64,000 nt of DNA, taken from NCBI RefSeq assembly GCF_028693135.1, contig NZ_JAQUVZ010000005.1, forward strand, positions 62,001-126,000. The letters run 5' to 3'. Under the pieces are notes generated by a model. That model had not been told where the DNA came from. It did no database searches and was given only the letters and a program-made list of their open reading frames with translations. The translations under genes were made by a program, and so were the position numbers. Positions within the stretch are counted from its first letter, which is position 1. Each line of letters opens with the position of its first letter. This document shows, piece after piece, positions 1 to 64,000 of the stretch. The DNA comes from Methanosarcina sp. (GTDB lineage Archaea; Halobacteriota; Methanosarcinia; Methanosarcinales; Methanosarcinaceae).

Positions 1-1
1 G

Positions 2-1093
2 GGCTGTGCAGCCATTGCTAACGGAAAAGTGTTGTATCAGTCCGAAATCTACCTGAGAGAAAACGTTTCGAAAAAGATGGAACAACGGAAGATGTACCGG
101 AGAACCCGGAGAAGTCGGAAGACAAGGTATAGACCCGCAAGATTTGATAACCGGGGAAATTCAAAGAAAGAAGGAAGATTGGCTCCTTCTATCCGAAGCA
201 AACTTGAAGCTCATTTCCGGGAAAAGAGGTTTGTGGAATCCCTGCTTCCTGTAACCGAGTGGAAGGTAGAACTTGCTTCCTTTGATATTCACAAAATAAC
301 AAATCCGGAAGTTTCCGGGATCGGATATCAGGAAGGGGACCTTAAAGGGTTCTACAATATCAAAGCTTACGTTCTGGACAGGGACGGCTACACCTGCCAG
401 CACTGCAGGGGAAAGTCAAAGGATTCCAGGCTGCATTGCCATCATATCGTTTTCAGGTCACAGAAGGGAACAGATGCACCGGAAAACCTGATAACGCTCT
501 GTGAAACCTGTCACAAAGCCCTGCACAATGGAGAATTCAAGCTTTCAGGGAAAAAGTCAAAAACAAAACATGCAACTGAAATCGGGATCCTCAAATCCCA
601 AATCCGGAAATCCGGCTGGAATTTTGCAGAGACTTTCGGGTACGAAACCAAGTACAGGAGAGAGCAGGTCTTGAAGTTGTTAAAAACACATTACTTTGAT
701 GCTGTTGCTATCTGTTGCAGGGACGATCAGAAAGTAGAGGTAGAAGATTCGGTTTTTCTAAAAAGAAACGTTCCTGCGGGAGATTATCAGCAGCGGAGAG
801 GGAAGAGATCAGAGAAGAAAATACCTACCGGAAAGCTGTTTGGGCTCAGGAAATTTGATATTGTAAAAACGGAAAACGGGATCGGGTTCATTCGTGGCAA
901 ACGGTCATCCGGGTATTTTTCAATCTCAGATATATTCGGAAACAAAATTTCAGATAGTGTTAATGTTAAGAAAAAATGCAGGAGACTGAGTGCGAGGAGT
1001 ACAACATTAGTTCAGATGGTACAGATGACGCATTCCTCCCCTACCTGCCATTTCCGGCAAGCCGGAAATGTCGAGGAAGGGGTCTCCTGCTGA
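2..1093 (+). CDS. iscB: IscB-type RNA-guided HNH/RuvC nuclease, 5' end outside window
   Basis: The frame is open from base 2, so the gene begins upstream. It starts inside the first RuvC segment (GCAAIANGKVLYQSEIYLRE), then an arginine-rich bridge-helix-like stretch (KMYRRTRRSRKTRYRPARF). An HNH domain follows at about nt 360-545, with the CQHC and CETC zinc-type cysteine pairs and the LHCHHIVF core. The final RuvC motif is HYFDAVAIC near nt 690. This order matches IscB, the IS200/IS605-linked ancestor of Cas9, which uses an omega RNA encoded 5' of the gene; that RNA would lie outside the window. The visible catalytic segments look intact. No tnpA is visible. A perfect 10-bp hairpin (CATTTCCGGC/GCCGGAAATG) lies inside the last codons, so the C-terminal 20 residues may be element-end sequence. 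Confidence 0.85.
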   Translation, partial: GCAAIANGKVLYQSEIYLRENVSKKMEQRKMYRRTRRSRKTRYRPARFDNRGNSKKEGRLAPSIRSKLEAHFREKRFVESLLPVTEWKVELASFDIHKITNPEVSGIGYQEGDLKGFYNIKAYVLDRDGYTCQHCRGKSKDSRLHCHHIVFRSQKGTDAPENLITLCETCHKALHNGEFKLSGKKSKTKHATEIGILKSQIRKSGWNFAETFGYETKYRREQVLKLLKTHYFDAVAICCRDDQKVEVEDSVFLKRNVPAGDYQQRRGKRSEKKIPTGKLFGLRKFDIVKTENGIGFIRGKRSSGYFSISDIFGNKISDSVNVKKKCRRLSARSTTLVQMVQMTHSSPTCHFRQAGNVEEGVSC

Positions 1094-1184
1094 GGTAAGA
1101 TGAAATTTGTTTTAAAACTAATATAAATAAAATAAATATATGCACATTATAATTTGAGGGCGAGTATAACTTATATAATCTTAT

Positions 1185-1410
1185 TTTAGAAACTTTAATA
1201 TTGATAATAAGCTTTCCGATGATGCAAATATAATTTCTGCTAGAAGAAGTGAACCCATCTGGAGAAAAGCCCCGGAAAAAATTCATCTTGATTTCATGGA
1301 TACCGATTTTGAAGCAAGTGTCGTCAGTACAGGCTCAAATTTATTCGATAAAGAATGGATTGGCTGAAAGGTTGACAGGGCTTTTTTGAAATTTTGGGGG
1401 AATGTTACTT
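1185..1410 (+). pseudogene. Decayed diphthine-ammonia ligase (MJ0570-family) fragment
   Basis: In frame with nt 1191 the translation reads ISARRSEPIWRKAPEKIH, then LDFMDTDFEASVVSTGSN, then LFDKEWIG. This resembles the middle of archaeal ATP-PPi-type diphthine-ammonia ligases (pattern PLW..LL.EF.D.GFEA.VVS...L.KEWIGR). A TGA at 1365-1367 sits exactly where the conserved arginine codon (CGA) is expected, and the homologous frame continues after it (KVDRAFLKFWG) to TAG at 1410. The start and the N-terminal half are missing. I infer a dead fragment; the family call is from memory of the consensus. Confidence 0.5.
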
Positions 1411-1606
1411 AGTTTTTATTTTTTGCAGGTTATGAGAGGCTTTGGGAACTTAAACGAGCAACTTTTGTTTATCTGCAAAAATCCAATCAGTTCAGCCTCC
1501 ACCTTCGATCTGAAATCTTCCAAAAACCTTAACGAGCCAGAGAAATCGCGAGGCTGCACAAATTATAAACAGAAAGTAAGCATAAGTCATGGGCAATAGA
1601 TTATAT

Positions 1607-1690
1607 GCGATTGAATCTATGCGATTGAATCTATGCGATTGAATCTATGCGATTGACTCTAAGCGATTGAATCTAAGCGATTGATACTAT
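1607..1690 (+). repeat. 14-bp tandem repeat, six units
   Basis: The unit GCGATTGAATCTAT is repeated six times with a few substitutions. It runs directly into the 5' end of the MntA-type gene; the last unit contains a TTG that could be read as a start. The remainder of 1411-1606 shows nothing I can support. Confidence 0.9.
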
Positions 1691-1701
1691 TGTTTGATTA
1701 T

Positions 1702-2145
1702 ATGCAGGTCGACGACACACAATCATATCTGGAACAGCTGGAAAGAACGCTGAGCGAATTTTTCTCAAATATAGATAGTGTTACACTTGCTTACCTATTC
1801 GGTTCAACTGTCCGGGGGGAAGCTAACTGCCTGAGTGATATAGATATCGCCGTCCTTTTTGACAATACCCTTACAAAAAAGGAAGCTTTTGACCTTCAGT
1901 TGAAGTTGATAGTTGATCTGGGAGACCTTCTTAAAACAAACAATGTGGATCTTGTCGTGCTCAATGATTCTCCTCTACTCTTAGCATTCAATATCATACG
2001 CGACGGAATCATTTTGAAATCCGACGAGCGAATAAGAGTATATTTTGAAACAGGGATAATGTCCAGATACTATGATGAGCAGTACTATATCAAAAGGCAT
2101 ATGAAAAGAGCTGTTGAAAGAATGGCGAAAGGCAGGTTGGTATGA
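1702..2145 (+). CDS. mntA: MntA-type minimal nucleotidyltransferase (antitoxin)
   Basis: A small nucleotidyltransferase of about 147 residues. The polymerase-beta signature is clear: GSTVRGEANCLSDIDIAVLF gives the GS and DxD metal-binding residues, and a third acidic site lies in NNVDLVVL. In known MntA/HepT pairs this protein adds AMP to the HEPN partner and neutralises it. The stop overlaps the next start by 4 bases (ATGA at 2142), so the two are translationally coupled. ATG 1702 was chosen; an in-frame TTG at 1681 would add seven residues encoded by the tandem repeat. No strong SD is seen. Confidence 0.85.
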   Translation: MQVDDTQSYLEQLERTLSEFFSNIDSVTLAYLFGSTVRGEANCLSDIDIAVLFDNTLTKKEAFDLQLKLIVDLGDLLKTNNVDLVVLNDSPLLLAFNIIRDGIILKSDERIRVYFETGIMSRYYDEQYYIKRHMKRAVERMAKGRLV

Positions 2146-2564
2146 GACCGGAAGTAATTGACAAGCTTGAACTGCTTGAAGGATATATAGCCATCTTGAG
2201 GGATCTTCAGCAATATAGCTTTGAAGAAATTGAAAAAAATTACGTAATCAAGGGAGCTGTAGAAAGATATTTACAAATTTCACTGGAATCGATGCTGGAT
2301 ATTGGTGAGATCATTATTTCAATGGAGAAAATTAAGCGCCCTCAAAGTTATAAGGAAATATTTCGTACCCTGGGAGAAAACGGAATTCTTCCTGAAGCTT
2401 TTGCCAGAAAAATTGAACCCGCCGCAGGGTTTAGAAATATACTCGTACATATGTATGCGAAAGTAGAAACTAACAGGCTTTATGAAAACCTGCAAAACGG
2501 CGTTGAAGATATGGAACTTTTCATTGAATACATCGCCCGGTTCTTAGCTACAAAACAGGATTAA
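2142..2564 (+). CDS. hepT: HepT-like HEPN RNase toxin (DUF86)
   Basis: A 140-residue all-helical protein. The RNase motif R-x4-H is present as RNILVHMY near residue 105, with the tyrosine that is the AMPylation site in studied HepT proteins. The N-terminal helix (LELLEGYIAILRDLQQYSFEEI) and the RYLQISLESMLDIGEIII helix fit the family, and length is typical. It is coupled by a 4-base overlap to the nucleotidyltransferase upstream. Predicted role: an RNA-cleaving toxin held inactive by its partner, in defence or element stabilisation. Confidence 0.85.
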   Translation: MRPEVIDKLELLEGYIAILRDLQQYSFEEIEKNYVIKGAVERYLQISLESMLDIGEIIISMEKIKRPQSYKEIFRTLGENGILPEAFARKIEPAAGFRNILVHMYAKVETNRLYENLQNGVEDMELFIEYIARFLATKQD

Positions 2565-2656
2565 ATTCCCTTTTTTAGTTATTTCGATTCTTAGTATTCC
2601 TTAATAGTTACAGAATTTTCAAGGAAGCAAAAAGATATTATGGAAATATTAGATTT

Positions 2657-3120
2657 ATGCGCCTAAAAATGCGGAAGTTAGGCAATAAGGAAGACCTGGA
2701 TTATGTACTGGAACTGCTGGAACTGCTGGAACTGCTCGGGATGATGGAGTTTGCCATGAAGGATATTTACGAAATCAGCGGAGGCCAGCAACAGAAAGAA
2801 CTCATCGCGCGGGCACTTGCACAGAAGGCAGATATTCTTCTTCTTGACGAGCCAACCAGCAATCTTGACATAAGGCACCAGTTCGAGGTCATGGAAATTA
2901 TGAAAGATATCATGAAGAACAAAGGAATCTCTGCGGTCATGGCACTTCATGATTTGAATCTGGCTTTGAGATATGCCGATAGAATAATCATGATGAAGGG
3001 GGCAAAATATTTGCCGCCGGGAATCCTGCTTCAGTCCTCACCGTAGAGAATATAATATAGGTTTATGGGGTACGGGCTCTGGTGAAAGATACAGGGAGGA
3101 GGCCACATATCATTCCGACA
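2657..3120 (+). pseudogene. Broken iron/cobalamin-type ABC transporter ATPase
   Basis: The open part (2657-3046) carries the ABC signature ISGGQQQKELIARALAQ, Walker B ILLLDEPTSNLD and the switch region MALHDLNLALRYADRII, as in FecE/BtuD ATPases. The whole N-terminal third with Walker A is missing. Near 3001 a frameshift occurs: the normal C-terminus GKIFAAGNPASVLTVENI continues in the next frame, meets a TAG at about 3058, and resumes as VYGVRALVKDTGRRPHIIP. A 9-bp triplication (LELLELLELLG) lies near 2707. It cannot make a working ATPase. Confidence 0.8.
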
Positions 3121-3210
3121 GGACGAAAAAGGGCTGGTTTATCCGATTGCCTGATCTCTTTGGATTATCGTCTTGAGAAAATTAAATGTCTAAAAAAGTC
3201 AAGTCTGAGT

Positions 3211-3222
3211 TAATATATAAAT
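3211..3222 (+). promoter_or_regulatory. TATA-like box upstream of the VOC gene
   Basis: TAATATATAAAT lies about 40 bases before the ATG at 3262, the expected distance for an archaeal TATA box with a short leader. Judged by eye only. Confidence 0.4.
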
Positions 3223-3261
3223 ACCATCCCGATTATCTAATTATGGCAGGGGGTAGTTATC

Positions 3262-3651
3262 ATGCCAAGAGTTGTTCATTTCGAGATACGTGCAGAAGAT
3301 GTTGCAAGGGCAAAGAAGTTCTACGAGAATGTTTTCGGTTGGAAGATAGAGAAGTGGGAAGGTCCCATGGAATACTGGAATATAACAACCGGTAAACAGG
3401 AAGAGCCAGGAATCGATGGGGGCTTGATGAGAAGGCAGGTCGGAATACCGGGGGCAGCCACACCGATAAGCACCTATATCTGCACAATAGATGTCCCGGA
3501 CGTCGATGAGTACCTGAACAAGATAAAGCAGCAAGGCGGCAAAGTGACTATGGAAAAGAGTCCCATACCCGGCATAGGCTGGTTTGCATATTGTCTCGAC
3601 ACAGAAAAAAATATATTCGGGATAATGCACTCTGACATGAGTGCCAGATGA
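3262..3651 (+). CDS. VOC-superfamily (glyoxalase/dioxygenase-fold) protein
   Basis: 129 residues with two beta-alpha-beta-beta-beta modules: VVHFEIRAEDVARAKKFYENVFGWKI at the N-terminus and ISTYICTIDVPDVDEYLNKIKQQGGKV in the second half, ending with the family-like GWFAYCLDTEKNIFGIM. Related proteins bind a divalent metal and act on small ligands or confer resistance; the substrate cannot be told here. Start ATG follows a G-rich stretch (GGGGGTAG). It appears monocistronic and converges with the MATE gene. Confidence 0.8.
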   Translation: MPRVVHFEIRAEDVARAKKFYENVFGWKIEKWEGPMEYWNITTGKQEEPGIDGGLMRRQVGIPGAATPISTYICTIDVPDVDEYLNKIKQQGGKVTMEKSPIPGIGWFAYCLDTEKNIFGIMHSDMSAR

Positions 3652-3723
3652 CCTTTTCTGTCTTCCGTTCTTCTTTTCGTTATCTATTTATCTATTTGTC
3701 AAGATCTCTTATCGGATCTAGCC

Positions 3724-5076
3724 TCATATTTCCATCCCAATTTGAAGCTGTTCTCTCTTCCTTTCCTTCTTCTTAAACTTCCGGTACTCTCTCCCCAGCA
3801 ACCCTGCAGCCAGCACGCAAGCCAGAAAATCCGAAATGGGAAACGCAGCCCAGACTCCGGTAAGTCCGTAAAATCTCGGTAGGACCAGCACAAGAGGCAG
3901 CAGGAAAAGGAGCTGCCTTGCAAGCGATAGAATAAAAGCTGGCCTCGGTTTTCCAAGGGCCTGGAACACGGTTGTGCCTACGAGCTGGAAACCTATGAAA
4001 GGCAGGATAAGCACAACGATCCGCATGGCTTCGGCCCCTGCAACTGTGAGTTCAGGGTCAGAGCTGAAGATATGGATGATAGGGGCAGGAAAGAGGAACA
4101 TGACCAGAAACCCCGGGAGGGAGAAGAGAGTGCTGACTTTCAGGGCGACCTCAACCGATTCGACTACTCTTGAGAGCTGTTTTGCGCCGTAGTTATAGCC
4201 CACTATGGGCTGAAGGCCGAAGGAAATCCCTAGCATGGGCAGAAAGATGAGCAGGAGCAGACGGTGAATGATCCCGAAGGCCGCAATTGAGACGTCTCCT
4301 CCATAAGTTGCAAGGGCATTGTTTACAAAAATCATCATGACACTGTTTGAAGCTTCAACAATGAAAGGACCGAGGCCTATTGCTACTACCTCTTTTGAGA
4401 TTGCAGAGCTTGGGATCAGCAGTTTTGGTTTGAAGGTAACCGAACTTCTCCCGGCAAGGAAGTAGCGCAGCAGGAAGACCGTGGATACAAGCTGGGCAAG
4501 TATAGTTGCAATAGCAGCTCCTCTTACCCCCATATCAAGCCCGAAGATGAAGATAGGGTCAAGCAGCATGTTCAGGCCAGCCCCCAGGAGCATTCCGAAC
4601 ATTGCATAGCGGGCGTTACCTTCGGCTCTTACAAGGTCTTCGGTTGCAATCCCGAGAGTAAAGACAACCGAGCCTGCCATTATTATTTCAAGATAAGCTT
4701 TCGCATAGGGCATAATGTTAGGCGTTGCCCCAAAAAGTTTTAGTAAAGGCTCAAGAAAGGCAAGCCCTATAAGCGAGTAAGCAATTCCCAGGAAAATTCC
4801 CAGGAAAAACACGGTCCCAAGAGCTTTTTCAGCTTTATGTGGCTCTTTTGACCCCAGAGACCTTGAAATAATTGAAGCTCCTCCTATCCCGAGCCCTATT
4901 GCAATCCCCATTGCGAGCATATGGATTGGAAAAGCTATCACCAGCCCACCAATTCCAGGAACACTTTCTTCCCCGAGAGCCCTTCCAACGAAGATCGTGT
5001 CTACTACATTGTAAAAAGCGTAAACAAGCATCCCTATGATTGAAGGGGCTGAGAGCTTGAAAAGAAGTTTACCCAC
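3724..5076 (-). CDS. MATE-family efflux transporter
   Basis: About 450 residues in 12 hydrophobic segments, with two homologous halves (APSIIGMLVYAFYNVVDTIF near the N-terminus; ISKEVVAIGLGPFIVEASNS in the middle). MATE proteins export cationic compounds in exchange for Na+ or H+. The GTG at 5076 is the first canonical start, but the frame stays open upstream and gives QEHSSFLGTEKVGKLLFKLS, which looks like a genuine MATE N-terminus. The SD GGAGAGG (5119-5125) then points to an ATA codon at 5110-5112. It is divergent from the sugar kinase across about 270 bases. Confidence 0.9.
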   Translation of the reverse strand: MGKLLFKLSAPSIIGMLVYAFYNVVDTIFVGRALGEESVPGIGGLVIAFPIHMLAMGIAIGLGIGGASIISRSLGSKEPHKAEKALGTVFFLGIFLGIAYSLIGLAFLEPLLKLFGATPNIMPYAKAYLEIIMAGSVVFTLGIATEDLVRAEGNARYAMFGMLLGAGLNMLLDPIFIFGLDMGVRGAAIATILAQLVSTVFLLRYFLAGRSSVTFKPKLLIPSSAISKEVVAIGLGPFIVEASNSVMMIFVNNALATYGGDVSIAAFGIIHRLLLLIFLPMLGISFGLQPIVGYNYGAKQLSRVVESVEVALKVSTLFSLPGFLVMFLFPAPIIHIFSSDPELTVAGAEAMRIVVLILPFIGFQLVGTTVFQALGKPRPAFILSLARQLLFLLPLVLVLPRFYGLTGVWAAFPISDFLACVLAAGLLGREYRKFKKKERKREQLQIGMEI

Positions 5077-5378
5077 TTTTTCCGTGCCCAGAAAGCTGCT
5101 GTGTTCTTGTATCCCGGTCCTCTCCTGTCGTTAAGGCTAACAGGGTTTTCCGTAAGCAGGGAAGGTATAAAGCCGTTTCGTAAGTGAGGAAAAATGGAAG
5201 TGAAAGGCCGAAGGAAGCAAGGAAAAAATAAGATTGAAGAAACGGGTAGTAAAGAATGAAAAGTGGATAGAGTAAAGAAGGAAATTTTGGATATCAGGGA
5301 ATTAGAGTAACCGATTAATAAAAGGCTGCCAATTAGTAAAATAAAGTGGAAAATGAACCAGCAGTATGGAGTGGAAAG

Positions 5379-6299
5379 GTGAAAAAAGAGCAATCGAAGC
5401 CAATTAAAGCCCTCACATTCGGAGAAGCCCTTTTTGATATCATCAAAGGCACCGCCCACCTCGGAGGAGCTCCCCTTAACCTTGCAGCTCACCTTGCAAA
5501 ATTAGGGGCAAAACCAGCTGTTCTAACAGCAGTCGGAAGGGATGAGCTTGGCAAAATTCTCTTTTCCAGGGCTGAAAAGATGGGAGTTGACACTTCGTAC
5601 ATCCTGATTGATGAAATAAGGCCAACAGGAACCGTTACTGTCAAACTTAAAGACGAAGGAATCCCTGTTTTCACGATCAATGAAGATGTAGCCTGGGATG
5701 CGATTACTCCGGACGAAAGGAAATTTGAAGCTCTTGCAGCGGAGGAGTGGGACGTTTTTTGCTTCGGGACCCTCGCCCAGAGGTCGAAAGAAAACAGGAA
5801 AACGCTGAAAAGGCTGCTTTCGGAAATAAAAGCAAAACACTTTTTCTACGATGTAAACCTGAGAGCCGGATTCTACAAAAAGGAATGGATCTTATCTTCC
5901 CTTGAACACTGCACAATCCTGAAAATGAATGAAGAAGAGGCAGCACAAATTTCCGGTATGCTTTTCGGCACCACGTATGCCTGTAGATCTCTATGCCGCC
6001 TGCTTACGGACAGATACCCGAAAATATCCGTAATCTGCATAACAAAAGGACCTGAGGGGGCAGATGTCTATCAGGATGGAGTCTATGAGGAAATTGGAAC
6101 CACTCCCGTAGAAGTTGCGGATACAGTAGGAGCAGGAGATGCTTTTTCTGCTGGATTCCTTTATGCTTTTCTTTCAGGGTTGAGCATATTAAAAGCTGCA
6201 TCAATAGCCTGTGCCCTTGGAACATATGTTGCATCAAAACCGGGGGCAGTACCTGAATATTCAGAAGAACTTATGAAAGAGCTGGGAATTTTAGAGTGA
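5379..6299 (+). CDS. PfkB-family carbohydrate kinase (fructokinase-like)
   Basis: A ribokinase-fold sugar kinase. The N-terminal sugar-binding signature is GGAPLNLAAHLAKLGA near residue 27 and the C-terminal ATP/anion-hole motif is DTVGAGDAFSAGF with the catalytic Asp. GTG 5379 was chosen because GGAG lies about eight bases upstream; an earlier in-frame GTG at 5346 would add 11 residues without family similarity. The substrate is likely fructose or a related hexose, but this is inference. It is slightly shorter at the N-terminus than many homologues. Confidence 0.85.
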   Translation: MKKEQSKPIKALTFGEALFDIIKGTAHLGGAPLNLAAHLAKLGAKPAVLTAVGRDELGKILFSRAEKMGVDTSYILIDEIRPTGTVTVKLKDEGIPVFTINEDVAWDAITPDERKFEALAAEEWDVFCFGTLAQRSKENRKTLKRLLSEIKAKHFFYDVNLRAGFYKKEWILSSLEHCTILKMNEEEAAQISGMLFGTTYACRSLCRLLTDRYPKISVICITKGPEGADVYQDGVYEEIGTTPVEVADTVGAGDAFSAGFLYAFLSGLSILKAASIACALGTYVASKPGAVPEYSEELMKELGILE

Positions 6300-6997
6300 G
6301 AAAGGAAATCTTCTTTCCTGCAAGCCTCGGTATCTGAAATAGAAGGATTTTCTGGGTTCAAATTCCATCCCTGCACTAAATTAGGGGGATATAACAACAA
6401 AAAAGTGTACGCTATATTTTAGAATAACTTTAAAAATATCATAAATTACTCCTTTTTTATTAATGTATTTTTGTAGTTAACAGTATTTATTATATTTACT
6501 ACTCACATTCCGAACCCCGGCACTCTTGTGACAATATGTTATACAAAAAGATCATTTTACTGATATAACATCAACAAAATGGCCAATAGTCAAGTATTGT
6601 TTTCCTAGCCTGGCAGGGGTTCGAAATGTGAATTACTAATTATTTATCTTCAGTAATATAGATTCCAAAAATCTATTACATATAAAAACAGATTTTATAT
6701 ATTATGTAATATTTTGTAGAACTTTGCAATAATTTCAAGATGGATTATAATGAGAACGAAACAAAGTACACTATAGTCATTTACGCAAAGAATTACACTT
6801 GCAATTGAAATGACCTATTTTCTAGCCAAATGAATTGTGTTTTTAGTCCTTTCTGTGAATTAAGTGTAAATTGTTGTGTTCATAACTATAATTTTGCATG
6901 AGTAAGAGCTTTGAGCACTGGTAATTCAACTTCCAAAACCTCTGGTTTTCAAAAGCAAATGTGTCTAAAAAAGATTGAAGTAACAGGAGTGGGGACA
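6300..6997. other. Gene-free AT-rich stretch with a nested inverted-repeat element
   Basis: No coding signal. Near 6356 the text GGGTTCAAATTCC...CTGCACTA resembles the T-arm and 3' end of a tRNA but the stem pairs poorly. Positions 6501-6632 form the inverted-repeat element listed separately. Confidence 0.6.
6501..6632. repeat. MITE-like element with nested inverted repeats
   Basis: The outer arms ACTCACATTCCGAACCCCGG (6501-6520) and its near-complement around 6613-6632 pair over about 20 bases with a few mismatches; similarity continues outward. Inside lies a second perfect arm pair ATGTTATA (6536-6543) and TATAACAT (6564-6571). No coding capacity. Its size and shape fit a miniature inverted-repeat element or a long structured transcript end. 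Confidence 0.55.
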
Positions 6998-8233
6998 ATG
7001 AGTGAAGAAACAGACAAACAAGAAGAAACCGAAACTGAAAAAGAAGAAGAAACCGAAACTGAAAAAGAAGAAACTGAAACGGAAAAAGAAAAAGAATCCT
7101 CTGCCACTCTATCGGAGGAAGCAATCACTACCGATGACAAGTTCGGTTACTTTGTAGAACTAGTAGCCTACGATACTTTAACCAGTCAGGTAAAGAAATT
7201 GGTGGAGAAGGTGAATGAGAAGCTTTCAGATGATAAGAAAATACTCTTGGTAGAAGATCTTAACATTGCGATTGACGATGTGCGTTTGGTGCAAGTTAAA
7301 TCTCAGTTGATGATACTGGAAGAGGCGCTGAATGAACAAATTGCTGCCAATGAAAAAACACATTTACCTCCGCAAGTGAAAGGATTTGTGGAGGCGTCAG
7401 CGGTGGCACCAACTTTGAAAGCTATAGAGACCGTTATCGGTGCTGTGACTGATATTGCCGATATGTTCTATGGTAAATATACTATTAAAGGCAAAGAGAT
7501 CTCTCTGTCAGACACGGCCCTGCGGATCTTAATCGCGGGAGAACTAAAAGAGAAACGAAATAACCGATCAGTCTATTTAACCAATTTCTACTGTTTAGAG
7601 AAATCCCAGTTGATCGAAACGCTAAGACGATTGGTTCAAAGAAGAGGAGAATTACAAAATCAGGTTCATCGATTGCACCAGGAAATTGTAAAACCAAGAA
7701 AGAAAAAGATAGCTGAGTTAGAAGTGGAAATAAAGAAAAAAGTAGCTGAGTTAGAAGTGGAAATAAAGAAAAAGGAGGACTCTTCCCCAGCGGAAATCAG
7801 TGAGTTGGCTTCTCTAGTAGGTAGGAAGCAGCAAGAATTAAAGGTGTTGACAGACGAAAAACAAGAAGTAGAAGAGAACATTTTGGAGTCTGAATCCCTG
7901 ATAACTGCCTTTGACAAGGGCATTAAAGCACTGCTGACCACCGTCGATGGTCAAACCGCTTCTCCGTTTGAGGTCGCTGTTTTGCGTGAGCAAATTTCGG
8001 AGTTGAAAATCACCCATTTGCTTTATGCGAAAATTGTTTCTGGCGGTGGTGATGCGATCACCGGCAAACGCTGGTTTTCTTGGAGGCATGTAACTTACTT
8101 GGGCGGCAGTGTTGTCAGTTACATCCTTGCAGACACGAAGGGAGAGATTGTAGCTGCCAATACATCGATTCAGACGGGACTATTGGACTATAAGCTGTCA
8201 TCGAATGAGTTGTTTTTGAAAAGAAGTGAATGA
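6998..8233 (+). CDS. Orphan coiled-coil protein with acidic repeat N-terminus
   Basis: 411 residues, not recognised. ATG 6998 has a strong SD (AGGAGTGGGGA). Residues 1-40 are a low-complexity Glu/Thr/Lys tract (repeats of ETEKEE). A helical region follows, then a long coiled coil around 220-320 that contains a recent 10-residue duplication (AELEVEIKKK twice, 30 bp in DNA). The C-terminus (about 330-411) is more globular, with GGGDAITGKRWFSWRHVTYL. No membrane segment and no signal peptide. It stands alone between long intergenic stretches and its codon choice looks unlike neighbouring metabolic genes, suggesting transfer. A soluble structural or scaffold role is possible. Confidence 0.75.
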   Translation: MSEETDKQEETETEKEEETETEKEETETEKEKESSATLSEEAITTDDKFGYFVELVAYDTLTSQVKKLVEKVNEKLSDDKKILLVEDLNIAIDDVRLVQVKSQLMILEEALNEQIAANEKTHLPPQVKGFVEASAVAPTLKAIETVIGAVTDIADMFYGKYTIKGKEISLSDTALRILIAGELKEKRNNRSVYLTNFYCLEKSQLIETLRRLVQRRGELQNQVHRLHQEIVKPRKKKIAELEVEIKKKVAELEVEIKKKEDSSPAEISELASLVGRKQQELKVLTDEKQEVEENILESESLITAFDKGIKALLTTVDGQTASPFEVAVLREQISELKITHLLYAKIVSGGGDAITGKRWFSWRHVTYLGGSVVSYILADTKGEIVAANTSIQTGLLDYKLSSNELFLKRSE

Positions 8234-8304
8234 TGCTGAAAGCAACTTAATTATTTAATTGTGGACACAAGGGATGTGAAAGGCATTAAGATGAGCGATT
8301 TTGA

Positions 8305-8997
8305 TTATTTTTGATTTACGGAAATAAGTGTCTTCCTCATCTCCTTCGTATTTCTATTAAAATCCCCTTCTTGTACTCTCTTTTTCAGTTTCTTCAGTGT
8401 ACTTCTGTACTTAATCCCGATCTCCCTAGCTTTAGCAGGCTTTAAATGGAGTACGAATTCCCTTATCTTTTCAATATTAGGATACATATCAACGTGATTA
8501 CTCTCAAGCTCCTGCATTTCAACCTTATTGGTTTCTTTTCCGATATACACGCATCCTTTTGGCTTCATATGTCTTCTTTCTAAAACTCCAATATCCCCTT
8601 GAAATTTAGTTTTTGGATGATTTATGTAATCAATGAACACATCACTTAATGGCTTCCAGTATTCTCTTCCCTGAAATGTATCTCCTGTATTGTAATCAAT
8701 GAATTCTTTCTCAACCACGATCTGTGGATTTTTGTTGAAAGCAGCAATAGGTTTAACCTTCTCGCCATCTATACCAGCTTTTGCACCATTACCTACAAGC
8801 ATGAAATTAAAAGGTTTAATCTGTTTATCAAACGGTCATGATACTGAACAAATTTAATTTTTACATTTGTATTTTCAGGAGGAAGCATTGTTGTTCAGAT
8901 TTTTCCATCCCGGTTGAGAATAGAAATCTGGACATTATTTTCCCCTCCATAGTTAGATATGTTCGTTTGTAATGCTCCCTCGTTGGGTCGGACCTTA
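8305..8997 (-). pseudogene. Broken gene of unrecognised family
   Basis: The 3' part (8305-8802) encodes about 165 residues beginning LVGNGAKAGIDGEKVKPIAA and containing GDIGVLERRHMKPKGCVYIG. The same frame runs 12 codons further upstream (FDKQIKPFNF) to a stop. In a neighbouring frame the protein clearly continues upstream: LRPSFKVRPNEGALQTNISN, NYGGENNVQISILNRDGKI, a stop, then TTMLPPENTNVKIKFVQYHD. So one frameshift (near 8835) and at least one nonsense change split the gene. I do not recognise the family. Confidence 0.55.
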
Positions 8998-9042
8998 AAA
9001 GACGGGCGTAAAAGGATTGTTAGATGGGGGTTAACCGGTGGT

Positions 9043-9930
9043 CTAATTACTTGCTTTCTCTGTTTTGCTTTCTCTGTTAGACCGATACCAGTAATTTAGA
9101 GCATCTCGATGAAGCCCAAGTGCTACTATGCTCATAACTATACTTACCACCAGCAAAAAGGGAGGGTTCAGGATGACGCCTGAAACCAGTCCTGCTATCA
9201 GGAAATAGGCATGAAATCCGAGAGGCACAAGAAAGACAAATGCAGCCTGAGACTGTACCGGGAATTCCGGGTGTAATGCCAATATCAACAGCAGAGCACT
9301 TCCTAAGACTGCAGCGATAGTAGCGTAATGTATCAGGTCATTGGGAATGTTGGTAATGAGCTCGTTGGTAATAAGCACGCCCGTGGTGCCGCAGATTATA
9401 GCTCCTGCAGGGGAGAACCAGCGTCCCCAGAAGTTAGGGAGCTTTGATAGCAATCGAAGGCTTGCTGAAAATGAGAACACAACCCAGAACCATGCCCAGA
9501 AGTTGTTGTAAGGGACACCAAAGTACTGGTAATCAAGACCTTTTCCCCAATCCCACATGCCCAGGCGGATGGCAATTGCATCTATGGAAAGGTCGATATT
9601 CAAAGCCATCAGGCCATCGAGCACCGGTCGTGCCCATTCCGGAAGGCTGGTTCTATCGGAAAAGGAGCGAACGCTATAGATGATAGTTCCCCAGGCCACC
9701 CCAACGACCACAGGGACAGGCCCAAGCATTACCAGAAAGCGTCCGTACTCGTAGGCGTCGAGCTGTTGGATTGTAGCCCATTCAAGCAGCAAGCCGAAGA
9801 GCACCCCGGAAAGAAGTTGCCAGACTACCCAGGAGCCTCGCTGCCATGCATTTTGCAGACAGGCCAGAAAGAGCACTAAAACCAGAATCTCGAAGGCGAG
9901 AAAGTATAGATTTAGCACGGGCATGCGCAT
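9043..9930 (-). CDS. CruF-like carotenoid biosynthesis membrane protein
   Basis: 295 residues with about eight hydrophobic helices. Conserved blocks EWATIQQLDAYEYGRF, NIDLSIDAIAIRLGMWDWG and YFGVPYNNFWAWFWVV match the carotenoid-synthesis family that includes the CruF and bisanhydrobacterioruberin hydratases (PF04240-like), which hydrate C50 or acyclic carotenoid ends in the membrane. No other carotenoid gene (crtB, crtI) is nearby. Two alternative ATGs lie two codons apart at the start. The gene is richer in G+C than its surroundings, which suggests transfer. Function is inferred from motifs only. Confidence 0.7.
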   Translation of the reverse strand: MRMPVLNLYFLAFEILVLVLFLACLQNAWQRGSWVVWQLLSGVLFGLLLEWATIQQLDAYEYGRFLVMLGPVPVVVGVAWGTIIYSVRSFSDRTSLPEWARPVLDGLMALNIDLSIDAIAIRLGMWDWGKGLDYQYFGVPYNNFWAWFWVVFSFSASLRLLSKLPNFWGRWFSPAGAIICGTTGVLITNELITNIPNDLIHYATIAAVLGSALLLILALHPEFPVQSQAAFVFLVPLGFHAYFLIAGLVSGVILNPPFLLVVSIVMSIVALGLHRDALNYWYRSNRESKTEKASN

Positions 9931-9983
9931 TAAATACTAAATGACAGCTTAAAAAACTTGCGAAATGTTCGATCACACTACAG

Positions 9984-10033
9984 AATTAATGGCTATCAGG
10001 CATTCAGCCTCAAGCAAATAATAGCCATAATTG
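9984..10033. repeat. Hairpin upstream of the carotenoid gene
   Basis: AATTAATGGCTAT at 9984 pairs with ATAGCCATAATT ending at 10032, with one bulged base and a loop of about 25 bases. It lies about 55 bases before the minus-strand gene start. It could be a regulatory site or a remnant; nothing else is seen in 9931-10138. Confidence 0.4.
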
Positions 10034-10138
10034 AGCAAGGTGTAACTCGTGACCGGATCACAGGAAACAAGTCTATAGTAACGGAGCAGTAAACAAAAAA
10101 GAAGATTAATATATGTAGAGTAGAATTTACCGAATATT

Positions 10139-11144
10139 ATGATTCACTTCTCCATTTACAGCAGGGAGGTGGCTAAAAATAATCTCTGAAAATAAAAAAA
10201 TCAAAATTCTGTCAGTCTTACTAACAGTACTTGTTATCACAGCCTTATCCCTGTTCACATATTCTCAGATTACCAACGGATATAGTACGGAAACCATACC
10301 CCCAGGCAATATCATTGCTATCTATCAGGCAGACCACACATATGGGGACCTTAATGCAGTTTATGTCAGAGGTGCCGGATTGAATATCGATTCCGAGAAC
10401 TATGATCGGATGATAAGCTACGAAGACATACCTGATATTGCTTCAATGGATGGGGTTGAGAATGTAATTCTTTATGATACCAGTTATTTAGATCACATCA
10501 TTTATACAACTGCAAGAGAAGGTAGATTACTGGATAAATTGAATCTCATTGCAGTGCCTGAAGCTATAGCACAGGATTATCTTCATCAGACTGCTATCCC
10601 CTACGGGACAGAAGATCTGGAAGAAGGCAGGCTTCCCCGGGACGGCGCCCACGAAATTACAATGTCAAAGAAATTGCTGGAAAAGCACTTTGCATACACC
10701 AATGAAACGCTGACCCGGGCAATCGGCAGCATGGTAAACTATGAAAATGAAACCTATACCATCGTGGGCATAAACAGCTATGATATTTGTTACATCTCCT
10801 TTGACGCAAAAAGAAACTATGGACTCTATCAGTATGATGCGGACACTTTTAATGAATTTGTAACAAGAAACCTCAACTATAAGAAAACGAATGAATATTT
10901 TCATCCGGAATATGCAAATGAAATCTTTATCTTTACAGCAGACGGCTCGGAAAAGGCGGTGCTGGACAAGCTTCTTCAAGAATATCCTGCTGAAAATTAC
11001 ATTTCCAGCGAATATGTTTCTGTATGGAAAAAGACATTTAACGGAAGTGTTCTGCGAAAAATAATCATCATCAATAGTATTGTTGTTGCTTTGCTAGGCG
11101 TTATCCTGCTTCTCTTGAACAGAAAGCCCAGTTCAAAAATATAA
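10139..11144 (+). pseudogene. Broken, truncated FtsX/MacB-type ABC permease
   Basis: ATG 10139 begins MIHFSIYSREVAKNNL, typical for the cytoplasmic lead of FtsX-type permeases, and hits TGA at about 10187. In the next frame the protein continues KNKKIKILSVLLTVLVITAL (first membrane helix), then a MacB-like extracellular domain (YDRMISYEDIPDIASMDGVE onward) and one further helix (IIIINSIVVALLGVILLLL), ending at 11144. The remaining two helices of the usual four are absent. One frameshift plus a C-terminal truncation argue for a pseudogene. The open part alone starts at a TTG (10380) inside the extracellular domain. Confidence 0.65.
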
Positions 11145-11263
11145 ATACAAGTTCATACCAAAATAGTATAACAGGTTCAGAGAGATAATAGGTTCAGATA
11201 TAATACAAATGTAACATCTTGAAGAAGCGAATAAATAACATAGAGAAAAACAGAGGAAACGGA

Positions 11264-11368
11264 ATGAAAAAAAATGATGACAAACCAGATACTCTAACAG
11301 CCGGATTATACATTACAGGCTTCATAATATGCGGCTATTTCATTATAAAATTCATTTTGACCTTATAA
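11264..11368 (+). CDS. Possible 34-residue single-helix membrane peptide
   Basis: ATG 11264 follows AGAGGAAACGGA. The peptide has a short charged N-terminus (MKKNDDKPDTLTAG) and one hydrophobic helix (LYITGFIICGYFIIKFILTL). No homologue is recognised. The rest of 11369-11483 contains imperfect copies of GAGTTTTTCTCTTCCAATAT and no gene. Confidence 0.4.
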   Translation: MKKNDDKPDTLTAGLYITGFIICGYFIIKFILTL

Positions 11369-11483
11369 ACTGCTTTTTTACGATCTCATCAGAGTTTTTC
11401 TCTTCCAATATCTTCAGAGTTTTTCACTCCAATATATCAGTGTTTTTCTCTTCCTATCTCAACAGAATTATTTACCGACATAT

Positions 11484-12014
11484 TCAGAGTTCTTCTTTTT
11501 CCATAATTTTTTTAGATAAATAAAAAACCAGAACAAACCCTATTAACACTACTAGAATTTTAGTTATGTGGCTTTGCAAAAACTCAAGGTGAAAAGATTC
11601 TTCAAACATTTCCAATATGTGTTCAATTCCAATGTAATCCCTTGAGTCTCTGGGAAAACTCCATCCGAATAGGGGCCAGAGGAAAGTTTGAGGATCTAAC
11701 CCCATCTGGTCTTCAAAAAGGTGCAAAAAAGAGCCAGATGTAAGGGAAAGAACCCTGATATCTCTTTTTTTTCCGTACATGTATAAACCTATCAGAAAGA
11801 GAAGAAGGGAAAACAGCAGGGTATGGCCTATAATGCGTCCGTTCGCAAAAGTTGAAGCAAAAATAACTTCACCTATCGGTTTGTCTATTAAATCGGGCAG
11901 AATAGCTCCGATTGCCAGATAGCGTGGATTTATGAGAGTTCTTAATCGGGGTATAAAAATCCCAAGCCCAAAAAAGATTCCGAGCGTAATGCCAAGATGT
12001 CCAAAGAGAAGCAT
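11484..12014 (-). CDS. YdjM/LexA-binding-type metal-dependent membrane hydrolase family
   Basis: 176 residues with four to five membrane helices. The family histidine/aspartate motifs are present: GHLGITLG at the N-terminus, AILPDLIDKP, GRIIGHTLL and GSFLHLFEDQ. These match the predicted inner-membrane metal-dependent hydrolases related to YdjM (PF04307-like). The substrate is unknown. Single gene, downstream of an AT-rich leader with a repeated 24-bp unit. Confidence 0.8.
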   Translation of the reverse strand: MLLFGHLGITLGIFFGLGIFIPRLRTLINPRYLAIGAILPDLIDKPIGEVIFASTFANGRIIGHTLLFSLLLFLIGLYMYGKKRDIRVLSLTSGSFLHLFEDQMGLDPQTFLWPLFGWSFPRDSRDYIGIEHILEMFEESFHLEFLQSHITKILVVLIGFVLVFYLSKKIMEKEEL

Positions 12015-12115
12015 CGAAAATCAGAATGTCCTTTTTTATTTAAATATTGACCGTTTCTATATAATCCTTCATTTGAAATAAGCGTAAATATCAGGCCTTC
12101 AAAAATAAAGAAAAT

Positions 12116-12170
12116 TTGAAATCAAATTATATACATCTTTTGAAATCAAATTATATACATCTGCAAATTA
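12116..12170 (+). repeat. Two-copy 24-bp direct repeat
   Basis: TTGAAATCAAATTATATACATCT occurs twice in tandem between the YdjM-like and PspAB genes. No other signal. Confidence 0.8.
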
Positions 12171-12187
12171 TAAAAGTCTAGCCATTA

Positions 12188-12817
12188 TTAAAAAGGGATT
12201 CCCCAGAGAGGATACCATTTTTCCACATTTTTTTCGACCGGCATTTCCCTCTCCATTGCGGTTCTGAGCCTGAATTCAAATGGGCTGTCTCTCTGCCTGT
12301 TAGAAAGTGGAATAAAAGGATAGTAAGTTCCCTGTTTAAAGTTATAGATCCAGTAAACTGCTTTTCCACCGCCGGCCTTTTCCCCGGGCCTTCCTTCATG
12401 TCCGGCTGTCCCGGCTTCAGGCTCGCTGCCAAACTTGTAAATGGCACAGAGGATCTGCTCGCCAAAGCCGCGGTCTTCAAGGGTCTGGCTCACGAGGTGG
12501 ATGTTTGCAACAAGGTCTTCGAAATCAGGGTCCTTAAAAATAGCCCAGAGGAAGTTGAACTCATCTTTTTCCAGCCTGAACTCGGTTTCAGTCTCCTTTG
12601 AGCTGTACTCCAGAAGCTCTTCGATCTCCTGGCGGGCGGATTCATAAGCTGTAGCCCCTATCGGCTTAAAACAAATTCCCGCAGCTCCTGAGGGTTTAAG
12701 GCCCATATTGCTCTCCAGTGTAATACTGGCTGTGGAGATTGCAAAGAGCTTTTCACTTTTTGCTTTCGGAAGCCTGCTCCTTCCTGTGATTGCATCCATA
12801 AAATCTCGCAAACCCAT
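12188..12817 (-). CDS. PspA-associated protein PspAB-like
   Basis: 209 residues. The N-terminus (MGLRDFMDAITGRSRLPKAK followed by FAISTASITLESNMG) and the central IGATAYESARQEIEELLEY match the PspA-associated protein family found beside HtpX in actinobacteria and archaea. The C-terminal half has a conserved YWIYNFKQGTYYPFIPL segment. It follows htpX by about 45 bases on the same strand, so the two likely form a membrane-stress operon. The exact function is unknown. Confidence 0.75.
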   Translation of the reverse strand: MGLRDFMDAITGRSRLPKAKSEKLFAISTASITLESNMGLKPSGAAGICFKPIGATAYESARQEIEELLEYSSKETETEFRLEKDEFNFLWAIFKDPDFEDLVANIHLVSQTLEDRGFGEQILCAIYKFGSEPEAGTAGHEGRPGEKAGGGKAVYWIYNFKQGTYYPFIPLSNRQRDSPFEFRLRTAMEREMPVEKNVEKWYPLWGIPF

Positions 12818-12862
12818 TTTAACCTATCTCCTCTGAAAAACTCTTCTTCAGATTTGCCTTAT

Positions 12863-13747
12863 TTAATTCATTTCCTTCTGCATCTTTTCAAGCTGAGCTA
12901 GCCTTTTTTCCACCGAAGGGTGAGTGGAAAGGAGGTTCATAATTGAAGAACCCGAGACTGCAGGGATAATGAAGAAAGCATTCATTCCCTCGACCTTCCT
13001 GAGGTCCTCGTTAGGCACCCTTTCCATTAGCCCACTTATCTTCATAAGGGCAGAAGCAAGATTTGAAGGCTGCCCGGTGATGATTGCCGACCCCCGGTCT
13101 GCAGCAAATTCCCTGTAGCGGGAAAGGGCGCGGATAAGCAGGAAGCTGATGACCCAGACTGCAATTGAAACAAGCCAGACAACTATAATGCCTCCGCCGT
13201 CCCGCCGCCTATTTCCTCCCATATTTCCGAAGTAGAGGCTATAGCGGACAATGTAGAAAGCCACTGTTGAGATGAAACTGGCAATCGTCAGGACAGCCAT
13301 GTCCCTGTTCTTTACATGGCTCAGTTCATGGGCAAGCACCGCCTCAAGTTCGGCTGGAGAGAGTTTGTCCATAAGCCCGGTTGTGACTGCAACAACAGCT
13401 TTACTTGGGCTCCTGCCTGTGGCAAAGGCGTTTGGAACCCGGGTCTGGACAATTGCTACCTGCGGTTTCGGGAGGTCAGCTATTGCGCATAGCCTGGTGA
13501 TCATGTCATGAAGCTTCGGTTCTTCGCTTTCAGAGACTATGTGTGCTCCTGTTGTCCAGAGCACCATTTTGTCCGAGTAGAAGTACTGAATGCCCATGAA
13601 GAGCCCGATGAATAAAACCATGAAAATCTGAGACGTTCCATAGTAAGAAAGAAATGCCAAGAAAAAGAGATAAACTGCTGCCAGAAGAAACATCGTGAAA
13701 AGCATTCGTCCCTGAAGTCCTAAGTCCCGTTCCCATTTTCTTTTCAT
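12863..13747 (-). CDS. htpX: HtpX-family membrane zinc metalloprotease
   Basis: 294 residues. Two N-terminal membrane helices (MLFTMFLLAAVYLFFLAFLS and the next) precede the M48 motif HELSHVKNRD, with the downstream glutamate in REFAADRGSAII as third zinc ligand. Two more helices separate these motifs. HtpX degrades misfolded membrane proteins. ATG start at 13747; the gene is followed by the pspAB-like gene in the same direction. Confidence 0.92.
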   Translation of the reverse strand: MKRKWERDLGLQGRMLFTMFLLAAVYLFFLAFLSYYGTSQIFMVLFIGLFMGIQYFYSDKMVLWTTGAHIVSESEEPKLHDMITRLCAIADLPKPQVAIVQTRVPNAFATGRSPSKAVVAVTTGLMDKLSPAELEAVLAHELSHVKNRDMAVLTIASFISTVAFYIVRYSLYFGNMGGNRRRDGGGIIVVWLVSIAVWVISFLLIRALSRYREFAADRGSAIITGQPSNLASALMKISGLMERVPNEDLRKVEGMNAFFIIPAVSGSSIMNLLSTHPSVEKRLAQLEKMQKEMN

Positions 13748-13922
13748 ATTTTATTTCGCCTATCCTGATATTAAGATGATGAATTCTATTTAGATGATAG
13801 TGATGAATTCTATTTAGATGATAGATTATTAGATAAATTATCGTATTTTTATCCACAATTAAATGGCAATTAAGTGATGTCAGGTTTAAATGAGAATTAA
13901 GTCTATCTAAATGACAATTCAT

Positions 13923-14039
13923 TGATTTGCTAATTAATTCCAGATTAAATGAACTTATAGTTGATTTGCTAATTAATTCCATATTAAATGAACTTATAGA
14001 TGATTTGCTAATTAATTCCAGATTAAATGAACTTATAGA
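13923..14039 (+). repeat. 39-bp tandem repeat, three units
   Basis: Three nearly identical units beginning TGATTTGCTAATTAATTCCA at 13923, 13962 and 14001. The repeat sits in the divergent intergenic region between htpX and the APC permease. Confidence 0.9.
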
Positions 14040-14406
14040 TGAATTACCTTTAGATTAAATAAACCAGTTAATATAAGATTAAAAAATATACAAATGTTGG
14101 TAAATTCGAAAAATTGGATAACGGGGATCTGAATAGATTATAGCCGAAATTCATTTAAAACTAAAAGTAACCTCTTTCCGTCTCCAATAAAATATTTCCT
14201 TAAAGATTTAAATTTTTTCCTTCACTATAGAAATAAGCAAAGTAACAGATGGTTTTGAATATTCTCATTGAGTAAAGTCAATTTTTTTTTCATTTATCAA
14301 CCCGCTTTTGAGAACTTTAGAGTTTCAGCTAAAAATTTCAGTATTGTAAAGTCCCAAAATAAAATTTGTGCATAATCTCCATTAACTGATTTGAGAAAAA
14401 TTGAGA

Positions 14407-14503
14407 TGTATAAACTTAGGTTGTATAAACTTAGGTTGTATAAACTTAGGTTGTATAAACTTAGGTTGTATAAACTTAGGCTGTATAAACTTAGGCTGTA
14501 TAA
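14407..14503 (+). repeat. 15-bp tandem repeat, six full units
   Basis: The unit TGTATAAACTTAGGT repeats at 14407, 14422, 14437, 14452, 14467 and 14482 with a partial seventh. It ends about 70 bases before the APC permease start, so it may overlap its promoter region. Confidence 0.92.
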
Positions 14504-14586
14504 GCTGCCGGACCGCAAAAGATTGATTATTAATAGAGAAAAAAGATTAATAAAAGAGAAGAGATAATTAAAAATTGGAATATTCT

Positions 14587-15879
14587 ATGGCAGGAACGAA
14601 GTCGATGGGATTATGGGCTGCAACTTCTATAGGAGTTGGAGCAATGGTTGGAGCAGGCATTTTTTCGATTTTCGGGACAGCTGCCCGGATTTCCGGAAAC
14701 GCGGTATACATGTCTTTTATCATTGCAGGAGCTGTTGCCCTTTTAAGCACCTATTCCTATGCAAAAATGGGGGTCAGGTATCCTTCGGCAGGCGGACCGG
14801 TTGAGTTTCTCCTGAAAGGGTTCGGAGACGGGATTTTAAGCGGGGGGCTCAACCTCCTGCTCTGGGTGGGCTATGTTTTCGGGCTTGCCCTCTATGCAAA
14901 AGGTTTTTCGTACTATGCAGTAACCTTCCTGCCGGCAGGTTCGGCTCCGGTCTGGGACAATGTCTTTGCCACGGCTATTATCCTTGTTTTTACGACTATC
15001 AATTTTGTAGGGGCAAAAGCCGTGGGGAAATCGGAACTTTTCATTGTTTCAATAAAAGTGGGCATCCTTTTGCTTTTTGCCGTTGCAGGCCTTTTTTATA
15101 TGAACCCGGCAAACCTCTCGGTCTCGGCCTGGCCAACTTCTGGAAATCTCTTTTTTGGAGCTGGAATGGTTTTCCTCGCATACCAGGGCTTCGGGCTGAT
15201 AACCAACGCTGCAGAAGATATGAAAGACCCGGAAAAAAATCTCCCGAGAGCCCTGTACTTAAGCGTAGGGCTGGTCATTATTATTTATGTGCTCGTCAGC
15301 CTTGCAGTGATGGGGAACCTCACAGTCCCAGAAATTGAAAGTGCACAGGACTATGCCCTTGCGGCTGCTGCAAAGCCTTTCCTTGGCGATCTCGGCTTCA
15401 AAATAATGGCTCTAGCTGCCCTTTTTTCCACCTCTTCTGCAATCAATGCTACCCTTTACGGAGGAGCAAACGTAAGTTACCTGCTTGCCCGAGAAGGAGA
15501 ACTGCCCGAATTTTTCGAACGGAAACTCTGGAACAGGGGCACTGAAGGGCTCTTTATCACTTCGGGGCTTGTCATCCTCTGCGCAAACTTTCTCCGGCTT
15601 GAGGGAATCGGTATGCTTGCCAGTGCTTCCAGTCTCATAATTTATGTAGCAGTTAACGCTTCCCACCTACACCTGCTAAAGGAAACCGGGGCAAAATCCT
15701 ATCTGATATGGGCTTCCCTTCTCAGCAGCTTTATTTTCTTGGTGGTGCTGACATACTATGAATTCATGAATTCAAAATCCACCCTGGGACTGCTCGCACT
15801 CACGATTGTTTCCTGTTTTGCTGTCGAATGGATTTACAGAAGATATTCCGGAAGAGTGATAAAAGAAAGGACAAGCTAA
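14587..15879 (+). CDS. APC-superfamily amino-acid permease
   Basis: About 430 residues and 12 hydrophobic helices. The N-terminal APC motif is SIGVGAMVGAGIFSIFGTAA in helix 1, and helix 6-7 carries GMVFLAYQGFGLITNAAEDM with DPEKNLPRAL following, both typical of archaeal amino-acid/polyamine permeases. The substrate cannot be told. ATG 14587 is preferred; a TTG at 14575 would add four residues. Confidence 0.9.
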   Translation: MAGTKSMGLWAATSIGVGAMVGAGIFSIFGTAARISGNAVYMSFIIAGAVALLSTYSYAKMGVRYPSAGGPVEFLLKGFGDGILSGGLNLLLWVGYVFGLALYAKGFSYYAVTFLPAGSAPVWDNVFATAIILVFTTINFVGAKAVGKSELFIVSIKVGILLLFAVAGLFYMNPANLSVSAWPTSGNLFFGAGMVFLAYQGFGLITNAAEDMKDPEKNLPRALYLSVGLVIIIYVLVSLAVMGNLTVPEIESAQDYALAAAAKPFLGDLGFKIMALAALFSTSSAINATLYGGANVSYLLAREGELPEFFERKLWNRGTEGLFITSGLVILCANFLRLEGIGMLASASSLIIYVAVNASHLHLLKETGAKSYLIWASLLSSFIFLVVLTYYEFMNSKSTLGLLALTIVSCFAVEWIYRRYSGRVIKERTS

Positions 15880-16323
15880 ACCTGTAACAAGAGTAAACCT
15901 GTAAACAGAGAATTTGAAATAAGAGGTCAAATTAAAGCGCAAAACAAAATTAAAAACAAATATCAGGTTACTCTGGTTAACTGGTTGGTATTCCCGAAAT
16001 GGCCGTAAATGATACTCGTATTCTTTCTTTCTTTCTTTCTTTCTTTCCACGCGCTGCACCCGGCTTGAGCCCGCCTGTGTGCAGTAAATAAAAACAAAAG
16101 CATTAGGCAGGCTGGAAACCTGAGACCAAATATCAACTGTGTAGCTAGTGTCGCATCAATCCTCAAGGATTTAAATGATTCAGAATAGTTGTAATCGATT
16201 ATATACGACATTTTACTGCTGACGCGACACTGGGGATGACCTGTTTTCTTTTCACTCAAAAAAATCAACCATGTAATGGTGGACGACCGACATTTAGGAA
16301 AAAGGAAAAAAGAATGTTTGGAG
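15880..16323. other. Gene-free stretch with microsatellite and inverted repeat
   Basis: It contains a (TTTC)n tract at about 16022-16047, and an 8-bp inverted pair AGTGTCGC (16147-16154) and GCGACACT (16224-16231) that may be remains of an insertion sequence end. No coding signal is supported. Confidence 0.6.
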
Positions 16324-16647
16324 TTATATTATATACTCATCCCTTCTCGGAGAAAAGACCTCTACAGCCACGGAATCTTTCACGGCTTCCGCGCTGTGGG
16401 AAACCTCGCCCGGAATATTCCAGGAATCTCCAGGGTTTACTTCAAGTCTTTCGTCTCCGATTGTCAGAAAGATTTTTCCTGAAATAAGGTAGCCAGTCTG
16501 TTCGTGGAGATGGTTGTGTGCAGGAAGGAAGCTTCCTCCTTCCAGAAGAAATTCGGTCATCAAGGTCTTTTCCCCGTAAACCACGGTCTTCATCCTGATG
16601 CCTGGAATGGTTTCCCTGTAGCCGTCTTGATCATGCTTACAAAACAT
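16324..16647 (-). CDS. Small single-domain cupin protein
   Basis: 107 residues forming one cupin barrel: motif 1 is HNHLHEQTGYLISGKIFLTI (metal-binding histidines and glutamate) and motif 2 is PGDSWNIPGEVSHSAEA with the last histidine. Small cupins of this type bind metal and act as isomerases, dioxygenases or sensors; the substrate is unknown. Monocistronic. Confidence 0.85.
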   Translation of the reverse strand: MFCKHDQDGYRETIPGIRMKTVVYGEKTLMTEFLLEGGSFLPAHNHLHEQTGYLISGKIFLTIGDERLEVNPGDSWNIPGEVSHSAEAVKDSVAVEVFSPRRDEYII

Positions 16648-17084
16648 AAAAAGCCTCTTTGAAATTATTGCAATTGATAAGATAATGTATTCTTCATTTT
16701 TTGAACATATGCCTCTGTTAGACTGGAGATGAGCAGGGTATCATGAGGTTATACCTGAGCTGAACACTTCCTGAAGTTGAACCGTTTTTATTAAGCTTAC
16801 TTTCTTAAAAAATGTTTGTACTGCTGGTTTTAGCTATTTATTCACAGTACTTTCAGGGAATTTAAGAAAAAAACAATATAAGCATAATTTTATATAATAT
16901 TGTATATTATTATATATTTAGGGCATCTGAAAAACACTCTTTTCATACCCCAAACATCTTTTACATCCCCCCCTCCAAACCACTCCAAATTTCCAGATGC
17001 CCATCCCCACCTTCTGTTCTCATTTTCAGACCTTAGAGATAACTTACCAAAAAGATTATCTCCAAAAAAACATAAATTCATTGC
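16648..17084. other. Divergent intergenic region
   Basis: AT-rich, with TATA-like TATATTATTATATATTTA near 16903-16920. It contains the first GGGCATCTG hairpin element, listed separately. No gene seen. Confidence 0.6.
16921..17002 (+). repeat. GGGCATCTG hairpin element, copy 1
   Basis: An 82-bp block bounded by GGGCATCTG and its complement CAGATGCCC, with a C-rich interior containing CCCCAAACATC and CCACTCCAAATT. A related block lies at 18184-18264. Confidence 0.7.
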
Positions 17085-17624
17085 ATGCCCCTGATTCTTT
17101 CTCCTATTAACACCGAAAGGATGTCTCTGGCTCCTGCGACTATGAAACTATATCTTCTTGAGCTGCATGACCGCCCGGCATTTGCTTTTACCCTTAATGC
17201 GAATGTCCCGCAGGAATGGCCCCCTGACCAGATAACTCCTGAAGTAATCGAAGAGTTTATAGGGTGGATGCAGGCAAGAGACCGAAAAATCTGGACTTTC
17301 TACTGGCTCCTGCATAAGGAAGGATCGGAACTGCCTGTCCTGATAGGAAATGGGGGATTTCTTGTTCATGAGGACGAAACCCTTGAGATAGGGTATTCCA
17401 TGCTTTCCGACTACCAGAACAAAGGATATGCAACAGAAGCTGTCCGGTCAATGTTACAGTGGGCTTTTTCCAGCCTCAAAAAAGATTGCATCATAGCACA
17501 TACGTATCCCTACCTGGAGGCTTCGATCCGTGTACTGGAAAAGAACGGTTTTCTTTTTAAAGAAGCCAACCCTGGTGAAGGAATAATAACTTATGAACTT
17601 CAAAGGGAACACGGAAGTCTCTGA
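17085..17624 (+). CDS. GNAT-family N-acetyltransferase (RimJ/RimL type)
   Basis: 179 residues. The acetyl-CoA pyrophosphate loop is in LSDYQNKGYATEAVRSMLQW (Q-x-x-G-x-A type), preceded by the beta strand EIGYSM and followed by AHTYPYLEASIRVLEKNGF, typical of RimJ/RimL-like enzymes that acetylate protein N-termini or small amines. The substrate is unknown. No clear SD before ATG 17085, so a leaderless transcript is possible. Confidence 0.85.
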   Translation: MPLILSPINTERMSLAPATMKLYLLELHDRPAFAFTLNANVPQEWPPDQITPEVIEEFIGWMQARDRKIWTFYWLLHKEGSELPVLIGNGGFLVHEDETLEIGYSMLSDYQNKGYATEAVRSMLQWAFSSLKKDCIIAHTYPYLEASIRVLEKNGFLFKEANPGEGIITYELQREHGSL

Positions 17625-17745
17625 CCCCGGTTAAAAGTATTTTTATAAGGCTGCTGCAACACCACATTATTTGTAGAATGTATTATGTTAGAGGTATATT
17701 AGAGTAATTGGAATTTCCGGAAAATACCTATAAGGAGACGATAAA

Positions 17746-18045
17746 TTGTCAGAAAACCCACTGCAGGTCATTATGGATAAAGATCCCGAATTTTTCAAGC
17801 TTCTCGAAAGTACGCGTGAACTTGCATTTTCAGAAGGCGGAATGCCCATGAAATACAAGCTTCTTATTGCAATGGCGCTTGATGCAGCTAGCGGCGCAGT
17901 GGACGGCGTGAAGAACCTGGCAGTCCAGGCAATGCAGGCAGGGGCTACAAAAGAAGAGGTTATGGAAGCAATAAGAATAACCCAGTATATTTTTGGGGTT
18001 GGAAGCGTTTACGCGGCTGCAAGAGCCCTGAATGACGTGTTATAA
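17746..18045 (+). CDS. Carboxymuconolactone decarboxylase/AhpD-like protein without the CxxC pair
   Basis: 99 residues, all helical, with YKLLIAMALDAASGAVDGVK and ATKEEVMEAIRITQYIFGVG matching the AhpD/CMD fold. In redox-active AhpD proteins a C-x2-C and a histidine lie where this sequence reads ASGAVDGVKN, so no peroxidase chemistry through a disulphide is possible. TTG start with AAGGAG eight bases before. Function unknown. Confidence 0.8.
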   Translation: MSENPLQVIMDKDPEFFKLLESTRELAFSEGGMPMKYKLLIAMALDAASGAVDGVKNLAVQAMQAGATKEEVMEAIRITQYIFGVGSVYAAARALNDVL

Positions 18046-18183
18046 TATCGGTCAGGATTTCGGGCAGGTACGGCATTTGTTCGTACTGTCTGGATTTCTA
18101 TTTATTCTTACAATACTGCCAGAAAAGTAATAAAGCAAGATTATTTCATTATTTTTATATGTGATGAAGGACTAAATATTATA

Positions 18184-18264
18184 GGGCATCTGAGAAAAAT
18201 CTTTTTCTAATATATATCCCAAACTCATATCCATCTAAACTCAATCCCAAATATCAGGTGTCCC
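18184..18264 (+). repeat. GGGCATCTG hairpin element, copy 2
   Basis: An 81-bp block from GGGCATCTG to CAGGTGTCCC, resembling copy 1 in length, arms and the internal CCCAAAC and ATCCCAAAT segments. Confidence 0.65.
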
Positions 18265-18504
18265 ATATCCCATTAACAGGTTTTTATCTTAAGGATTTCA
18301 GTTATCTTCGTTTTACCTGGTGGCAAATAACCATCAACTAACGACGATTTCTATATGGTTTTCTTGCTCTTCAGAATTGCTTTCTTTTTCTCAAAATAGT
18401 CTTCGTTTCCTGAATAGCCTTTAATATTTAATCTGTTTTTCACTGAATCTGGTTTTTATCTGATCTTAATCATCCTATACGGAAAATATTTATGCAAATA
18501 ATGG

Positions 18505-18522
18505 ATTGACTAATCAGTCAAT
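18505..18522 (+). promoter_or_regulatory. Operator-like palindrome before tetR
   Basis: ATTGACTAATCAGTCAAT is an 18-bp palindrome with one mismatched pair, placed downstream of a TATA-like box and 15 bases before the tetR ATG. A related palindrome (TGAGTGATCAGTCA) precedes the aldo/keto reductase. TetR proteins typically bind such sites and repress their own gene. Confidence 0.6.
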
Positions 18523-18701
18523 TAAAGAGATAAAATATGAAAAAACAGGTTGAGGACAAAAGAACAGCCATCATAGAAACAGCCCTGAAACTTTTCACTG
18601 AAAGAGGTTTTCATGGCACCTCCACTGCTCAGATTTCAAAAGAAGCAGGTGTAGCCACAGGCACTCTCTTTAACTACTTCCCTACAAAGGAAGACCTCGT
18701 G

Positions 18702-20094
18702 AACTACCCCTCCCTAAAACTTTCGCTTAATAGCTCAAGTTTTTGAGGAAGGAGCTTCCTGCTTCATACTTGGCGGTTGCCGTTTTTTCCAAGTCCACAG
18801 GCTCAAACTGTAGTCCCTACAGCAATTTTCTTAATATTGATAGCGGCATTAATGTCTCGATCATGGAAAGTTCCACATTCAGGACATTGCCACTCTCTAA
18901 TATCTAAACTTAATTCGGAATTATGATAACCACAAACGTTACAATTTTTAGAGGAAGGTTCCCATTGACCTATCTTTATTATTGTTTTTCCAACCCATTC
19001 AGCTTTATACATTAACTTCTGCACAAAACTACTCCATGCTGAATCTGATATTGCTTGCGCTAATTTGTGGTTCTTTTTCATTCCACTAATATTTAAAGTT
19101 TCTACAGCTATTGCTTGGTTTTCGCTTATTAGCTTAGTTGAAACTTTATGTTGAAAATCATGTCTCTGGTTACTTATTTTCTCATGAATTAACGCCAATT
19201 TTCTTACTGCTTTTCTCCGGTTATTTGATCCTATTACTTTCCTTGATACTTCCCTTTGTAAGAATTTTAACCTCTGCAAAGAAGCTTTCAAGAATCTAGG
19301 ATTATCTATTTTTTCCCCATTAGAACAGGCGGCAAAAGTATTAATTCCTACATCTACCCCTACCATTGTAGCATGAGAATATTCTTGTTTTTCTTGAAGT
19401 TTTTCTCCATCCTCAGTTAAAATACTAACATAATATTTCCCTGTAGGAGTTCTGGAAACAGTTAATGTTCTCAGAAATTCAGCATTATTATCATGTTTAA
19501 TAATATCGCTTTCTAGTTCCATTTCTTTAAAAAGCGGTCTGTGCATCTTAACTTTTATCCAACCCAACTTCGGTAACAATATTTTGGAAGTTGCAAAGTT
19601 AATGCTATAGTGTTGAGGAATTTGAAAGGAAAAATGGTGATCTTTCTTGTGTTTCTTTTGAGGATACCTTAATTCATCTTTGAAAAAATGATTAAACGCT
19701 GAATTAAGGTTTCTACTTGCTTGTTGCAATGCTCCTGCATTAACTTCTTTCAACCAGGGATACACTTCTTTCAAAACTAAGAGGTAATTATTAAGGTCAA
19801 ATTCCGAGAGACTTATTCTGAATTTTTTATACATTAACGATTTGATTTCAAGGAGTTTATTATAGACAAAACGACAGCTACCGAAGTGTTTTTCCATAAG
19901 AGATTTTTGCTCCTTATTAGGGTAAATTCGGTATCTGTTACCTCGAAGCATCTTTATAATATACTCTTTGTAACTATATGGAGATATACGAAATTATTAT
20001 CTTCGGATTGTGGGGAAGTTGACGCTCTCATCTCCCACCTGTCCAATCCGGTTCTACCGGATTGTCCGAGGAAGGAGTCTTCCCGCTTCGGGAG
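18702..20094 (-). mobile_element. IS200/IS605-type TnpB-only element inserted in tetR
   Basis: About 1,393 bp with tnpB on the minus strand and no tnpA. Ends were set by the restored tetR frame and by TTTAT immediately 5' of the left end in element orientation (ATAAA at 20095-20099 on the plus strand), a pentamer of the kind used as target-adjacent motif. No target duplication, as expected. Both ends carry a related hairpin motif, GAGGAAGGAG...CTTCC.GCTTC, at 18745 and 20069. A TnpA from another element would be needed for movement. Confidence 0.8.
18803..19951 (-). CDS. tnpB: TnpB RNA-guided nuclease (RuvC/Zn ribbon)
   Basis: 382 residues. RuvC motif I is GVDVGINTFAACS, motif II is AVETLNISGM, and the C-terminal zinc ribbon CNVCG...CPECG is followed by HDRDINAAINI with the third acidic residue, so all catalytic residues are present. 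The N-terminal REC/WED part starts LRGNRYRIYPNKEQKSLMEK. TnpB cuts DNA next to its target-adjacent motif, guided by an RNA made from the 3' end of the gene and the flank; here that guide would read from base 18701 leftwards into tetR. ATG start at 19951. The gene appears intact. Confidence 0.92.
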   Translation of the reverse strand: MLRGNRYRIYPNKEQKSLMEKHFGSCRFVYNKLLEIKSLMYKKFRISLSEFDLNNYLLVLKEVYPWLKEVNAGALQQASRNLNSAFNHFFKDELRYPQKKHKKDHHFSFQIPQHYSINFATSKILLPKLGWIKVKMHRPLFKEMELESDIIKHDNNAEFLRTLTVSRTPTGKYYVSILTEDGEKLQEKQEYSHATMVGVDVGINTFAACSNGEKIDNPRFLKASLQRLKFLQREVSRKVIGSNNRRKAVRKLALIHEKISNQRHDFQHKVSTKLISENQAIAVETLNISGMKKNHKLAQAISDSAWSSFVQKLMYKAEWVGKTIIKIGQWEPSSKNCNVCGYHNSELSLDIREWQCPECGTFHDRDINAAINIKKIAVGTTV

Positions 20095-20527
20095 ATAAAT
20101 AGCCTGTATTTTGAGGTAAAGGGGAAGTTAAGCCGCAGCATGGGGAATGGAATCGAGATTGAAAGTAGCTTTCAGGACAAGTTAAAGAGACTCTGGTCAA
20201 ATTTAATTAAATGGGGAATAGACAATCAGGAAGAGTTCCTTTTTGTTGACCAGTTCTGTTCATCCCCTTACATAACAAAGTTTACGCGTGAAGAAGTTAT
20301 GAAAGAATATGTCTTCCTCCGTAATCTTGTGAATGAAGGAATAAAAACAGGAGAGATCAAAGACTTTTCCCCGGAGCTGACCATTTCAATGTTTTATCAG
20401 GGCAGCAGAGCAGTTGTGAATCTTATCCTTAATTCAGATCCGTCACAGGATAAAAACGAGCTTATCGAAGACGGATTTCAGATTATCTGGAGAGGTCTGG
20501 CTGGAAAATAATTTATTCACCCGCTTA

Positions 20528-20541
20528 TGAGTGATCAGTCA
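20528..20541 (+). promoter_or_regulatory. Operator-like palindrome before the aldo/keto reductase
   Basis: TGAGTGATCAGTCA is a near-perfect 14-bp palindrome sharing GATCAGTCA/AATCAGTCA with the site before tetR. It lies just after the tetR stop and about 125 bases before the reductase start. A 17-bp direct repeat (ATCAGGTACAAAGATTG twice) follows at 20542-20576. Confidence 0.5.
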
Positions 20542-20665
20542 ATCAGGTACAAAGATTGCATCAGGTACAAAGATTGCGGATCAATTTATCCCAAAAAATA
20601 AGCAGTCAATAAAAAGATCAATCAGGAACCGATTAAATATTTCAAAGATTTCAGGAGAATTAAAA

Positions 20666-21865
20666 ATGCTGTATAGAAAAATGCCAAAGAACGAAGACGA
20701 ACTCTCAATACTGGGTTTTGGGTGTATGCGTCTCGCCTTGAAAGAGGATAGGACGATAGATGAGGAAAGAGCCCGAAACCAGGTCCGCTATGCAATCAAC
20801 CACGGAGTGAACTATATTGATACGGCATGGCCCTACCACATGGGAGCAAGCGAGCCTTTTTTAGGACGCGCACTTGCGGACGGATACCGGGAGAAGGTCA
20901 AACTTGCTACAAAACTCCCTTCCTGGATGGTCGAAAGCCGCGAGGACATGGATAAATTCCTGAACGCCCAGCTTGAAAAGCTCAACACGGACCACATAGA
21001 CTATTACCTCATCCACACGCTTGTGGGACCCTTATGGGACAAGGTCGAAAAGCTCGGAGTGGCCGATTTTCTTGATAAAGCAAAGGCTGACGGTCGGATC
21101 AACAATGCCGGCTTTTCCTTCCACGGCTCGGGAGAAGACTTCAGGAGGATAGTAGATGGGTACGACTGGGACTTCTGCCAGATTCAGTACAACTTCCTGG
21201 ACGAAAAGAACCAGGCAGGCACAGAAGGGCTTGAGTATGCAGCTTCAAAAGGTCTTGGAGTTATCATTATGGAACCTCTGCGAGGAGGAAAACTCGCCAG
21301 TCCCGTACCTCCTGCTGTGGAAGAGATCTGGAATGAGGCTCCGGTAAAACGGACAGCTGCAGAATGGGGACTTCGCTGGGTATGGAACCACCCTGAAGTA
21401 ACGGTTGTCCTCTCCGGGATGAATGAGGAAACCCATATTGAAGAGAACCTTGCGGTAGCAGATAAAGCATATCCAAATTCTCTGAATGAAGCTGAACTGC
21501 TGCTGGTAAAGAAAGTAGAGCAAAAGTACCGCGAAATCATGAAAGCAGGCTGCACAGGATGCCGCTATTGTATGCCCTGCCCGGAAGGAGTGGATATTCC
21601 GGCCTGTTTTGACGCATACAACAACCTGCACATGTTCGGCAATGCAGACGAGACAAAGTTCATGTATGCAGTAGGGTTGAGTGGTACCCTATCCGGCGGA
21701 AAGCCCGGATTTGCTTCCCAATGCGTGCAATGCGGACAGTGCCTTGAAAAGTGTCCCCAGCACCTTGATATACCAACGATTCTTGAATCCGTTTCAGAAG
21801 AACTTGAAGGGCCTGATCTGGAGATGAGGGTTGCCATGGCAAAACAGATGTTCAAGAAAAATTAA
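20666..21865 (+). CDS. Aldo/keto reductase with C-terminal 4Fe-4S cluster domain
   Basis: 399 residues. Residues 1-290 are the AKR barrel, with GFGCMRLAL, the catalytic-type NYIDTAWPYHMGASEPFLG (Asp, Tyr) and KLATKLPSW. The C-terminal region has two cysteine clusters, CTGCRYCMPCPEGVDIPAC and CVQCGQCLEKCPQHLDIP, typical of archaeal/clostridial Fe-S AKRs. The true start is ATG 20666 with SD CAGGAG; longer readings lack similarity. It probably formed a regulated pair with the upstream tetR, now disrupted, so it may be constitutively expressed in this strain. Substrate unknown. Confidence 0.9.
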   Translation: MLYRKMPKNEDELSILGFGCMRLALKEDRTIDEERARNQVRYAINHGVNYIDTAWPYHMGASEPFLGRALADGYREKVKLATKLPSWMVESREDMDKFLNAQLEKLNTDHIDYYLIHTLVGPLWDKVEKLGVADFLDKAKADGRINNAGFSFHGSGEDFRRIVDGYDWDFCQIQYNFLDEKNQAGTEGLEYAASKGLGVIIMEPLRGGKLASPVPPAVEEIWNEAPVKRTAAEWGLRWVWNHPEVTVVLSGMNEETHIEENLAVADKAYPNSLNEAELLLVKKVEQKYREIMKAGCTGCRYCMPCPEGVDIPACFDAYNNLHMFGNADETKFMYAVGLSGTLSGGKPGFASQCVQCGQCLEKCPQHLDIPTILESVSEELEGPDLEMRVAMAKQMFKKN

Positions 21866-22065
21866 CGGAAAAAATAATTTTTCAGTGCCCGGAAAGGATA
21901 GGAATAGAGTATCATTAGACGTATTATTTAAGGAGAAATCTGCCAATTCTATTCTTTCCTCTTTCTATTCTTTCCTCTTATTTCTTCCCCTCAAGTTCAG
22001 TTCATTATATCATTTCCTCGATGAAATTAAAAAGTGATGTTTAAAACAAGAAGTCCTACAAATTT

Positions 22066-22362
22066 TTAATAAACTTCCTTTACCCTTCCAACCTGCACAT
22101 CCGTTAATTGAATTTTTATTCCATGAGGATGAGTTGAAGAGTTGGTTAGTATTCTTTTTACAACTCCCGGGGTAATTTTACCGACCCTCTGATCCTGCTT
22201 TCTTTGATCCTGCGTTCTCGGATCCTGCTTTCTCTGATCCTGCGTTCTCTGATCCTGCGTTCTCTGATCCTGTTTTCTCTGATCCTGCTTTAATAGTTCC
22301 TGATCCTCATTGTGGTCAGTAATTATGGTATATATATAAGAGTCAATGGTGGCGGGGTTCAA
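22066..22362 (-). CDS. YwbE-like protein with expanded KQDQR repeat
   Basis: The C-terminal 45 residues, GKITPGVVKRILTNSSTHPH then GIKIQLTDVQVGRVKEVY, match the short conserved YwbE family. In that family a single K.DQR.G motif precedes this block. Here KQDQR/TQDQR is repeated about seven times (15-bp units, 22187-22291), and the usual N-terminal beta segment is replaced by an unrelated stretch. Start is a TTG at 22362 without clear SD. The gene may have been damaged by repeat expansion. Confidence 0.6.
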   Translation of the reverse strand: MNPATIDSYIYTIITDHNEDQELLKQDQRKQDQRTQDQRTQDQRKQDPRTQDQRKQDQRVGKITPGVVKRILTNSSTHPHGIKIQLTDVQVGRVKEVY

Positions 22363-22541
22363 AACCGAAACATAATATTTTCAATGAAATGCCGGCATCA
22401 GGTGCAATATTTTTTATATGTTAATGGATAATTTTACCTAAAGTATATGATACGAATTTTTACCTATCCGGATCTGTCATCTGGAATTATCTCTCTACGA
22501 GTCCCGATTTTGAGATCAAAGATTAGGAATTCTAAATACGG

Positions 22542-23237
22542 ATGAGTATAAATATTCAGGTGGCGAGACAAATGTCAGTGATTGGAAAATCCATTAACTC
22601 AATTATTAATATTGTTTTCCTGATTGTCATATTTAATTTTGTATTTTTGATAGTTTCTGTCCCTGTAGCAGGGTTTATTACAGGAGAAGAAGTTTTAAGC
22701 GCTTCAATGGGACTGTCCCATGATATTGATGAAAGTGTCATGTTGACAGAAGACGAACCGGTAACTTTCATGCTTTCAACATTGGAACAGGGCAAAACAG
22801 AACTTTTGAACATCGCCATTGTTGACCCGCAAAACAAAGAATACTCCTGGCAAAAAGGTTTTGGAGGATATGATAAACCTGGGGAGCATATAGAATTCTC
22901 TACGGTATTTATACCAGAATCATCAGGAATACACCAGATCAGAATAAACAATGCAAATTTCAATACGAATGTCAAGCTGGTTTCAGGAATGACACACCCT
23001 ACCGAACAACCTCTCTTTTTCAAGACAATGATCATTTCGACAGTACTTATGGTCATTGGAGCCATTTTATTTGGGGCTTCAACGAGAAAGGTGCCCCTCA
23101 TCCCCGGGCTTCCCGTATACAGGACAGTGACCACCGGCAGGAACAGAATGAGAAGATTTACAGCTTTTGAAACCCTTGTCGCAATTTCTGCAAGTCTGTA
23201 TATAGTATATAATGTAGCCTTTCCGGCTGCCTTATAA
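22542..23237 (+). CDS. Membrane protein of unknown function, three helices
   Basis: 231 residues: an N-terminal helix (INIVFLIVIFNFVFLIVSVP), an extracellular beta-rich domain of about 115 residues (LTEDEPVTFMLSTLEQGKTE to IHQIRINNANFNTNVKLVSG), and two C-terminal helices (TMIISTVLMVIGAILFGAST and LVAISASLYIVYNVAFPAAL). The layout resembles a surface-exposed domain held at both ends. No family recognised. A strong terminator follows. Confidence 0.75.
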   Translation: MSINIQVARQMSVIGKSINSIINIVFLIVIFNFVFLIVSVPVAGFITGEEVLSASMGLSHDIDESVMLTEDEPVTFMLSTLEQGKTELLNIAIVDPQNKEYSWQKGFGGYDKPGEHIEFSTVFIPESSGIHQIRINNANFNTNVKLVSGMTHPTEQPLFFKTMIISTVLMVIGAILFGASTRKVPLIPGLPVYRTVTTGRNRMRRFTAFETLVAISASLYIVYNVAFPAAL

Positions 23238-23355
23238 ATATTGGATTTAGTCAAAAGCAAGCCCGGTTTGATGGATAGAAGTCTTAAGGTTCTTCAGGCC
23301 GGTTTGACCCACCGAATTGTATTCTGAGGTTTGTGGCTGTTTTGCTCAGGAGAAT

Positions 23356-23397
23356 AAAAGCCAGTATGAATAGTAAGATTTCATACTGGCTTTTTTC
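23356..23397 (+). terminator. Intrinsic-type terminator
   Basis: AAAGCCAGTATGAA pairs with TTTCATACTGGCTTT around a short loop and is followed by a run of T. It lies about 120 bases after the membrane protein gene. Confidence 0.7.
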
Positions 23398-23514
23398 CGT
23401 TTACGATGTAAAGCGGTTTTTCCTGTATAGGAAGAATAAATTCAGGCGCAGAACAAACTATAATCTGGTATGAAATTAAAAATTGATGTTTAAAAAGAGA
23501 AATCCTGTAAATTT

Positions 23515-23641
23515 TTAATAAACTTCCTTTACCCTTCCAACCTGCCCATCCGTTAATTGAACTTTTATTCCATGCGGATAAGTTGAAGAGTTGGTTAAAA
23601 TTCCCTTTACAACGCCCTTGATAATTTTTCCGGTTTTAGAA
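23515..23641 (-). pseudogene. Second, partial ywbE copy
   Basis: The minus strand encodes KTGKIIKGVVKGILTNSSTY then PHGIKVQLTDGQVGRVKEVY, followed by a stop in the same place as the copy at 22066. DNA similarity extends past the stop, from about 23471 (compare 22021). The N-terminal part is missing. The two copies flank the membrane protein as direct repeats about 1.45 kb apart. Confidence 0.65.
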
Positions 23642-23995
23642 AATTGCCAGTCATTCAAAAGTCACTGATTTTTAATTAAAAGTGTAGGTGTATGGGAGAT
23701 TGCTCTCAGTCCATATTCTACAGATATTTTCAATTATTATTTTTCTGGATAAGTGGCCATGTTTCAAAAGATCTCAATGATAACCTTGCCCTGTTGTAAT
23801 AAAAATATATTCTTCTAAATTTGTACTGCTCAGTTTACAAAAATCAGTTTATTGAAGTTAATTTTGAGTTTCAATTACACATAAATACCAACTCACTAAA
23901 AATTAAAAAAGGCAATCATTAGTCACCAATTCAAGAAAATAAGTCATAGATAAATCTGTACATAATATCTTGAAAAAGATGTCATATCCTTCTTA
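23642..23995. other. Intergenic stretch, nothing supported
   Basis: AT-rich, no coding frame, no clear repeat. It separates the ywbE fragment from the 3' end of the DeoR-C-like gene. Confidence 0.5.
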
Positions 23996-25483
23996 TCATG
24001 AAGATTTTCTGTTGCGTCTTCTCATCTCCTGAGCTGAAACCCAATTCATGTCCCAAATATTGGACCCATTAATGTATCTAGTTCTTAATATCTCATGGGG
24101 TATTTCTCTTTCAATCTCAAGATGGGGGTAATCTTTAACGTTTGGGATATAGTTTTTTAGGTCAAAATCTACCATTATCACATTTTTATCAGTATAGCCA
24201 CCTATTAAGTTATCCCGGAGAGAGTCACTAAACTTGGAAAATGGTTCTCCTTTTCTAGATGTTGTAAAGAAGATACACTTATCTCGATCTGTAATCGGAA
24301 TTTCTTCATATTCCACTTCTGAGGGATGTAATCTTGCTTCTGTAATATCTGATCTGGGAATACTAAATCCATTTACCTCATTTAGAAGACCAACGTCTGC
24401 AAGTGAAAATTTTAGTAATGGGGATATTAAAAATATTTTATCACTTACTTTTACCATTGCTTCTTTGACTTCAATATGCCCTTCTCCTCTTGCGACTGGA
24501 TAATATGCATCATATGCATCTGTTTCGTCAGTTAGAGGATGGCGTGAAATATAATTAGCTGTTATAAAACTTATAATTTGATAACCATCTTTTTTACAAT
24601 CCCATTCGCTTTGCAAAAAACTATCAATATTTGATAACCAATTTACAGTTTCTTTGCATGCGACAGCTGCATATACTGAAAGAGTTTTCCCTGGTAGAAG
24701 AAAACATTTTACTGCAATTTCAGAGTAGTCATTTGATGGATTTTCTTTACAATTCTTCATTAAGTATTGAACACCCGGTAAGTTATTAGTAATGATATAA
24801 ACTCTATTTACCCATATATTTTTAGACTTTTCATCTCGCATTCTTTCACATATCTCGTGAAAAATATGGTACATCGTTGTTCCAGAATCAATTACAAGGC
24901 AATACTTAATATTATTATTATTATTATTTCTAAAATCAGACTCTATACTATCAAGAGCTGCTTTTGCAAGAATTTTTTTCTCATAATAAAAATGTTTTAT
25001 TCTTTTTCCATAAACAGATCCTACGTAAGTTGCCCCAGTTTCATCCATGAATCTGTCTAACCATGTTGGATCATCAATTATCCTTTTTGAAATGTCTCTA
25101 GAAATGTCGTTAGTAATATTTTGCACTTCGCTTAAAGTATGGGTTTTGAATTTATGTTCTGTTTCCAAAAACTCTAAATTTTTAGTAGATATTTGTCTCT
25201 CAATTTCGGATTGTTCCTTCTTGATGTTATAAATCTGAAGAGATAGATCAGTATAATTTGATTGTTCTTTCAATGATTCTAGTTTAGTAGTAGAAATTTC
25301 TTTCTCAATCTCTGCCAGATCCATCTCAAGAATAGATTGTTTTTCCTTTAACTCATAAATTTTTATTGTATAGTATATGACGATAATAGCAACTATTATA
25401 GCTGAGATGTCCATCTGTGAAATATTAATCTGGGAAATATCAAATTGTGGGATATCAAACTGTGGAACACCCATGTAACTCAT
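23996..25483 (-). CDS. Membrane-anchored protein with DeoR-C-like sensor domain
   Basis: About 495 residues. The order is a short repeat (PQFDIPQFDISQINISQMDIS), one membrane helix (AIIVAIIVIYYTIKIY), a coiled coil of about 65 residues, then a region closely following the DeoR C-terminal sensor fold: KKILAKAALDSIESDF, CLVIDSGTTMYHIFHEI, VYIITNNLPGVQYLM, FLLPGKTLSVYAAVA, ISFITANYIS, and EVKEAMVKVSDKIFLISPLL. A further domain of about 150 residues ends the protein. DeoR regulators carry an N-terminal DNA-binding helix-turn-helix; none is present here. The start is ATG 25483 or 25474. It lies about 930 bases from the divergent hsdR. A membrane-located ligand sensor in defence is my inference. 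Confidence 0.7.
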   Translation of the reverse strand: MSYMGVPQFDIPQFDISQINISQMDISAIIVAIIVIYYTIKIYELKEKQSILEMDLAEIEKEISTTKLESLKEQSNYTDLSLQIYNIKKEQSEIERQISTKNLEFLETEHKFKTHTLSEVQNITNDISRDISKRIIDDPTWLDRFMDETGATYVGSVYGKRIKHFYYEKKILAKAALDSIESDFRNNNNNNIKYCLVIDSGTTMYHIFHEICERMRDEKSKNIWVNRVYIITNNLPGVQYLMKNCKENPSNDYSEIAVKCFLLPGKTLSVYAAVACKETVNWLSNIDSFLQSEWDCKKDGYQIISFITANYISRHPLTDETDAYDAYYPVARGEGHIEVKEAMVKVSDKIFLISPLLKFSLADVGLLNEVNGFSIPRSDITEARLHPSEVEYEEIPITDRDKCIFFTTSRKGEPFSKFSDSLRDNLIGGYTDKNVIMVDFDLKNYIPNVKDYPHLEIEREIPHEILRTRYINGSNIWDMNWVSAQEMRRRNRKSS

Positions 25484-25522
25484 CTCAACACTTAATTTTC
25501 TGTAACAACTTAAATTGGACAA

Positions 25523-26409
25523 AAAAATTGATGATACTATTTATTCACTTCTTGAAGCAAATTTCTTTGATATTATTATAGTTTATATAGTAAAGCTAAA
25601 CCAAAAGAATAAAGTTACAGAATCAAACTATTTTAAAAGTCGATCCGTTTTTATAATTTACATAATATATATTAATATAAAATTAATTGAAATCTAAATT
25701 TCGACCTAATTGCCTATATACTTGAAGTTAACCTTACTTATTGTTCAATAGTAAATTCAAATCTGATTTTGAGACCACCTGATATAAGAATTCTTACGGC
25801 ATCTAAACAAATTTCGTAGTAATTCTCAAGTTACTGATTCTCTTGTCTGACTAAGTAATAGCATAGTCTCTTTTACAGAAAACTATATATGGACCAATTA
25901 TTTGTCGATTACGAATAAATCTATATCTTTGACAAAGTAGCTTTTTTAAAACTGATAAAAGAGATACACAAGTCATTATGTACAGTCTATATAAAATTTA
26001 TGATTTGATATCAAATAATATATAAAAGGAATTTTCTTTTATATTCGTGAATTTTTGTCTTGAGCTCATTCCAAAACTAATTTTATTCTCAAATCAAAAG
26101 TTTCAGAACAGTTTTCATGATCTGAAACTCAATTAATTCTCAAAATATAAGATTTAAATAATCGATTTTGAGTTTTGGGATCAGCTCATTATATGGTTAA
26201 ATATTAAATTTTAATTTAAAGAGAACTATCCCGCTCGTGAAGCGACTTTTTCTTTGCCAAAAAGAATGCACAGAATAAATTATACTTAAAAAATTATGAT
26301 TATAGCATTAAAAACAATACAAAAACTCCAACTTATTTATACAAATAAATAGATATGTGATAAAGTTTAGCTTCCCATAACAAAAGCCCACTAATTATGA
26401 TGATGCACA
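25523..26409. other. Long divergent AT-rich intergenic region
   Basis: Nearly 890 bases between the DeoR-C-like gene and hsdR, strongly AT-rich and without a convincing gene. A 60-codon frame at 25515 has no SD and biased composition, so I leave it out. Promoters of both flanking genes should lie here. Confidence 0.6.
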
Positions 26410-29091
26410 ATGGTTGACCTCAATGAATCTGAAACGCGGAAAAAGCTCATAAATCCAATGCTTGTTGCTGCAGGGTGGGATATCGTTTCCTACGATAAGA
26501 CTAAAGAGCAAAAGGATTACAATAAATGTGCGATAAAGGAATATCCTACTGAGTCTGGACCAGCAGATTATGCGCTTTGTGTGGGGGGAAAAATCCTCGG
26601 AATCGTTGAGGCAAAGAAGGTAAAGTCTGGTACACAGAGTGTTTTAACGCAGGCTGAAAGATATTCACGCGGACTTCCTGATAATCCATTCAATTTTAAC
26701 GGGTACAGAGTTCCTTTTTTATATTCCACAAACGGAAAAGAGATCCGTCATCATGATGTTCGTCATGCTCTTAGCCGTTCGAGACAAATATCCGGGTTTC
26801 ATACGCATGAGGCTCTGGTTGAGAAGTTAAATTATGACTTTGAAGAGAGAAGTACCAAATTTTTTGATATACCTGATAACACAAGAATGAGACCATATCA
26901 GTGTGAGGCCTGTGATGCTATAGGGCATGCTATTGCTGATCGGAAACGGACAATGCTGGTTGCAATGGCTACCGGAACCGGGAAGACGTTTACGACTGTC
27001 AATCTCATTTACCGTTTAATGAAGGCAGGGGTTGCAAAAAGAGTCCTGTTTCTTGTTGACAGGAGAGCGCTTGCTGCACAGGCTGTCAGGGCTTTTTCAT
27101 CTTTTGAAACCGAGCAGGGGTTGAAATTTGATAAAACCTATGAGGTTTACAGCCAGCGGTTTCAAAGAGGCGACCTGGATGAAAATGAATCTTTTGATTC
27201 AAATTTGATCCCTGAAGTTTACCTCACAGCCCCAAAGCCAGAGCACAGCTTTGTGTACGTGTCCACAATCCAGCGGATGTCCATTAACCTGTTTGGAAAA
27301 GGCTCTGTAATATCATGCAGTGACGAGACAGAGGATGAGGACGCAGGTAAACTCGATATTCCGATACACGCTTTTGACCTTATCATAGCTGACGAATGCC
27401 ACAGGGGTTATTCTGCACAGGAAGTTTCAGTGTGGAGAGACACTCTTGATCATTTTGATGCCATCAAAGTAGGGCTAACGGCCACGCCTGCTGCTCATAC
27501 TTCCGCATACTTTGGAGATCCTGTTTACAAGTACGGTTATGAACAGGCTGTTCGAGATGGATATCTGGTTGATTATGATATTGTTGGAGTGGAATCCGGC
27601 GTCCGCATGAATGGAATATTCCTTCGTGAAGGGGAAATGGTCGGGGTTATAGATTCTGAAACCGGGCAAAGTAAAATAGACATGCTTGAAGACGAACGTG
27701 AGTTCTCAGCTGAGAAGATTGAGAAGGAAATCACAAATATTGATTCTAACAAGAAAATCCTTCAAGAGATCAAACGTTATGCTGAAGAGCATGAAGAAAG
27801 ATACGGACGTTTCCCAAAAACTCTGATTTTTGCCGTGCAGGACCTGGCAAATTCTTCATCTCATGCTGACCAGATAGTTGATCTGGCAAGAGATATCTTT
27901 GGCAGAGGAGATTCGTTCGTCCAGAAGATTACAGGCAAAGTTGACCGTCCTTTGCAAAGAATCAGGGAGTTCAGAAACAGAAAAGAGCCGGGAATTGCAG
28001 TAACTGTTGATCTTCTATCAACTGGGGTTGATGTTCCGGATATTGAATATATTGTGTTTTTGAGATCTGTTAAGTCCCGTATTCTTTTTGAACAGATGAT
28101 TGGACGCGGTACACGCAAAGGGGAACATTATCCAGATAAGTCACATTTTGTTGTTTTTGACTGCTTTGGTGGAACCCTTTTTGATTATTTCAAAGGGGTT
28201 ACCGGTGTGACAGCTGAACCGCCCAAAAAGGAAGTAAAACCTGTAAAAAAGGTTATTGAGGATATCTGGAATAACCGGGACAGGGCTTACAATGTACGTG
28301 TCCTGACAAAACGGCTCAACAGAATTGATAAGGAAATGAGCGGGGAAGCTCGGGACATGTTCAGCGCTTTTGTAGAAAAGGGCGATTTGAACCGTTTTGC
28401 AATCTCGCTTGAAAGGCACCTTTCAGAGGACTTCACAGGAACTATGGAAACCCTGAGGAATCCTGACTTTTTGAATCTGCTTGAGAATTATCCCAGACCA
28501 CCAAAAACCTTCCTTGTGGATTATGCAATAAGGGATGTGATTTCATCCACCTGGATAGTGAGGGATGCTTCAGGTAATGAGTATAAACCGAAAGATTATC
28601 TGAGTATTTTTTCCGAATTTGTAAAAGAGAATTCTGAAAAGATTGCTGCAATCGGTATTCTTCTTGATCGTCCTCAGGACTGGAGTACGGATGCTCTTGG
28701 AGAGTTGAAAGAGAAGCTTGAATCTTCCCAGCAGCGGTTTACTATTGAGAACCTGCAGAGAGCCCATAAGGTAAGTTACAACAAGGCGCTCGTGGATATT
28801 ATTTCGATGATCAAACACGCTGCTCATGAAGAAGAGACACTCTTGACGGCTGAAGAGCGTGTTAGCCTTGCTTTTGACAAAGTAACCGTGGGAAAACATT
28901 TTACACCTGATCAGCATTTATGGCTTGACCGCATCAGGTCGCATTTGATTGCAAACCTCTCTATTGATAAAGAGGACTTTGAATTAATTCCTGTGTTTTC
29001 CGATTACGGTGGATGGAATAAGGCTAACCGTGTTTTTGAAGGCCAGCTTTCAACTTTGATTTCAGAATTTAATAGGGCAGTTGCAGCATGA
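26410..29091 (+). CDS. hsdR: Type I restriction enzyme, motor/nuclease subunit R
   Basis: 893 residues of EcoEI type. The N-terminal PD-(D/E)xK nuclease is visible at PADYALCVGGKILGIVEAKK. The SF2 helicase motor follows: Walker A VAMATGTGKTFT, DEAH-type ADECHRGYS, VGLTATPA, and motif VI FEQMIGRGTRKG. The C-terminal part is the EcoEI_R-like helical domain that docks to the methylase. Its stop overlaps the hsdM start by 4 bases, so R, M and S form one operon. All key residues are present, so the enzyme should cut unmodified DNA. Confidence 0.95.
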   Translation: MVDLNESETRKKLINPMLVAAGWDIVSYDKTKEQKDYNKCAIKEYPTESGPADYALCVGGKILGIVEAKKVKSGTQSVLTQAERYSRGLPDNPFNFNGYRVPFLYSTNGKEIRHHDVRHALSRSRQISGFHTHEALVEKLNYDFEERSTKFFDIPDNTRMRPYQCEACDAIGHAIADRKRTMLVAMATGTGKTFTTVNLIYRLMKAGVAKRVLFLVDRRALAAQAVRAFSSFETEQGLKFDKTYEVYSQRFQRGDLDENESFDSNLIPEVYLTAPKPEHSFVYVSTIQRMSINLFGKGSVISCSDETEDEDAGKLDIPIHAFDLIIADECHRGYSAQEVSVWRDTLDHFDAIKVGLTATPAAHTSAYFGDPVYKYGYEQAVRDGYLVDYDIVGVESGVRMNGIFLREGEMVGVIDSETGQSKIDMLEDEREFSAEKIEKEITNIDSNKKILQEIKRYAEEHEERYGRFPKTLIFAVQDLANSSSHADQIVDLARDIFGRGDSFVQKITGKVDRPLQRIREFRNRKEPGIAVTVDLLSTGVDVPDIEYIVFLRSVKSRILFEQMIGRGTRKGEHYPDKSHFVVFDCFGGTLFDYFKGVTGVTAEPPKKEVKPVKKVIEDIWNNRDRAYNVRVLTKRLNRIDKEMSGEARDMFSAFVEKGDLNRFAISLERHLSEDFTGTMETLRNPDFLNLLENYPRPPKTFLVDYAIRDVISSTWIVRDASGNEYKPKDYLSIFSEFVKENSEKIAAIGILLDRPQDWSTDALGELKEKLESSQQRFTIENLQRAHKVSYNKALVDIISMIKHAAHEEETLLTAEERVSLAFDKVTVGKHFTPDQHLWLDRIRSHLIANLSIDKEDFELIPVFSDYGGWNKANRVFEGQLSTLISEFNRAVAA

Positions 29092-30512
29092 GCGATATTG
29101 TACAGAAATTATGGGGTTTTTGCCATACTTTACGGCATGAAGGTATCGATTACGGAGACTACATCGAACAAATTACATACCTGCTTTTTTTGAAGATGGC
29201 AGATGAGCGGGAAATTGAACTCCCTGACGCCTGCGACTGGCAATCCCTGAAAAAAATGTCAGGAACCGAACTCACAGAGCATTATACCGATTTGCTGAGG
29301 ACGCTTGGAAAAGAAGAGGGTCTCCTTGGCGACATCTTTGCCGGGGCTCTATCTCGTTTTCACAACCCTGTGAGCCTTAAAAAGATCATTACCCTTATCG
29401 ATGAAACCGAATGGACAGGGCTTGATATTGATGTCAAAGCTGAGGCTTTTGAAGGGCTTCTGGAAAAAGCGGCAAGTGAAGGCAAAAAAGGTGCCGGACA
29501 GTACTTTACCCCCAGGATTGTAATCCAGTCAATAGTAAGGTGCACAAAACCCGATCCCCGAAGCCACCGGGATTTTACAATTATAGACCCTGCATGCGGA
29601 ACAGGCGGTTTTCTTGTCTGTGCCTATGAATGGCTGAAAACTATAACCGCAGGCGGAGCCCTTGACCGCGACCTTGCAAAACTCATCCGCTACAGCACCT
29701 ATTTCGGGCAGGAACTTGTGGAACGCCCGCGCAGGCTTGCCCTTATGAACCTCTATCTGCACGGGATTGAACCCGAAATCAAACTCGGAGATTCCATCTA
29801 TGAACTTCCGGAGTCGAAGCGGTTTGATGTGGTGCTTACAAATCCCCCTTTCGGGACAAAAGGCGCAAACCAGGCTCCTGTCCGTGAGGATTTTGTTATC
29901 GAAACCTCAAACAAGCAGCTCAATTTCGTCCAGCACGTCATGACAATCTTAAAACCCGGCGGCAGAGCCGCAATTGTCGTCCCTGACAATGTGCTTTTTG
30001 CCGACCAGGCAGGCGAGGTTTTCAAGGTGCTCTGTGAAGATTGCGATCTCCACACTGTCCTGCGTCTTCCGGACGGCACCTTCACCCCATATTCCCCCGG
30101 CACCAAAACAAACGTGATCTTCTTCACAAAAGGCATCCCCACAGACCACACCTGGGTCTACGACTGCCGGACCAATGTCCCGAAGATCACCAAAAAAGAC
30201 CGCCCACTCACAAAAGAACACTTTGCAGAATTTGAAAAGTGCTTCGGCTCCGACCCCAACGGCAGGGCAAAACGCGACGAAAAAGACTCTCAGGAAGACC
30301 GCTGGCACACCTTCCATATCTCCGAACTCAAAGCCCGTGACTACAAAATCGACTCCCTGAAGTGGCTCCGGGACGATTCCTTAAGCGACACCGACGACCT
30401 GCCCGATCCTGAAGAGCTTGCAGCGGAGGCAATTGATGAGCTTGAAGCGGCGGTGGGTGAACTAAATGCTATTCTTGATTTGATGGGGAATGGGTATGCA
30501 GCAGAAGAGTGA
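29088..30512 (+). CDS. hsdM: Type I DNA adenine methyltransferase subunit M
   Basis: 474 residues. The N-terminal helical domain (LWGFCHTLRHEGIDYGDYIE, YLLFLKMADE) precedes the N6-adenine methylase with SAM-binding motif IDPACGTGGFLV and catalytic NPPFGTKG. Complexed with HsdS it methylates the host recognition site. It overlaps both hsdR and hsdS. Confidence 0.95.
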   Translation: MSDIVQKLWGFCHTLRHEGIDYGDYIEQITYLLFLKMADEREIELPDACDWQSLKKMSGTELTEHYTDLLRTLGKEEGLLGDIFAGALSRFHNPVSLKKIITLIDETEWTGLDIDVKAEAFEGLLEKAASEGKKGAGQYFTPRIVIQSIVRCTKPDPRSHRDFTIIDPACGTGGFLVCAYEWLKTITAGGALDRDLAKLIRYSTYFGQELVERPRRLALMNLYLHGIEPEIKLGDSIYELPESKRFDVVLTNPPFGTKGANQAPVREDFVIETSNKQLNFVQHVMTILKPGGRAAIVVPDNVLFADQAGEVFKVLCEDCDLHTVLRLPDGTFTPYSPGTKTNVIFFTKGIPTDHTWVYDCRTNVPKITKKDRPLTKEHFAEFEKCFGSDPNGRAKRDEKDSQEDRWHTFHISELKARDYKIDSLKWLRDDSLSDTDDLPDPEELAAEAIDELEAAVGELNAILDLMGNGYAAEE

Positions 30513-31917
30513 ACTGCCTGAGGGATGGGGGCTTGTTTCACTTGGAGAGTTGGTTACACCTTCAAAAGAAAAAATAGAACCATCAGAGAATCCCACTTTA
30601 AAATATATTGGATTGGAACATATCGAATCACATAAATGTCAAATAAACGGATATGGGGTTGCCGGAGATATAAAAAGTACAAAAACAGTATTTAGTAGAG
30701 GGGATATTCTCTACGGAAAGCTGCGACCATATTTAAATAAGGTTTGTATACCCGATTTTGAAGGTATTTGTTCAACCGACATTTTGGTATTTAAAGCAAC
30801 TCCAAATCTTGATAATCGTTATTTGATGAGATTTTTATCTACCCCAGAAGTGGTAGATTATGCAAATAACAATTCATCTGGAGTACAATTACCTAGAGTT
30901 AATTTTCAGAAATTATCTAACTGTACCGTTCCTCTTCCTCCACTTGCTGAACAGCATCGCATCGTTTCAGCGATTGAAGCACTTTTCGCCCGTCTGGACG
31001 CAACAAATGAGAAGCTTGACAGGGTGCCGGGAATTTTGAAGAAGTTCAGGCAATCGGTGCTTGCGGCTGCGTGTGATGGAAGATTAACGGAGGCATGGAG
31101 AGAAGAAAATAAACAAAAATTGGGATGCACAGATTTCTTGAATATCTTACCCATTGAAAATTTTGACGCTTATGCGCCAAGCGACTATGATCCAATAATT
31201 CCACAATCGATACCTGAAGAATGGAAGTTGTCTAGATGCCATAATCTCTGTGACAACAATAGAGCAGTGACTTACGGAGTCATAAAACTTGGACAGCCCG
31301 TTGAAGATGGAATTCCAACATTACGCTCATCTGATGTTCGCTGGTTAAAAATCGATAAAAATCACGTTAAGTGTATATCTCCAGAGATTGCATCGAATTA
31401 TTCTCGTACCTTTTTAAAAGGTGGGGAAATTCTAGTAACTGTTCGAGGTACATTAGGAGGAGTTGCTGTTGTTCCCCAAGATATGGCTGGATTTAATATT
31501 TCACGGGAAGTCGCAGTCATTCCATTAATAAGTGGATTAAATAGTCATTTCTTTAGTTACACTATCGCATCCAAATGGAGTCAAAATTGGCTTTCGGAAA
31601 TGACAAAAGGTGTTGCATATACGGGTATCAACATCAAAGATTTGAAAAATTTACCCTTGCCTGTTCCCCCTCTCCCTGAACAACATGAGATAGTCAAGCG
31701 TGTTGATGCCCTCTTTGCCTTTACTGACTCAATTGAAGCAAAAGTTGCAGCGGCAAGAGAAAAAACTGAAAAACTCAGACAATCCATTCTTGCAAAGGTA
31801 TTTTCTGGTGAACTTGTTGAGATAGAGGCTGAGATTGCAAGAAGGGAAGGCAGGGATTATGAGACGGCGAAGGTTTTGATTGAAAAAATAAAAGCAGGGA
31901 AAGGGAAAAAAGAGTAG
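30490..31917 (+). CDS. hsdS: Type I specificity subunit S
   Basis: 475 residues with two target-recognition domains. Each ends in a conserved helical spacer: LPPLAEQHRIVSAIEALFAR with LRQ-like KKFRQSVLAAACDGRLTEAW, and PPLPEQHEIVKRVDALFAFT with KLRQSILAKVFSGELVE. The first recognition domain starts ELPEGWGLVSLGEL, the second IPEEWKLSRCHNL. Two different domains predict a split bipartite site. Start overlaps the end of hsdM by 23 bases. Confidence 0.95.
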   Translation: MGMQQKSELPEGWGLVSLGELVTPSKEKIEPSENPTLKYIGLEHIESHKCQINGYGVAGDIKSTKTVFSRGDILYGKLRPYLNKVCIPDFEGICSTDILVFKATPNLDNRYLMRFLSTPEVVDYANNNSSGVQLPRVNFQKLSNCTVPLPPLAEQHRIVSAIEALFARLDATNEKLDRVPGILKKFRQSVLAAACDGRLTEAWREENKQKLGCTDFLNILPIENFDAYAPSDYDPIIPQSIPEEWKLSRCHNLCDNNRAVTYGVIKLGQPVEDGIPTLRSSDVRWLKIDKNHVKCISPEIASNYSRTFLKGGEILVTVRGTLGGVAVVPQDMAGFNISREVAVIPLISGLNSHFFSYTIASKWSQNWLSEMTKGVAYTGINIKDLKNLPLPVPPLPEQHEIVKRVDALFAFTDSIEAKVAAAREKTEKLRQSILAKVFSGELVEIEAEIARREGRDYETAKVLIEKIKAGKGKKE

Positions 31918-32331
31918 AAAAGATAATATGTGTTCATTGGTCATCGGTTAAGGAATTTTCTTACCTGTATGCTATCGATTTTAGAGCAAAAATTAATCTC
32001 AAATTTTGAACACCGAAACTAAAATCGATACCTTGTTCCAACTTCATACCAATATATGTTTTTGAGAGATTTTGTGGAAATTGGGCAATTTATCATGATT
32101 CCTCTCTTAACCGAAGACGCATGAATATGTGTTTTGTATTCAGTCTCTTTTCTTCTTTTTCAGATAAGAGAAACTACTTCATGGCCGTTCAATTTCTCGG
32201 AATTCAAAAACTATAACTATACAGATTTCCAGATCAAAAATTCAAATTTAAATTATTTGAACAAATTTAAGTAATATTTATCCCACATGAAAGCCATATT
32301 GAGTTCAAAATAAGGATTTTCTTGAATATTT
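31918..32331. other. Intergenic region with nested inverted repeats
   Basis: The perfect 12-bp arms TATCGATTTTAG (31973-31984) and CTAAAATCGATA (32019-32030) lie inside a second pair, TCGGTTAAG (31944) and CTTAACCGA (32106). It could end hsd transcription or be a small inverted-repeat element. No gene. Confidence 0.55.
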
Positions 32332-32343
32332 TTGGTGATTATT

Positions 32344-32985
32344 TTGCAAGTAGACTCATATGAGCCATATCATATAGGCAGTAAATTGAATCCAGCAACA
32401 AATTTTGATATTCTAAAATCCAGATTAAAAGAAAAATTAGGAGCTGCTGGATATTCAACAAAAAGTGAATCTCAGGATGAAGAGAGCTATTTAATCAAGA
32501 ATCCGATAGAGATCTTGGCAACTAAAAAAAATACAAAGATTGAATTCAACAAAATAGCGCAAGCACTCAATGTTATTGGTACAAAGCCAGAAGATGTGTC
32601 AGAAATATTCAAAGAAATTATGAATATGTTAATTGATTTAGAATATGAAATTGAAAATTTGGTTGTAATTTTCGAAGTTCTTGCAACAATTATCGTAAAA
32701 GCAGATGACAAACCTCTTAACGTTCTAAATCAGACTGTGAGCATAGACAGTAACTCGTTTCCTGTTAAAGATGTGCATAACTGGGGTGTAACTGGTATTC
32801 GACTAGGTGGAGAAAATAGTTTGAAGAATACTTTTTTTAGTGTAATGATTGAGCCAAATCCTACAAGCCAAAATACTAAATTTAGAGCAAAACTGCAGTA
32901 TCAATCAAGAGAAATGGAGAATGTGCAAACATTTTTTGAGAGTCTGGATTTGAAGATTATTACTTTGATGAAACAATTAGGATAA
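32344..32985 (+). CDS. Unrecognised protein, first gene of a three-gene cassette
   Basis: About 213 residues, mixed alpha/beta, no membrane helix. The TTG at 32344 was chosen because GGTG lies six bases before it; an earlier TTG (32332) is possible. The middle helix region is KPEDVSEIFKEIMNMLIDLE, and the C-terminal half is beta-rich (VTGIRLGGENSLKNTFFSVM then FRAKLQYQSREMENVQTFF). It is followed after 4 bases by the next gene. I do not recognise the family. Confidence 0.7.
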   Translation: MQVDSYEPYHIGSKLNPATNFDILKSRLKEKLGAAGYSTKSESQDEESYLIKNPIEILATKKNTKIEFNKIAQALNVIGTKPEDVSEIFKEIMNMLIDLEYEIENLVVIFEVLATIIVKADDKPLNVLNQTVSIDSNSFPVKDVHNWGVTGIRLGGENSLKNTFFSVMIEPNPTSQNTKFRAKLQYQSREMENVQTFFESLDLKIITLMKQLG

Positions 32986-32989
32986 GAGC

Positions 32990-33610
32990 ATGTATTCGAC
33001 TGATATTGCAACGAATAATAACTTTCGCAAAAAATCACGCATTAATACTTTAGATGTCGCACAAAATGTTTTCGGCACGTGCTTAACTGAAAGTGCTTCC
33101 ACTTATTCCACAGATTTTACAGAATATAGTCCAATATCTTTCAAAGATGAAATGAAAGAGTATTTATTACCTCTAAAACAATTAATTAGCCTTATAAAGC
33201 CTCACGAGGATCCTAATACTTCTGCTTACGAAAGTTCTACTATATCTAATTCATTAAATTCTGTAAGTGTCAGTCCAGAAATAAAAGAGATAAAGAATAA
33301 ATATTTCAATAGATTTTTGAATGAAATATTGTCTGAAATATATTTCCAGCTAACTAAATTTGAGCAAAAAGATAATGTTGAGATAAGTGTGCAAATCTCT
33401 AGAGACTTAGAAGTTCCAGATTGGAACGAATTTGTTATTACTATAAAATTACTTTCAATGGATTATATAAGTTATGAAAGATTTTTTGAGTTATGGAAAG
33501 AGATAGATGAAAGTGTAAGAGAAAGAATATATTTAATTAGAGATGTGGATAAAGAGGTTCTCGAAAAATACGGAAAACCTGTAATTGTGTTAGAAGAAGC
33601 TGAAAATTAA
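32990..33610 (+). CDS. Unrecognised protein, second gene of the cassette
   Basis: 206 residues. The first 90 are polar and Ser/Thr/Asn rich, probably flexible. The rest is helical and beta mixed (NKYFNRFLNEILSEIYFQLT, then WNEFVITIKLLSMDYISYER). ATG 32990 has GGATAAGAG just before. Gap to the third gene is about 20 bases, so one transcript is expected. Function unknown. Confidence 0.7.
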   Translation: MYSTDIATNNNFRKKSRINTLDVAQNVFGTCLTESASTYSTDFTEYSPISFKDEMKEYLLPLKQLISLIKPHEDPNTSAYESSTISNSLNSVSVSPEIKEIKNKYFNRFLNEILSEIYFQLTKFEQKDNVEISVQISRDLEVPDWNEFVITIKLLSMDYISYERFFELWKEIDESVRERIYLIRDVDKEVLEKYGKPVIVLEEAEN

Positions 33611-33631
33611 ACTTTATCATTCTTGATTTAC

Positions 33632-33988
33632 ATGCCTTTTGATCCCTGCCTTCTCCTGAGTTTGTCCTCTGCATTATCCGAAGATCCAAACTATGAGGAT
33701 GAGTCAAAGTACAGGACGTCCATAAGTCGGGCTTATTATGCAGCTTTTTTAGTTACAAGAAGCTATCTGGAATCTGCAGGTTACAATTTTCCTCCTGATT
33801 CTAATGTGCACAAAAAAGTAATTGACTATATGAAGAACAAAAATTCCTTTATAAGTAATCTCCTTTTTAGTCTAAGAGATAGAAGAAACAATGCAGATTA
33901 TAATCTGGATGCTCAAATTAAAAAAGGGATTACTATTTCTTCAATAAAGTCTGCACAAATGGTAATAGATGAAATTCGTAAATTGTGA
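33632..33988 (+). CDS. HEPN-domain protein (UPF0332-like)
   Basis: About 118 residues, all helical. The first conserved helix SKYRTSISRAYYAAFLVTRS and the later RDRRNNADYNL fit the UPF0332/HEPN group. The classical RNase motif R-x4-6-H is not seen; instead an R-x4-DY pattern ends the motif, as in several family members. HEPN proteins of this kind work in toxin-antitoxin and defence modules. TTG 33623 is an alternative start three codons upstream. No nucleotidyltransferase lies beside it, so the partner may be one of the two genes before it. Confidence 0.75.
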   Translation: MPFDPCLLLSLSSALSEDPNYEDESKYRTSISRAYYAAFLVTRSYLESAGYNFPPDSNVHKKVIDYMKNKNSFISNLLFSLRDRRNNADYNLDAQIKKGITISSIKSAQMVIDEIRKL

Positions 33989-34071
33989 TATTGAAATGAT
34001 TTTTTCCAGATACTTTATCAAGAAAAGCCTCCAAAAAATAGAAAAATAGTTTTACATGGCTTTTATGTATT

Positions 34072-34992
34072 TCAAATATTTAATACTTCCACATTTTCTT
34101 TATGAGCTATATTTCTTGCAATGACTCCACGATGGCACATGTTTATATCTGCTTCAAAACACATTAATGCAACACGGTGGTTTTGGCTTAATTCCACTAT
34201 TTTATCCAGAAGTTTGGGGTTTTCTTTTATTGTGGTTTTCTCGTAGTCCTCAAACAGTTTTTCATAATCTTTGAGGGTAGTAAGGTCTTTTCTTTTTTCT
34301 CCTTCTATCCCAAGTTCGGGGATGTGGAGATATTGAATTCCTGAATTTTCGAGGTAACCTTTAAGCTTATTTTTTGTGAAATTGAACTTCATACTGAAGG
34401 GGTTTTTCCTGACATCTACAAGAATATCTATGGCATTCTGGATTAAGACATTAAGGAAAAAGTCGATGTCTCTTCCTTCATATCCTATAGTGAAGAGGCC
34501 GGGCTCTTGACCAGGTTCTTGTTTTTTCTCTTCTTGAGGGTGAAGAAGTTTACTTTTTACCGTATAATCAGGAAACTTTCGGTATACGTATGCCATAATT
34601 TCTTTATCAGAATCAAACTTCCCAGCAACTCTTTTTATTTTCAGAGTTACCTTCGGGTTCATGCCTTTTAGGAATGTCTTCCCTTTTTCAGTTAATTCAA
34701 ACCGTTTTTCCTGTTCGATAATATAGCCCTCTTTTTGCAGGCTGGAGATATCAGTATAGCATACGTTGGAAAAAGGTCCGTAACTGTAAGGGAAAAAATT
34801 ATAGAATTTTATTAGCTTGTCAATTTTTTCCATATGAGCTAATAAAAAAAGACTCTTCATTATCATGAACCTGGAAGACAAGTCTCGTTCGTGGAGTTTG
34901 TCTATGGTGTAAAGAAGAGCTCTTTGTTTGTGGTTCAGGTTTTTCATTAAATTACCATCAATCTCTTTGTTTATATGCCAGAATATGTTCAT
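34072..34992 (-). CDS. DUF488 protein with N-terminal helical/winged domain
   Basis: 306 residues. Residues 1-105 form a helical domain with FYNFFPYSYGPFSNVCYTDI and an HTH-like segment (LQKEGYIIEQEKRFELTEKG), resembling SocA/Panacea-type domains. From about 165 a DUF488 domain follows: FTIGYEGRDIDFFLNVL, ILVDVRKNPFSMKF, and the C-terminal cysteine motif MCFEADINMCHRGVIA. DUF488 proteins are common in accessory and defence regions and are suspected of base or sugar chemistry; the activity is unknown. ATG 34947 is an alternative start. Confidence 0.75.
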   Translation of the reverse strand: MNIFWHINKEIDGNLMKNLNHKQRALLYTIDKLHERDLSSRFMIMKSLFLLAHMEKIDKLIKFYNFFPYSYGPFSNVCYTDISSLQKEGYIIEQEKRFELTEKGKTFLKGMNPKVTLKIKRVAGKFDSDKEIMAYVYRKFPDYTVKSKLLHPQEEKKQEPGQEPGLFTIGYEGRDIDFFLNVLIQNAIDILVDVRKNPFSMKFNFTKNKLKGYLENSGIQYLHIPELGIEGEKRKDLTTLKDYEKLFEDYEKTTIKENPKLLDKIVELSQNHRVALMCFEADINMCHRGVIARNIAHKENVEVLNI

Positions 34993-35142
34993 TTAACGCT
35001 TTTATAGATAACCTTTTTACTTCAGCAAGTCCGTTTGATTTTTCAGCCCATATTCTCTTCTATATCGGCCATAGCAATTTTAGTTTTTATTAGAAAATGA
35101 GACATATGTCATAGAGCAGAATTTAACAAAATTTAGGGAAAT

Positions 35143-35190
35143 GCCGGTCTCCTTCGTCGGCCGGTGAGAACCCCGGTACCCAAAAAACAA
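35143..35190 (+). repeat. GGCCGGTGAGA repeat, copy 1
   Basis: About 48 bases containing CTCCTTCGTCGGCCGGTGAG followed by AACCCCGGTACCCAAAAAA. Two further copies lie at 35611 and 37066 in the same orientation. Confidence 0.85.
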
Positions 35191-35275
35191 TCCAAAAAAA
35201 CGCACCGATTTCTCCAGTCCACCAGTTACACAACCGCGCCAGCATATTCTTCTTAACGACACTCTTCTCCCCACC

Positions 35276-35427
35276 CCCCTTCAAGCAGCCAGTACCACAA
35301 CGGCACATACCTTATCCTCTTACCATCAACAAGCTCCTCATCAAAAACATCCGATGTGATGATAGTTCCCTCTTTCATCTTGAAGTTCTTCATCCCGACC
35401 AGTAAGCCGTTTATCTCACGTTCCTGC
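35276..35427 (-). pseudogene. C-terminal remnant of a DUF4143-type ATPase
   Basis: The minus strand encodes KQEREINGLLVGMKNFKMKE then GTIITSDVFDEELVDGKRIR then YVPLWYWLLEG. This is the usual ending of archaeal AAA+ ATPases with a DUF4143 domain (..REI..LL.A...F....G.IIT.D.....DG..I...PLW.WLL). Nothing of the ATPase domain remains upstream. Confidence 0.6.
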
Positions 35428-35610
35428 TTACATATCTATCGAGTATAGTCGATAAAATTCGCTGATTTTATCGTGTATAGACGACAAATTTATGGGAGTC
35501 TATTTTGGGAAAAAAATAAAAATCGACCTGTAAAAACGAAGTAGAAAGTTGAAAAAAAGCCTTCGCAGTTTTAGAATTCAATCTCTTTTTCTTTTCAATT
35601 TTACAGGAAA

Positions 35611-35660
35611 GGCTGGCCTCCTTCGTCGGCCGGTGAAAACCTCCGGACCCGAAAAGCAAA
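35611..35660 (+). repeat. GGCCGGTGAGA repeat, copy 2
   Basis: GGCTGGCCTCCTTCGTCGGC continues CGGTGAAAACCTCCGGACCC. It lies about 95 bases before the first HEAT-repeat gene. Confidence 0.85.
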
Positions 35661-35753
35661 ACGAAAAAACCCGGAAACAATATCTTTAATAAAAATCCCG
35701 CTCAACTATAATAAGGAAATAAAAAGGAACACAGGAAATTGTTGGTGGGAATC

Positions 35754-36872
35754 TTGGTAGACCAAGCAGGCATACACACTAAAACCTTTAGCTCAAGCTC
35801 AGATGAAAGAATCAATGCCTTAGAACAGTTCGGTGCCGGTTTTGAATCCCTCCCGGACCGACAGCAGGCTTTTGATGACCTTTTAAGGCTCTGTTCCGAT
35901 AACGATGAAACTGTACGGGAAAAGGCAATTAATGTCCTTGAAGCCGTTTTTCCTCTCGTACCTGACAGGAAAAAATCCTGGGACGAACTTGCCGGGCTTG
36001 CAAAATCGGTTTCTGTGCCGGAAACCGTCAGATGGGAGGTTATCAACTTCCTTCCTTCAATCTTTCCGTACGTTACGGACATGAAACAGATCTGGACTGA
36101 CCTGGTCGAAATAACTGCTTCTGAAGACAGCCTTGTGCAGGAAAAGGCAGCCTCTTATCTTGAAACGGTTTTCCCGGAACTTTCGGAAAAGGAGAGGGAA
36201 GAAGCCTGGAAAGACTTTATGGGGTTGATCGGAACAGAGAACCAGGCGACCTGGGAAGCTGTTGTTTTGTCCCTCGTTTCTTCATTTGCCCATGTCCCGG
36301 ACAAAAGGAAGGCCTGGGACGAACTTCTCTGGTTAACCGGAAAAGAAAGCACTTACGCAAGAGAGCAAACGATGGAAGCTCTGATTTTGCTTTTTCCCTC
36401 CATGCCTGACAAAACAAAGGTCTGGGGTGATTTTACAGCCCTTGCGGGGAGCAAGTATGAAAATGTCCGGGAAATGACCTCGGATGCACTGATTTTAGTA
36501 TACCCCTACCAGGAAGACCGGGAGAAGGTCTGGGACGACCTGATCAGAATTGCACGAAAGGGAGACAACTATGTACGGGGAAGTGCGGCAGACATCCTGG
36601 CACGGATCTTTCACCAGCAGACCGATGGTGAAAAAGTTCGGGAGGACATCAAGAGCCTGACAGGGGAAAGATGTGACTATATTGTCCAGAGGGCTATGGA
36701 GGTGCTAGGGCATGACTTTCCCCAGCTTTTCGAAGCAGAAGACCCGATTAAGGAGCTTTACAAACTTGCAGCAGAAAAGGCTACGTATGCGCGATGGAAG
36801 GCTTCCGGCACAGCAGAAAAGGGGCCGGGGGCTTCCAGCAAAATAAGAAAAGAAGAAGAAGCTGAAAAGTAA
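35754..36872 (+). CDS. HEAT-repeat protein, short paralogue
   Basis: About 372 residues made of roughly eight HEAT-like repeats of 39-41 residues (pattern LPDRQQAFDDLLRLCSDNDE then VREKAINVLEAVFPLVPD). The TTG at 35754 aligns with the TTG start of the 978-residue paralogue at 45251 (VDQAGIHTKTFS versus SDQPGIHDKTFS) and has GGTGG before it. It corresponds to the N-terminal half of the larger protein and ends with a charged tail (KIRKEEEAEK) where the other has its charged linker. No membrane segment. Likely a protein-binding scaffold; function unknown. Confidence 0.8.
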   Translation: MVDQAGIHTKTFSSSSDERINALEQFGAGFESLPDRQQAFDDLLRLCSDNDETVREKAINVLEAVFPLVPDRKKSWDELAGLAKSVSVPETVRWEVINFLPSIFPYVTDMKQIWTDLVEITASEDSLVQEKAASYLETVFPELSEKEREEAWKDFMGLIGTENQATWEAVVLSLVSSFAHVPDKRKAWDELLWLTGKESTYAREQTMEALILLFPSMPDKTKVWGDFTALAGSKYENVREMTSDALILVYPYQEDREKVWDDLIRIARKGDNYVRGSAADILARIFHQQTDGEKVREDIKSLTGERCDYIVQRAMEVLGHDFPQLFEAEDPIKELYKLAAEKATYARWKASGTAEKGPGASSKIRKEEEAEK

Positions 36873-37204
36873 GGCTATAAAAGGTAGCGGAGGCAAAGGT
36901 TTCAAACAATTGAAATTTCCTGCCACACCGCTTATTTAATGATGATGTTTCAATGCCACTTATTCAATGATTATACTTTCAGTCCTGCAGTTGCACAACT
37001 GCTGCCAGCACGTCCTCGTCTACGATTAACCTTGTGACATCTCTTTCTTTTTATTTGGAGGGAAAGGCTGGCCTCCTTCGTCGGCCGGTGAGAGTCCCGG
37101 TACCCAAAAACAAAAAACCTTGAGGTTGCTTTGTTGATCTGAAAACAGTACTAAATATCATTCAAATATCATTCGGGAAACAAACCAACATAATTACCCT
37201 AGTT
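36873..37204. other. Convergent intergenic region
   Basis: No gene. It holds copy 3 of the GGCCGGTGAGA repeat. Confidence 0.6.
37066..37112 (+). repeat. GGCCGGTGAGA repeat, copy 3
   Basis: GGCTGGCCTCCTTCGTCGGC continues CGGTGAGAGTCCCGGTACCC and an A-rich tail, nearly identical to copies 1 and 2. GGCC...GGCC can pair around TCCTTCGTC. Confidence 0.85.
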
Positions 37205-38383
37205 TCATAGACCTACCATATACGGAACAAGCGAAAAAAGCGCCTGAGCCCTCCGAGACTCGGATTTAATCCCGGTTGCCATCTCAAGGGCTTTTTCAAA
37301 AAGTTCATTTTTCCTTGTTTCATCCAGATGCAGAACAATAAATGAAAGGGCCTGGGGCCTCATGTCTTTATCTTTAAGGTTGGAAGCCAATTCAAGGGCT
37401 TCTTCTATAATTTCCTCTTTTCTTTGCCCTTTCAGGTGTGGGACAAGCAAAGAAAAAGACTGAACCCGTTGATATTCGGATTGAATCCCGGCTGCCATTT
37501 CAAGGGCTTTTTCCATAAGTCCCTCATTTCCGGAGCCTTCGAGATTCGGAACAAGCAAGGAAAGGATCTGGAATTTTGCATCCCCATATTGAATGTGGGG
37601 AGAGAAATCAAGGATATCTTCAATAATTTCTTCTCTGTCAGGCCCCTTCAGATGAGGGACAAGCGAAGAAAGGACTCTGGCTCTTTCGTCTTCATCCTGA
37701 ATATTGGAGGTAGAATAAAGGGCTTTTTCAATTAGTCTTACCTTTTCTGGCCCCTTCAGATACGGAACAAGCAGGGAAAGGGCCTGGGACCGTAAATCTC
37801 CGTATTGAATCCGGGAGGCAAAGTCAAGGGCTTTTTCCATAATTTCTTCTTTTCCGGACCCGGCTTCTAACTGCTCTAAATCCTGAACAGTACTGACAGT
37901 ACCTTTTTTTGCTGTGAATTCTTCAAACAGCTTATTAAATTCTTCAAGCACTCTGGTTTTCTCACTTGAATTTTGGGTTATAAACTTGACCGAACCATCT
38001 TCGGCTCCCATCCTCTGTTCAGCCCTCATTCTCTGTATTAGCTCATCTTCGATAAAAGATGAAATTTCTTTAGCTAAATCCGGGTCTTTTTCAAACGAGT
38101 TTATAATTTTCCGGATTAAAACCTGCTTTACCTCCGGGTCGGAGGGTGCAACTACCATATCTCCTGCGGCTTCTTTCAACTCAGGACTTTCTCTCGAACA
38201 CAGTTTTTCCCACAACTTTTTCTTAACCGCCCAGACCTCAGGCCCTGCTTTTTTGCGAGCTTCTTCAGCCGCTTTTTTAGACCCGATAACCAGATAAGGG
38301 ATTACAGGTTCGATAAGATCTGTTACTGTTTCTGTCAGTTGCCTGAGAATTACATCCTGTTGCCGCATTATTTCATCCTTCAT
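37205..38383 (-). CDS. Helical-repeat protein with STAND-like N-terminal region
   Basis: About 392 residues. The N-terminus (LIEPVIPYLVIGSKKAAEEA then WAVKKKLWEKL) resembles the N-terminal segment often found on STAND/NB-ARC-type proteins. From about residue 175 there are five to six repeats of 39 residues, consensus LIEKALxxAxxIQxEDxRAQ then ALSSLVPHLKGPxREE. These differ from the HEAT repeats next door. No NTPase domain is present. ATG 38383 is preferred over the TTG two codons earlier. It converges with the short HEAT gene. Possible adaptor for protein assembly; the STAND link is inference. Confidence 0.75.
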   Translation of the reverse strand: MKDEIMRQQDVILRQLTETVTDLIEPVIPYLVIGSKKAAEEARKKAGPEVWAVKKKLWEKLCSRESPELKEAAGDMVVAPSDPEVKQVLIRKIINSFEKDPDLAKEISSFIEDELIQRMRAEQRMGAEDGSVKFITQNSSEKTRVLEEFNKLFEEFTAKKGTVSTVQDLEQLEAGSGKEEIMEKALDFASRIQYGDLRSQALSLLVPYLKGPEKVRLIEKALYSTSNIQDEDERARVLSSLVPHLKGPDREEIIEDILDFSPHIQYGDAKFQILSLLVPNLEGSGNEGLMEKALEMAAGIQSEYQRVQSFSLLVPHLKGQRKEEIIEEALELASNLKDKDMRPQALSFIVLHLDETRKNELFEKALEMATGIKSESRRAQALFSLVPYMVGL

Positions 38384-38768
38384 TTCCAAAATGTTATGTT
38401 CTTCTCTGTTTGGTTAGTTCCAGAATAAAGTGATATCTGTAAATGTAATGTACGTACTGGAATAAATATAATTACAGATAAATACTTCGTTGGAAGCTTT
38501 AGAAAGCTCAGTATGATCTGTCTATAGTCTATAAAATTACAATAGTATATAATTACAGACCGTTCGTACACTTTCCAGTGTATTAAGAGGTGATTGAGTA
38601 TCCCTCTATTCAAAAAACAACCTGCGTTATTCAAAAAACAACCTGCATTATTAAAAAAAGCCAACTTCTGCCATTAGGATCTTATATCTTGCCATTTAAA
38701 AGATAATCAGCAGTCTCTCAATAATATTTAAATAGGTTATTATATACAGCCTCAAGATATTATAAAAT
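38384..38768. other. Divergent intergenic region with short repeats
   Basis: TATTCAAAAAACAACCTGC repeats about three times at 38606-38655. A TATA-like ATATTTAAATA lies at 38724-38734, about 35 bases before the serpin ATG. No gene. Confidence 0.5.
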
Positions 38769-40031
38769 ATGACCCGAATTAGATTTGTGTTTTACGCAGC
38801 CTGTATAGTATTTACTCTAACGTTGTTGTGTACAGGCTGCGTTGAAGATACGGCTGTAATTCCGGAAAATACGATAAGTGTAGGCTCGGTTGAATACTAC
38901 GACACCGCGGCTGCAAACAATGCTTTTGCTTTTGACATGTACTCGCAACTGGAACAGCTGGAAACCGGAGATAAAAAGAACGTCTTCTTTTCGCCGCACA
39001 GCATATCTGCTGCCATGGCGATATGTTATGAGGGAGCTGAAGACACTACGAAGGAGCAAATCTCAAACGTATTTTATTTCCCCACGAATAAGACCGTTTT
39101 GAAAGTTCGTTTGAAGGAAATGAATGACAAGATAAATTCCGATGCCGACGATTATGAGCTTGAAACTGCAAATGCACTCTGGGTGCAGGAAGGGTATCCC
39201 ATAAAAGAACAGTATGTTTTCAATGTAAAAAACTACTATGAAGACGAAGTGACAAATCTCGACTTTGTGGGAAAAAGGGAGGACTCCAGAGATACTATCA
39301 ATGAATGGGTCGAAGACAAAACCAACGACAAAATAAAAGACCTGGTCCCGGAAGGTTCAATAAATGAAAATACACGGATAATTATCACAAATGCAATTTA
39401 CTTCAATGGAAAATGGGAACATGAATTTGATAAGGAGATGACCGGCAAAAAGACTTTTTATCCGTCAAAAGGGGAAGAAACCCCTGTAGACATGATGTAC
39501 ATGTCCAGCAATTTTAACTATGGAGAAAATTCAAAGGCAAAAATCATAGAATTGCCTTACAAAGGAAACAGCTTGTCCATGTACATTGTGCTTCCGAAAG
39601 ACAATAATATTACAGAATTTGAAACCGATTTCACGGTTAATGATTATACCGAACTTAAAAACAACATGGACTCCATAAGAGACGTGGAAACCTCAATTCC
39701 GAAATTTAAGTTTGAGACTAAAACCGAGCTTTCCAATTCCCTCGTTGAAATGGGCGTTATGGATGCATTCAACCTCAACCGGGCGAATTTTTCAGGAATT
39801 AGTGACGAACCGCTAGTAATATCCGAAGTGATTCATCAAGCTTTCATAGATGTGCAGGAAGAAGGTACGGAAGCAGCTGCAGCAACAATGGTTGAGGTGA
39901 CGTGTAGCTGCGCAATGGACTCAGAACCAAAGGAGTTCAAAGCCGACCATCCGTTCATGTTCTTCATAGAGGATAAGAGGACAAATTGCATCCTTTTCAT
40001 GGGAAAAGTTGAATACCCTGAGTATGGGTAA
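38769..40031 (+). CDS. Secreted lipoprotein serpin (protease inhibitor)
   Basis: 420 residues. A signal sequence (VFYAACIVFTLTLLCTGC) ends in a lipobox-like TGC, so the protein is likely lipid-anchored outside the cell. The serpin fold is complete: NVFFSPHSISAAMAICYEGA, TRIIITNAIYFNGKWEHEF, and the signature HPFMFFIEDKRTNCILFMGK. The reactive-loop hinge EEGTEAAAAT has small residues, as in inhibitory serpins. Counting from the hinge, the cleavage region is VEVTCSCAMD, with the predicted P1 at serine flanked by two cysteines. Target protease unknown. Confidence 0.93.
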   Translation: MTRIRFVFYAACIVFTLTLLCTGCVEDTAVIPENTISVGSVEYYDTAAANNAFAFDMYSQLEQLETGDKKNVFFSPHSISAAMAICYEGAEDTTKEQISNVFYFPTNKTVLKVRLKEMNDKINSDADDYELETANALWVQEGYPIKEQYVFNVKNYYEDEVTNLDFVGKREDSRDTINEWVEDKTNDKIKDLVPEGSINENTRIIITNAIYFNGKWEHEFDKEMTGKKTFYPSKGEETPVDMMYMSSNFNYGENSKAKIIELPYKGNSLSMYIVLPKDNNITEFETDFTVNDYTELKNNMDSIRDVETSIPKFKFETKTELSNSLVEMGVMDAFNLNRANFSGISDEPLVISEVIHQAFIDVQEEGTEAAAATMVEVTCSCAMDSEPKEFKADHPFMFFIEDKRTNCILFMGKVEYPEYG

Positions 40032-40715
40032 ACTGAAGAGCGTTAAAGTGGCAGCAAAAAAGAAGTGGCTAAAATAATGCCTTCTATGATTAGACTTCAC
40101 ACATTTTCCTTATTTCATTTTTCAGGAAAGCCGTTCGCCTCGTTTTCTTTACTGAGAACACACTAATTTATTCCGTCCGGCAGCTACGTAAGTCGCCAAC
40201 AAATCCCACCCATCGACCTGCTCATGAAATGTTTTTCCTCCAGTATACCCGGGCTGCACTATGCTATCGTGACCCGATGGAAAAATTAACTATAGTAAAT
40301 TACCTGAGCTCCTTCAACAATCTAAACGAAGATATATACCCCGGAAAACATGAAAAATACGGAAAGACTAGAATTTTGTAACTTAGTCCTCTTGAGCGCA
40401 GCGAATAAGTTCACTACTAAAATCCATAAAGTAGTCCTCTTGAGCGCAGCGAAAAGGACCGCGTACTCCCGAGGCGCAACTCGGGCGGCAAATCGGGCGG
40501 CAAATCGGGCGGCAAATCGGAAAGGAAAAAAGGAAATGTCTGTGACTTTCTTTGTTTGTGACTGCTTCCCGAACTCCTGGATGCATTGGACTCGTCACTC
40601 CGAGACCAATATAGCATACCCCCGTTTCAAACTGTCTAAAACAACAATATGGAGCAAAAACAAATTTGAAACTAAATAAGAGCGGGGAAGAAGCTAAGAA
40701 TATTTATAAGAATAG
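40032..40715. other. Intergenic region with dispersed repeat
   Basis: 40385-40520 shares a repeat family with 61165-61410 (TAGTCCTCTTGAGCGCAGCG, then AAAAGGACCGCG and CTCGGGCGGCAA units). A 34-codon frame (40277-40381, MEKLTIVNYLSSFNNLNEDI) reads like the start of a protein cut by the repeat but has no SD. No intact gene. Confidence 0.55.
40385..40520 (+). repeat. Dispersed repeat, copy A
   Basis: Contains TAGTCCTCTTGAGCGCAGCG twice, followed by GAAAAGGACCGCGTACTCCC and three CGGCAAATCGGG units. Related to 61165-61410. Confidence 0.75.
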
Positions 40716-40901
40716 TTACTGCCAGGACATCTTATCGAGTATCCTGATTAAGTTACTTGCCTCATCATAGGATAATTCAGGCCAGCTCTTTTTGTATTCA
40801 TCGCAATACTGACTAATTTTTTTATGTCTTTCCATATACCGAAGAGACTTTATTACAAGATTTTTTTGCCTAAAAGTTATCGTAGAACCCATTAATTCCA
40901 T
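40716..40901 (-). CDS. Small protein of unknown function (61 residues)
   Basis: The SD AAGGAG lies about eight bases before the ATG at 40901, which is the main reason to accept it. The peptide is helical and basic in its first half (FRQKNLVIKSLRYMERHKKI) and ends DEASNLIRILDKMSWQ. No family recognised. Confidence 0.55.
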   Translation of the reverse strand: MELMGSTITFRQKNLVIKSLRYMERHKKISQYCDEYKKSWPELSYDEASNLIRILDKMSWQ

Positions 40902-41186
40902 AAAATACTCCTTATATTATGCCTTCATTGTTCAGTATTCGGTACTGCAATCAATCAAAAATCCGGAAGTAGAAAAAAGCCATACGCTTGATTGCTATTT
41001 ATATATATAGCTCACACTATATATACATACCTTATGAAGATATACTTATTAGACATAATGTCAAAATATCATATATAGTCTTTTATCTTTATATGAAATA
41101 TCCCTGGCATTATAATTCGGTACATGTTGGCTTTAATTAAAAATCCAGATAAATGAAAACCCAAATAACCGATCTGTCTTCTTTTC

Positions 41187-41975
41187 TCAGATTTCTTTCA
41201 CTTCTCGGGACAGCCCTTCATAGTAAGTATAGAGGTCTTCTCCCCATCGAAGGGCTTCGGGTTCGAAACATATGATATCGTTTATGTGGTCGTAGACACC
41301 GCTGGTGTAGAAGAGACCAAGGGAGAGGAAGCAGTTTGTTACTGTACATGAGAGGAGCATTTCTTTATCATAAACATAGACATGGATGTTGTCAAGGGCA
41401 AGGAATTTTTCCACTTCAGGCCTGAATTCGGTCTCCATCCTTTCAAAAACAGGTTCAGTAACTACCAGGGAGATATTGATGCCACTTTCTGCAAAATGCA
41501 GGAACATTTTCGGGTAGAGGGGGTGGATAAAGGGAGAGAGGCCTTTTACAAATTCGGATTTTGCGATGTTTTCCACAAATTCAGTGTGGGGAGAAAACAT
41601 GCTGCTTTCGTCAAGGGGCCTTGCAAAGGTACTGCATTTCAGGTCGCTTATCCTCTTTAAGAGATGAGGGGGGATGCCTTCGAGTTTGTGGCTGACCCAG
41701 AAATCGTATTTCTCCTCAAGGGTCTCCATGGTATCGGCAAGACTCTGTAGATTTTCAGTGATTGTATCCCCCAGAAGGGTCAGTTCATACTTTTTCCTTG
41801 TTCCGCACAGGAGATACCTGTCTTTAAGCAGTTTGATCTGAGGCTGAACCGAGGTTGGACTGGCATTGAGGGAATTTTTTAGTTCTTCAAGGCTTTTTGG
41901 GCCTTCCTTCAATAATAGAAGGATATTTTTTCTTTTCTCAGAAAATAAAACCAGGTCGAGATAAGAGTTTTCCAT
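41187..41975 (-). CDS. FilR1-type winged-helix transcriptional regulator
   Basis: 262 residues. An N-terminal winged helix-turn-helix (ILLLLKEGPKSLEELKNSLN, ASPTSVQPQIKLLKDRYLL) is followed by the FilR1/DUF1724 effector domain characteristic of methanogen regulators such as MreA and the Msr proteins, which control methanogenesis genes. The effector part includes IPPHLLKRISDLKCSTFARP and the C-terminal GVYDHINDIICFEPEALRWG. It is monocistronic, with a long AT-rich upstream region. Target genes are not evident nearby. Confidence 0.85.
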   Translation of the reverse strand: MENSYLDLVLFSEKRKNILLLLKEGPKSLEELKNSLNASPTSVQPQIKLLKDRYLLCGTRKKYELTLLGDTITENLQSLADTMETLEEKYDFWVSHKLEGIPPHLLKRISDLKCSTFARPLDESSMFSPHTEFVENIAKSEFVKGLSPFIHPLYPKMFLHFAESGINISLVVTEPVFERMETEFRPEVEKFLALDNIHVYVYDKEMLLSCTVTNCFLSLGLFYTSGVYDHINDIICFEPEALRWGEDLYTYYEGLSREVKEI

Positions 41976-42887
41976 TTTCCAGGAACCCCCTTTTCAAAAG
42001 TTAATTACTGAATTTTAACATTTTTTGTGGTCCTGTCTACATACTTTGAGTATAATATCAGGATATTTGAATTGAATAAGAAGTTATATGTTTTGATCCA
42101 GATGTCCGGGGTATTTAAAGCTCTAAAAAACTACTTCCTGCTTTGTGGTTGCCGAACACTCTTAGACACAAAAAGCAAAACTACACAGGCATCCGACCTG
42201 AAAAATATCAATCCGTGAATATATCCTCTGAGGCTTATTCAATTTGCTTTTCTTCTCTGAACTCACCTTCAATCTTTTTTCTGCCAGATAAAATCCAAAA
42301 TCAATACTTATAAGAAATAATTTCTTATGTTATCCAAGGTTATTTGTCTTAACTAATTTTGGATGTTGGTGATTTTAGTACAACTTCCTTAAAAATAGGG
42401 AGTGTTTTTAATAGTTTAGACCGTGAAGCCAAAAACGGGGTTGTTGAACACTTTCAAAGCTCTCATTGTTATACTTGAACACAAGGATAATTGAACCGGC
42501 TTTATAAACTATCCAATGAAGCCAAAAATATCTTGATTAAGGTCTTGATAGAGCATACGAAGCTTTCATGGTAACTTCTTGCCCTAAGAGAAGAATTAGA
42601 TTCAAAGGGATAAGGGGTTCGAATCCTACCCCTTGCACTAAGGAGTCGTCACAGAACAAACTATGAACAGGTTTCGATTGGATGCCTTGATTTTCAAGAT
42701 CAAGATCACCACTTGAAGGTATAATTGAATGATAAGTTGCATAGTTTATTTCGCTGCGGATCCTAAGGACCCACTGCGAAATAACATAGGCAACTTTTTA
42801 GACTGTACTCAACCATTTTCACAAGCAAGCCCCCCGATTAAATCCCAAAATAATTATGCGTTACCTAGGTTATTTCGTAACGAGCCC
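41976..42887. other. Long intergenic region with palindromes and a tRNA-like remnant
   Basis: No gene. Near 42610-42650 GGGGTTCGAATCC...CCCTTGCACTA looks like a tRNA T-arm and 3' end, but stems pair poorly and no 5' half is found. The palindromes at 42734-42796 and 42859-42882 are described separately. Confidence 0.5.
42734..42796. repeat. 63-bp interrupted palindrome
   Basis: AAGTTGC (42734-42740) pairs with GCAACTT (42790-42796), and TTATTTCGC (42746-42754) with GCGAAATAA (42776-42784), around a GGATCCTAAGGACCC centre. A smaller hairpin CGTTAC/GTAACG follows at 42859-42882 with TTATTTCG again in its loop. Confidence 0.75.
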
Positions 42888-43685
42888 TTAGTGACTTTGG
42901 TTAGCAGTTGAATATTTATTATACCTAAGTCTACCAACAAAAAATCCAAATAGAGTCAAACATACTATCACTGTAGTAATGATGCTCTGGTATTGCCCAC
43001 CAAAACCATCTGCGGATAGGTGTTTAAACAGTATCCCAAGATACGCCCAAATTAGCACTAAACCATACGCGATATTTTTATCTTTGTTCATCCGTAAAAT
43101 TCCAATCAATGATCCGACTAGCAAAATAATACTTGTCCAGACAAAATCAGCAATTCCAAATCCATTCCAGCCTACGCTTACTAAAAATACTGTTATATTG
43201 GCAATGGCCGCCACAGTAATCCAGCCGAAGTACACGCTAAACGGGGTGGAAATAAATAATTTTTCCAGTGATTCCATTTTCTCAACGCGAAGAATATCTG
43301 TAATTTTGATAAGTAATATAAGTAGTACTGCCATAATAAGTACCGAAAGACCGATAAAATCATAATGCCATGCAAAAATCCATGAAATATTGGCAATCGA
43401 AGTGGCAATAAAAAATATATTAACCTTTTTCAAAAGCCCTTCTTTCTTTTGAGTACCCTTCTTTCCAAATGATATAAATTGATAGATTACATAACAGGCA
43501 AGCAGAAGGTAAATCAGACCCCAAATAGAAAATGTCAATCCAGCCGGAGCGAATAGATTGGGATACGCATCAGATATTGTACCAGTAGAACGGTTATTGA
43601 TTGGCAAGCTGTTGGCTAAAAAATTCACAATTACCATAGCAATATAAGCCACACCTGCAAAAATTTTTATAAACATATTTTTCAT
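42888..43685 (-). CDS. TspO/MBR-like tryptophan-rich sensory membrane protein
   Basis: 265 residues, seven to eight membrane helices. The N-terminal half NSLPINNRSTGTISDAYPNL then FAPAGLTFSIWGLIYLLLAC matches the long TspO-related family, as do FSVYFGWITVAAIANITVFL and LVLIWAYLGILFKH. Such proteins are proposed to bind tetrapyrroles or transport small molecules; the function here is not known. ATG start at 43685. Confidence 0.75.
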   Translation of the reverse strand: MKNMFIKIFAGVAYIAMVIVNFLANSLPINNRSTGTISDAYPNLFAPAGLTFSIWGLIYLLLACYVIYQFISFGKKGTQKKEGLLKKVNIFFIATSIANISWIFAWHYDFIGLSVLIMAVLLILLIKITDILRVEKMESLEKLFISTPFSVYFGWITVAAIANITVFLVSVGWNGFGIADFVWTSIILLVGSLIGILRMNKDKNIAYGLVLIWAYLGILFKHLSADGFGGQYQSIITTVIVCLTLFGFFVGRLRYNKYSTANQSH

Positions 43686-43743
43686 TTTTCCACCATAATC
43701 GCCTTATAGATATAAATGATGACGCATTATATAATTTTATTTA

Positions 43744-44082
43744 TTATTTTTCATATTTTGTTGCAATATAATCTATTATAATACCATAAACAATTCCTGC
43801 AAAAAATCCCGGAGTATCTTTAAAATTTGTTGCAATATAAAAAGAACCACTAATTATAAATCCTAAAAACGCACCTCTAAAAAAAATATTTCTAGTATTA
43901 TTTTTTATCTTATAAAACGGTGCTAATCCAATTACTAAACCAATAATTATTCGATTTATCCAAGTTGACAAAATAAATAATTCATTACCTATAAAACCCA
44001 TCCTTAAACTAATTCCAATTATGCAAAAAACGCCAAGGATAGCTCCAGTTAAAAGTGATATAATTAACCGTTTATTACGCAT
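43744..44082 (-). CDS. Small hydrophobic membrane protein, unknown function
   Basis: 112 residues with three to four helices (ISLLTGAILGVFCIIGISLR, INRIIIGLVIGLAPFYKIKN, GAFLGFIISGSFYIATNF, AGIVYGIIIDYIA). Starts MRNKRL. It is 58 bases upstream of the TspO-like gene on the same strand and may be co-transcribed. No family recognised. Confidence 0.65.
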   Translation of the reverse strand: MRNKRLIISLLTGAILGVFCIIGISLRMGFIGNELFILSTWINRIIIGLVIGLAPFYKIKNNTRNIFFRGAFLGFIISGSFYIATNFKDTPGFFAGIVYGIIIDYIATKYEK

Positions 44083-44136
44083 ACTAAATACTATACATTA
44101 CAAATTATATAAGTAGATCTTAATCTCAAAATGATA

Positions 44137-44253
44137 TAGGACTTACGCAGTTGAACTGAAAACCATAAGCGGAAAAGACTTAACTGTATAAATCATACTA
44201 ATGTTGACGAGCCCGCATGTACCTGATTTTACCCTCCAAGTGCGTAAGTCCTA
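44137..44253. mobile_element. 117-bp MITE with TA-flanked 11-bp terminal repeats
   Basis: TAGGACTTACGCA (44137-44149) and TGCGTAAGTCCTA (44241-44253) are perfect inverted ends. If the outer TA is a target duplication, the repeat is GGACTTACGCA, of IS630/Tc1 style. The 90-base interior codes for nothing. Confidence 0.75.
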
Positions 44254-44502
44254 CAAATGTAGAAATGGTTTGAATTTTAAGACAGCCTCTAAGACATGGT
44301 TGTTAAGGGTGAAAGGCTTCTTACTTTCAGCGTTTTGCTCCAAAATGTTTTTTTTCTATCCTACTCTCCCATGAAGCCAGAAATCCCACTCCAGAACTCG
44401 ATGGAGTCAAGTGGCGCGGAATTATTAAATGGGTTGTGGCTGGCTGGCGGTGGTGTGGAGTGAGGTTGAAACACGCCGTAGATATATACATCAATAGTTG
44501 CG
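44254..44502. other. Intergenic stretch, nothing supported
   Basis: No coding frame, no clear repeat. It separates the MITE from the 3' end of the winged-helix gene. Confidence 0.5.
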
Positions 44503-44931
44503 TTAAATAGCAACCGTTACTTCGGGATCTTCGCCCTCTTCTTCAGGCAGTAAATCATCCTCTGTCAAGCCCAACACCTCAACGCCGTACTTTGTCAAAC
44601 CAAAATAGCAATCCACTCGCTTTGGAGTATGGCGAAGTTGGTTAAGATCAAAACCGAGATTGTAGCGGTGCTTATATGCAAAATAATAGCGAGCGCCATG
44701 ATTTGTCAACTTATAACGATAACAACCACCATGACCGGGAGCTTTTTTTGGCATCCTCTTAATTAAACGGTATTTTTTATACTTTGCAAGCATCGACCGG
44801 ACACTTGCTGGATTCCCAATTGCTTCGCAAAGCTCATTCGATGTCATAGCTTGTGGATAGACAGCAAAAAACTCTGACAATATGCGTAACTTAAGAAAAT
44901 TGTGCTTGTGATAGATTCCTGTAGCGGTCAA
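44503..44931 (-). CDS. Winged-helix DNA-binding protein
   Basis: 142 residues. A helix-turn-helix of winged type is visible: ILSEFFAVYPQAMTSNELCE, AIGNPASVRSMLAKYKKYRL, then the wing YRYKLTNHGARYYFAYKHRY. The C-terminus (PKRVDCYFGLTKYGVEVLGL) ends in an acidic tail EEEGEDPEVTVAI. Start is a TTG at 44931 inside an inverted repeat arm region. Probably a regulator of an accessory element; target unknown. Confidence 0.65.
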   Translation of the reverse strand: MTATGIYHKHNFLKLRILSEFFAVYPQAMTSNELCEAIGNPASVRSMLAKYKKYRLIKRMPKKAPGHGGCYRYKLTNHGARYYFAYKHRYNLGFDLNQLRHTPKRVDCYFGLTKYGVEVLGLTEDDLLPEEEGEDPEVTVAI

Positions 44932-44938
44932 TATAATA

Positions 44939-45116
44939 GTATCCTCTTCAAATTTAGGGGTAGCAACGTGAATTCCACGGATTTGAGTGAAATTGAATTA
45001 AGTTTATAAATTAGGAAATCACATCCATACGCCCTATTCAGTTTACATACTTCTCAAATTTAACGTTCAAGTATTTGCCTATCTGGAAAATTTACCGCTG
45101 ATTTTGAAGAGGATAC
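44939..45116. repeat. Inverted repeat pair around an AT-rich spacer
   Basis: GTATCCTCTTCAAA (44939-44952) and TTTGAAGAGGATAC (45103-45116) are perfect 14-bp inverted arms 150 bases apart, upstream of both the winged-helix gene and the large HEAT gene. They could be operator sites for the winged-helix protein or ends of a lost element. Confidence 0.6.
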
Positions 45117-45250
45117 ATATAATATATACATCAGATTACATATTTGATTTTTTAATAACCCTGTATAATATCAATACTTATAAGAAACAAACCTGCTAAA
45201 CTCAAATATAGCAAACAGGAAGGGATTAGAGCAGCAGTTGGTGAAAATTC

Positions 45251-48187
45251 TTGAGTGATCAGCCCGGTATACATGATAAGACTTTCAGTCAGGTTTCGGA
45301 TGAGAGGAAAAATGCCGCAAGACAGCTGGGAGTCCTTTTTGAGGTTTTTCCTGAGCGGAAGCAGGCGTTTGAAGATCTTTTAAGGCTTTGTTCTGACAGG
45401 GACAGTGAGGTCAGGGAAGAGGCTGTCAATTCCCTTCAGACGGTTTTTCCTAATGTACCTGATAGGGAGCTTGTCTGGGAGAGGTTCGTAAACCTTACGG
45501 CTTATCCGTCAGAGGGGGTAATGAGAAGAGCAGTAAATGCTCTGATTGCTGTCTTTCCACTTATGCCTGATAAAAGCCGGGCATGGAAAGATCTGTTAGG
45601 GCTGGCAAATTCAAAATCAAGCATGGAAGACGTTAGCAGGGGGATTGTCGACCTGCTTCCTGACGTGGTCCGTGAGCTTCCAAATAAGGAGCAGGCCTGG
45701 AAAGACCTGCTTGAGATGACTTTTTCAGATGACTCTTATGTGCAGGAAAAAGCGGCTTCTTTTTTAAACATTGTTTTTTCTGAAATGCCAGGGGAAAGGA
45801 AAAATGACGCATGGGAAGAATTGCTGAAACTGGCAGGTGAATCCGGGAATTCAAAGGTCAGGGAATTGGCTGCAAGGTCTGTGGGGGAGGTTTTTCCGTC
45901 TTTGCCTGATGAAATGAAAGATGAGGCCTGGGAAGAGATGCTGGAACTTGCAGGAAAATCCGTGGATCAGGCCGTGCAAAAGGAAATTCTGCTTGCTCTG
46001 CCTTCTGTCTTTTCTTCTGTTCCGGATAAAAAAAGGGCATGGAGTGACATATTCAAGCTTACGGAAGATGAGAGCGAACCTGTACGAAAGCAGGCAGCAG
46101 ATTCCCTCGTGTCCATATTTCCTGATATACCGGACCTAATCAGGGTCTGGGCTGATTTCCTGAGGCTCACCAGGGCAAGGGACGGGTATGTAAGGGATAC
46201 TGCTGCAGATGTGCTTTCAGCTGTGTTTCCGAGCCTGGACGACAAAGACCCCGTTTGGAAGGAACTTATCGAACTCGCAGGGGATGAGGACGAATATGTC
46301 CGGAAGACCGCAGCTGATACCCTCATTAAGGTTTTTCCACACATGTCCGACAAAAATCAGGTATATTCGGACCTTGTGCAGCTGGCTGAAAAGAAGGATA
46401 GTTATGTGCTCAGGAAAGTCGTAAAGACTCTTGATTCTGTTTGCCCTCAATTCTGTAATGGGTATGAGATCAATGAAGTGGAAACGGAAACCGGAAAAAA
46501 TAAAGAGAAAGAGGAATGGGGGGAAAAGGGGGAAAATAGGAAAAAAATGGCAGGAGAGGGGGAGGGAGAGGAGAAAAGTAAACCTGCAGGTTTTTACGAG
46601 CTGGCATCAGAAAAAGCTGCCTTTGTGCGAAGGGATGCAGCTCATTCTTTAGGTTCTGCCTTTCCTGTAAAAGAGAAGGAAGACAGCTATGTACGAAAAG
46701 ATGCGTCTGAGTCCTTTACCAGGGCATACCCTTACCTCCCGGATAAAAAAGAAGTCATAGGAGAGCTACTAAGCCTGCTACAGAACCCGGACCCGCAGAT
46801 GCGGAGAGGAGCTATAGAGTCCCTGCTCGCCCTTTATTCACGAAAGGCAGGCAAGACGCAGGACATCTGGAGCGAACTTCTTAAAATGTCAGGGGATGGA
46901 GACACAGGCGTCAGAAAGGACACGGCAGGGCTGCTTTCCCACGTATTTCCAGCGGTTGAGGAAAAATCCGGAGTTTTTTATGACCTTGTCAAACTCACTG
47001 AAAGCCAGGACGCTCAGCTTCGGAAAAGAGCGGCAGAGCTTCTTGCCGTTGCATTTACATATTCCGATAATAAACAGAGGGCATGGAACGATCTGGTGAG
47101 GCTTACATCCGTTGAGGATAGGGAAGTCCGGAAAGGAGCGGCACTTGCTCTTGCGTCCGGATATACAGGTGTTCCGGATAAAGGGAAAGCCTGGAGTGAC
47201 CTTATCAGGCTTTCAACTCATAGCGACATTTTTGTGCAGCGGACTGTAACACGAGCTCTTGGGCCTGCCTTTTTCTATGTTCCTGATAAAACATGGGCTT
47301 GGAGAGACCTGCAGGTTCTTATCGAGAACCCTTATATCTATGTCCGCAGGTACTCCCTCCGCTCCCTTGGAAGAGCTTCCCTATGGAGGTCACTCCAGGC
47401 GGAAAACGAAGCTGCTTATCTTTTTGGGCTCAAGGAAGCTGTCAAATATTTTAAAGAAGCGGCTGAAACTTCTGTTGACGCCGCCATCCCTGAGTTTTAC
47501 GATCCATTTTATGAAACTCTTCTGCAAATACTTTTCAGCGACAATCCGGGACGAGCGGCCAGGCTCGAAAGTGAGATGTATCTCTCAAAGGTAGCCCATG
47601 AGATCAGGGATCTGGATGAAAATCAGAAACTTCTGGAAATTCTAGGAGAATTCACAGGGCTTCTTCGAGCAGCAGGAAATCTTGCTCCCGGAGACCTGCC
47701 TGCCCAGAAAAAGTTGCTTGAGGCCTGTATTGCGGCTTTTGATAGGGTTTCAGGTCTTCTGGAGGCTATGGAAGAAGACTTTATTCTTGCACAGAAAACT
47801 GTGAAAAAAGAGTATCCGAAAATTGGAAAGGTAGTTCTGAAACAGAAACTAAAAGAGACACTTTCCGGAATCCGGTACAGAGCAAGGACAGCTTGCTTGA
47901 AGGCAAAAGGCACTCCCACGGAAAAACTACTGTGCACTGTAAGCCGGAAGGTCAGAGAATGGAGTTTTCAGGACCTTGAAAAAGACCAAAAAGAACTGGA
48001 TAGGCAACTTGATTCTCTGCTCAATTTCCTCAGAGCTCAGATCCCCAATGTTCCTGAAAACCTGTACATCTTTGAAAAACTTGAAGACATCAGGCAGGAA
48101 CAGGACATGCTGGAGCGCTACAGGCTCGTTGGCAGATTCATAAGCCTGATCCCCGGAGTCAGAATGCCAAAAGCATCAGGCAAATAA
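45251..48187 (+). CDS. Large HEAT-repeat protein
   Basis: 978 residues. TTG start with GGTGA eight bases before; a TATA-like ACTTATAAG lies about 75 bases upstream. Some 17 HEAT-like repeats of 38-41 residues follow the pattern VREEAVNSLQTVFPNVPDRE. They are split by a Lys/Glu/Gly-rich linker at about 415-445 (nt 46490-46580). From about residue 710 the C-terminus is a non-repeat helical and coiled region (YFKEAAETSVDAAIPEFYDP, DLEKDQKELDRQLDSLLNFL). The first half is paralogous to the short HEAT protein at 35754. A scaffold role is likely; function unknown. The following small gene may belong with it. Confidence 0.85.
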   Translation: MSDQPGIHDKTFSQVSDERKNAARQLGVLFEVFPERKQAFEDLLRLCSDRDSEVREEAVNSLQTVFPNVPDRELVWERFVNLTAYPSEGVMRRAVNALIAVFPLMPDKSRAWKDLLGLANSKSSMEDVSRGIVDLLPDVVRELPNKEQAWKDLLEMTFSDDSYVQEKAASFLNIVFSEMPGERKNDAWEELLKLAGESGNSKVRELAARSVGEVFPSLPDEMKDEAWEEMLELAGKSVDQAVQKEILLALPSVFSSVPDKKRAWSDIFKLTEDESEPVRKQAADSLVSIFPDIPDLIRVWADFLRLTRARDGYVRDTAADVLSAVFPSLDDKDPVWKELIELAGDEDEYVRKTAADTLIKVFPHMSDKNQVYSDLVQLAEKKDSYVLRKVVKTLDSVCPQFCNGYEINEVETETGKNKEKEEWGEKGENRKKMAGEGEGEEKSKPAGFYELASEKAAFVRRDAAHSLGSAFPVKEKEDSYVRKDASESFTRAYPYLPDKKEVIGELLSLLQNPDPQMRRGAIESLLALYSRKAGKTQDIWSELLKMSGDGDTGVRKDTAGLLSHVFPAVEEKSGVFYDLVKLTESQDAQLRKRAAELLAVAFTYSDNKQRAWNDLVRLTSVEDREVRKGAALALASGYTGVPDKGKAWSDLIRLSTHSDIFVQRTVTRALGPAFFYVPDKTWAWRDLQVLIENPYIYVRRYSLRSLGRASLWRSLQAENEAAYLFGLKEAVKYFKEAAETSVDAAIPEFYDPFYETLLQILFSDNPGRAARLESEMYLSKVAHEIRDLDENQKLLEILGEFTGLLRAAGNLAPGDLPAQKKLLEACIAAFDRVSGLLEAMEEDFILAQKTVKKEYPKIGKVVLKQKLKETLSGIRYRARTACLKAKGTPTEKLLCTVSRKVREWSFQDLEKDQKELDRQLDSLLNFLRAQIPNVPENLYIFEKLEDIRQEQDMLERYRLVGRFISLIPGVRMPKASGK

Positions 48188-48235
48188 GGGTCATTTACCC
48201 TGGAATTTATATCCAATCCTGCCAATCTCTTTTTT

Positions 48236-48577
48236 ATGTACGGAACAGGCATTGAAGTGACAGATGAGGATTTTGAATTTACAAAACCCCCTCTTTCTAA
48301 AAAATTCATTCGCCTCGTATTCGAAAAGTATCAGCTGGACTACATCACTTATTTCGGGGAAAATATGTTCTATGTCTCAGGGCAGAACTCCCAGCCTCTT
48401 ACGCCGCTATATCCCAGCGCCAGATACCCTGAGGATATTGAACTGGTTTTAGATTTCATGGCACGTGAGAGGATCCGCAGGATAAAATACGAGGACGGAA
48501 GACTTTTCCGGTCTGCAGTTCCAGGACTGGCTGATTCTGAACAAAAATACTTCCAAACAAAATGCGAAAAACATTGA
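48236..48577 (+). CDS. Unrecognised 113-residue protein
   Basis: Starts MYGTGIEVTDEDFEFTKPPL, 48 bases after the HEAT gene on the same strand, so co-transcription is plausible. Mixed alpha/beta with YPEDIELVLDFMARERIRRI. No SD is evident and no family is recognised. It is followed directly by a four-unit 21-bp tandem repeat. Confidence 0.6.
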   Translation: MYGTGIEVTDEDFEFTKPPLSKKFIRLVFEKYQLDYITYFGENMFYVSGQNSQPLTPLYPSARYPEDIELVLDFMARERIRRIKYEDGRLFRSAVPGLADSEQKYFQTKCEKH

Positions 48578-48579
48578 TC

Positions 48580-48662
48580 CGGAGATAAGAGCCTTAGATC
48601 TGGAAATAAGAGCCTTAGATCTGGAAATAAGGAGCTCAGATCTGGAAATAAGGGGCTCAAAT
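48580..48662 (+). repeat. 21-bp tandem repeat, four units
   Basis: Unit TGGAAATAAGAGCCTTAGATC with changes in the last two units, starting three bases after the stop of the 113-residue gene. Confidence 0.9.
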
Positions 48663-48807
48663 ATAGCTGCATTTAGCTGCGTTTAAGACAGCTGCATTTA
48701 AAACAAAAACCCGATTGTTTTTTTCCTTTTGTTCTGGTTATTTATAGTTTCATTGCAATATTTAACATCACAAAGTTTATCTTTATCGTTAGGAGGGGTA
48801 TAAAATT

Positions 48808-48990
48808 ATACATCTATGGGAGTATGATTCTCGCAGGATTCATGGTGTGCATATGCCACAAATGATGAACGACCTTGAAAAAATTGGGAATGAGGGCTGG
48901 GAACTGGTTTTACTTAAGGAAGATATTGATGATGAAGGAAACGTAACTGCAATTTTCAAACGGAAGAAGGCAGATACCATCTCTCTGTAA
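48808..48990 (+). CDS. DUF4177-like small protein with a non-canonical start
   Basis: The peptide HLWEYDSRRIHGVHMPQMMN then DLEKIGNEGWELVLLKEDID fits the DUF4177 pattern (WEY...LE.LG.EGWELV). The frame is closed by TAG at 48790-48792. The SD AGGAGGGG (48791-48798) points to ATA 48808 or ATT 48805; no ATG, GTG or TTG exists in frame before the conserved part. The first ATG (48856) would remove the conserved WEY strand. About 61 residues. Confidence 0.65.
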   Translation: MHLWEYDSRRIHGVHMPQMMNDLEKIGNEGWELVLLKEDIDDEGNVTAIFKRKKADTISL

Positions 48991-49191
48991 CTAAATTCTC
49001 TTTAAAAACTTATTAAACACCTTATTAAATATTTTTAAATATTTTCTAAGTACTCTCTAAATAGTCTCTATTTTTTATTTTTAATTATACTTTTTACCGA
49101 TTAATTTTTTATAAACGAATTTGATCCTCTCAAATCTTCCTCTCAATAAAACAAATTTAATGCTTTAATAGAGAGGAGTTTATTTATATTG

Positions 49192-50391
49192 ATGGTAAGT
49201 TATTTATCTACTTCCTCAGTATTTTATTCTATGAAAAATTACGATCCTGTTAAGGCTATCTATGCAGTTATAATCACACTGGTTTCTTTATATGCCTTAT
49301 ATATAACATCCGCTTTTTATTATGTCCTTATTCTCAGCGCTCTTTTTGCTTATGTTATTCATCCGGTGTACTCTTTTTGCTTCAGATTCGTAAAGCGCAA
49401 GCATACTTGTGCCATGATCCCACTTGGTGCAATCGCCCTTCTTATAGTATCCTCCGGCATTATGGCAGTTAAGGCTTTAATGAATGAGATCTCAAGAATT
49501 TTAGAAATTCCCAATACCCTTAATGGGTTTGCAAACATGGATCTCAGGCGGATAGTCGGGCTTTTTGAGCCTTTTATCCAGACCCATCCAGGGAAACTGA
49601 CTGAAAGCATCGGTGCATACTTCAACTCCCTGGTAACGGCTTATGTTCCTGAAATCCAGAATAATATATTCCAGATCTCAACTGGCCTTTCGATTCTGAT
49701 TGTAGAGCTGATCGTAATTGTTGTCCTGACCTATTACCTTCTTGTAGAAAGCGAAACTATCGCAACCGAACTTCCGAATCTCTTTCCGGACAGGAAAGTG
49801 GGGGTTGTATTTCTCGGGGAGCTCAATTACATTTACCAGAGCCTCTTCATAGTCTACTTCCTGACCTGTCTCCTGACCGGCATACTCGGGGGAATCCTTT
49901 ACTGGGTTCTTGGAGTACCTTATCCTCTTATCTGGGGAATTGTAACCTTCATAATGGCTCTCCTACCTGTTGTCGGAGCAGGCGCGGTCTACGGCCTCCT
50001 TGCCCTTTACTATGTGCTCATACAGGACTTTTTTACAGCAGGAGCCCTGATATTCCTGGGAATCATCTTACTGAGCCTTGTTCCTGACTTTGTCATAAGA
50101 CCACGGCTTGCCAGAAACCGAGCTGAAATCCACCCGGCAATTACACTTGTCGCCTTTGCAGCTCCTGTCTTCGTTATCGGCCCGATCGGAGTCATCATAG
50201 GTCCTCTTACATACGGGTTTTTGCTTGCAGCCTTCAGAACAAAGAACATACTTGGGATTCCCCCTGTCCAGACAAGGAGTTCAGCTGCAAGCTCAATTGA
50301 AGATTCGGTTGAAAGAACGATAGAAAAAGCAGTTGAAAGGCCAGTTGAAGCTTCCAGTGATCATATTTTCAGTCCGGAAGTTAACCCATGA
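49192..50391 (+). CDS. AI-2E-family (PerM-like) membrane transporter
   Basis: About 399 residues, eight hydrophobic helices. Typical blocks: ALFAYVIHPVYSFCFRFVKR near the N-terminus, the central GELNYIYQSLFIVYFLTCLL then GILGGILYWVLGVPYPLIWG, and PDFVIRPRLARNRAEIHPAI then GPIGVIIGPLTYGFLLAAFR. Members export AI-2 or act as Na+/H+ antiporters; the substrate here is unknown. A hydrophilic tail with repeats of VER/EKA follows residue 365. ATG 49192 is preceded by GAGAGGAG at some distance; TTG 49189 is possible. Confidence 0.88.
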   Translation: MVSYLSTSSVFYSMKNYDPVKAIYAVIITLVSLYALYITSAFYYVLILSALFAYVIHPVYSFCFRFVKRKHTCAMIPLGAIALLIVSSGIMAVKALMNEISRILEIPNTLNGFANMDLRRIVGLFEPFIQTHPGKLTESIGAYFNSLVTAYVPEIQNNIFQISTGLSILIVELIVIVVLTYYLLVESETIATELPNLFPDRKVGVVFLGELNYIYQSLFIVYFLTCLLTGILGGILYWVLGVPYPLIWGIVTFIMALLPVVGAGAVYGLLALYYVLIQDFFTAGALIFLGIILLSLVPDFVIRPRLARNRAEIHPAITLVAFAAPVFVIGPIGVIIGPLTYGFLLAAFRTKNILGIPPVQTRSSAASSIEDSVERTIEKAVERPVEASSDHIFSPEVNP

Positions 50392-50612
50392 CATGATAAC
50401 GAAAAAGTGTTATGAATCTTACCTCTGGAAAAAATAAATTTTCAGAGGTTTTATAGATACTTTTATATAATATATCCATCTCATAGTTGCATTAAAAATA
50501 AAGATCCGTATAATCTGTTATTAAAAACTCATTTTTGTTTTTAATCAAAGAGCTCTGTACAATCTTATTTTTAAACTATTGACTATCCGCTATAAGCGGA
50601 GGTGAAACGAAA

Positions 50613-50798
50613 ATGGCTTTTAATGACAGAAATTTCAGAGGGAATTCTAATTTCGGCGCTCCCAGAGAAATGCACAAAGCAACCTGTTCTGATTGCGGTG
50701 TTGAAACTGAAGTGCCTTTTAAACCTGACCCCGAAAGACCGGTCTACTGCAGGGAATGCCTTCCTAACCACAGGACTCCCAGAGAAAACCGCTATTAA
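50613..50798 (+). CDS. CxxC-x17-CxxC zinc-binding protein
   Basis: 61 residues. C-S-D-C and C-R-E-C are separated by exactly 17 residues (KATCSDCGVETEVPFKPDPE then RPVYCRECLP), the pattern of the small CxxC-x17-CxxC domain common in archaea and Chloroflexi. The flanking regions are Arg/Asn/Gly rich, suggesting nucleic-acid contact. SD GGAGGTGAAA lies 9-10 bases before the ATG. Function unknown. Confidence 0.85.
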   Translation: MAFNDRNFRGNSNFGAPREMHKATCSDCGVETEVPFKPDPERPVYCRECLPNHRTPRENRY

Positions 50799-51639
50799 GT
50801 GTTATCCGTGTAATTGAGTTTACATTAACACTTCATTAACAATTATTCACTTTTTTTTTTTGATTATGTGTCCCCCTTGTTAGGTGTCGCTTGTTTTATG
50901 GGTTTTAACAACTAGTTTCGCTTAAGCGGACACTATGGGGTGCTAATAGTCGTTTTCTCAGGCGGACTTGTACCTGTTATGTTTGAGAAAAGCCAGCGAA
51001 GTCCGGAATAATCATCTTATTTGGCATGAAAGTACTGTAATTTGAAAATTACTTTCATTTCTTTGTGCCTGTAATCTGAAGAATTTCATGTTTGTTTTTT
51101 GAAGAAAAGATTGCGTTCCCACCTGAATCCTGGAAGTTCCGAATACTTATAAGAGATGCTTTTGTTTTTGGGAAGAGGTTTGAGGTACTTTACTCATAGG
51201 CTGTGAGTTTTGTATAATCTCTTTATTTATGGGATAGTTTTTCGGAGTGGATGTTGAAGTAGGTTTGGAATAGGTGTTTGCTAGTTTGGTGTTGGGAGAT
51301 GAGAACGCAAAATATACTATGCATTAACTGTATATATTATTTTCAACAACTAATCTTGTTTAATCTTTATGTTCGTTAGTTCATCAATATAACTTTTCAT
51401 TACAGATATAATGTTATATCTTTACAATAACCATGTGCGACTTCTTACTCAACCTGGGACGTCAGTAGAAATATATTTATTTAAATTTTTAAAAAATAAT
51501 TTATAGTACTTAATCCAATTTTTATATAACATTTTGATGTCAAATTATTTTTTAGCTTTAATGTCATTATTTTTTTTAGCTTTAATGTCATTATTTTTTT
51601 TAGCTTTAATGTCATCCAGAAACCTGAGGAGGAAGAGGT
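50799..51639. other. Gene-free stretch with a degraded duplication
   Basis: 51096-51330 is a diverged copy of 52375-52575 (starting TTTTTTGAAGAAAAGATTGC). A 24-bp tandem repeat lies at 51544-51613. No intact gene seen. Confidence 0.6.
51544..51613 (+). repeat. 24-bp tandem repeat, three units
   Basis: Unit ATTATTTTTTTTAGCTTTAA plus TGTC, repeated three times just before the SD of the next frame. Confidence 0.9.
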
Positions 51640-52032
51640 ATAAATAAACTTAATTTTATTTTGATACTGATTATTGGGGTATTAATCACAGTAAATGCTG
51701 CTGATGCCAGGCCAGCAGGTACTATAATAAAGGAAGGTGTCCTGACGTATCCTGCAGTACCTTATATCACAGAAGACCCTCTCCTTAACCTTGAAAGTTA
51801 CGGAGAGGATTACAAGGCACAAACATCAGACAACTCTTTTAAAAATATATGTTCAGGAAAGGAATGCCTATGTTTTGATAACAACAACGAGAATATTATT
51901 TTCGGGAACCAGGACGTTGGAAACCTCTGGATCTGCCCCTATAATTTTCGTTCTAATTATTATGACTGCACTACGTACTGCAGCCTGATTTTGTTTTTCT
52001 TTACTGTTCAACTTTTACTTCCCCCAACCTGA
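51640..52032 (+). CDS. Possible secreted protein with ATA start
   Basis: GAGGAGGAAGAGG (51626-51638) is a strong SD, seven bases before ATA 51640. From there the frame gives a good signal peptide (INKLNFILILIIGVLITVNA then ADARPAG). The first canonical codon, TTG 51661, would cut it short. The mature part has cysteines (FKNICSGKECLCFDNN, YYDCTTYCS) but the last 20 residues look non-native, so the gene may be frameshifted near the end. No family recognised. Confidence 0.45.
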   Translation: MNKLNFILILIIGVLITVNAADARPAGTIIKEGVLTYPAVPYITEDPLLNLESYGEDYKAQTSDNSFKNICSGKECLCFDNNNENIIFGNQDVGNLWICPYNFRSNYYDCTTYCSLILFFFTVQLLLPPT

Positions 52033-52972
52033 GAACATTCTCCACTCCATTCAATGCGGTTTCTTGCTAACCACCACAACTTTTGTCTCTAAAACCGGGT
52101 AGAATTCAAATTACACTCAATGATATTCAAAAAAATTATATTCAAAATCTTTTGTCAATTTTGACAGGGTTCAAGGGTAGATTTAGACGAATTTCAAAAA
52201 ATAGCTGTTCAGGCTTCCTGAAAAATTCAAAAATTATGCGTGCCAGAAACCGGCAAAACAAAAACAGGCGTGTGCATATCTTTTTTCAAATTGAATTCCC
52301 CAGGCTCAGCGTACTAATTGGGCTCATCGAATTCTTTGCTGAAAAAGAATATGAAAAAGTCTTAAAAATCGGTTTATTTTTTGAAGAAAAGATTGCGTTC
52401 CCACCTGAAAATGTCTGGAAGTTCCGAAAGGTACTAAGAAATTTTTGTTTGGGAAGAGGTTTGAGGTATTTGATCTTGTGGGTTGAGATTGTTGTTTTGT
52501 CTCTTTATTGTGGAGTAGGTTTTGGAGTGGTTTTGGAGTAGGTGTTTGATGAGAACGCAAAGTATACTATGCTGTCCTCATATATAATATTTTTAGCATG
52601 CAATATTATATTATTGTTATATCCATTAGCCCATCATCCCAATATTAGTTAATCAGTATAATGCTATATCGTTGAACTAATGCAGTTGCATACCTAACAT
52701 AATGTCTTTACATATACAGGGTTTCTAGATGCGGGTTAATCACAGATTTGAGCTTATAGGATTCTTTGGCTGTATTATAATTACAAATATATCACTTCCA
52801 TATGGGTATCATACTTCCATAGATGTGTCATATTTCCTGAATTTGCAAGCTGTATCCGGGTTTTAGAGATTAATTTACGAAAAACGAGGGCAGAATGCCC
52901 GTCATTTAAATGATAGGTAGTTCACTTATTTCTGATACTGTTATTTCATCCATGTATTATTTCATCCGTGTG
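52033..52972. other. Gene-free stretch with second duplication copy
   Basis: Contains 52375-52575, the better-preserved copy of the duplication at 51096. A 152-codon frame at 52083-52541 covers part of it but has no SD and an unusual composition; I do not call it a gene. The remainder is AT-rich without signal. Confidence 0.5.
52375..52575 (+). repeat. About 200-bp duplication, copy 2
   Basis: Shares TTTTTTGAAGAAAAGATTGC, GGGAAGAGGTTTGAGGTA and GATGAGAACGCAAA with 51096-51330 in the same order and strand. Confidence 0.7.
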
Positions 52973-55552
52973 TTATTTCATCCGAGTATTATACGTGTGA
53001 TGCAGGGTATACAGCAGGTATATCAGGAAAGCGAGGGCAAGGAAATATTTTGTATAAAAGACCTTTGTCAGGATTTGTTTCTCTGTCCTGGTTGAAGCGT
53101 CCTCTATTATCCTTGAGTATACATCTCCTGTAGTGTAGATTTTTCCTCCATTTTCAAGTATGGCTGTCCTGAATAGAGAATTTTCCCCGATATACGTATA
53201 TTCGTCCGGGCGATTTACGGCAGCAGGCCTCCAGGATACATTCTTAGCTCCAAAAGTTTCAGGCATTAACTCCTCTGTAAGATTTATATCAACCGGGGTT
53301 TCGGAGATTTTGTGGAGGCCGAAGGTGTCGGCTGTAACGTATGATTCGTACATGTTGTTTCCGATGGATGTGATTTCCATTGGCTTTTTGTCGAAATAGA
53401 GCTCAGGAGTACCTTCTTTTCCGGTTGTGATCAGGATTCTGCCTGGCTGGTTCATTTTAAGATCAGGTACTTTTAGCTGGATATCTTCAGACATTTCGGG
53501 ATCTGCAACTGCCCAGTTCAGGGTCCTTGTAATTATCAGGCTGTCATTTCCCGAGTACAGGGACGCTGCCCAGGGGATTCCGTTTCCATTCCCATTGTCG
53601 GTTGTAATCGCAGCAACACGCCCAAGCCCCAGCCTCCAGGTTGTGATTACCGGTTTTCCTAGCCTTGTTATAACAATGCGGTTTGCTTCGGGTTTCGGGG
53701 TAACCTCATTGTACCCTAAAATATCGTGGTTTATGTCAGAAATGTTCCGGGTAATAAAATGCTGCGGGTCATAGATAACGATTGATCCGCTCGAATATTC
53801 GTCTTCACGGGCTTCGAATTCCTCAGGGTTTTCGGAGAAGCTCATTTCCATCCTCTGGCCAGGTTCTATCCTGTTGTAATTTTCGGACAGGCCTATTTTG
53901 TTCATGAGGAGTGCGGCATAGTACTGTCCTTTGGGAGTGACCTGGCGGGTAGTTTTCGGAGCATGTATGTGGACAAAATGGATCCCTATGCCACTGCTTT
54001 TATGAAGGTTTTCCGCACACTGGACTGCCCGCTCAAACCTGTTATCATTTTCACCATCATTTCCGATTCCGCCATCAGAAACGATTATAATTTCAGCTTC
54101 TGCGCTTTTGTTCTGCCCGTTAAGCAGCGTTCGGGAAGTCATGAGGCCCCTTTCAAGGGATGTGGAGTCCCCCGTGGGCTTTATTTTGCGGATTTCAGAA
54201 TCAAGCCAGAGCCTGTTTGACTCTTTAGACATATCCACAAACCCGTCTGTGACGTCCTGTCCCTTGCTCCCGAAGGTGATCACATCAACTCTTGCATCTT
54301 TAAGGAGATCGCTTTCAAGGAGGACAATTGCATTTGACAAAATATCGTCAAGAACCCTCCCCCCAACCCCATTACTCTGCAGGGTACTGGGTGAAACGTC
54401 AAGCATCAGGACAATGTTTCTGCCCCCTCTCCAGTTCGAGGGCTTTGAGGTAACAGGAAGGAGTTCCTCAAACTCAGTATTCTGGTATGTCTTTTCTGCA
54501 GGGAAATCAAAAGAAGAGCCCCCTCCAACCACTACCATGCCACCTCCGTTAATGACATAATTCCTGAGGGCTCTGGCTTCTGAATCCGAGATCGTTGATG
54601 CCGCCTGGTTGTCAATTATAACGGCGTCCGTGCCATTAAGAGATCCATATGACCCGGATATTTTTACGTTGTAAATCTCTTTCATTGTGTTTGCAAGAGG
54701 AGAGTCGGGCTCATTTGTAACAAGTAAGACCTCTGGCTTGGGGGTTACGTATATACTTTTCATGTACTGGTTATTGTTCTTGAAATAATCCAGATTTTTA
54801 ACGCTGATGCTTGCCGGGTGCAGGGTTGCCTTTACGGTATGAGGCCCAAGCGTTTCAAAAGTGTGGTTGAACTCTATACTTTCTATTCTCCCGGTCTGGG
54901 TAATTTCCCTCTCCATAACCTTTTGATGGTCGACGGTAATCCTTACCTGATAGCTCATTTTTTCGGCAGTTGCTTTTCGAATATTAACTTTATAAAATGC
55001 GTCATTATCGATTACAGCCTCATTATCTCCTTCTATCTCCACGCTGAGGTCCTCTTTTTCAGTCTTTGGGATAAGGGCTGCTACAGGAAAATTGTTTTTG
55101 TAACAATAAGATAGGGCTTCTTCAACCGGGGTCCCGGAATTGCTCTGCCCATCTGATACCACAAGCACATAGTTATCAGGCGAAGCCTGCTGAATAATAG
55201 CATCGCCAAGAGAGGTATGTATCCCTGAAACCGTTGTAACCGTAACAGGGACTCTGGTCCCGAGTTTTTCTGAAATTTCCTCGGAAATCCCTTTCTTCAG
55301 CAGTTCCATGCTGGCGCTTTCATCGGAGATTATGGTTATCCCGGTCTGATTGGTTTTCGGCGAACTCATTTCTGCAGAATAAGGGACTGCAAGAGCCAGG
55401 ATCAGGAGGAAGCCCACAAGGGCATGGAAGAACAGATGTTTTTTATTGATCTTTTTCCAGTGTCCTAAAAGCACAAGAAGTGCAAGAGGAAACAGGAGCA
55501 GCAATTCACTACTGTGTAAAAAATCAAAACCATAAGGGAAATTAAAGATCAT
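52973..55552 (-). CDS. VWA/GATase-like membrane protein, last gene of the MoxR operon
   Basis: 859 residues. Two N-terminal helices (LLLLFPLALLVLLGHW and ALVGFLLILALAVPYSA) precede a degenerate VWA-like segment (GITIISDESASM). A glutamine-amidotransferase-like fold follows (DAVIIDNQAASTISDSEARA, NYVINGGGMVVVGG), and then a full VWA domain with MIDAS-type DVSPSTLQS. A C-terminal helix is at YFLALAFLIYLLYTLH. Its start overlaps the previous gene by 4 bases. The protein probably sits outside the cell or in the membrane and binds a metal-dependent ligand, working with the MoxR ATPase. Confidence 0.85.
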   Translation of the reverse strand: MIFNFPYGFDFLHSSELLLLFPLALLVLLGHWKKINKKHLFFHALVGFLLILALAVPYSAEMSSPKTNQTGITIISDESASMELLKKGISEEISEKLGTRVPVTVTTVSGIHTSLGDAIIQQASPDNYVLVVSDGQSNSGTPVEEALSYCYKNNFPVAALIPKTEKEDLSVEIEGDNEAVIDNDAFYKVNIRKATAEKMSYQVRITVDHQKVMEREITQTGRIESIEFNHTFETLGPHTVKATLHPASISVKNLDYFKNNNQYMKSIYVTPKPEVLLVTNEPDSPLANTMKEIYNVKISGSYGSLNGTDAVIIDNQAASTISDSEARALRNYVINGGGMVVVGGGSSFDFPAEKTYQNTEFEELLPVTSKPSNWRGGRNIVLMLDVSPSTLQSNGVGGRVLDDILSNAIVLLESDLLKDARVDVITFGSKGQDVTDGFVDMSKESNRLWLDSEIRKIKPTGDSTSLERGLMTSRTLLNGQNKSAEAEIIIVSDGGIGNDGENDNRFERAVQCAENLHKSSGIGIHFVHIHAPKTTRQVTPKGQYYAALLMNKIGLSENYNRIEPGQRMEMSFSENPEEFEAREDEYSSGSIVIYDPQHFITRNISDINHDILGYNEVTPKPEANRIVITRLGKPVITTWRLGLGRVAAITTDNGNGNGIPWAASLYSGNDSLIITRTLNWAVADPEMSEDIQLKVPDLKMNQPGRILITTGKEGTPELYFDKKPMEITSIGNNMYESYVTADTFGLHKISETPVDINLTEELMPETFGAKNVSWRPAAVNRPDEYTYIGENSLFRTAILENGGKIYTTGDVYSRIIEDASTRTEKQILTKVFYTKYFLALAFLIYLLYTLHHTYNTRMK

Positions 55553-57447
55553 ATGATCCTCCTCCTGAACATAACTGCATTTTCAATTATGAGGAGCAGC
55601 AGTAAGGCGTAAATAAGGAACTTCCGGAGTTTGTCAGGGGACTTTGTGCGGAGTTCCTGCTTCTGGATTTCTCCGTTCTCACCTGTAAGGTTCAGTCTTT
55701 TTTCCGTAAAGGTATTAGATTCCATGGAATCATACAGGTTGGCAGCAATGTTCTTCTGGTCCAGACTGTACAGCCCGCATTCGTCATAATAGACAAAATC
55801 ACTGCTGATGATTTCTGTCGGAGTTTTTATTTTGACCTTCTGGTCAAATGCCTGGTACCGGCCCGTGTTCACATTTGTTTCACTTATGTCCCCGACCCCC
55901 CACATATACTTGAGAAGTTTTACCCAGAATACAGGGTAGGTTGGGGTAGTAGCGAAATTGTTCCACGCGTCGGTTTCAGTAGTGTCACTGAACCCAACAT
56001 AGGCTACGGTCCCGCTTTTTATGTTCCGCATGCAGACTAAAGGCCCTATTCCCTTTACCTCTGCAAGGACTGCAGCATCTTCTTTTGGAGTAGTGGCCAG
56101 GAACCTGCGCAGATATACTTCGCTGAACGAAACATCGTCAAAAATATTTTTTCCGCTTCCCACGGTCTCGATTGTATGGCTGCCTTCTTTTTCTACTGAA
56201 ATTATATCTACCGGAAGGATAGGATAAAGCCCGCGCATCTGTAAAGAATTATACAGGCACTCGTTTCCTATGACTATCAGGTCTTTTCCACTTCTCGCAT
56301 AAGCCACAATTTTCTGGACACTGCGGGTCGGGAGGGGTTCATATTTGGAGTTTACGATTATGGTATCGTACCCTGTAACATTGTCAGGAAGATCCTGCCG
56401 TACATCAACGTGAATGTCGGGCAGCAAGGATATTGCTGTTACAAGGGGAGACTTCCCAGCAACCTGTTCAGAGTCTGTTAAGACCAGGATTTTTCTAAGT
56501 TTGACTTCAGGAATGGAAATGTACGCAATGTTATCGCAGGGTATTGCATCCTCATTGAGGATTTTTACAGTTGATGTACCCTGAGGAATACTTGTAAATT
56601 TTATCTGCTGCGCTCCGAACCCTGCAAGCTGTACCGAGCTGCTTACCGTTGCGCTGGATGGGGAGTCAACCTGACTCTCCAATTGAATATCAAGGTCTGC
56701 ACTTCTGTCGTTAAAGTTTTTGACTGTACATGTATATTCATACGTCCCGTCGTTTCTGTCTTTCAAATACCCGTCCACAATTGCGTAATTGGCAGTTTTA
56801 TTGCCCACCTGCCTGAACTCAAGCTCCATGCTTCTCGTGTTTGCAATCCTGATGTATGTTTCAAGCGCTCTTCCTGCCCAGTTTTCAAAATCGGATATGA
56901 CTACAATTTTTCCGTTCTTGTTCTCTTCATCGTTTATAACGGTCAAAATCGCTTTGGGGATATCTCCGGGAGTGTTTCTCGCTTCCAGGTGGTCAACTAC
57001 TCCTTCTGCATCGTCTGCATCCAGCGCTTTTGCAAGCACTACAGGAATACTTTCTGCGGCGATAATTGTATTTTCTTCGCCAAGGCTTTCTATTGCTATT
57101 GTCCTGGCGCCATCAACCCTATCGGGTGCGTTCATGCTTGCAGACGAGTCTATTATAATTACTACCTTTTCGGAGTCTGCTTTAACCTCTTCTAACAGGG
57201 GCCCTGCAAGCGCTGTCGATATAAGAATAAGAGCCAGCAGTTGTAAGAAAAAAAGAGGGTCTGTTATTTTTTTACTGATAGTGCGCCTGGAATCCAGCAC
57301 ATTCTGGCTTATCCTCCGAACGAACATAAGGGAAGGCAGAATAATGTTTTTAGGGCGAGGCTTAAGCAGGTATACTATTATAAGGGGAATTATGCCTGCA
57401 AGCGCAGCCAGACCCTGAGAGAATTCAAAGTCCATAGGCAGGATCAC
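55549..57447 (-). CDS. BatA-like VWA membrane protein
   Basis: 632 residues. An N-terminal BatA-type helix pair (FSQGLAALAGIIPLIIVYLL, PLFFLQLLALILISTALAGP) leads into a VWA domain with MIDAS IIIDSSASMNAPD. The long middle is beta-rich (TCTVKNFNDRSADLDIQLES) and includes a GATase-like piece (YDTIIVNSKYEPLPTRSVQK). A C-terminal helix is FLIYALLLLLIIENAVMF. It overlaps both neighbours by 4 bases, showing one operon. Confidence 0.87.
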   Translation of the reverse strand: MILPMDFEFSQGLAALAGIIPLIIVYLLKPRPKNIILPSLMFVRRISQNVLDSRRTISKKITDPLFFLQLLALILISTALAGPLLEEVKADSEKVVIIIDSSASMNAPDRVDGARTIAIESLGEENTIIAAESIPVVLAKALDADDAEGVVDHLEARNTPGDIPKAILTVINDEENKNGKIVVISDFENWAGRALETYIRIANTRSMELEFRQVGNKTANYAIVDGYLKDRNDGTYEYTCTVKNFNDRSADLDIQLESQVDSPSSATVSSSVQLAGFGAQQIKFTSIPQGTSTVKILNEDAIPCDNIAYISIPEVKLRKILVLTDSEQVAGKSPLVTAISLLPDIHVDVRQDLPDNVTGYDTIIVNSKYEPLPTRSVQKIVAYARSGKDLIVIGNECLYNSLQMRGLYPILPVDIISVEKEGSHTIETVGSGKNIFDDVSFSEVYLRRFLATTPKEDAAVLAEVKGIGPLVCMRNIKSGTVAYVGFSDTTETDAWNNFATTPTYPVFWVKLLKYMWGVGDISETNVNTGRYQAFDQKVKIKTPTEIISSDFVYYDECGLYSLDQKNIAANLYDSMESNTFTEKRLNLTGENGEIQKQELRTKSPDKLRKFLIYALLLLLIIENAVMFRRRII

Positions 57448-58325
57448 CCTTCCCCTATAATTTTAAGAACAGTATCAAACGGCTGGTTTTTTATACTGAC
57501 GCGGAAGTAAGGGATTTTAAACTCGTAGGCAATTTTCTCCAGTTCAGCCACATGCTTTGCGTATTCGGCAGCGTATTCTTTTTTAAAGTTGGGGCCCACC
57601 GTGAAACTGATTTCTTCGTTTGTCTCACTGTCAATGAATTTTACTGCTCCGTCCACGGTTTCAGGCAGGTTCATTTCGGTCTCATCATAAATGTGTACAA
57701 GTACAAGCTCATGTCTGGACAGCCTGTTAACGGCATTGCGGATCGAATCGATACCGTCCAGAAAGTCTGAAATTATAAGCACCATTGATTTCGATTTTAT
57801 TCTCGGGTATACGAAGTCAGCACAATCTGCGAGTTTTGTGTTTCCATTGACCGAAATCCTGGTCAGGGAATCTATTGTCCGCAGGAAGTCGTCCCTTCCT
57901 TTGTGTGCCTTTGTGTAATCCACATCGTCTGCAAATGTTGCAATCGTATACACATCATTATGTTTCATTACGATGTAAGAAACTCCTGCAGTTATTGTTG
58001 AGGCATATTCGAACTTATTTGGCGTACTCTCAGGAAAGAGCATGCTGCTGCTGGTGTCAAGCAGTATGACCATGTTAAGGTTTTTGTCTTCTTCAAACCT
58101 GCGGATATAGAGTTTTTCCGTGCGAGCATACAGGTTCCAGTCAATTTTTTTTAATGAATCCCCTTGATTATACTTTCTATGGTCTATAAGGTCCAGCCCT
58201 GCCCCTACCCTGGTTGACTGGTGACTGCCCGTGTGAATTGCAGAAACCCTCCTGCTGAGGGGAATCGCATACCTGTCGAGTTGGGTCAGGAATGACGTAT
58301 CGATTGTGTGTTTTGCGCCAGCCAT
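57444..58325 (-). CDS. DUF58 (VWA-like) protein
   Basis: 293 residues. The DUF58 signature region is visible: VGAGLDLIDHRKYNQGDSLK, KIDWNLYARTEKLYIRRFEE, followed by the VWA strand NMVILLDTSSSMLF with a MIDAS-like D-S-S-S. Soluble, no membrane helix. In MoxR operons this protein partners the ATPase in assembling or activating metal-dependent complexes. Confidence 0.9.
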   Translation of the reverse strand: MAGAKHTIDTSFLTQLDRYAIPLSRRVSAIHTGSHQSTRVGAGLDLIDHRKYNQGDSLKKIDWNLYARTEKLYIRRFEEDKNLNMVILLDTSSSMLFPESTPNKFEYASTITAGVSYIVMKHNDVYTIATFADDVDYTKAHKGRDDFLRTIDSLTRISVNGNTKLADCADFVYPRIKSKSMVLIISDFLDGIDSIRNAVNRLSRHELVLVHIYDETEMNLPETVDGAVKFIDSETNEEISFTVGPNFKKEYAAEYAKHVAELEKIAYEFKIPYFRVSIKNQPFDTVLKIIGEG

Positions 58326-58367
58326 GTATTATCATTGCCTCCAGCCATTTTTTTCCCACTGACCGGG

Positions 58368-59369
58368 TCAGATAATTGTGTTTCTGCTCTCCAGGATTTT
58401 TAGTATGATTTTATCGCTTGTGATGTTGTTCCTTGCAGCATCAAAAGATAGAATTATCCTGTGGCGGAGGACTGGAAGGGCCATGGAGTCAATGTCCTTT
58501 TTATCAACATACCCCCTGCCGTCGAGAAACGCATTTGCCTTTGCACAGAGGATCAGGGCAATTGAAGCACGTGGAGATGCACCTGCTTCTATCATATCAG
58601 GCATATTTCGGGTCTGGTTTACAATATCAATTGCATACTTTTTGAGCTTGTTTGAGATCGGAATTCTGCGGGTTATCTGCTGCAGTTCGATAAACGTCGA
58701 TTTGTCCATACATTTCCGTACAGCTGGCCTGAAAGCTTCAGCATAACGGTTTACAATCTCAAACTCTTCTTCGGGGTCAGGGTAATCCAGACGAATCTTC
58801 ATTAAAAATCTGTCAAGCTGGGCTTCGGGAAGGGTATAGGTCCCTTCCATTTCAATCGGGTTCTGCGTCGCAAGGATAAAGAAAGGCCTATCCAGCAAAT
58901 ATGTCTTACTTGCCACAGTCACCTGCTTTTCCTGCATGGCTTCAAGCAGGGCAGATTGGGTCTTTGGGGAAGCCCGGTTAATTTCATCCGCAAGCACGAT
59001 GTTTGCAAAGACAGGGCCCTGATTGAACTTGAAGTGTTTTGAGCCTCTCTCGTCCTCTTCGATAATGTCGGTCCCTGTGATATCTGCAGGCATAAGGTCA
59101 GGTGTACACTGTATCCTGCTAAACCCCATACTCATGATCTGGGAAATAGTGGATATCGTAAGGGTCTTGCCGAGCCCGGGATTGCTTTCAACAAGGACAT
59201 GCCCTTCACACAGCATAGTTATGAGGATCTGCCGGACCATTTCTTTCTGGCCAACGATAGCATTGCTAATTTCTTTAAAGATGACCTCGAAAATCTGTGG
59301 GGCTTTTTCATATGTGGGTTTTAAGTTAATTTCTGAATCTTCAAGCTGGATTTCCTGTAGCTCTCTCAT
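58368..59369 (-). CDS. MoxR-family AAA+ ATPase
   Basis: 333 residues. Walker A is ESNPGLGKTLT, Walker B NIVLADEINRASPKTQSALL, followed by EAMQEKQVT, the sensor 1 FILATQNPIEMEGTYTLPEA and arginine-finger region AQLDRFLMKI. This is the complete MoxR subfamily core and the C-terminal lid. ATG start at 59369. It begins the tightly packed part of the operon. Confidence 0.93.
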   Translation of the reverse strand: MRELQEIQLEDSEINLKPTYEKAPQIFEVIFKEISNAIVGQKEMVRQILITMLCEGHVLVESNPGLGKTLTISTISQIMSMGFSRIQCTPDLMPADITGTDIIEEDERGSKHFKFNQGPVFANIVLADEINRASPKTQSALLEAMQEKQVTVASKTYLLDRPFFILATQNPIEMEGTYTLPEAQLDRFLMKIRLDYPDPEEEFEIVNRYAEAFRPAVRKCMDKSTFIELQQITRRIPISNKLKKYAIDIVNQTRNMPDMIEAGASPRASIALILCAKANAFLDGRGYVDKKDIDSMALPVLRHRIILSFDAARNNITSDKIILKILESRNTII

Positions 59370-59489
59370 ATTGAAACTCCGTTATTTTTATGTAAATCAT
59401 GCATTTTCTGCAAATTCGGGCACTTCTGCTGCTTTGAAGCTTTTTATTTTACCTGACCTTCTTACTTTGATCATTTATTCGGGATGAGT

Positions 59490-59668
59490 GATTCAGGGTG
59501 AAGATTCAGGGTGAATGATTCAGGGTGAACGATTCAGGGTTAACGATTCAAGGTGAACGATTCAAGGTGAACAATTCAAGGTGAACAATTCAGGGTGAAC
59601 GATTCAGGATGAACGATTCAGGATGAACAATTCAGGATAATGATTCAGGATGAACGATTCAGGATGAA
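59490..59668 (+). repeat. 14-15-bp tandem repeat, about twelve units
   Basis: Units of GATTCAGGGTGAAC with variants (AAGGTGAACAATTC). The array fills most of the gap between the membrane-protein gene and moxR and includes the stop codon of the former, so its length probably changes the last residues and the leader of moxR. Confidence 0.92.
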
Positions 59669-60522
59669 AGTGCTTCAAAATATTGTTTAATCAAAGGCTC
59701 ATATTCTTCGGGCAGGTTCTCCGAATAGGTTTGACTCTGCCTGAATTCCTCGTTAAGGCGGTCCGAGCTCGCATTGAATTTTTGTTCAGTATCCGCATCT
59801 ATCTGGCTTGTGAACCCAAGTCCCAGGCTCGGGTTGATTTTCATTTCAACCTGATCTCCATTTTTTATGATAACGGCCTCTATATTATACCTGGAATCCG
59901 GAGCAACTTTCTCATTCTCATCGTAAGCCGCTCTGGCATTCATGTTTGGAATATTGTCCCGCATATCATCGATTAGCTGGCTGGGAGAGATATCAAAGCT
60001 GAAGCCCTCATGTATGCAGAAGGTGACAGCTCCTGCAGCCAGCAGAAATATTAAAAAATACCTGAAAATCTGGTTTTTCGGAACCATTTTTTTTATATTG
60101 ATACCGGTAAGTTGACCGTGGACATCCTCAAGCAGTTTCTTTGTAACTATGTTGATGTTCTTCCGGTTATCATATGCCGTACTCAGTCTTGTCTTCAGTT
60201 CCGGAAAGCTAGTTTCAAGGAAATTTATAATATTAAATTTACTTTTTCTGTCAACGAACCTGTGAATTAAACCGGCAATGAGAATCAGCACCAGTGCCCC
60301 TACAGCCATTAATCCGAGGTTAAACCAGTAAGTGCCAAGGTATGTCTGGGATTTACTCAGTTTACCCACCCCAGGAACATAATAAGCCAGTTCATACAGG
60401 TTAAATAAAATCATTAATAAAAATAAAAAGGAAAATTTTCCGGCTGTTTGTAAAAACCCGAGGGTACGATAGAACCACGTCAGGTATTTTTTATATTTAT
60501 TCAGAAGGGGTACTACAAGCAT
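59659..60522 (-). CDS. Membrane protein, first gene of the MoxR operon
   Basis: 287 residues, three helices: FSFLFLLMILFNLYELAYYV, YWFNLGLMAVGALVLILIAG and FRYFLIFLLAAGAVTFC. A cytoplasmic loop (SFPELKTRLSTAYDNRKNIN) separates the last two, and a C-terminal domain follows. The layout is like proteins found before MoxR in archaea; the function is unknown. Its stop codon (TGA) lies in the 14-bp repeat. Confidence 0.75.
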   Translation of the reverse strand: MLVVPLLNKYKKYLTWFYRTLGFLQTAGKFSFLFLLMILFNLYELAYYVPGVGKLSKSQTYLGTYWFNLGLMAVGALVLILIAGLIHRFVDRKSKFNIINFLETSFPELKTRLSTAYDNRKNINIVTKKLLEDVHGQLTGINIKKMVPKNQIFRYFLIFLLAAGAVTFCIHEGFSFDISPSQLIDDMRDNIPNMNARAAYDENEKVAPDSRYNIEAVIIKNGDQVEMKINPSLGLGFTSQIDADTEQKFNASSDRLNEEFRQSQTYSENLPEEYEPLIKQYFEALSS

Positions 60523-61513
60523 ATAATCTCAGACCACAGTTGTAATTTCAAATAATTATATTGTAGATGTTACTAAAAAAACTTTTCTAATATTTTAATT
60601 TTCTAATCTGGCAAATATTTCAGTAATGAAGTGACAAGTGTCCAGCCAATACACTGACAAATAATCCCGATAATGCCTTAAAAACCCCTTTTTTCCCCTG
60701 CTACGATTATTTATAACTGAAAAAATATATAATTCTATATTGCATATATTTTTTATACAGTATTTTGTATAACACATTGAATAAATAATTTTTGATGTCT
60801 GTTCAGGAAATGATATATGATTTCTGCGCCTTAAAGTCCAAGAAATACTTTCCTTGACCCTGCAAACCGCTTTTAAATTCAGATATTACAGTGCCCCCGT
60901 CAGCTTGTCTGGCGGCCCGTTGAAAAAAGAAAGAAGTCGAAGGAAAAAAGAAGTCGAAGGAAAAAAGAAGAAACTTGAAAAAGGTTATTTTTCATATAGA
61001 GTAATTCTGTTTTGTTCATCCTTACGATTTTTCGGGATAATTCATCGACAGGATTTTACTGCCTCTTTTATTTTGATTTTTCTTCTTTTTTAACTTCATC
61101 GGAATGGCCGCTCTTCGAGCGTGACAAGAACGGCCCGATATAGCTAATAACGTTGCACTGGTAAACTATTTGTAATTCAGTCCTCCTGAGCGAATCTCAG
61201 CTAAAACCCATCAAATAGTCCTCTTGTGCAAAGCTCACTACTAAAAACCAATCAAGTAGTTCTCTTAAGCGCATCTCAGCTAAAACCAATCAAGTAGTCC
61301 TCTTAAGCGCATCTCAGCTAAAACCAATCAAGTAGTCCTCTTGAGCGTAGCGAAAAGGACCTCGTGCTCCCGAAGCGAAACTCGGGTGGCGCAACTCGGG
61401 CGGCAATTCGGGCAATCGAACCCCGCTGTTGCTGGTCGCCGCTTATTTAGGAGGGAAACTGCTTCAACTGTATTCAACCCCAACGGCAGTCAGCATCGCG
61501 GAAGTAATGACAT
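60523..61513. other. Long divergent region with dispersed repeat
   Basis: AT-rich promoter-like sequence near 60720-60790 for the MoxR operon, a GAAAAAAGAAGTCGAAG repeat near 60925-60975, and the dispersed repeat 61165-61410. A 79-codon frame at 60854 is repeat-derived and not supported. Confidence 0.6.
61165..61410 (+). repeat. Dispersed repeat, copy B, with 38-bp tandem units
   Basis: About five units of AAGTAGTCCTCTTAAGCGCA then TCTCAGCTAAAACCAATC, ending in GAGCGTAGCGAAAAGGACC and CTCGGGTGGCGCAACTCGGG, which matches the repeat at 40385-40520. Confidence 0.8.
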
Positions 61514-61942
61514 TTAACCCTGGGCTCCAGGCATAGGAAAGATTCCTAACTGCTGCATCAGACCCAAAAGGTTAGCTTCAGCCCATAATTCAGTAATCTT
61601 ACCATCCTTAATGCGAAAGATCTCTATGCCAGTCATGGTTATCGGTTTGTCTGTAGCCGGTAAACCCATGAAATTGCCTTTATGTATTCCGCGAGCTGTA
61701 AAGCGGGCAACTACGTTATCTCCCTCGGCAACCATGTCTTCAATTGTAACATTGAGATTCTCGAAGGCTGCCCTGCACGTGGTAATTACTTCATCCATTC
61801 CTTCGATCCCCGGAGAGGCAGGAAGAGGTGCATGCATAACGAAATTAGGGGACAGCAACTCATTAGCAACACTCAGATTTCCCTTAGATGGCCCTTCTTC
61901 AAAGAATCGGCGAACTATTGATTTGTTCTCTTCTGTAGACAT
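61514..61942 (-). CDS. SnoaL-like (ester cyclase family) protein
   Basis: 142 residues of the NTF2/SnoaL fold: NKSIVRRFFEEGPSKGNLSV, VANELLSPNFVMHAPL, VAEGDNVVARFTARGIHKGN and MTGIEIFRIKDGKITELWAE. Family members cyclise or bind small hydrophobic molecules; the substrate is unknown. ATG start with AAAAAATG context. Monocistronic. Confidence 0.85.
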   Translation of the reverse strand: MSTEENKSIVRRFFEEGPSKGNLSVANELLSPNFVMHAPLPASPGIEGMDEVITTCRAAFENLNVTIEDMVAEGDNVVARFTARGIHKGNFMGLPATDKPITMTGIEIFRIKDGKITELWAEANLLGLMQQLGIFPMPGAQG

Positions 61943-62049
61943 TTTTTCCTCACTTTTTTAAATACAAAAGTAATATCGACTCAGTTCCAATATCCAATGA
62001 TAATTTTCTTGAAAATACTGATGGTACACTATGTACTCTATTTACTGCT

Positions 62050-62937
62050 CTACTCTAACATCCCGTCCTTTAACCTGATCACCCTGTCAGTGTATTCCGC
62101 GTGCCAGTCTTCATGTGTAACCATTACGATCGTCTGCCCCAGTTCTTTGTTAAACTTCTTGAAAAGGTCCAGAACTTCCTTTGAGTTTTTAGAATCCAGG
62201 TTGGCGCAGGGTTCGTCAGCGAAGAGGATGATAGGGTTGTGAGCAAGCGCCCTTGCGATGGAGACTCGTTGCTGCTGGCCGCCGCTCATTTTTGACGGAA
62301 GCTGGGAAAGGCGGTCTCCAAGGCCTACGGCCTCCATTATTTCGGCAGCTGCTGATTCGTATTCTGCTTTGCTTTTACCCTGCATCATAAGGGAGATGTA
62401 GACGTTTTCAGAGGCTGTGAGTTCGGGCAGGAGGGCGTAGTCCTGAAAAACGTAGCCCAGGTTGTGGAGGCGAAATCTGCCTTTTTCCCTGTCGAACATC
62501 AGAGAAGTGTCGGCACCGTTGATGATGACTTTCCCGGAGTTGGGGGTATCAAGGAGACCGAGCTGGTTTAAGAGGGTGGTTTTTCCGGAACCGCTTGGGC
62601 CCATAATAGCAACAAATTCCCCGCGCCGGATTTTTACAGAAATGCCGCGGAGCACCCGTACTTCCACTTCCCCCATCAGGAAGGTTCTGACAATGTCAAT
62701 GCCTTCGATGATAGTGTCTACGTTTTTTTCATTGAGTGCTTTCACCACAATTTCAGTCCCAGCTTCTTTTTTATCGGGCATGTTTTTATTTTCGGTCTCA
62801 ATGTTTTCAGTTCCGATCTCAATATTTTCAGTTCCGATCTCAATGTTTTCAGTTCCGATCTCAATGTTTTCAGTTCCGATCTCAATGTTTTTATTTTCGG
62901 TCTCTTTTTCCATTTCTCTTTCAATTTTATTTTCCAT
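62050..62937 (-). CDS. ABC transporter ATPase (MacB/LolD type) with octapeptide-repeat N-terminus
   Basis: 295 residues. The ATPase core is complete: Walker A GPSGSGKTTLLNQL, signature MSGGQQQRVSIARALA, Walker B ILFADEPCANLD, and H-loop IVMVTHEDWHAEYTDRV. The first 55 residues are an unusual Glu/Lys-rich tract with about five copies of IEIGTENI (24-bp units, about 62788-62902). AGAGG precedes ATG 62937. The permease gene ends 25 bases upstream, so they form one exporter operon of the MacB/FtsX type. Confidence 0.9.
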   Translation of the reverse strand: MENKIEREMEKETENKNIEIGTENIEIGTENIEIGTENIEIGTENIETENKNMPDKKEAGTEIVVKALNEKNVDTIIEGIDIVRTFLMGEVEVRVLRGISVKIRRGEFVAIMGPSGSGKTTLLNQLGLLDTPNSGKVIINGADTSLMFDREKGRFRLHNLGYVFQDYALLPELTASENVYISLMMQGKSKAEYESAAAEIMEAVGLGDRLSQLPSKMSGGQQQRVSIARALAHNPIILFADEPCANLDSKNSKEVLDLFKKFNKELGQTIVMVTHEDWHAEYTDRVIRLKDGMLE

Positions 62938-62962
62938 GCCTTAACCTCTCTTAACCTCTTTT

Positions 62963-64000
62963 TCATTTGCCCCAGATCAATTCCAGGAGGTCTTTTTGCG
63001 TCAGTGTGTAGGCAGGGATAACGGAGCCGATGATTGAGGCAAGGAAGAGGAGGACTGCACGGTTTATGGCTTCTACATCGTCCAGTTTCAGGCTCATGCT
63101 GCCGAGTGGTATGTCCACCGGGTGTGCTGCTGTGTAGGGGGCGAGCCCAAAACGCATGAAAACGAAGCCGAGGATGACGCCAATTCCCGCGTAGAACATG
63201 GCCTGGAGCACAAAGGAAGCTATGATTACGTTCTGCTCTATCCCTATGGCTTTCTGGACTCCAATTTGCCTCTTTTTGTTAACGATGTTTACATAGATAA
63301 CTACAAAGATGATCACGAAGGCAATCAGGAGACCGATCACGTTCATTATGTCCCGGATCATCCCAAGGGTGCTTTCTATCAGGCCGAGGATCCCTGCGAA
63401 TTCGCGCCAGGTGCGGATGTTTTCCCTGATACCCAGGGAGAGGAGAGCTGTCCGGGTCTCGTACTCGTCCGTGCCTGCGATGGTCTTAACAGCTATTTCC
63501 TGGGCAAAGTCTCTATCCTGTACGCCGAGCATCTCTTCTAAGTCTGCCCTGCTGATGTAGGCCCCGGCGTCGACCATGAAGTAGCGGGTGGTGTAGATCC
63601 CCTTGACTCTGAACTCCCGGGTTTTGCCGCTGATTGTGATTTCCACCGTATCTCCCACTTCCACGCCGCCCAAAGACTTTGATTCCATCAGGGCTCCGAA
63701 GCCTCCCGAAACTTCCCTGCCCAGGATTACCTCCCCACGGTCGGGCCTGCTCAGGAATTCCCCGCTTATGACGGCGTCTTCGAGGTCTGTTACAAAGTTT
63801 TCATCCTCAGGGTCAATTCCGTAAACCGTGGCTCCCATTTCTTTTTCCTTGTAGTGGAAGTTCCCCGAGGTCTTCAGGCGAGCTGAGGTCCCGACCACCT
63901 GGGGGAGGCTTTCGATCTTCTTCTGGAGAGCTGATGCGTCCTCTATATAGCGTTCCTCTTCCCTGGGTTCGACCACGACGTTTCCGGTCTGAAAGTCCAC
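62963..64000 (-). CDS. FtsX/MacB-type ABC permease, 5' end outside window
   Basis: The frame is open to the window end. The visible part has the extracellular MacB domain (EERYIEDASALQKKIESLPQ to AREFRVKGIYTT-like GKTREFRVKGIYTTRYFMVD). Three C-terminal helices follow: LIAFVIIFVVIYVNIVNK, SFVLQAMFYAGIGVILGF, and AVLLFLASIIGSVIPAYTLT. The cytoplasmic coupling loop KKRQIGVQKAIG is present. The first helix lies outside. Partner of the ATPase downstream. Confidence 0.88.
   Translation of the reverse strand: MDFQTGNVVVEPREEERYIEDASALQKKIESLPQVVGTSARLKTSGNFHYKEKEMGATVYGIDPEDENFVTDLEDAVISGEFLSRPDRGEVILGREVSGGFGALMESKSLGGVEVGDTVEITISGKTREFRVKGIYTTRYFMVDAGAYISRADLEEMLGVQDRDFAQEIAVKTIAGTDEYETRTALLSLGIRENIRTWREFAGILGLIESTLGMIRDIMNVIGLLIAFVIIFVVIYVNIVNKKRQIGVQKAIGIEQNVIIASFVLQAMFYAGIGVILGFVFMRFGLAPYTAAHPVDIPLGSMSLKLDDVEAINRAVLLFLASIIGSVIPAYTLTQKDLLELIWGK

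Follow-up and report, generated by a model that had tools for sequence, protein, structure and literature searches.

A membrane-anchored DeoR-type sensor without a DNA-binding domain in Methanosarcina, and its possible place in archaeal conflict systems

One gene in the 64,000-nucleotide stretch of Methanosarcina DNA analysed here (the window) encodes what appears to be a horizontally acquired, membrane-anchored ligand sensor, in which a long coiled coil joins a membrane helix to a DeoR-type domain at the C terminus. DeoR sensor domains are the sugar-phosphate-reading half of bacterial repressors. With chances that we put at about even, the family to which the window protein belongs serves conflict systems that move horizontally, as a module that senses a ligand, oligomerises and would signal through its N-terminal half. 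The gene is divided as follows.

23996..25483, minus strand: whole gene P0001 including the stop, 495 aa (open frame and homologues)
25406..25465, minus strand: four 5-residue repeats, PQFDI/PQFDI/SQINI/SQMDI, residues 7-26 (read from the translation)
25358..25414, minus strand: single predicted membrane helix, residues 24-42 (Kyte-Doolittle mean 2.02)
25043..25357, minus strand: predicted coiled coil between membrane and sensor, residues 43-147 (composition; homologue model)
24170..25006, minus strand: DeoR-type (ISOCOT-fold) sensor domain with family-specific insertions, residues 160-438 (Pfam, model, structure match, HHalign)
24875..24889, minus strand: DSGTT at the phosphate-loop position of DeoRC, residues 199-203 (alignments)
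23999..24169, minus strand: C-terminal tail beyond the sensor fold, residues 439-495 (homologue alignment, models)

Judged from its relatives, 23996-25483 is a real gene, because three independent homologues exist, with 28-46% identity over the core. An ATG lies at 25483, and the mechanically called ORF reaches further upstream, to a TTG at 25522. The gene is AT-richer than its surroundings (31.7% GC versus 40.7% for the window).

The N-terminal part of the protein (residues 1-147) consists of the short repeat, the membrane helix and the coiled coil. No other 19-residue stretch of the protein is as hydrophobic as this helix. Homologue L004 is laid out alike, with one predicted membrane helix (Kyte-Doolittle mean 2.21), while no such hydrophobic helix is found by Kyte-Doolittle in the L003 and G020 proteins. 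In a structure model of a homologue, the coiled-coil part forms one continuous helix of about 100 residues. An internal duplication was suspected within the coiled coil, but the similarity is within chance. The helix-turn-helix typical of DeoR-family transcription regulators is absent from the N terminus, and Pfam gives no match to any HTH family in the protein. The translation, the hydropathy and this lack of an HTH match all bear out the earlier note, which had seen a repeat, a membrane helix and a coiled coil in place of the DNA-binding domain. Pfam likewise detects no NB-ARC/STAND NTPase in the window protein; among the family members only the G020 homologue has one. PADLOC holds no model for the window protein, its only match being a weak one in the coiled coil (E 0.014), and neither Pfam nor PADLOC reports CARF or SAVED in it.

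That the C-terminal domain has the DeoR-type sensor fold is near certain, since two separately predicted members of the family both find E. coli DeoR as their best match and a profile comparison agrees. The core of the window protein (residues 148-495, modelled from a four-sequence alignment; pLDDT 71.5, pTM 0.78) matches the E. coli DeoR sensor 7l6l with Z 14.4 and rmsd 2.7 over 181 of 183 residues, the next-best match being an RpiA with Z 8.7. The most distant homologue, modelled separately and at full length, again has 7l6l first (Z 15.4, 182/183 residues; next 11.0). Both models rest on four sequences, hence on shallow alignments, and their pLDDT values are 71.5 and 65.5. HHalign of the family profile against five genuine DeoR-family regulators (DeoR, AgaR, UlaR, SrlR and one further DeoR) gives a probability of 92.7 and E 4.3e-7, and aligns EKK..AK, DSGTT, TNNLPG, LLPG and K358 of the window protein with the regulators. 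Pfam DeoRC (PF00455) is matched at residues 168-244 with E = 0.002 and 18.6 bits, under the cut-off of 31.8; L003 matches it independently (E = 0.005), also under the curated cut-off. Foldseek adds RpiA, NagB and 6-phosphogluconolactonase, which belong to the same superfamily. A structural search that lists DeoR, RpiA and related folds does not alone exclude CARF/SAVED folds. A sequence search of the PDB returned chance matches only, and a fold search of BFVD no significant match.

The family shares with DeoR-family regulators the sensor fold over its whole length, the DxGTT loop, in which D199, G201, T202 and T203 are invariant in all members, the TNN motif at the strand end, the GG/PG turn and the lysine of the DxSK motif. 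It departs from them in scoring below the Pfam cut-off, in its large insertions, in its C-terminal tail, where E460, P462 and H463 are invariant, and in the DxSK aspartate, which is proline in all four members. The window protein further differs in having a membrane helix and a coiled coil instead of an HTH. The proposal of a membrane-tethered DeoR-C-like sensor devoid of a DNA-binding domain is thus upheld by two structure predictions and by motif conservation, the isomerase-like fold being present with DeoR as its closest match. The extent given earlier needs correction: the fold reaches to about residue 438, so that only about 57 residues (439-495) follow it, not about 150.

What argues for a conflict role is the company of the core, since each homologue is fused to or adjoins NB-ARC/HD-CE, a defence-type nitrilase, or a GHMP kinase with an EEP enzyme. 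In G020, a single frame of 953 aa contains HD-CE (6.5e-23), NB-ARC (2.2e-10) and, last, the sensor core, which occupies the place of the C-terminal sensor of a STAND protein. The Walker motifs (GQEGIGKT, LLIFDD) and the HD motifs of this protein read as intact. No paper in the open-licence literature was found under the name 'HD-CE'.

In G007, a gene for a TPR-nitrilase ends 42 bp upstream of the sensor gene. The nitrilase matches the PADLOC models CARF_m7-CARF_nitrilase (1.1e-85) and RT_UG5-nitrilase (7e-17), and its E-K-C catalytic residues are visible in the sequence. Its family occurs in 25 of the 186 genomes of the order, where relatives are fused to a reverse transcriptase (L040), to CARF (L044) or to HEAT repeats (L037, L038, L043), or lie beside a predicted ATPase (L039/L061). 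Taken by itself, this one nitrilase family looks like an exchangeable effector in Methanosarcinales, found in RT, CARF, HEAT and TPR fusions or with an adjoining ATPase (L040, L042, L044, L037, L038, L043, L061).

In G180, a GHMP-family kinase gene is followed by an EEP phosphoesterase gene and then by a membrane-anchored sensor. The same two genes, kinase and EEP, are again paired in G087 (53% and 48% identity), in which no sensor gene was found. A close homologue of the kinase is present in only G180 and G087 among 186 genomes, implying that the pair travels together. As an observation apart from the sensor, the direct succession of a GHMP-family kinase gene and an EEP gene (L007:6166-9456 and L060:3318-5764) is a conserved arrangement, rarely seen and shared by two distant archaea. 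The EEP enzyme in L007 also holds a dispersed protein module (..YLFSWDEIPGNDxxRLIEFL..IDWxxxAKIxK..KTIxI..DEK..LKIxD.R..DLxVxxENGKLNIY..) that sits as an in-frame insertion in archaeal proteins unrelated to one another. Its hosts include, besides the EEP enzyme, a TPR protein and a protein resembling the DNA primase large subunit; among its many loci are L007:7513-9456 (residues ~135-420), L054:235-1872, L056:496-2289 and L057:1327-2442. It is found in 69 of the 186 genomes of the order, often several times per genome, and is missing from the EEP homologue of G087. The module looks like a mobile in-frame protein element.

The family is very sporadic. Counting the window genome, the core is carried by 4 of the 238 genomes of the class, the three homologues being those of G020, G007 and G180; two of them belong to draft assemblies, 87% complete and with ~5% contamination. 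Searches of the order, the class and a sample of the phylum yielded no further members, and a pattern scan of the genome collection with the conserved motifs returned only G020 and G180. No relatives were found in phages, plasmids or viral contigs. The sole plasmid match, a weak one (E 0.1), is to a genuine DeoR/GlpR regulator, in keeping with the assigned fold.

The sites themselves look mobile. The relative G004 has an empty site: the sequences that flank the window gene on either side are separated there by 166 bp, against about 2.98 kb in the window. In G180, the gene row is bordered on one side by an intact phosphomutase gene and on the other by a remnant of 148 residues, 72% identical to the C-terminal part of that phosphomutase. 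In G007, the sensor gene is followed by a DDE transposase gene. A different dispersed repeat lies on either side of the window gene:

23509..23637, unstranded: intergenic repeat of dispersed type, at lower coordinates than the gene (comparison of relatives)
26060..26189, unstranded: a second kind of dispersed repeat, also intergenic, at higher coordinates (tens of copies in each Methanosarcina genome)

Sporadic presence, AT-richness, the empty site, the phosphomutase remnant and the transposase together make horizontal acquisition of the window gene, and horizontal movement of the family, the best reading.

How such a sensor might work can be outlined. The sensor domain would bind a small phosphorylated metabolite, either a sugar phosphate or a nucleotide-like compound. 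Binding of this ligand, or its loss, during infection or stress would alter the oligomeric state of the protein, and the N-terminal helix would relay this change to the N-terminal module. In the relatives, this module would be a STAND ATPase paired with an HD phosphohydrolase, or else the sensor would act on a separately encoded nitrilase or phosphoesterase. As homologues of the nitrilase, EEP and GHMP partners are all missing from the window genome, and no effector adjoins the window gene, the output of the window copy may lie at the membrane, which would be perturbed as by CARF-TM or SAVED-TM effectors, or may depend on recruiting an unlinked partner. That the window protein is a membrane effector in the strict sense seems doubtful.

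In such a scheme, the DeoR-type domain would fill the role played by CARF, SAVED or STAND C-terminal sensors in prokaryotic conflict systems. The CARF/SAVED effectors of type III CRISPR and CBASS, including TM-fused and CARF-nitrilase forms, likewise combine a Rossmann-like ligand sensor with interchangeable effectors (nitrilase, HD, TM helix), and the nitrilase partner in G007 is of the same family as that of CARF-nitrilase. Here, however, the sensor fold is of the DeoR type, and no linkage to CRISPR or to a cyclase was seen. STAND/NLR-like conflict proteins (Kaur et al., PMC7159879, PMC8195603), which combine NB-ARC with an effector at the N terminus and a sensor at the C terminus, resemble the G020 homologue, in which the core follows an HD-CE effector and NB-ARC, whereas the window protein lacks the NTPase. 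Conflict systems of the NB-ARC/STAND type have been reported in Methanosarcina mazei (PMC7159879). A DeoR-type sensor is mentioned in neither of these two papers, nor was one found in conflict systems elsewhere in the open-licence literature. The nitrilase domain of DRT1, an abortive-infection effector (PMC13275509), is related to that encoded beside the G007 homologue and is the killing part of its system; in DRT1 a reverse transcriptase controls the nitrilase, a part that in G007 presumably falls to the DeoR-type sensor.

The main alternative is a membrane-bound metabolic sensor that, on binding a sugar phosphate, would control a transporter, a kinase or a gene-expression factor by protein contact, with no part in conflict. 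In its favour, sugar phosphates are the classical ligands of DeoRC domains, the G180 row includes a gene for a GHMP-family kinase, and every copy has metabolic genes in its wider surroundings. Indeed, the wider neighbours of the homologues are housekeeping or metabolic genes rather than defence islands, so that the contexts are metabolic at a distance, whereas the immediate partners are not. Against a conflict role it also counts that only four members are known, that the window copy stands without any of the partners, that the DxSK aspartate is replaced in every member and that no phage, plasmid or viral-contig match ties the family to conflict with viruses. Nevertheless, purely metabolic sensing fits poorly with the presence of the core in so few genomes, with the mobile-looking sites and with the conflict-type partners (NB-ARC/HD-CE, defence-type nitrilase), and a transporter or catabolic operon lies beside none of the copies. 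We consider it improbable, if worth keeping in mind.

A defence role, in turn, is plausible. A bolder and distinctly tentative proposal is that the family represents a new class of prokaryotic immune sensor, in which a DeoR-type domain reads a phosphorylated metabolite linked to infection and switches interchangeable outputs (membrane helix, STAND ATPase with HD phosphohydrolase, nitrilase, EEP phosphoesterase). In one lineage, the metabolite would perhaps be set by a dedicated GHMP kinase of the same row. If this is true, a metabolite-sensing fold joins the list of prokaryotic immune sensors, and some archaea may recognise infection from a shift in phosphorylated metabolites. The importance of the case lies in the occurrence of a DeoR sensor domain stripped of its DNA-binding part in an NB-ARC/HD-CE protein, next to a CARF-type nitrilase and on a membrane anchor. 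Three concrete systems are available for expression and testing.

A second alternative takes the protein for an enzyme, a diverged one with the RpiA/NagB/CoA-transferase fold, whose substrate at the membrane would be a nucleotide or a sugar phosphate. The fold is indeed common to RpiA (ribose-5-phosphate isomerase A), NagB and 6-phosphogluconolactonase. Comparison with the RpiA profile is not significant (E 0.59), yet it aligns the RpiA KGGG loop with ARGEGH of the window protein, and a family-specific AR-x-x-GH motif is conserved at this position; the E/PH motif of the tail could supply catalytic residues. The residues of the RpiA DGADxID motif have catalytic roles. In the alignment, the acidic pair of RpiA DGADQID falls opposite ITANYI, MSANYI, TSASYV and ITGNWI, and the conserved acidic catalytic residues of the RpiA/NagB type are thus present in none of the four members. 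This makes known isomerase chemistry unlikely in the family, as far as aligned residues can tell. The non-catalytic DeoR sensor is moreover the best structural match, by 4-6 Z units. An enzyme is for these reasons a poor candidate, and the AR-x-x-GH motif may instead shape a different ligand site.

As the earlier note had remarked, a type I RM operon adjoins the gene; it is a genuine type I system, and its start lies 926 bp from the window gene, which is divergently transcribed:

26410-31917, plus strand: type I RM operon hsdR, hsdM, hsdS

That the protein is an accessory of this operon, as its position 926 bp from hsdR on the opposite strand might suggest, is largely refuted and very improbable, since hsdRMS occurs without the gene in G004, G007 and G012 (85-90% nucleotide identity), none of the three homologues lies near an RM system, and the divergent gene is separately flanked by dispersed repeats. 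The adjacency thus appears incidental. It had been the ground for a defence reading, and on that ground the reading fails; through the fused or adjacent partners of the homologues it gains support, though it is still unproven.

Two further loci downstream of the RM operon may be mentioned in their own right. Three consecutive plus-strand ORFs at 32332-33988 include a HEPN protein (E 1.3e-6), the other two having no significant family match in Pfam, and possibly form a toxin-antitoxin or defence unit. At 34072-34992, a DUF488 protein with an N-terminal extension matches the PADLOC candidate defence family PDC-M19A (4.4e-89), and similar DNA is also found near the RM operon in G004 and G007.
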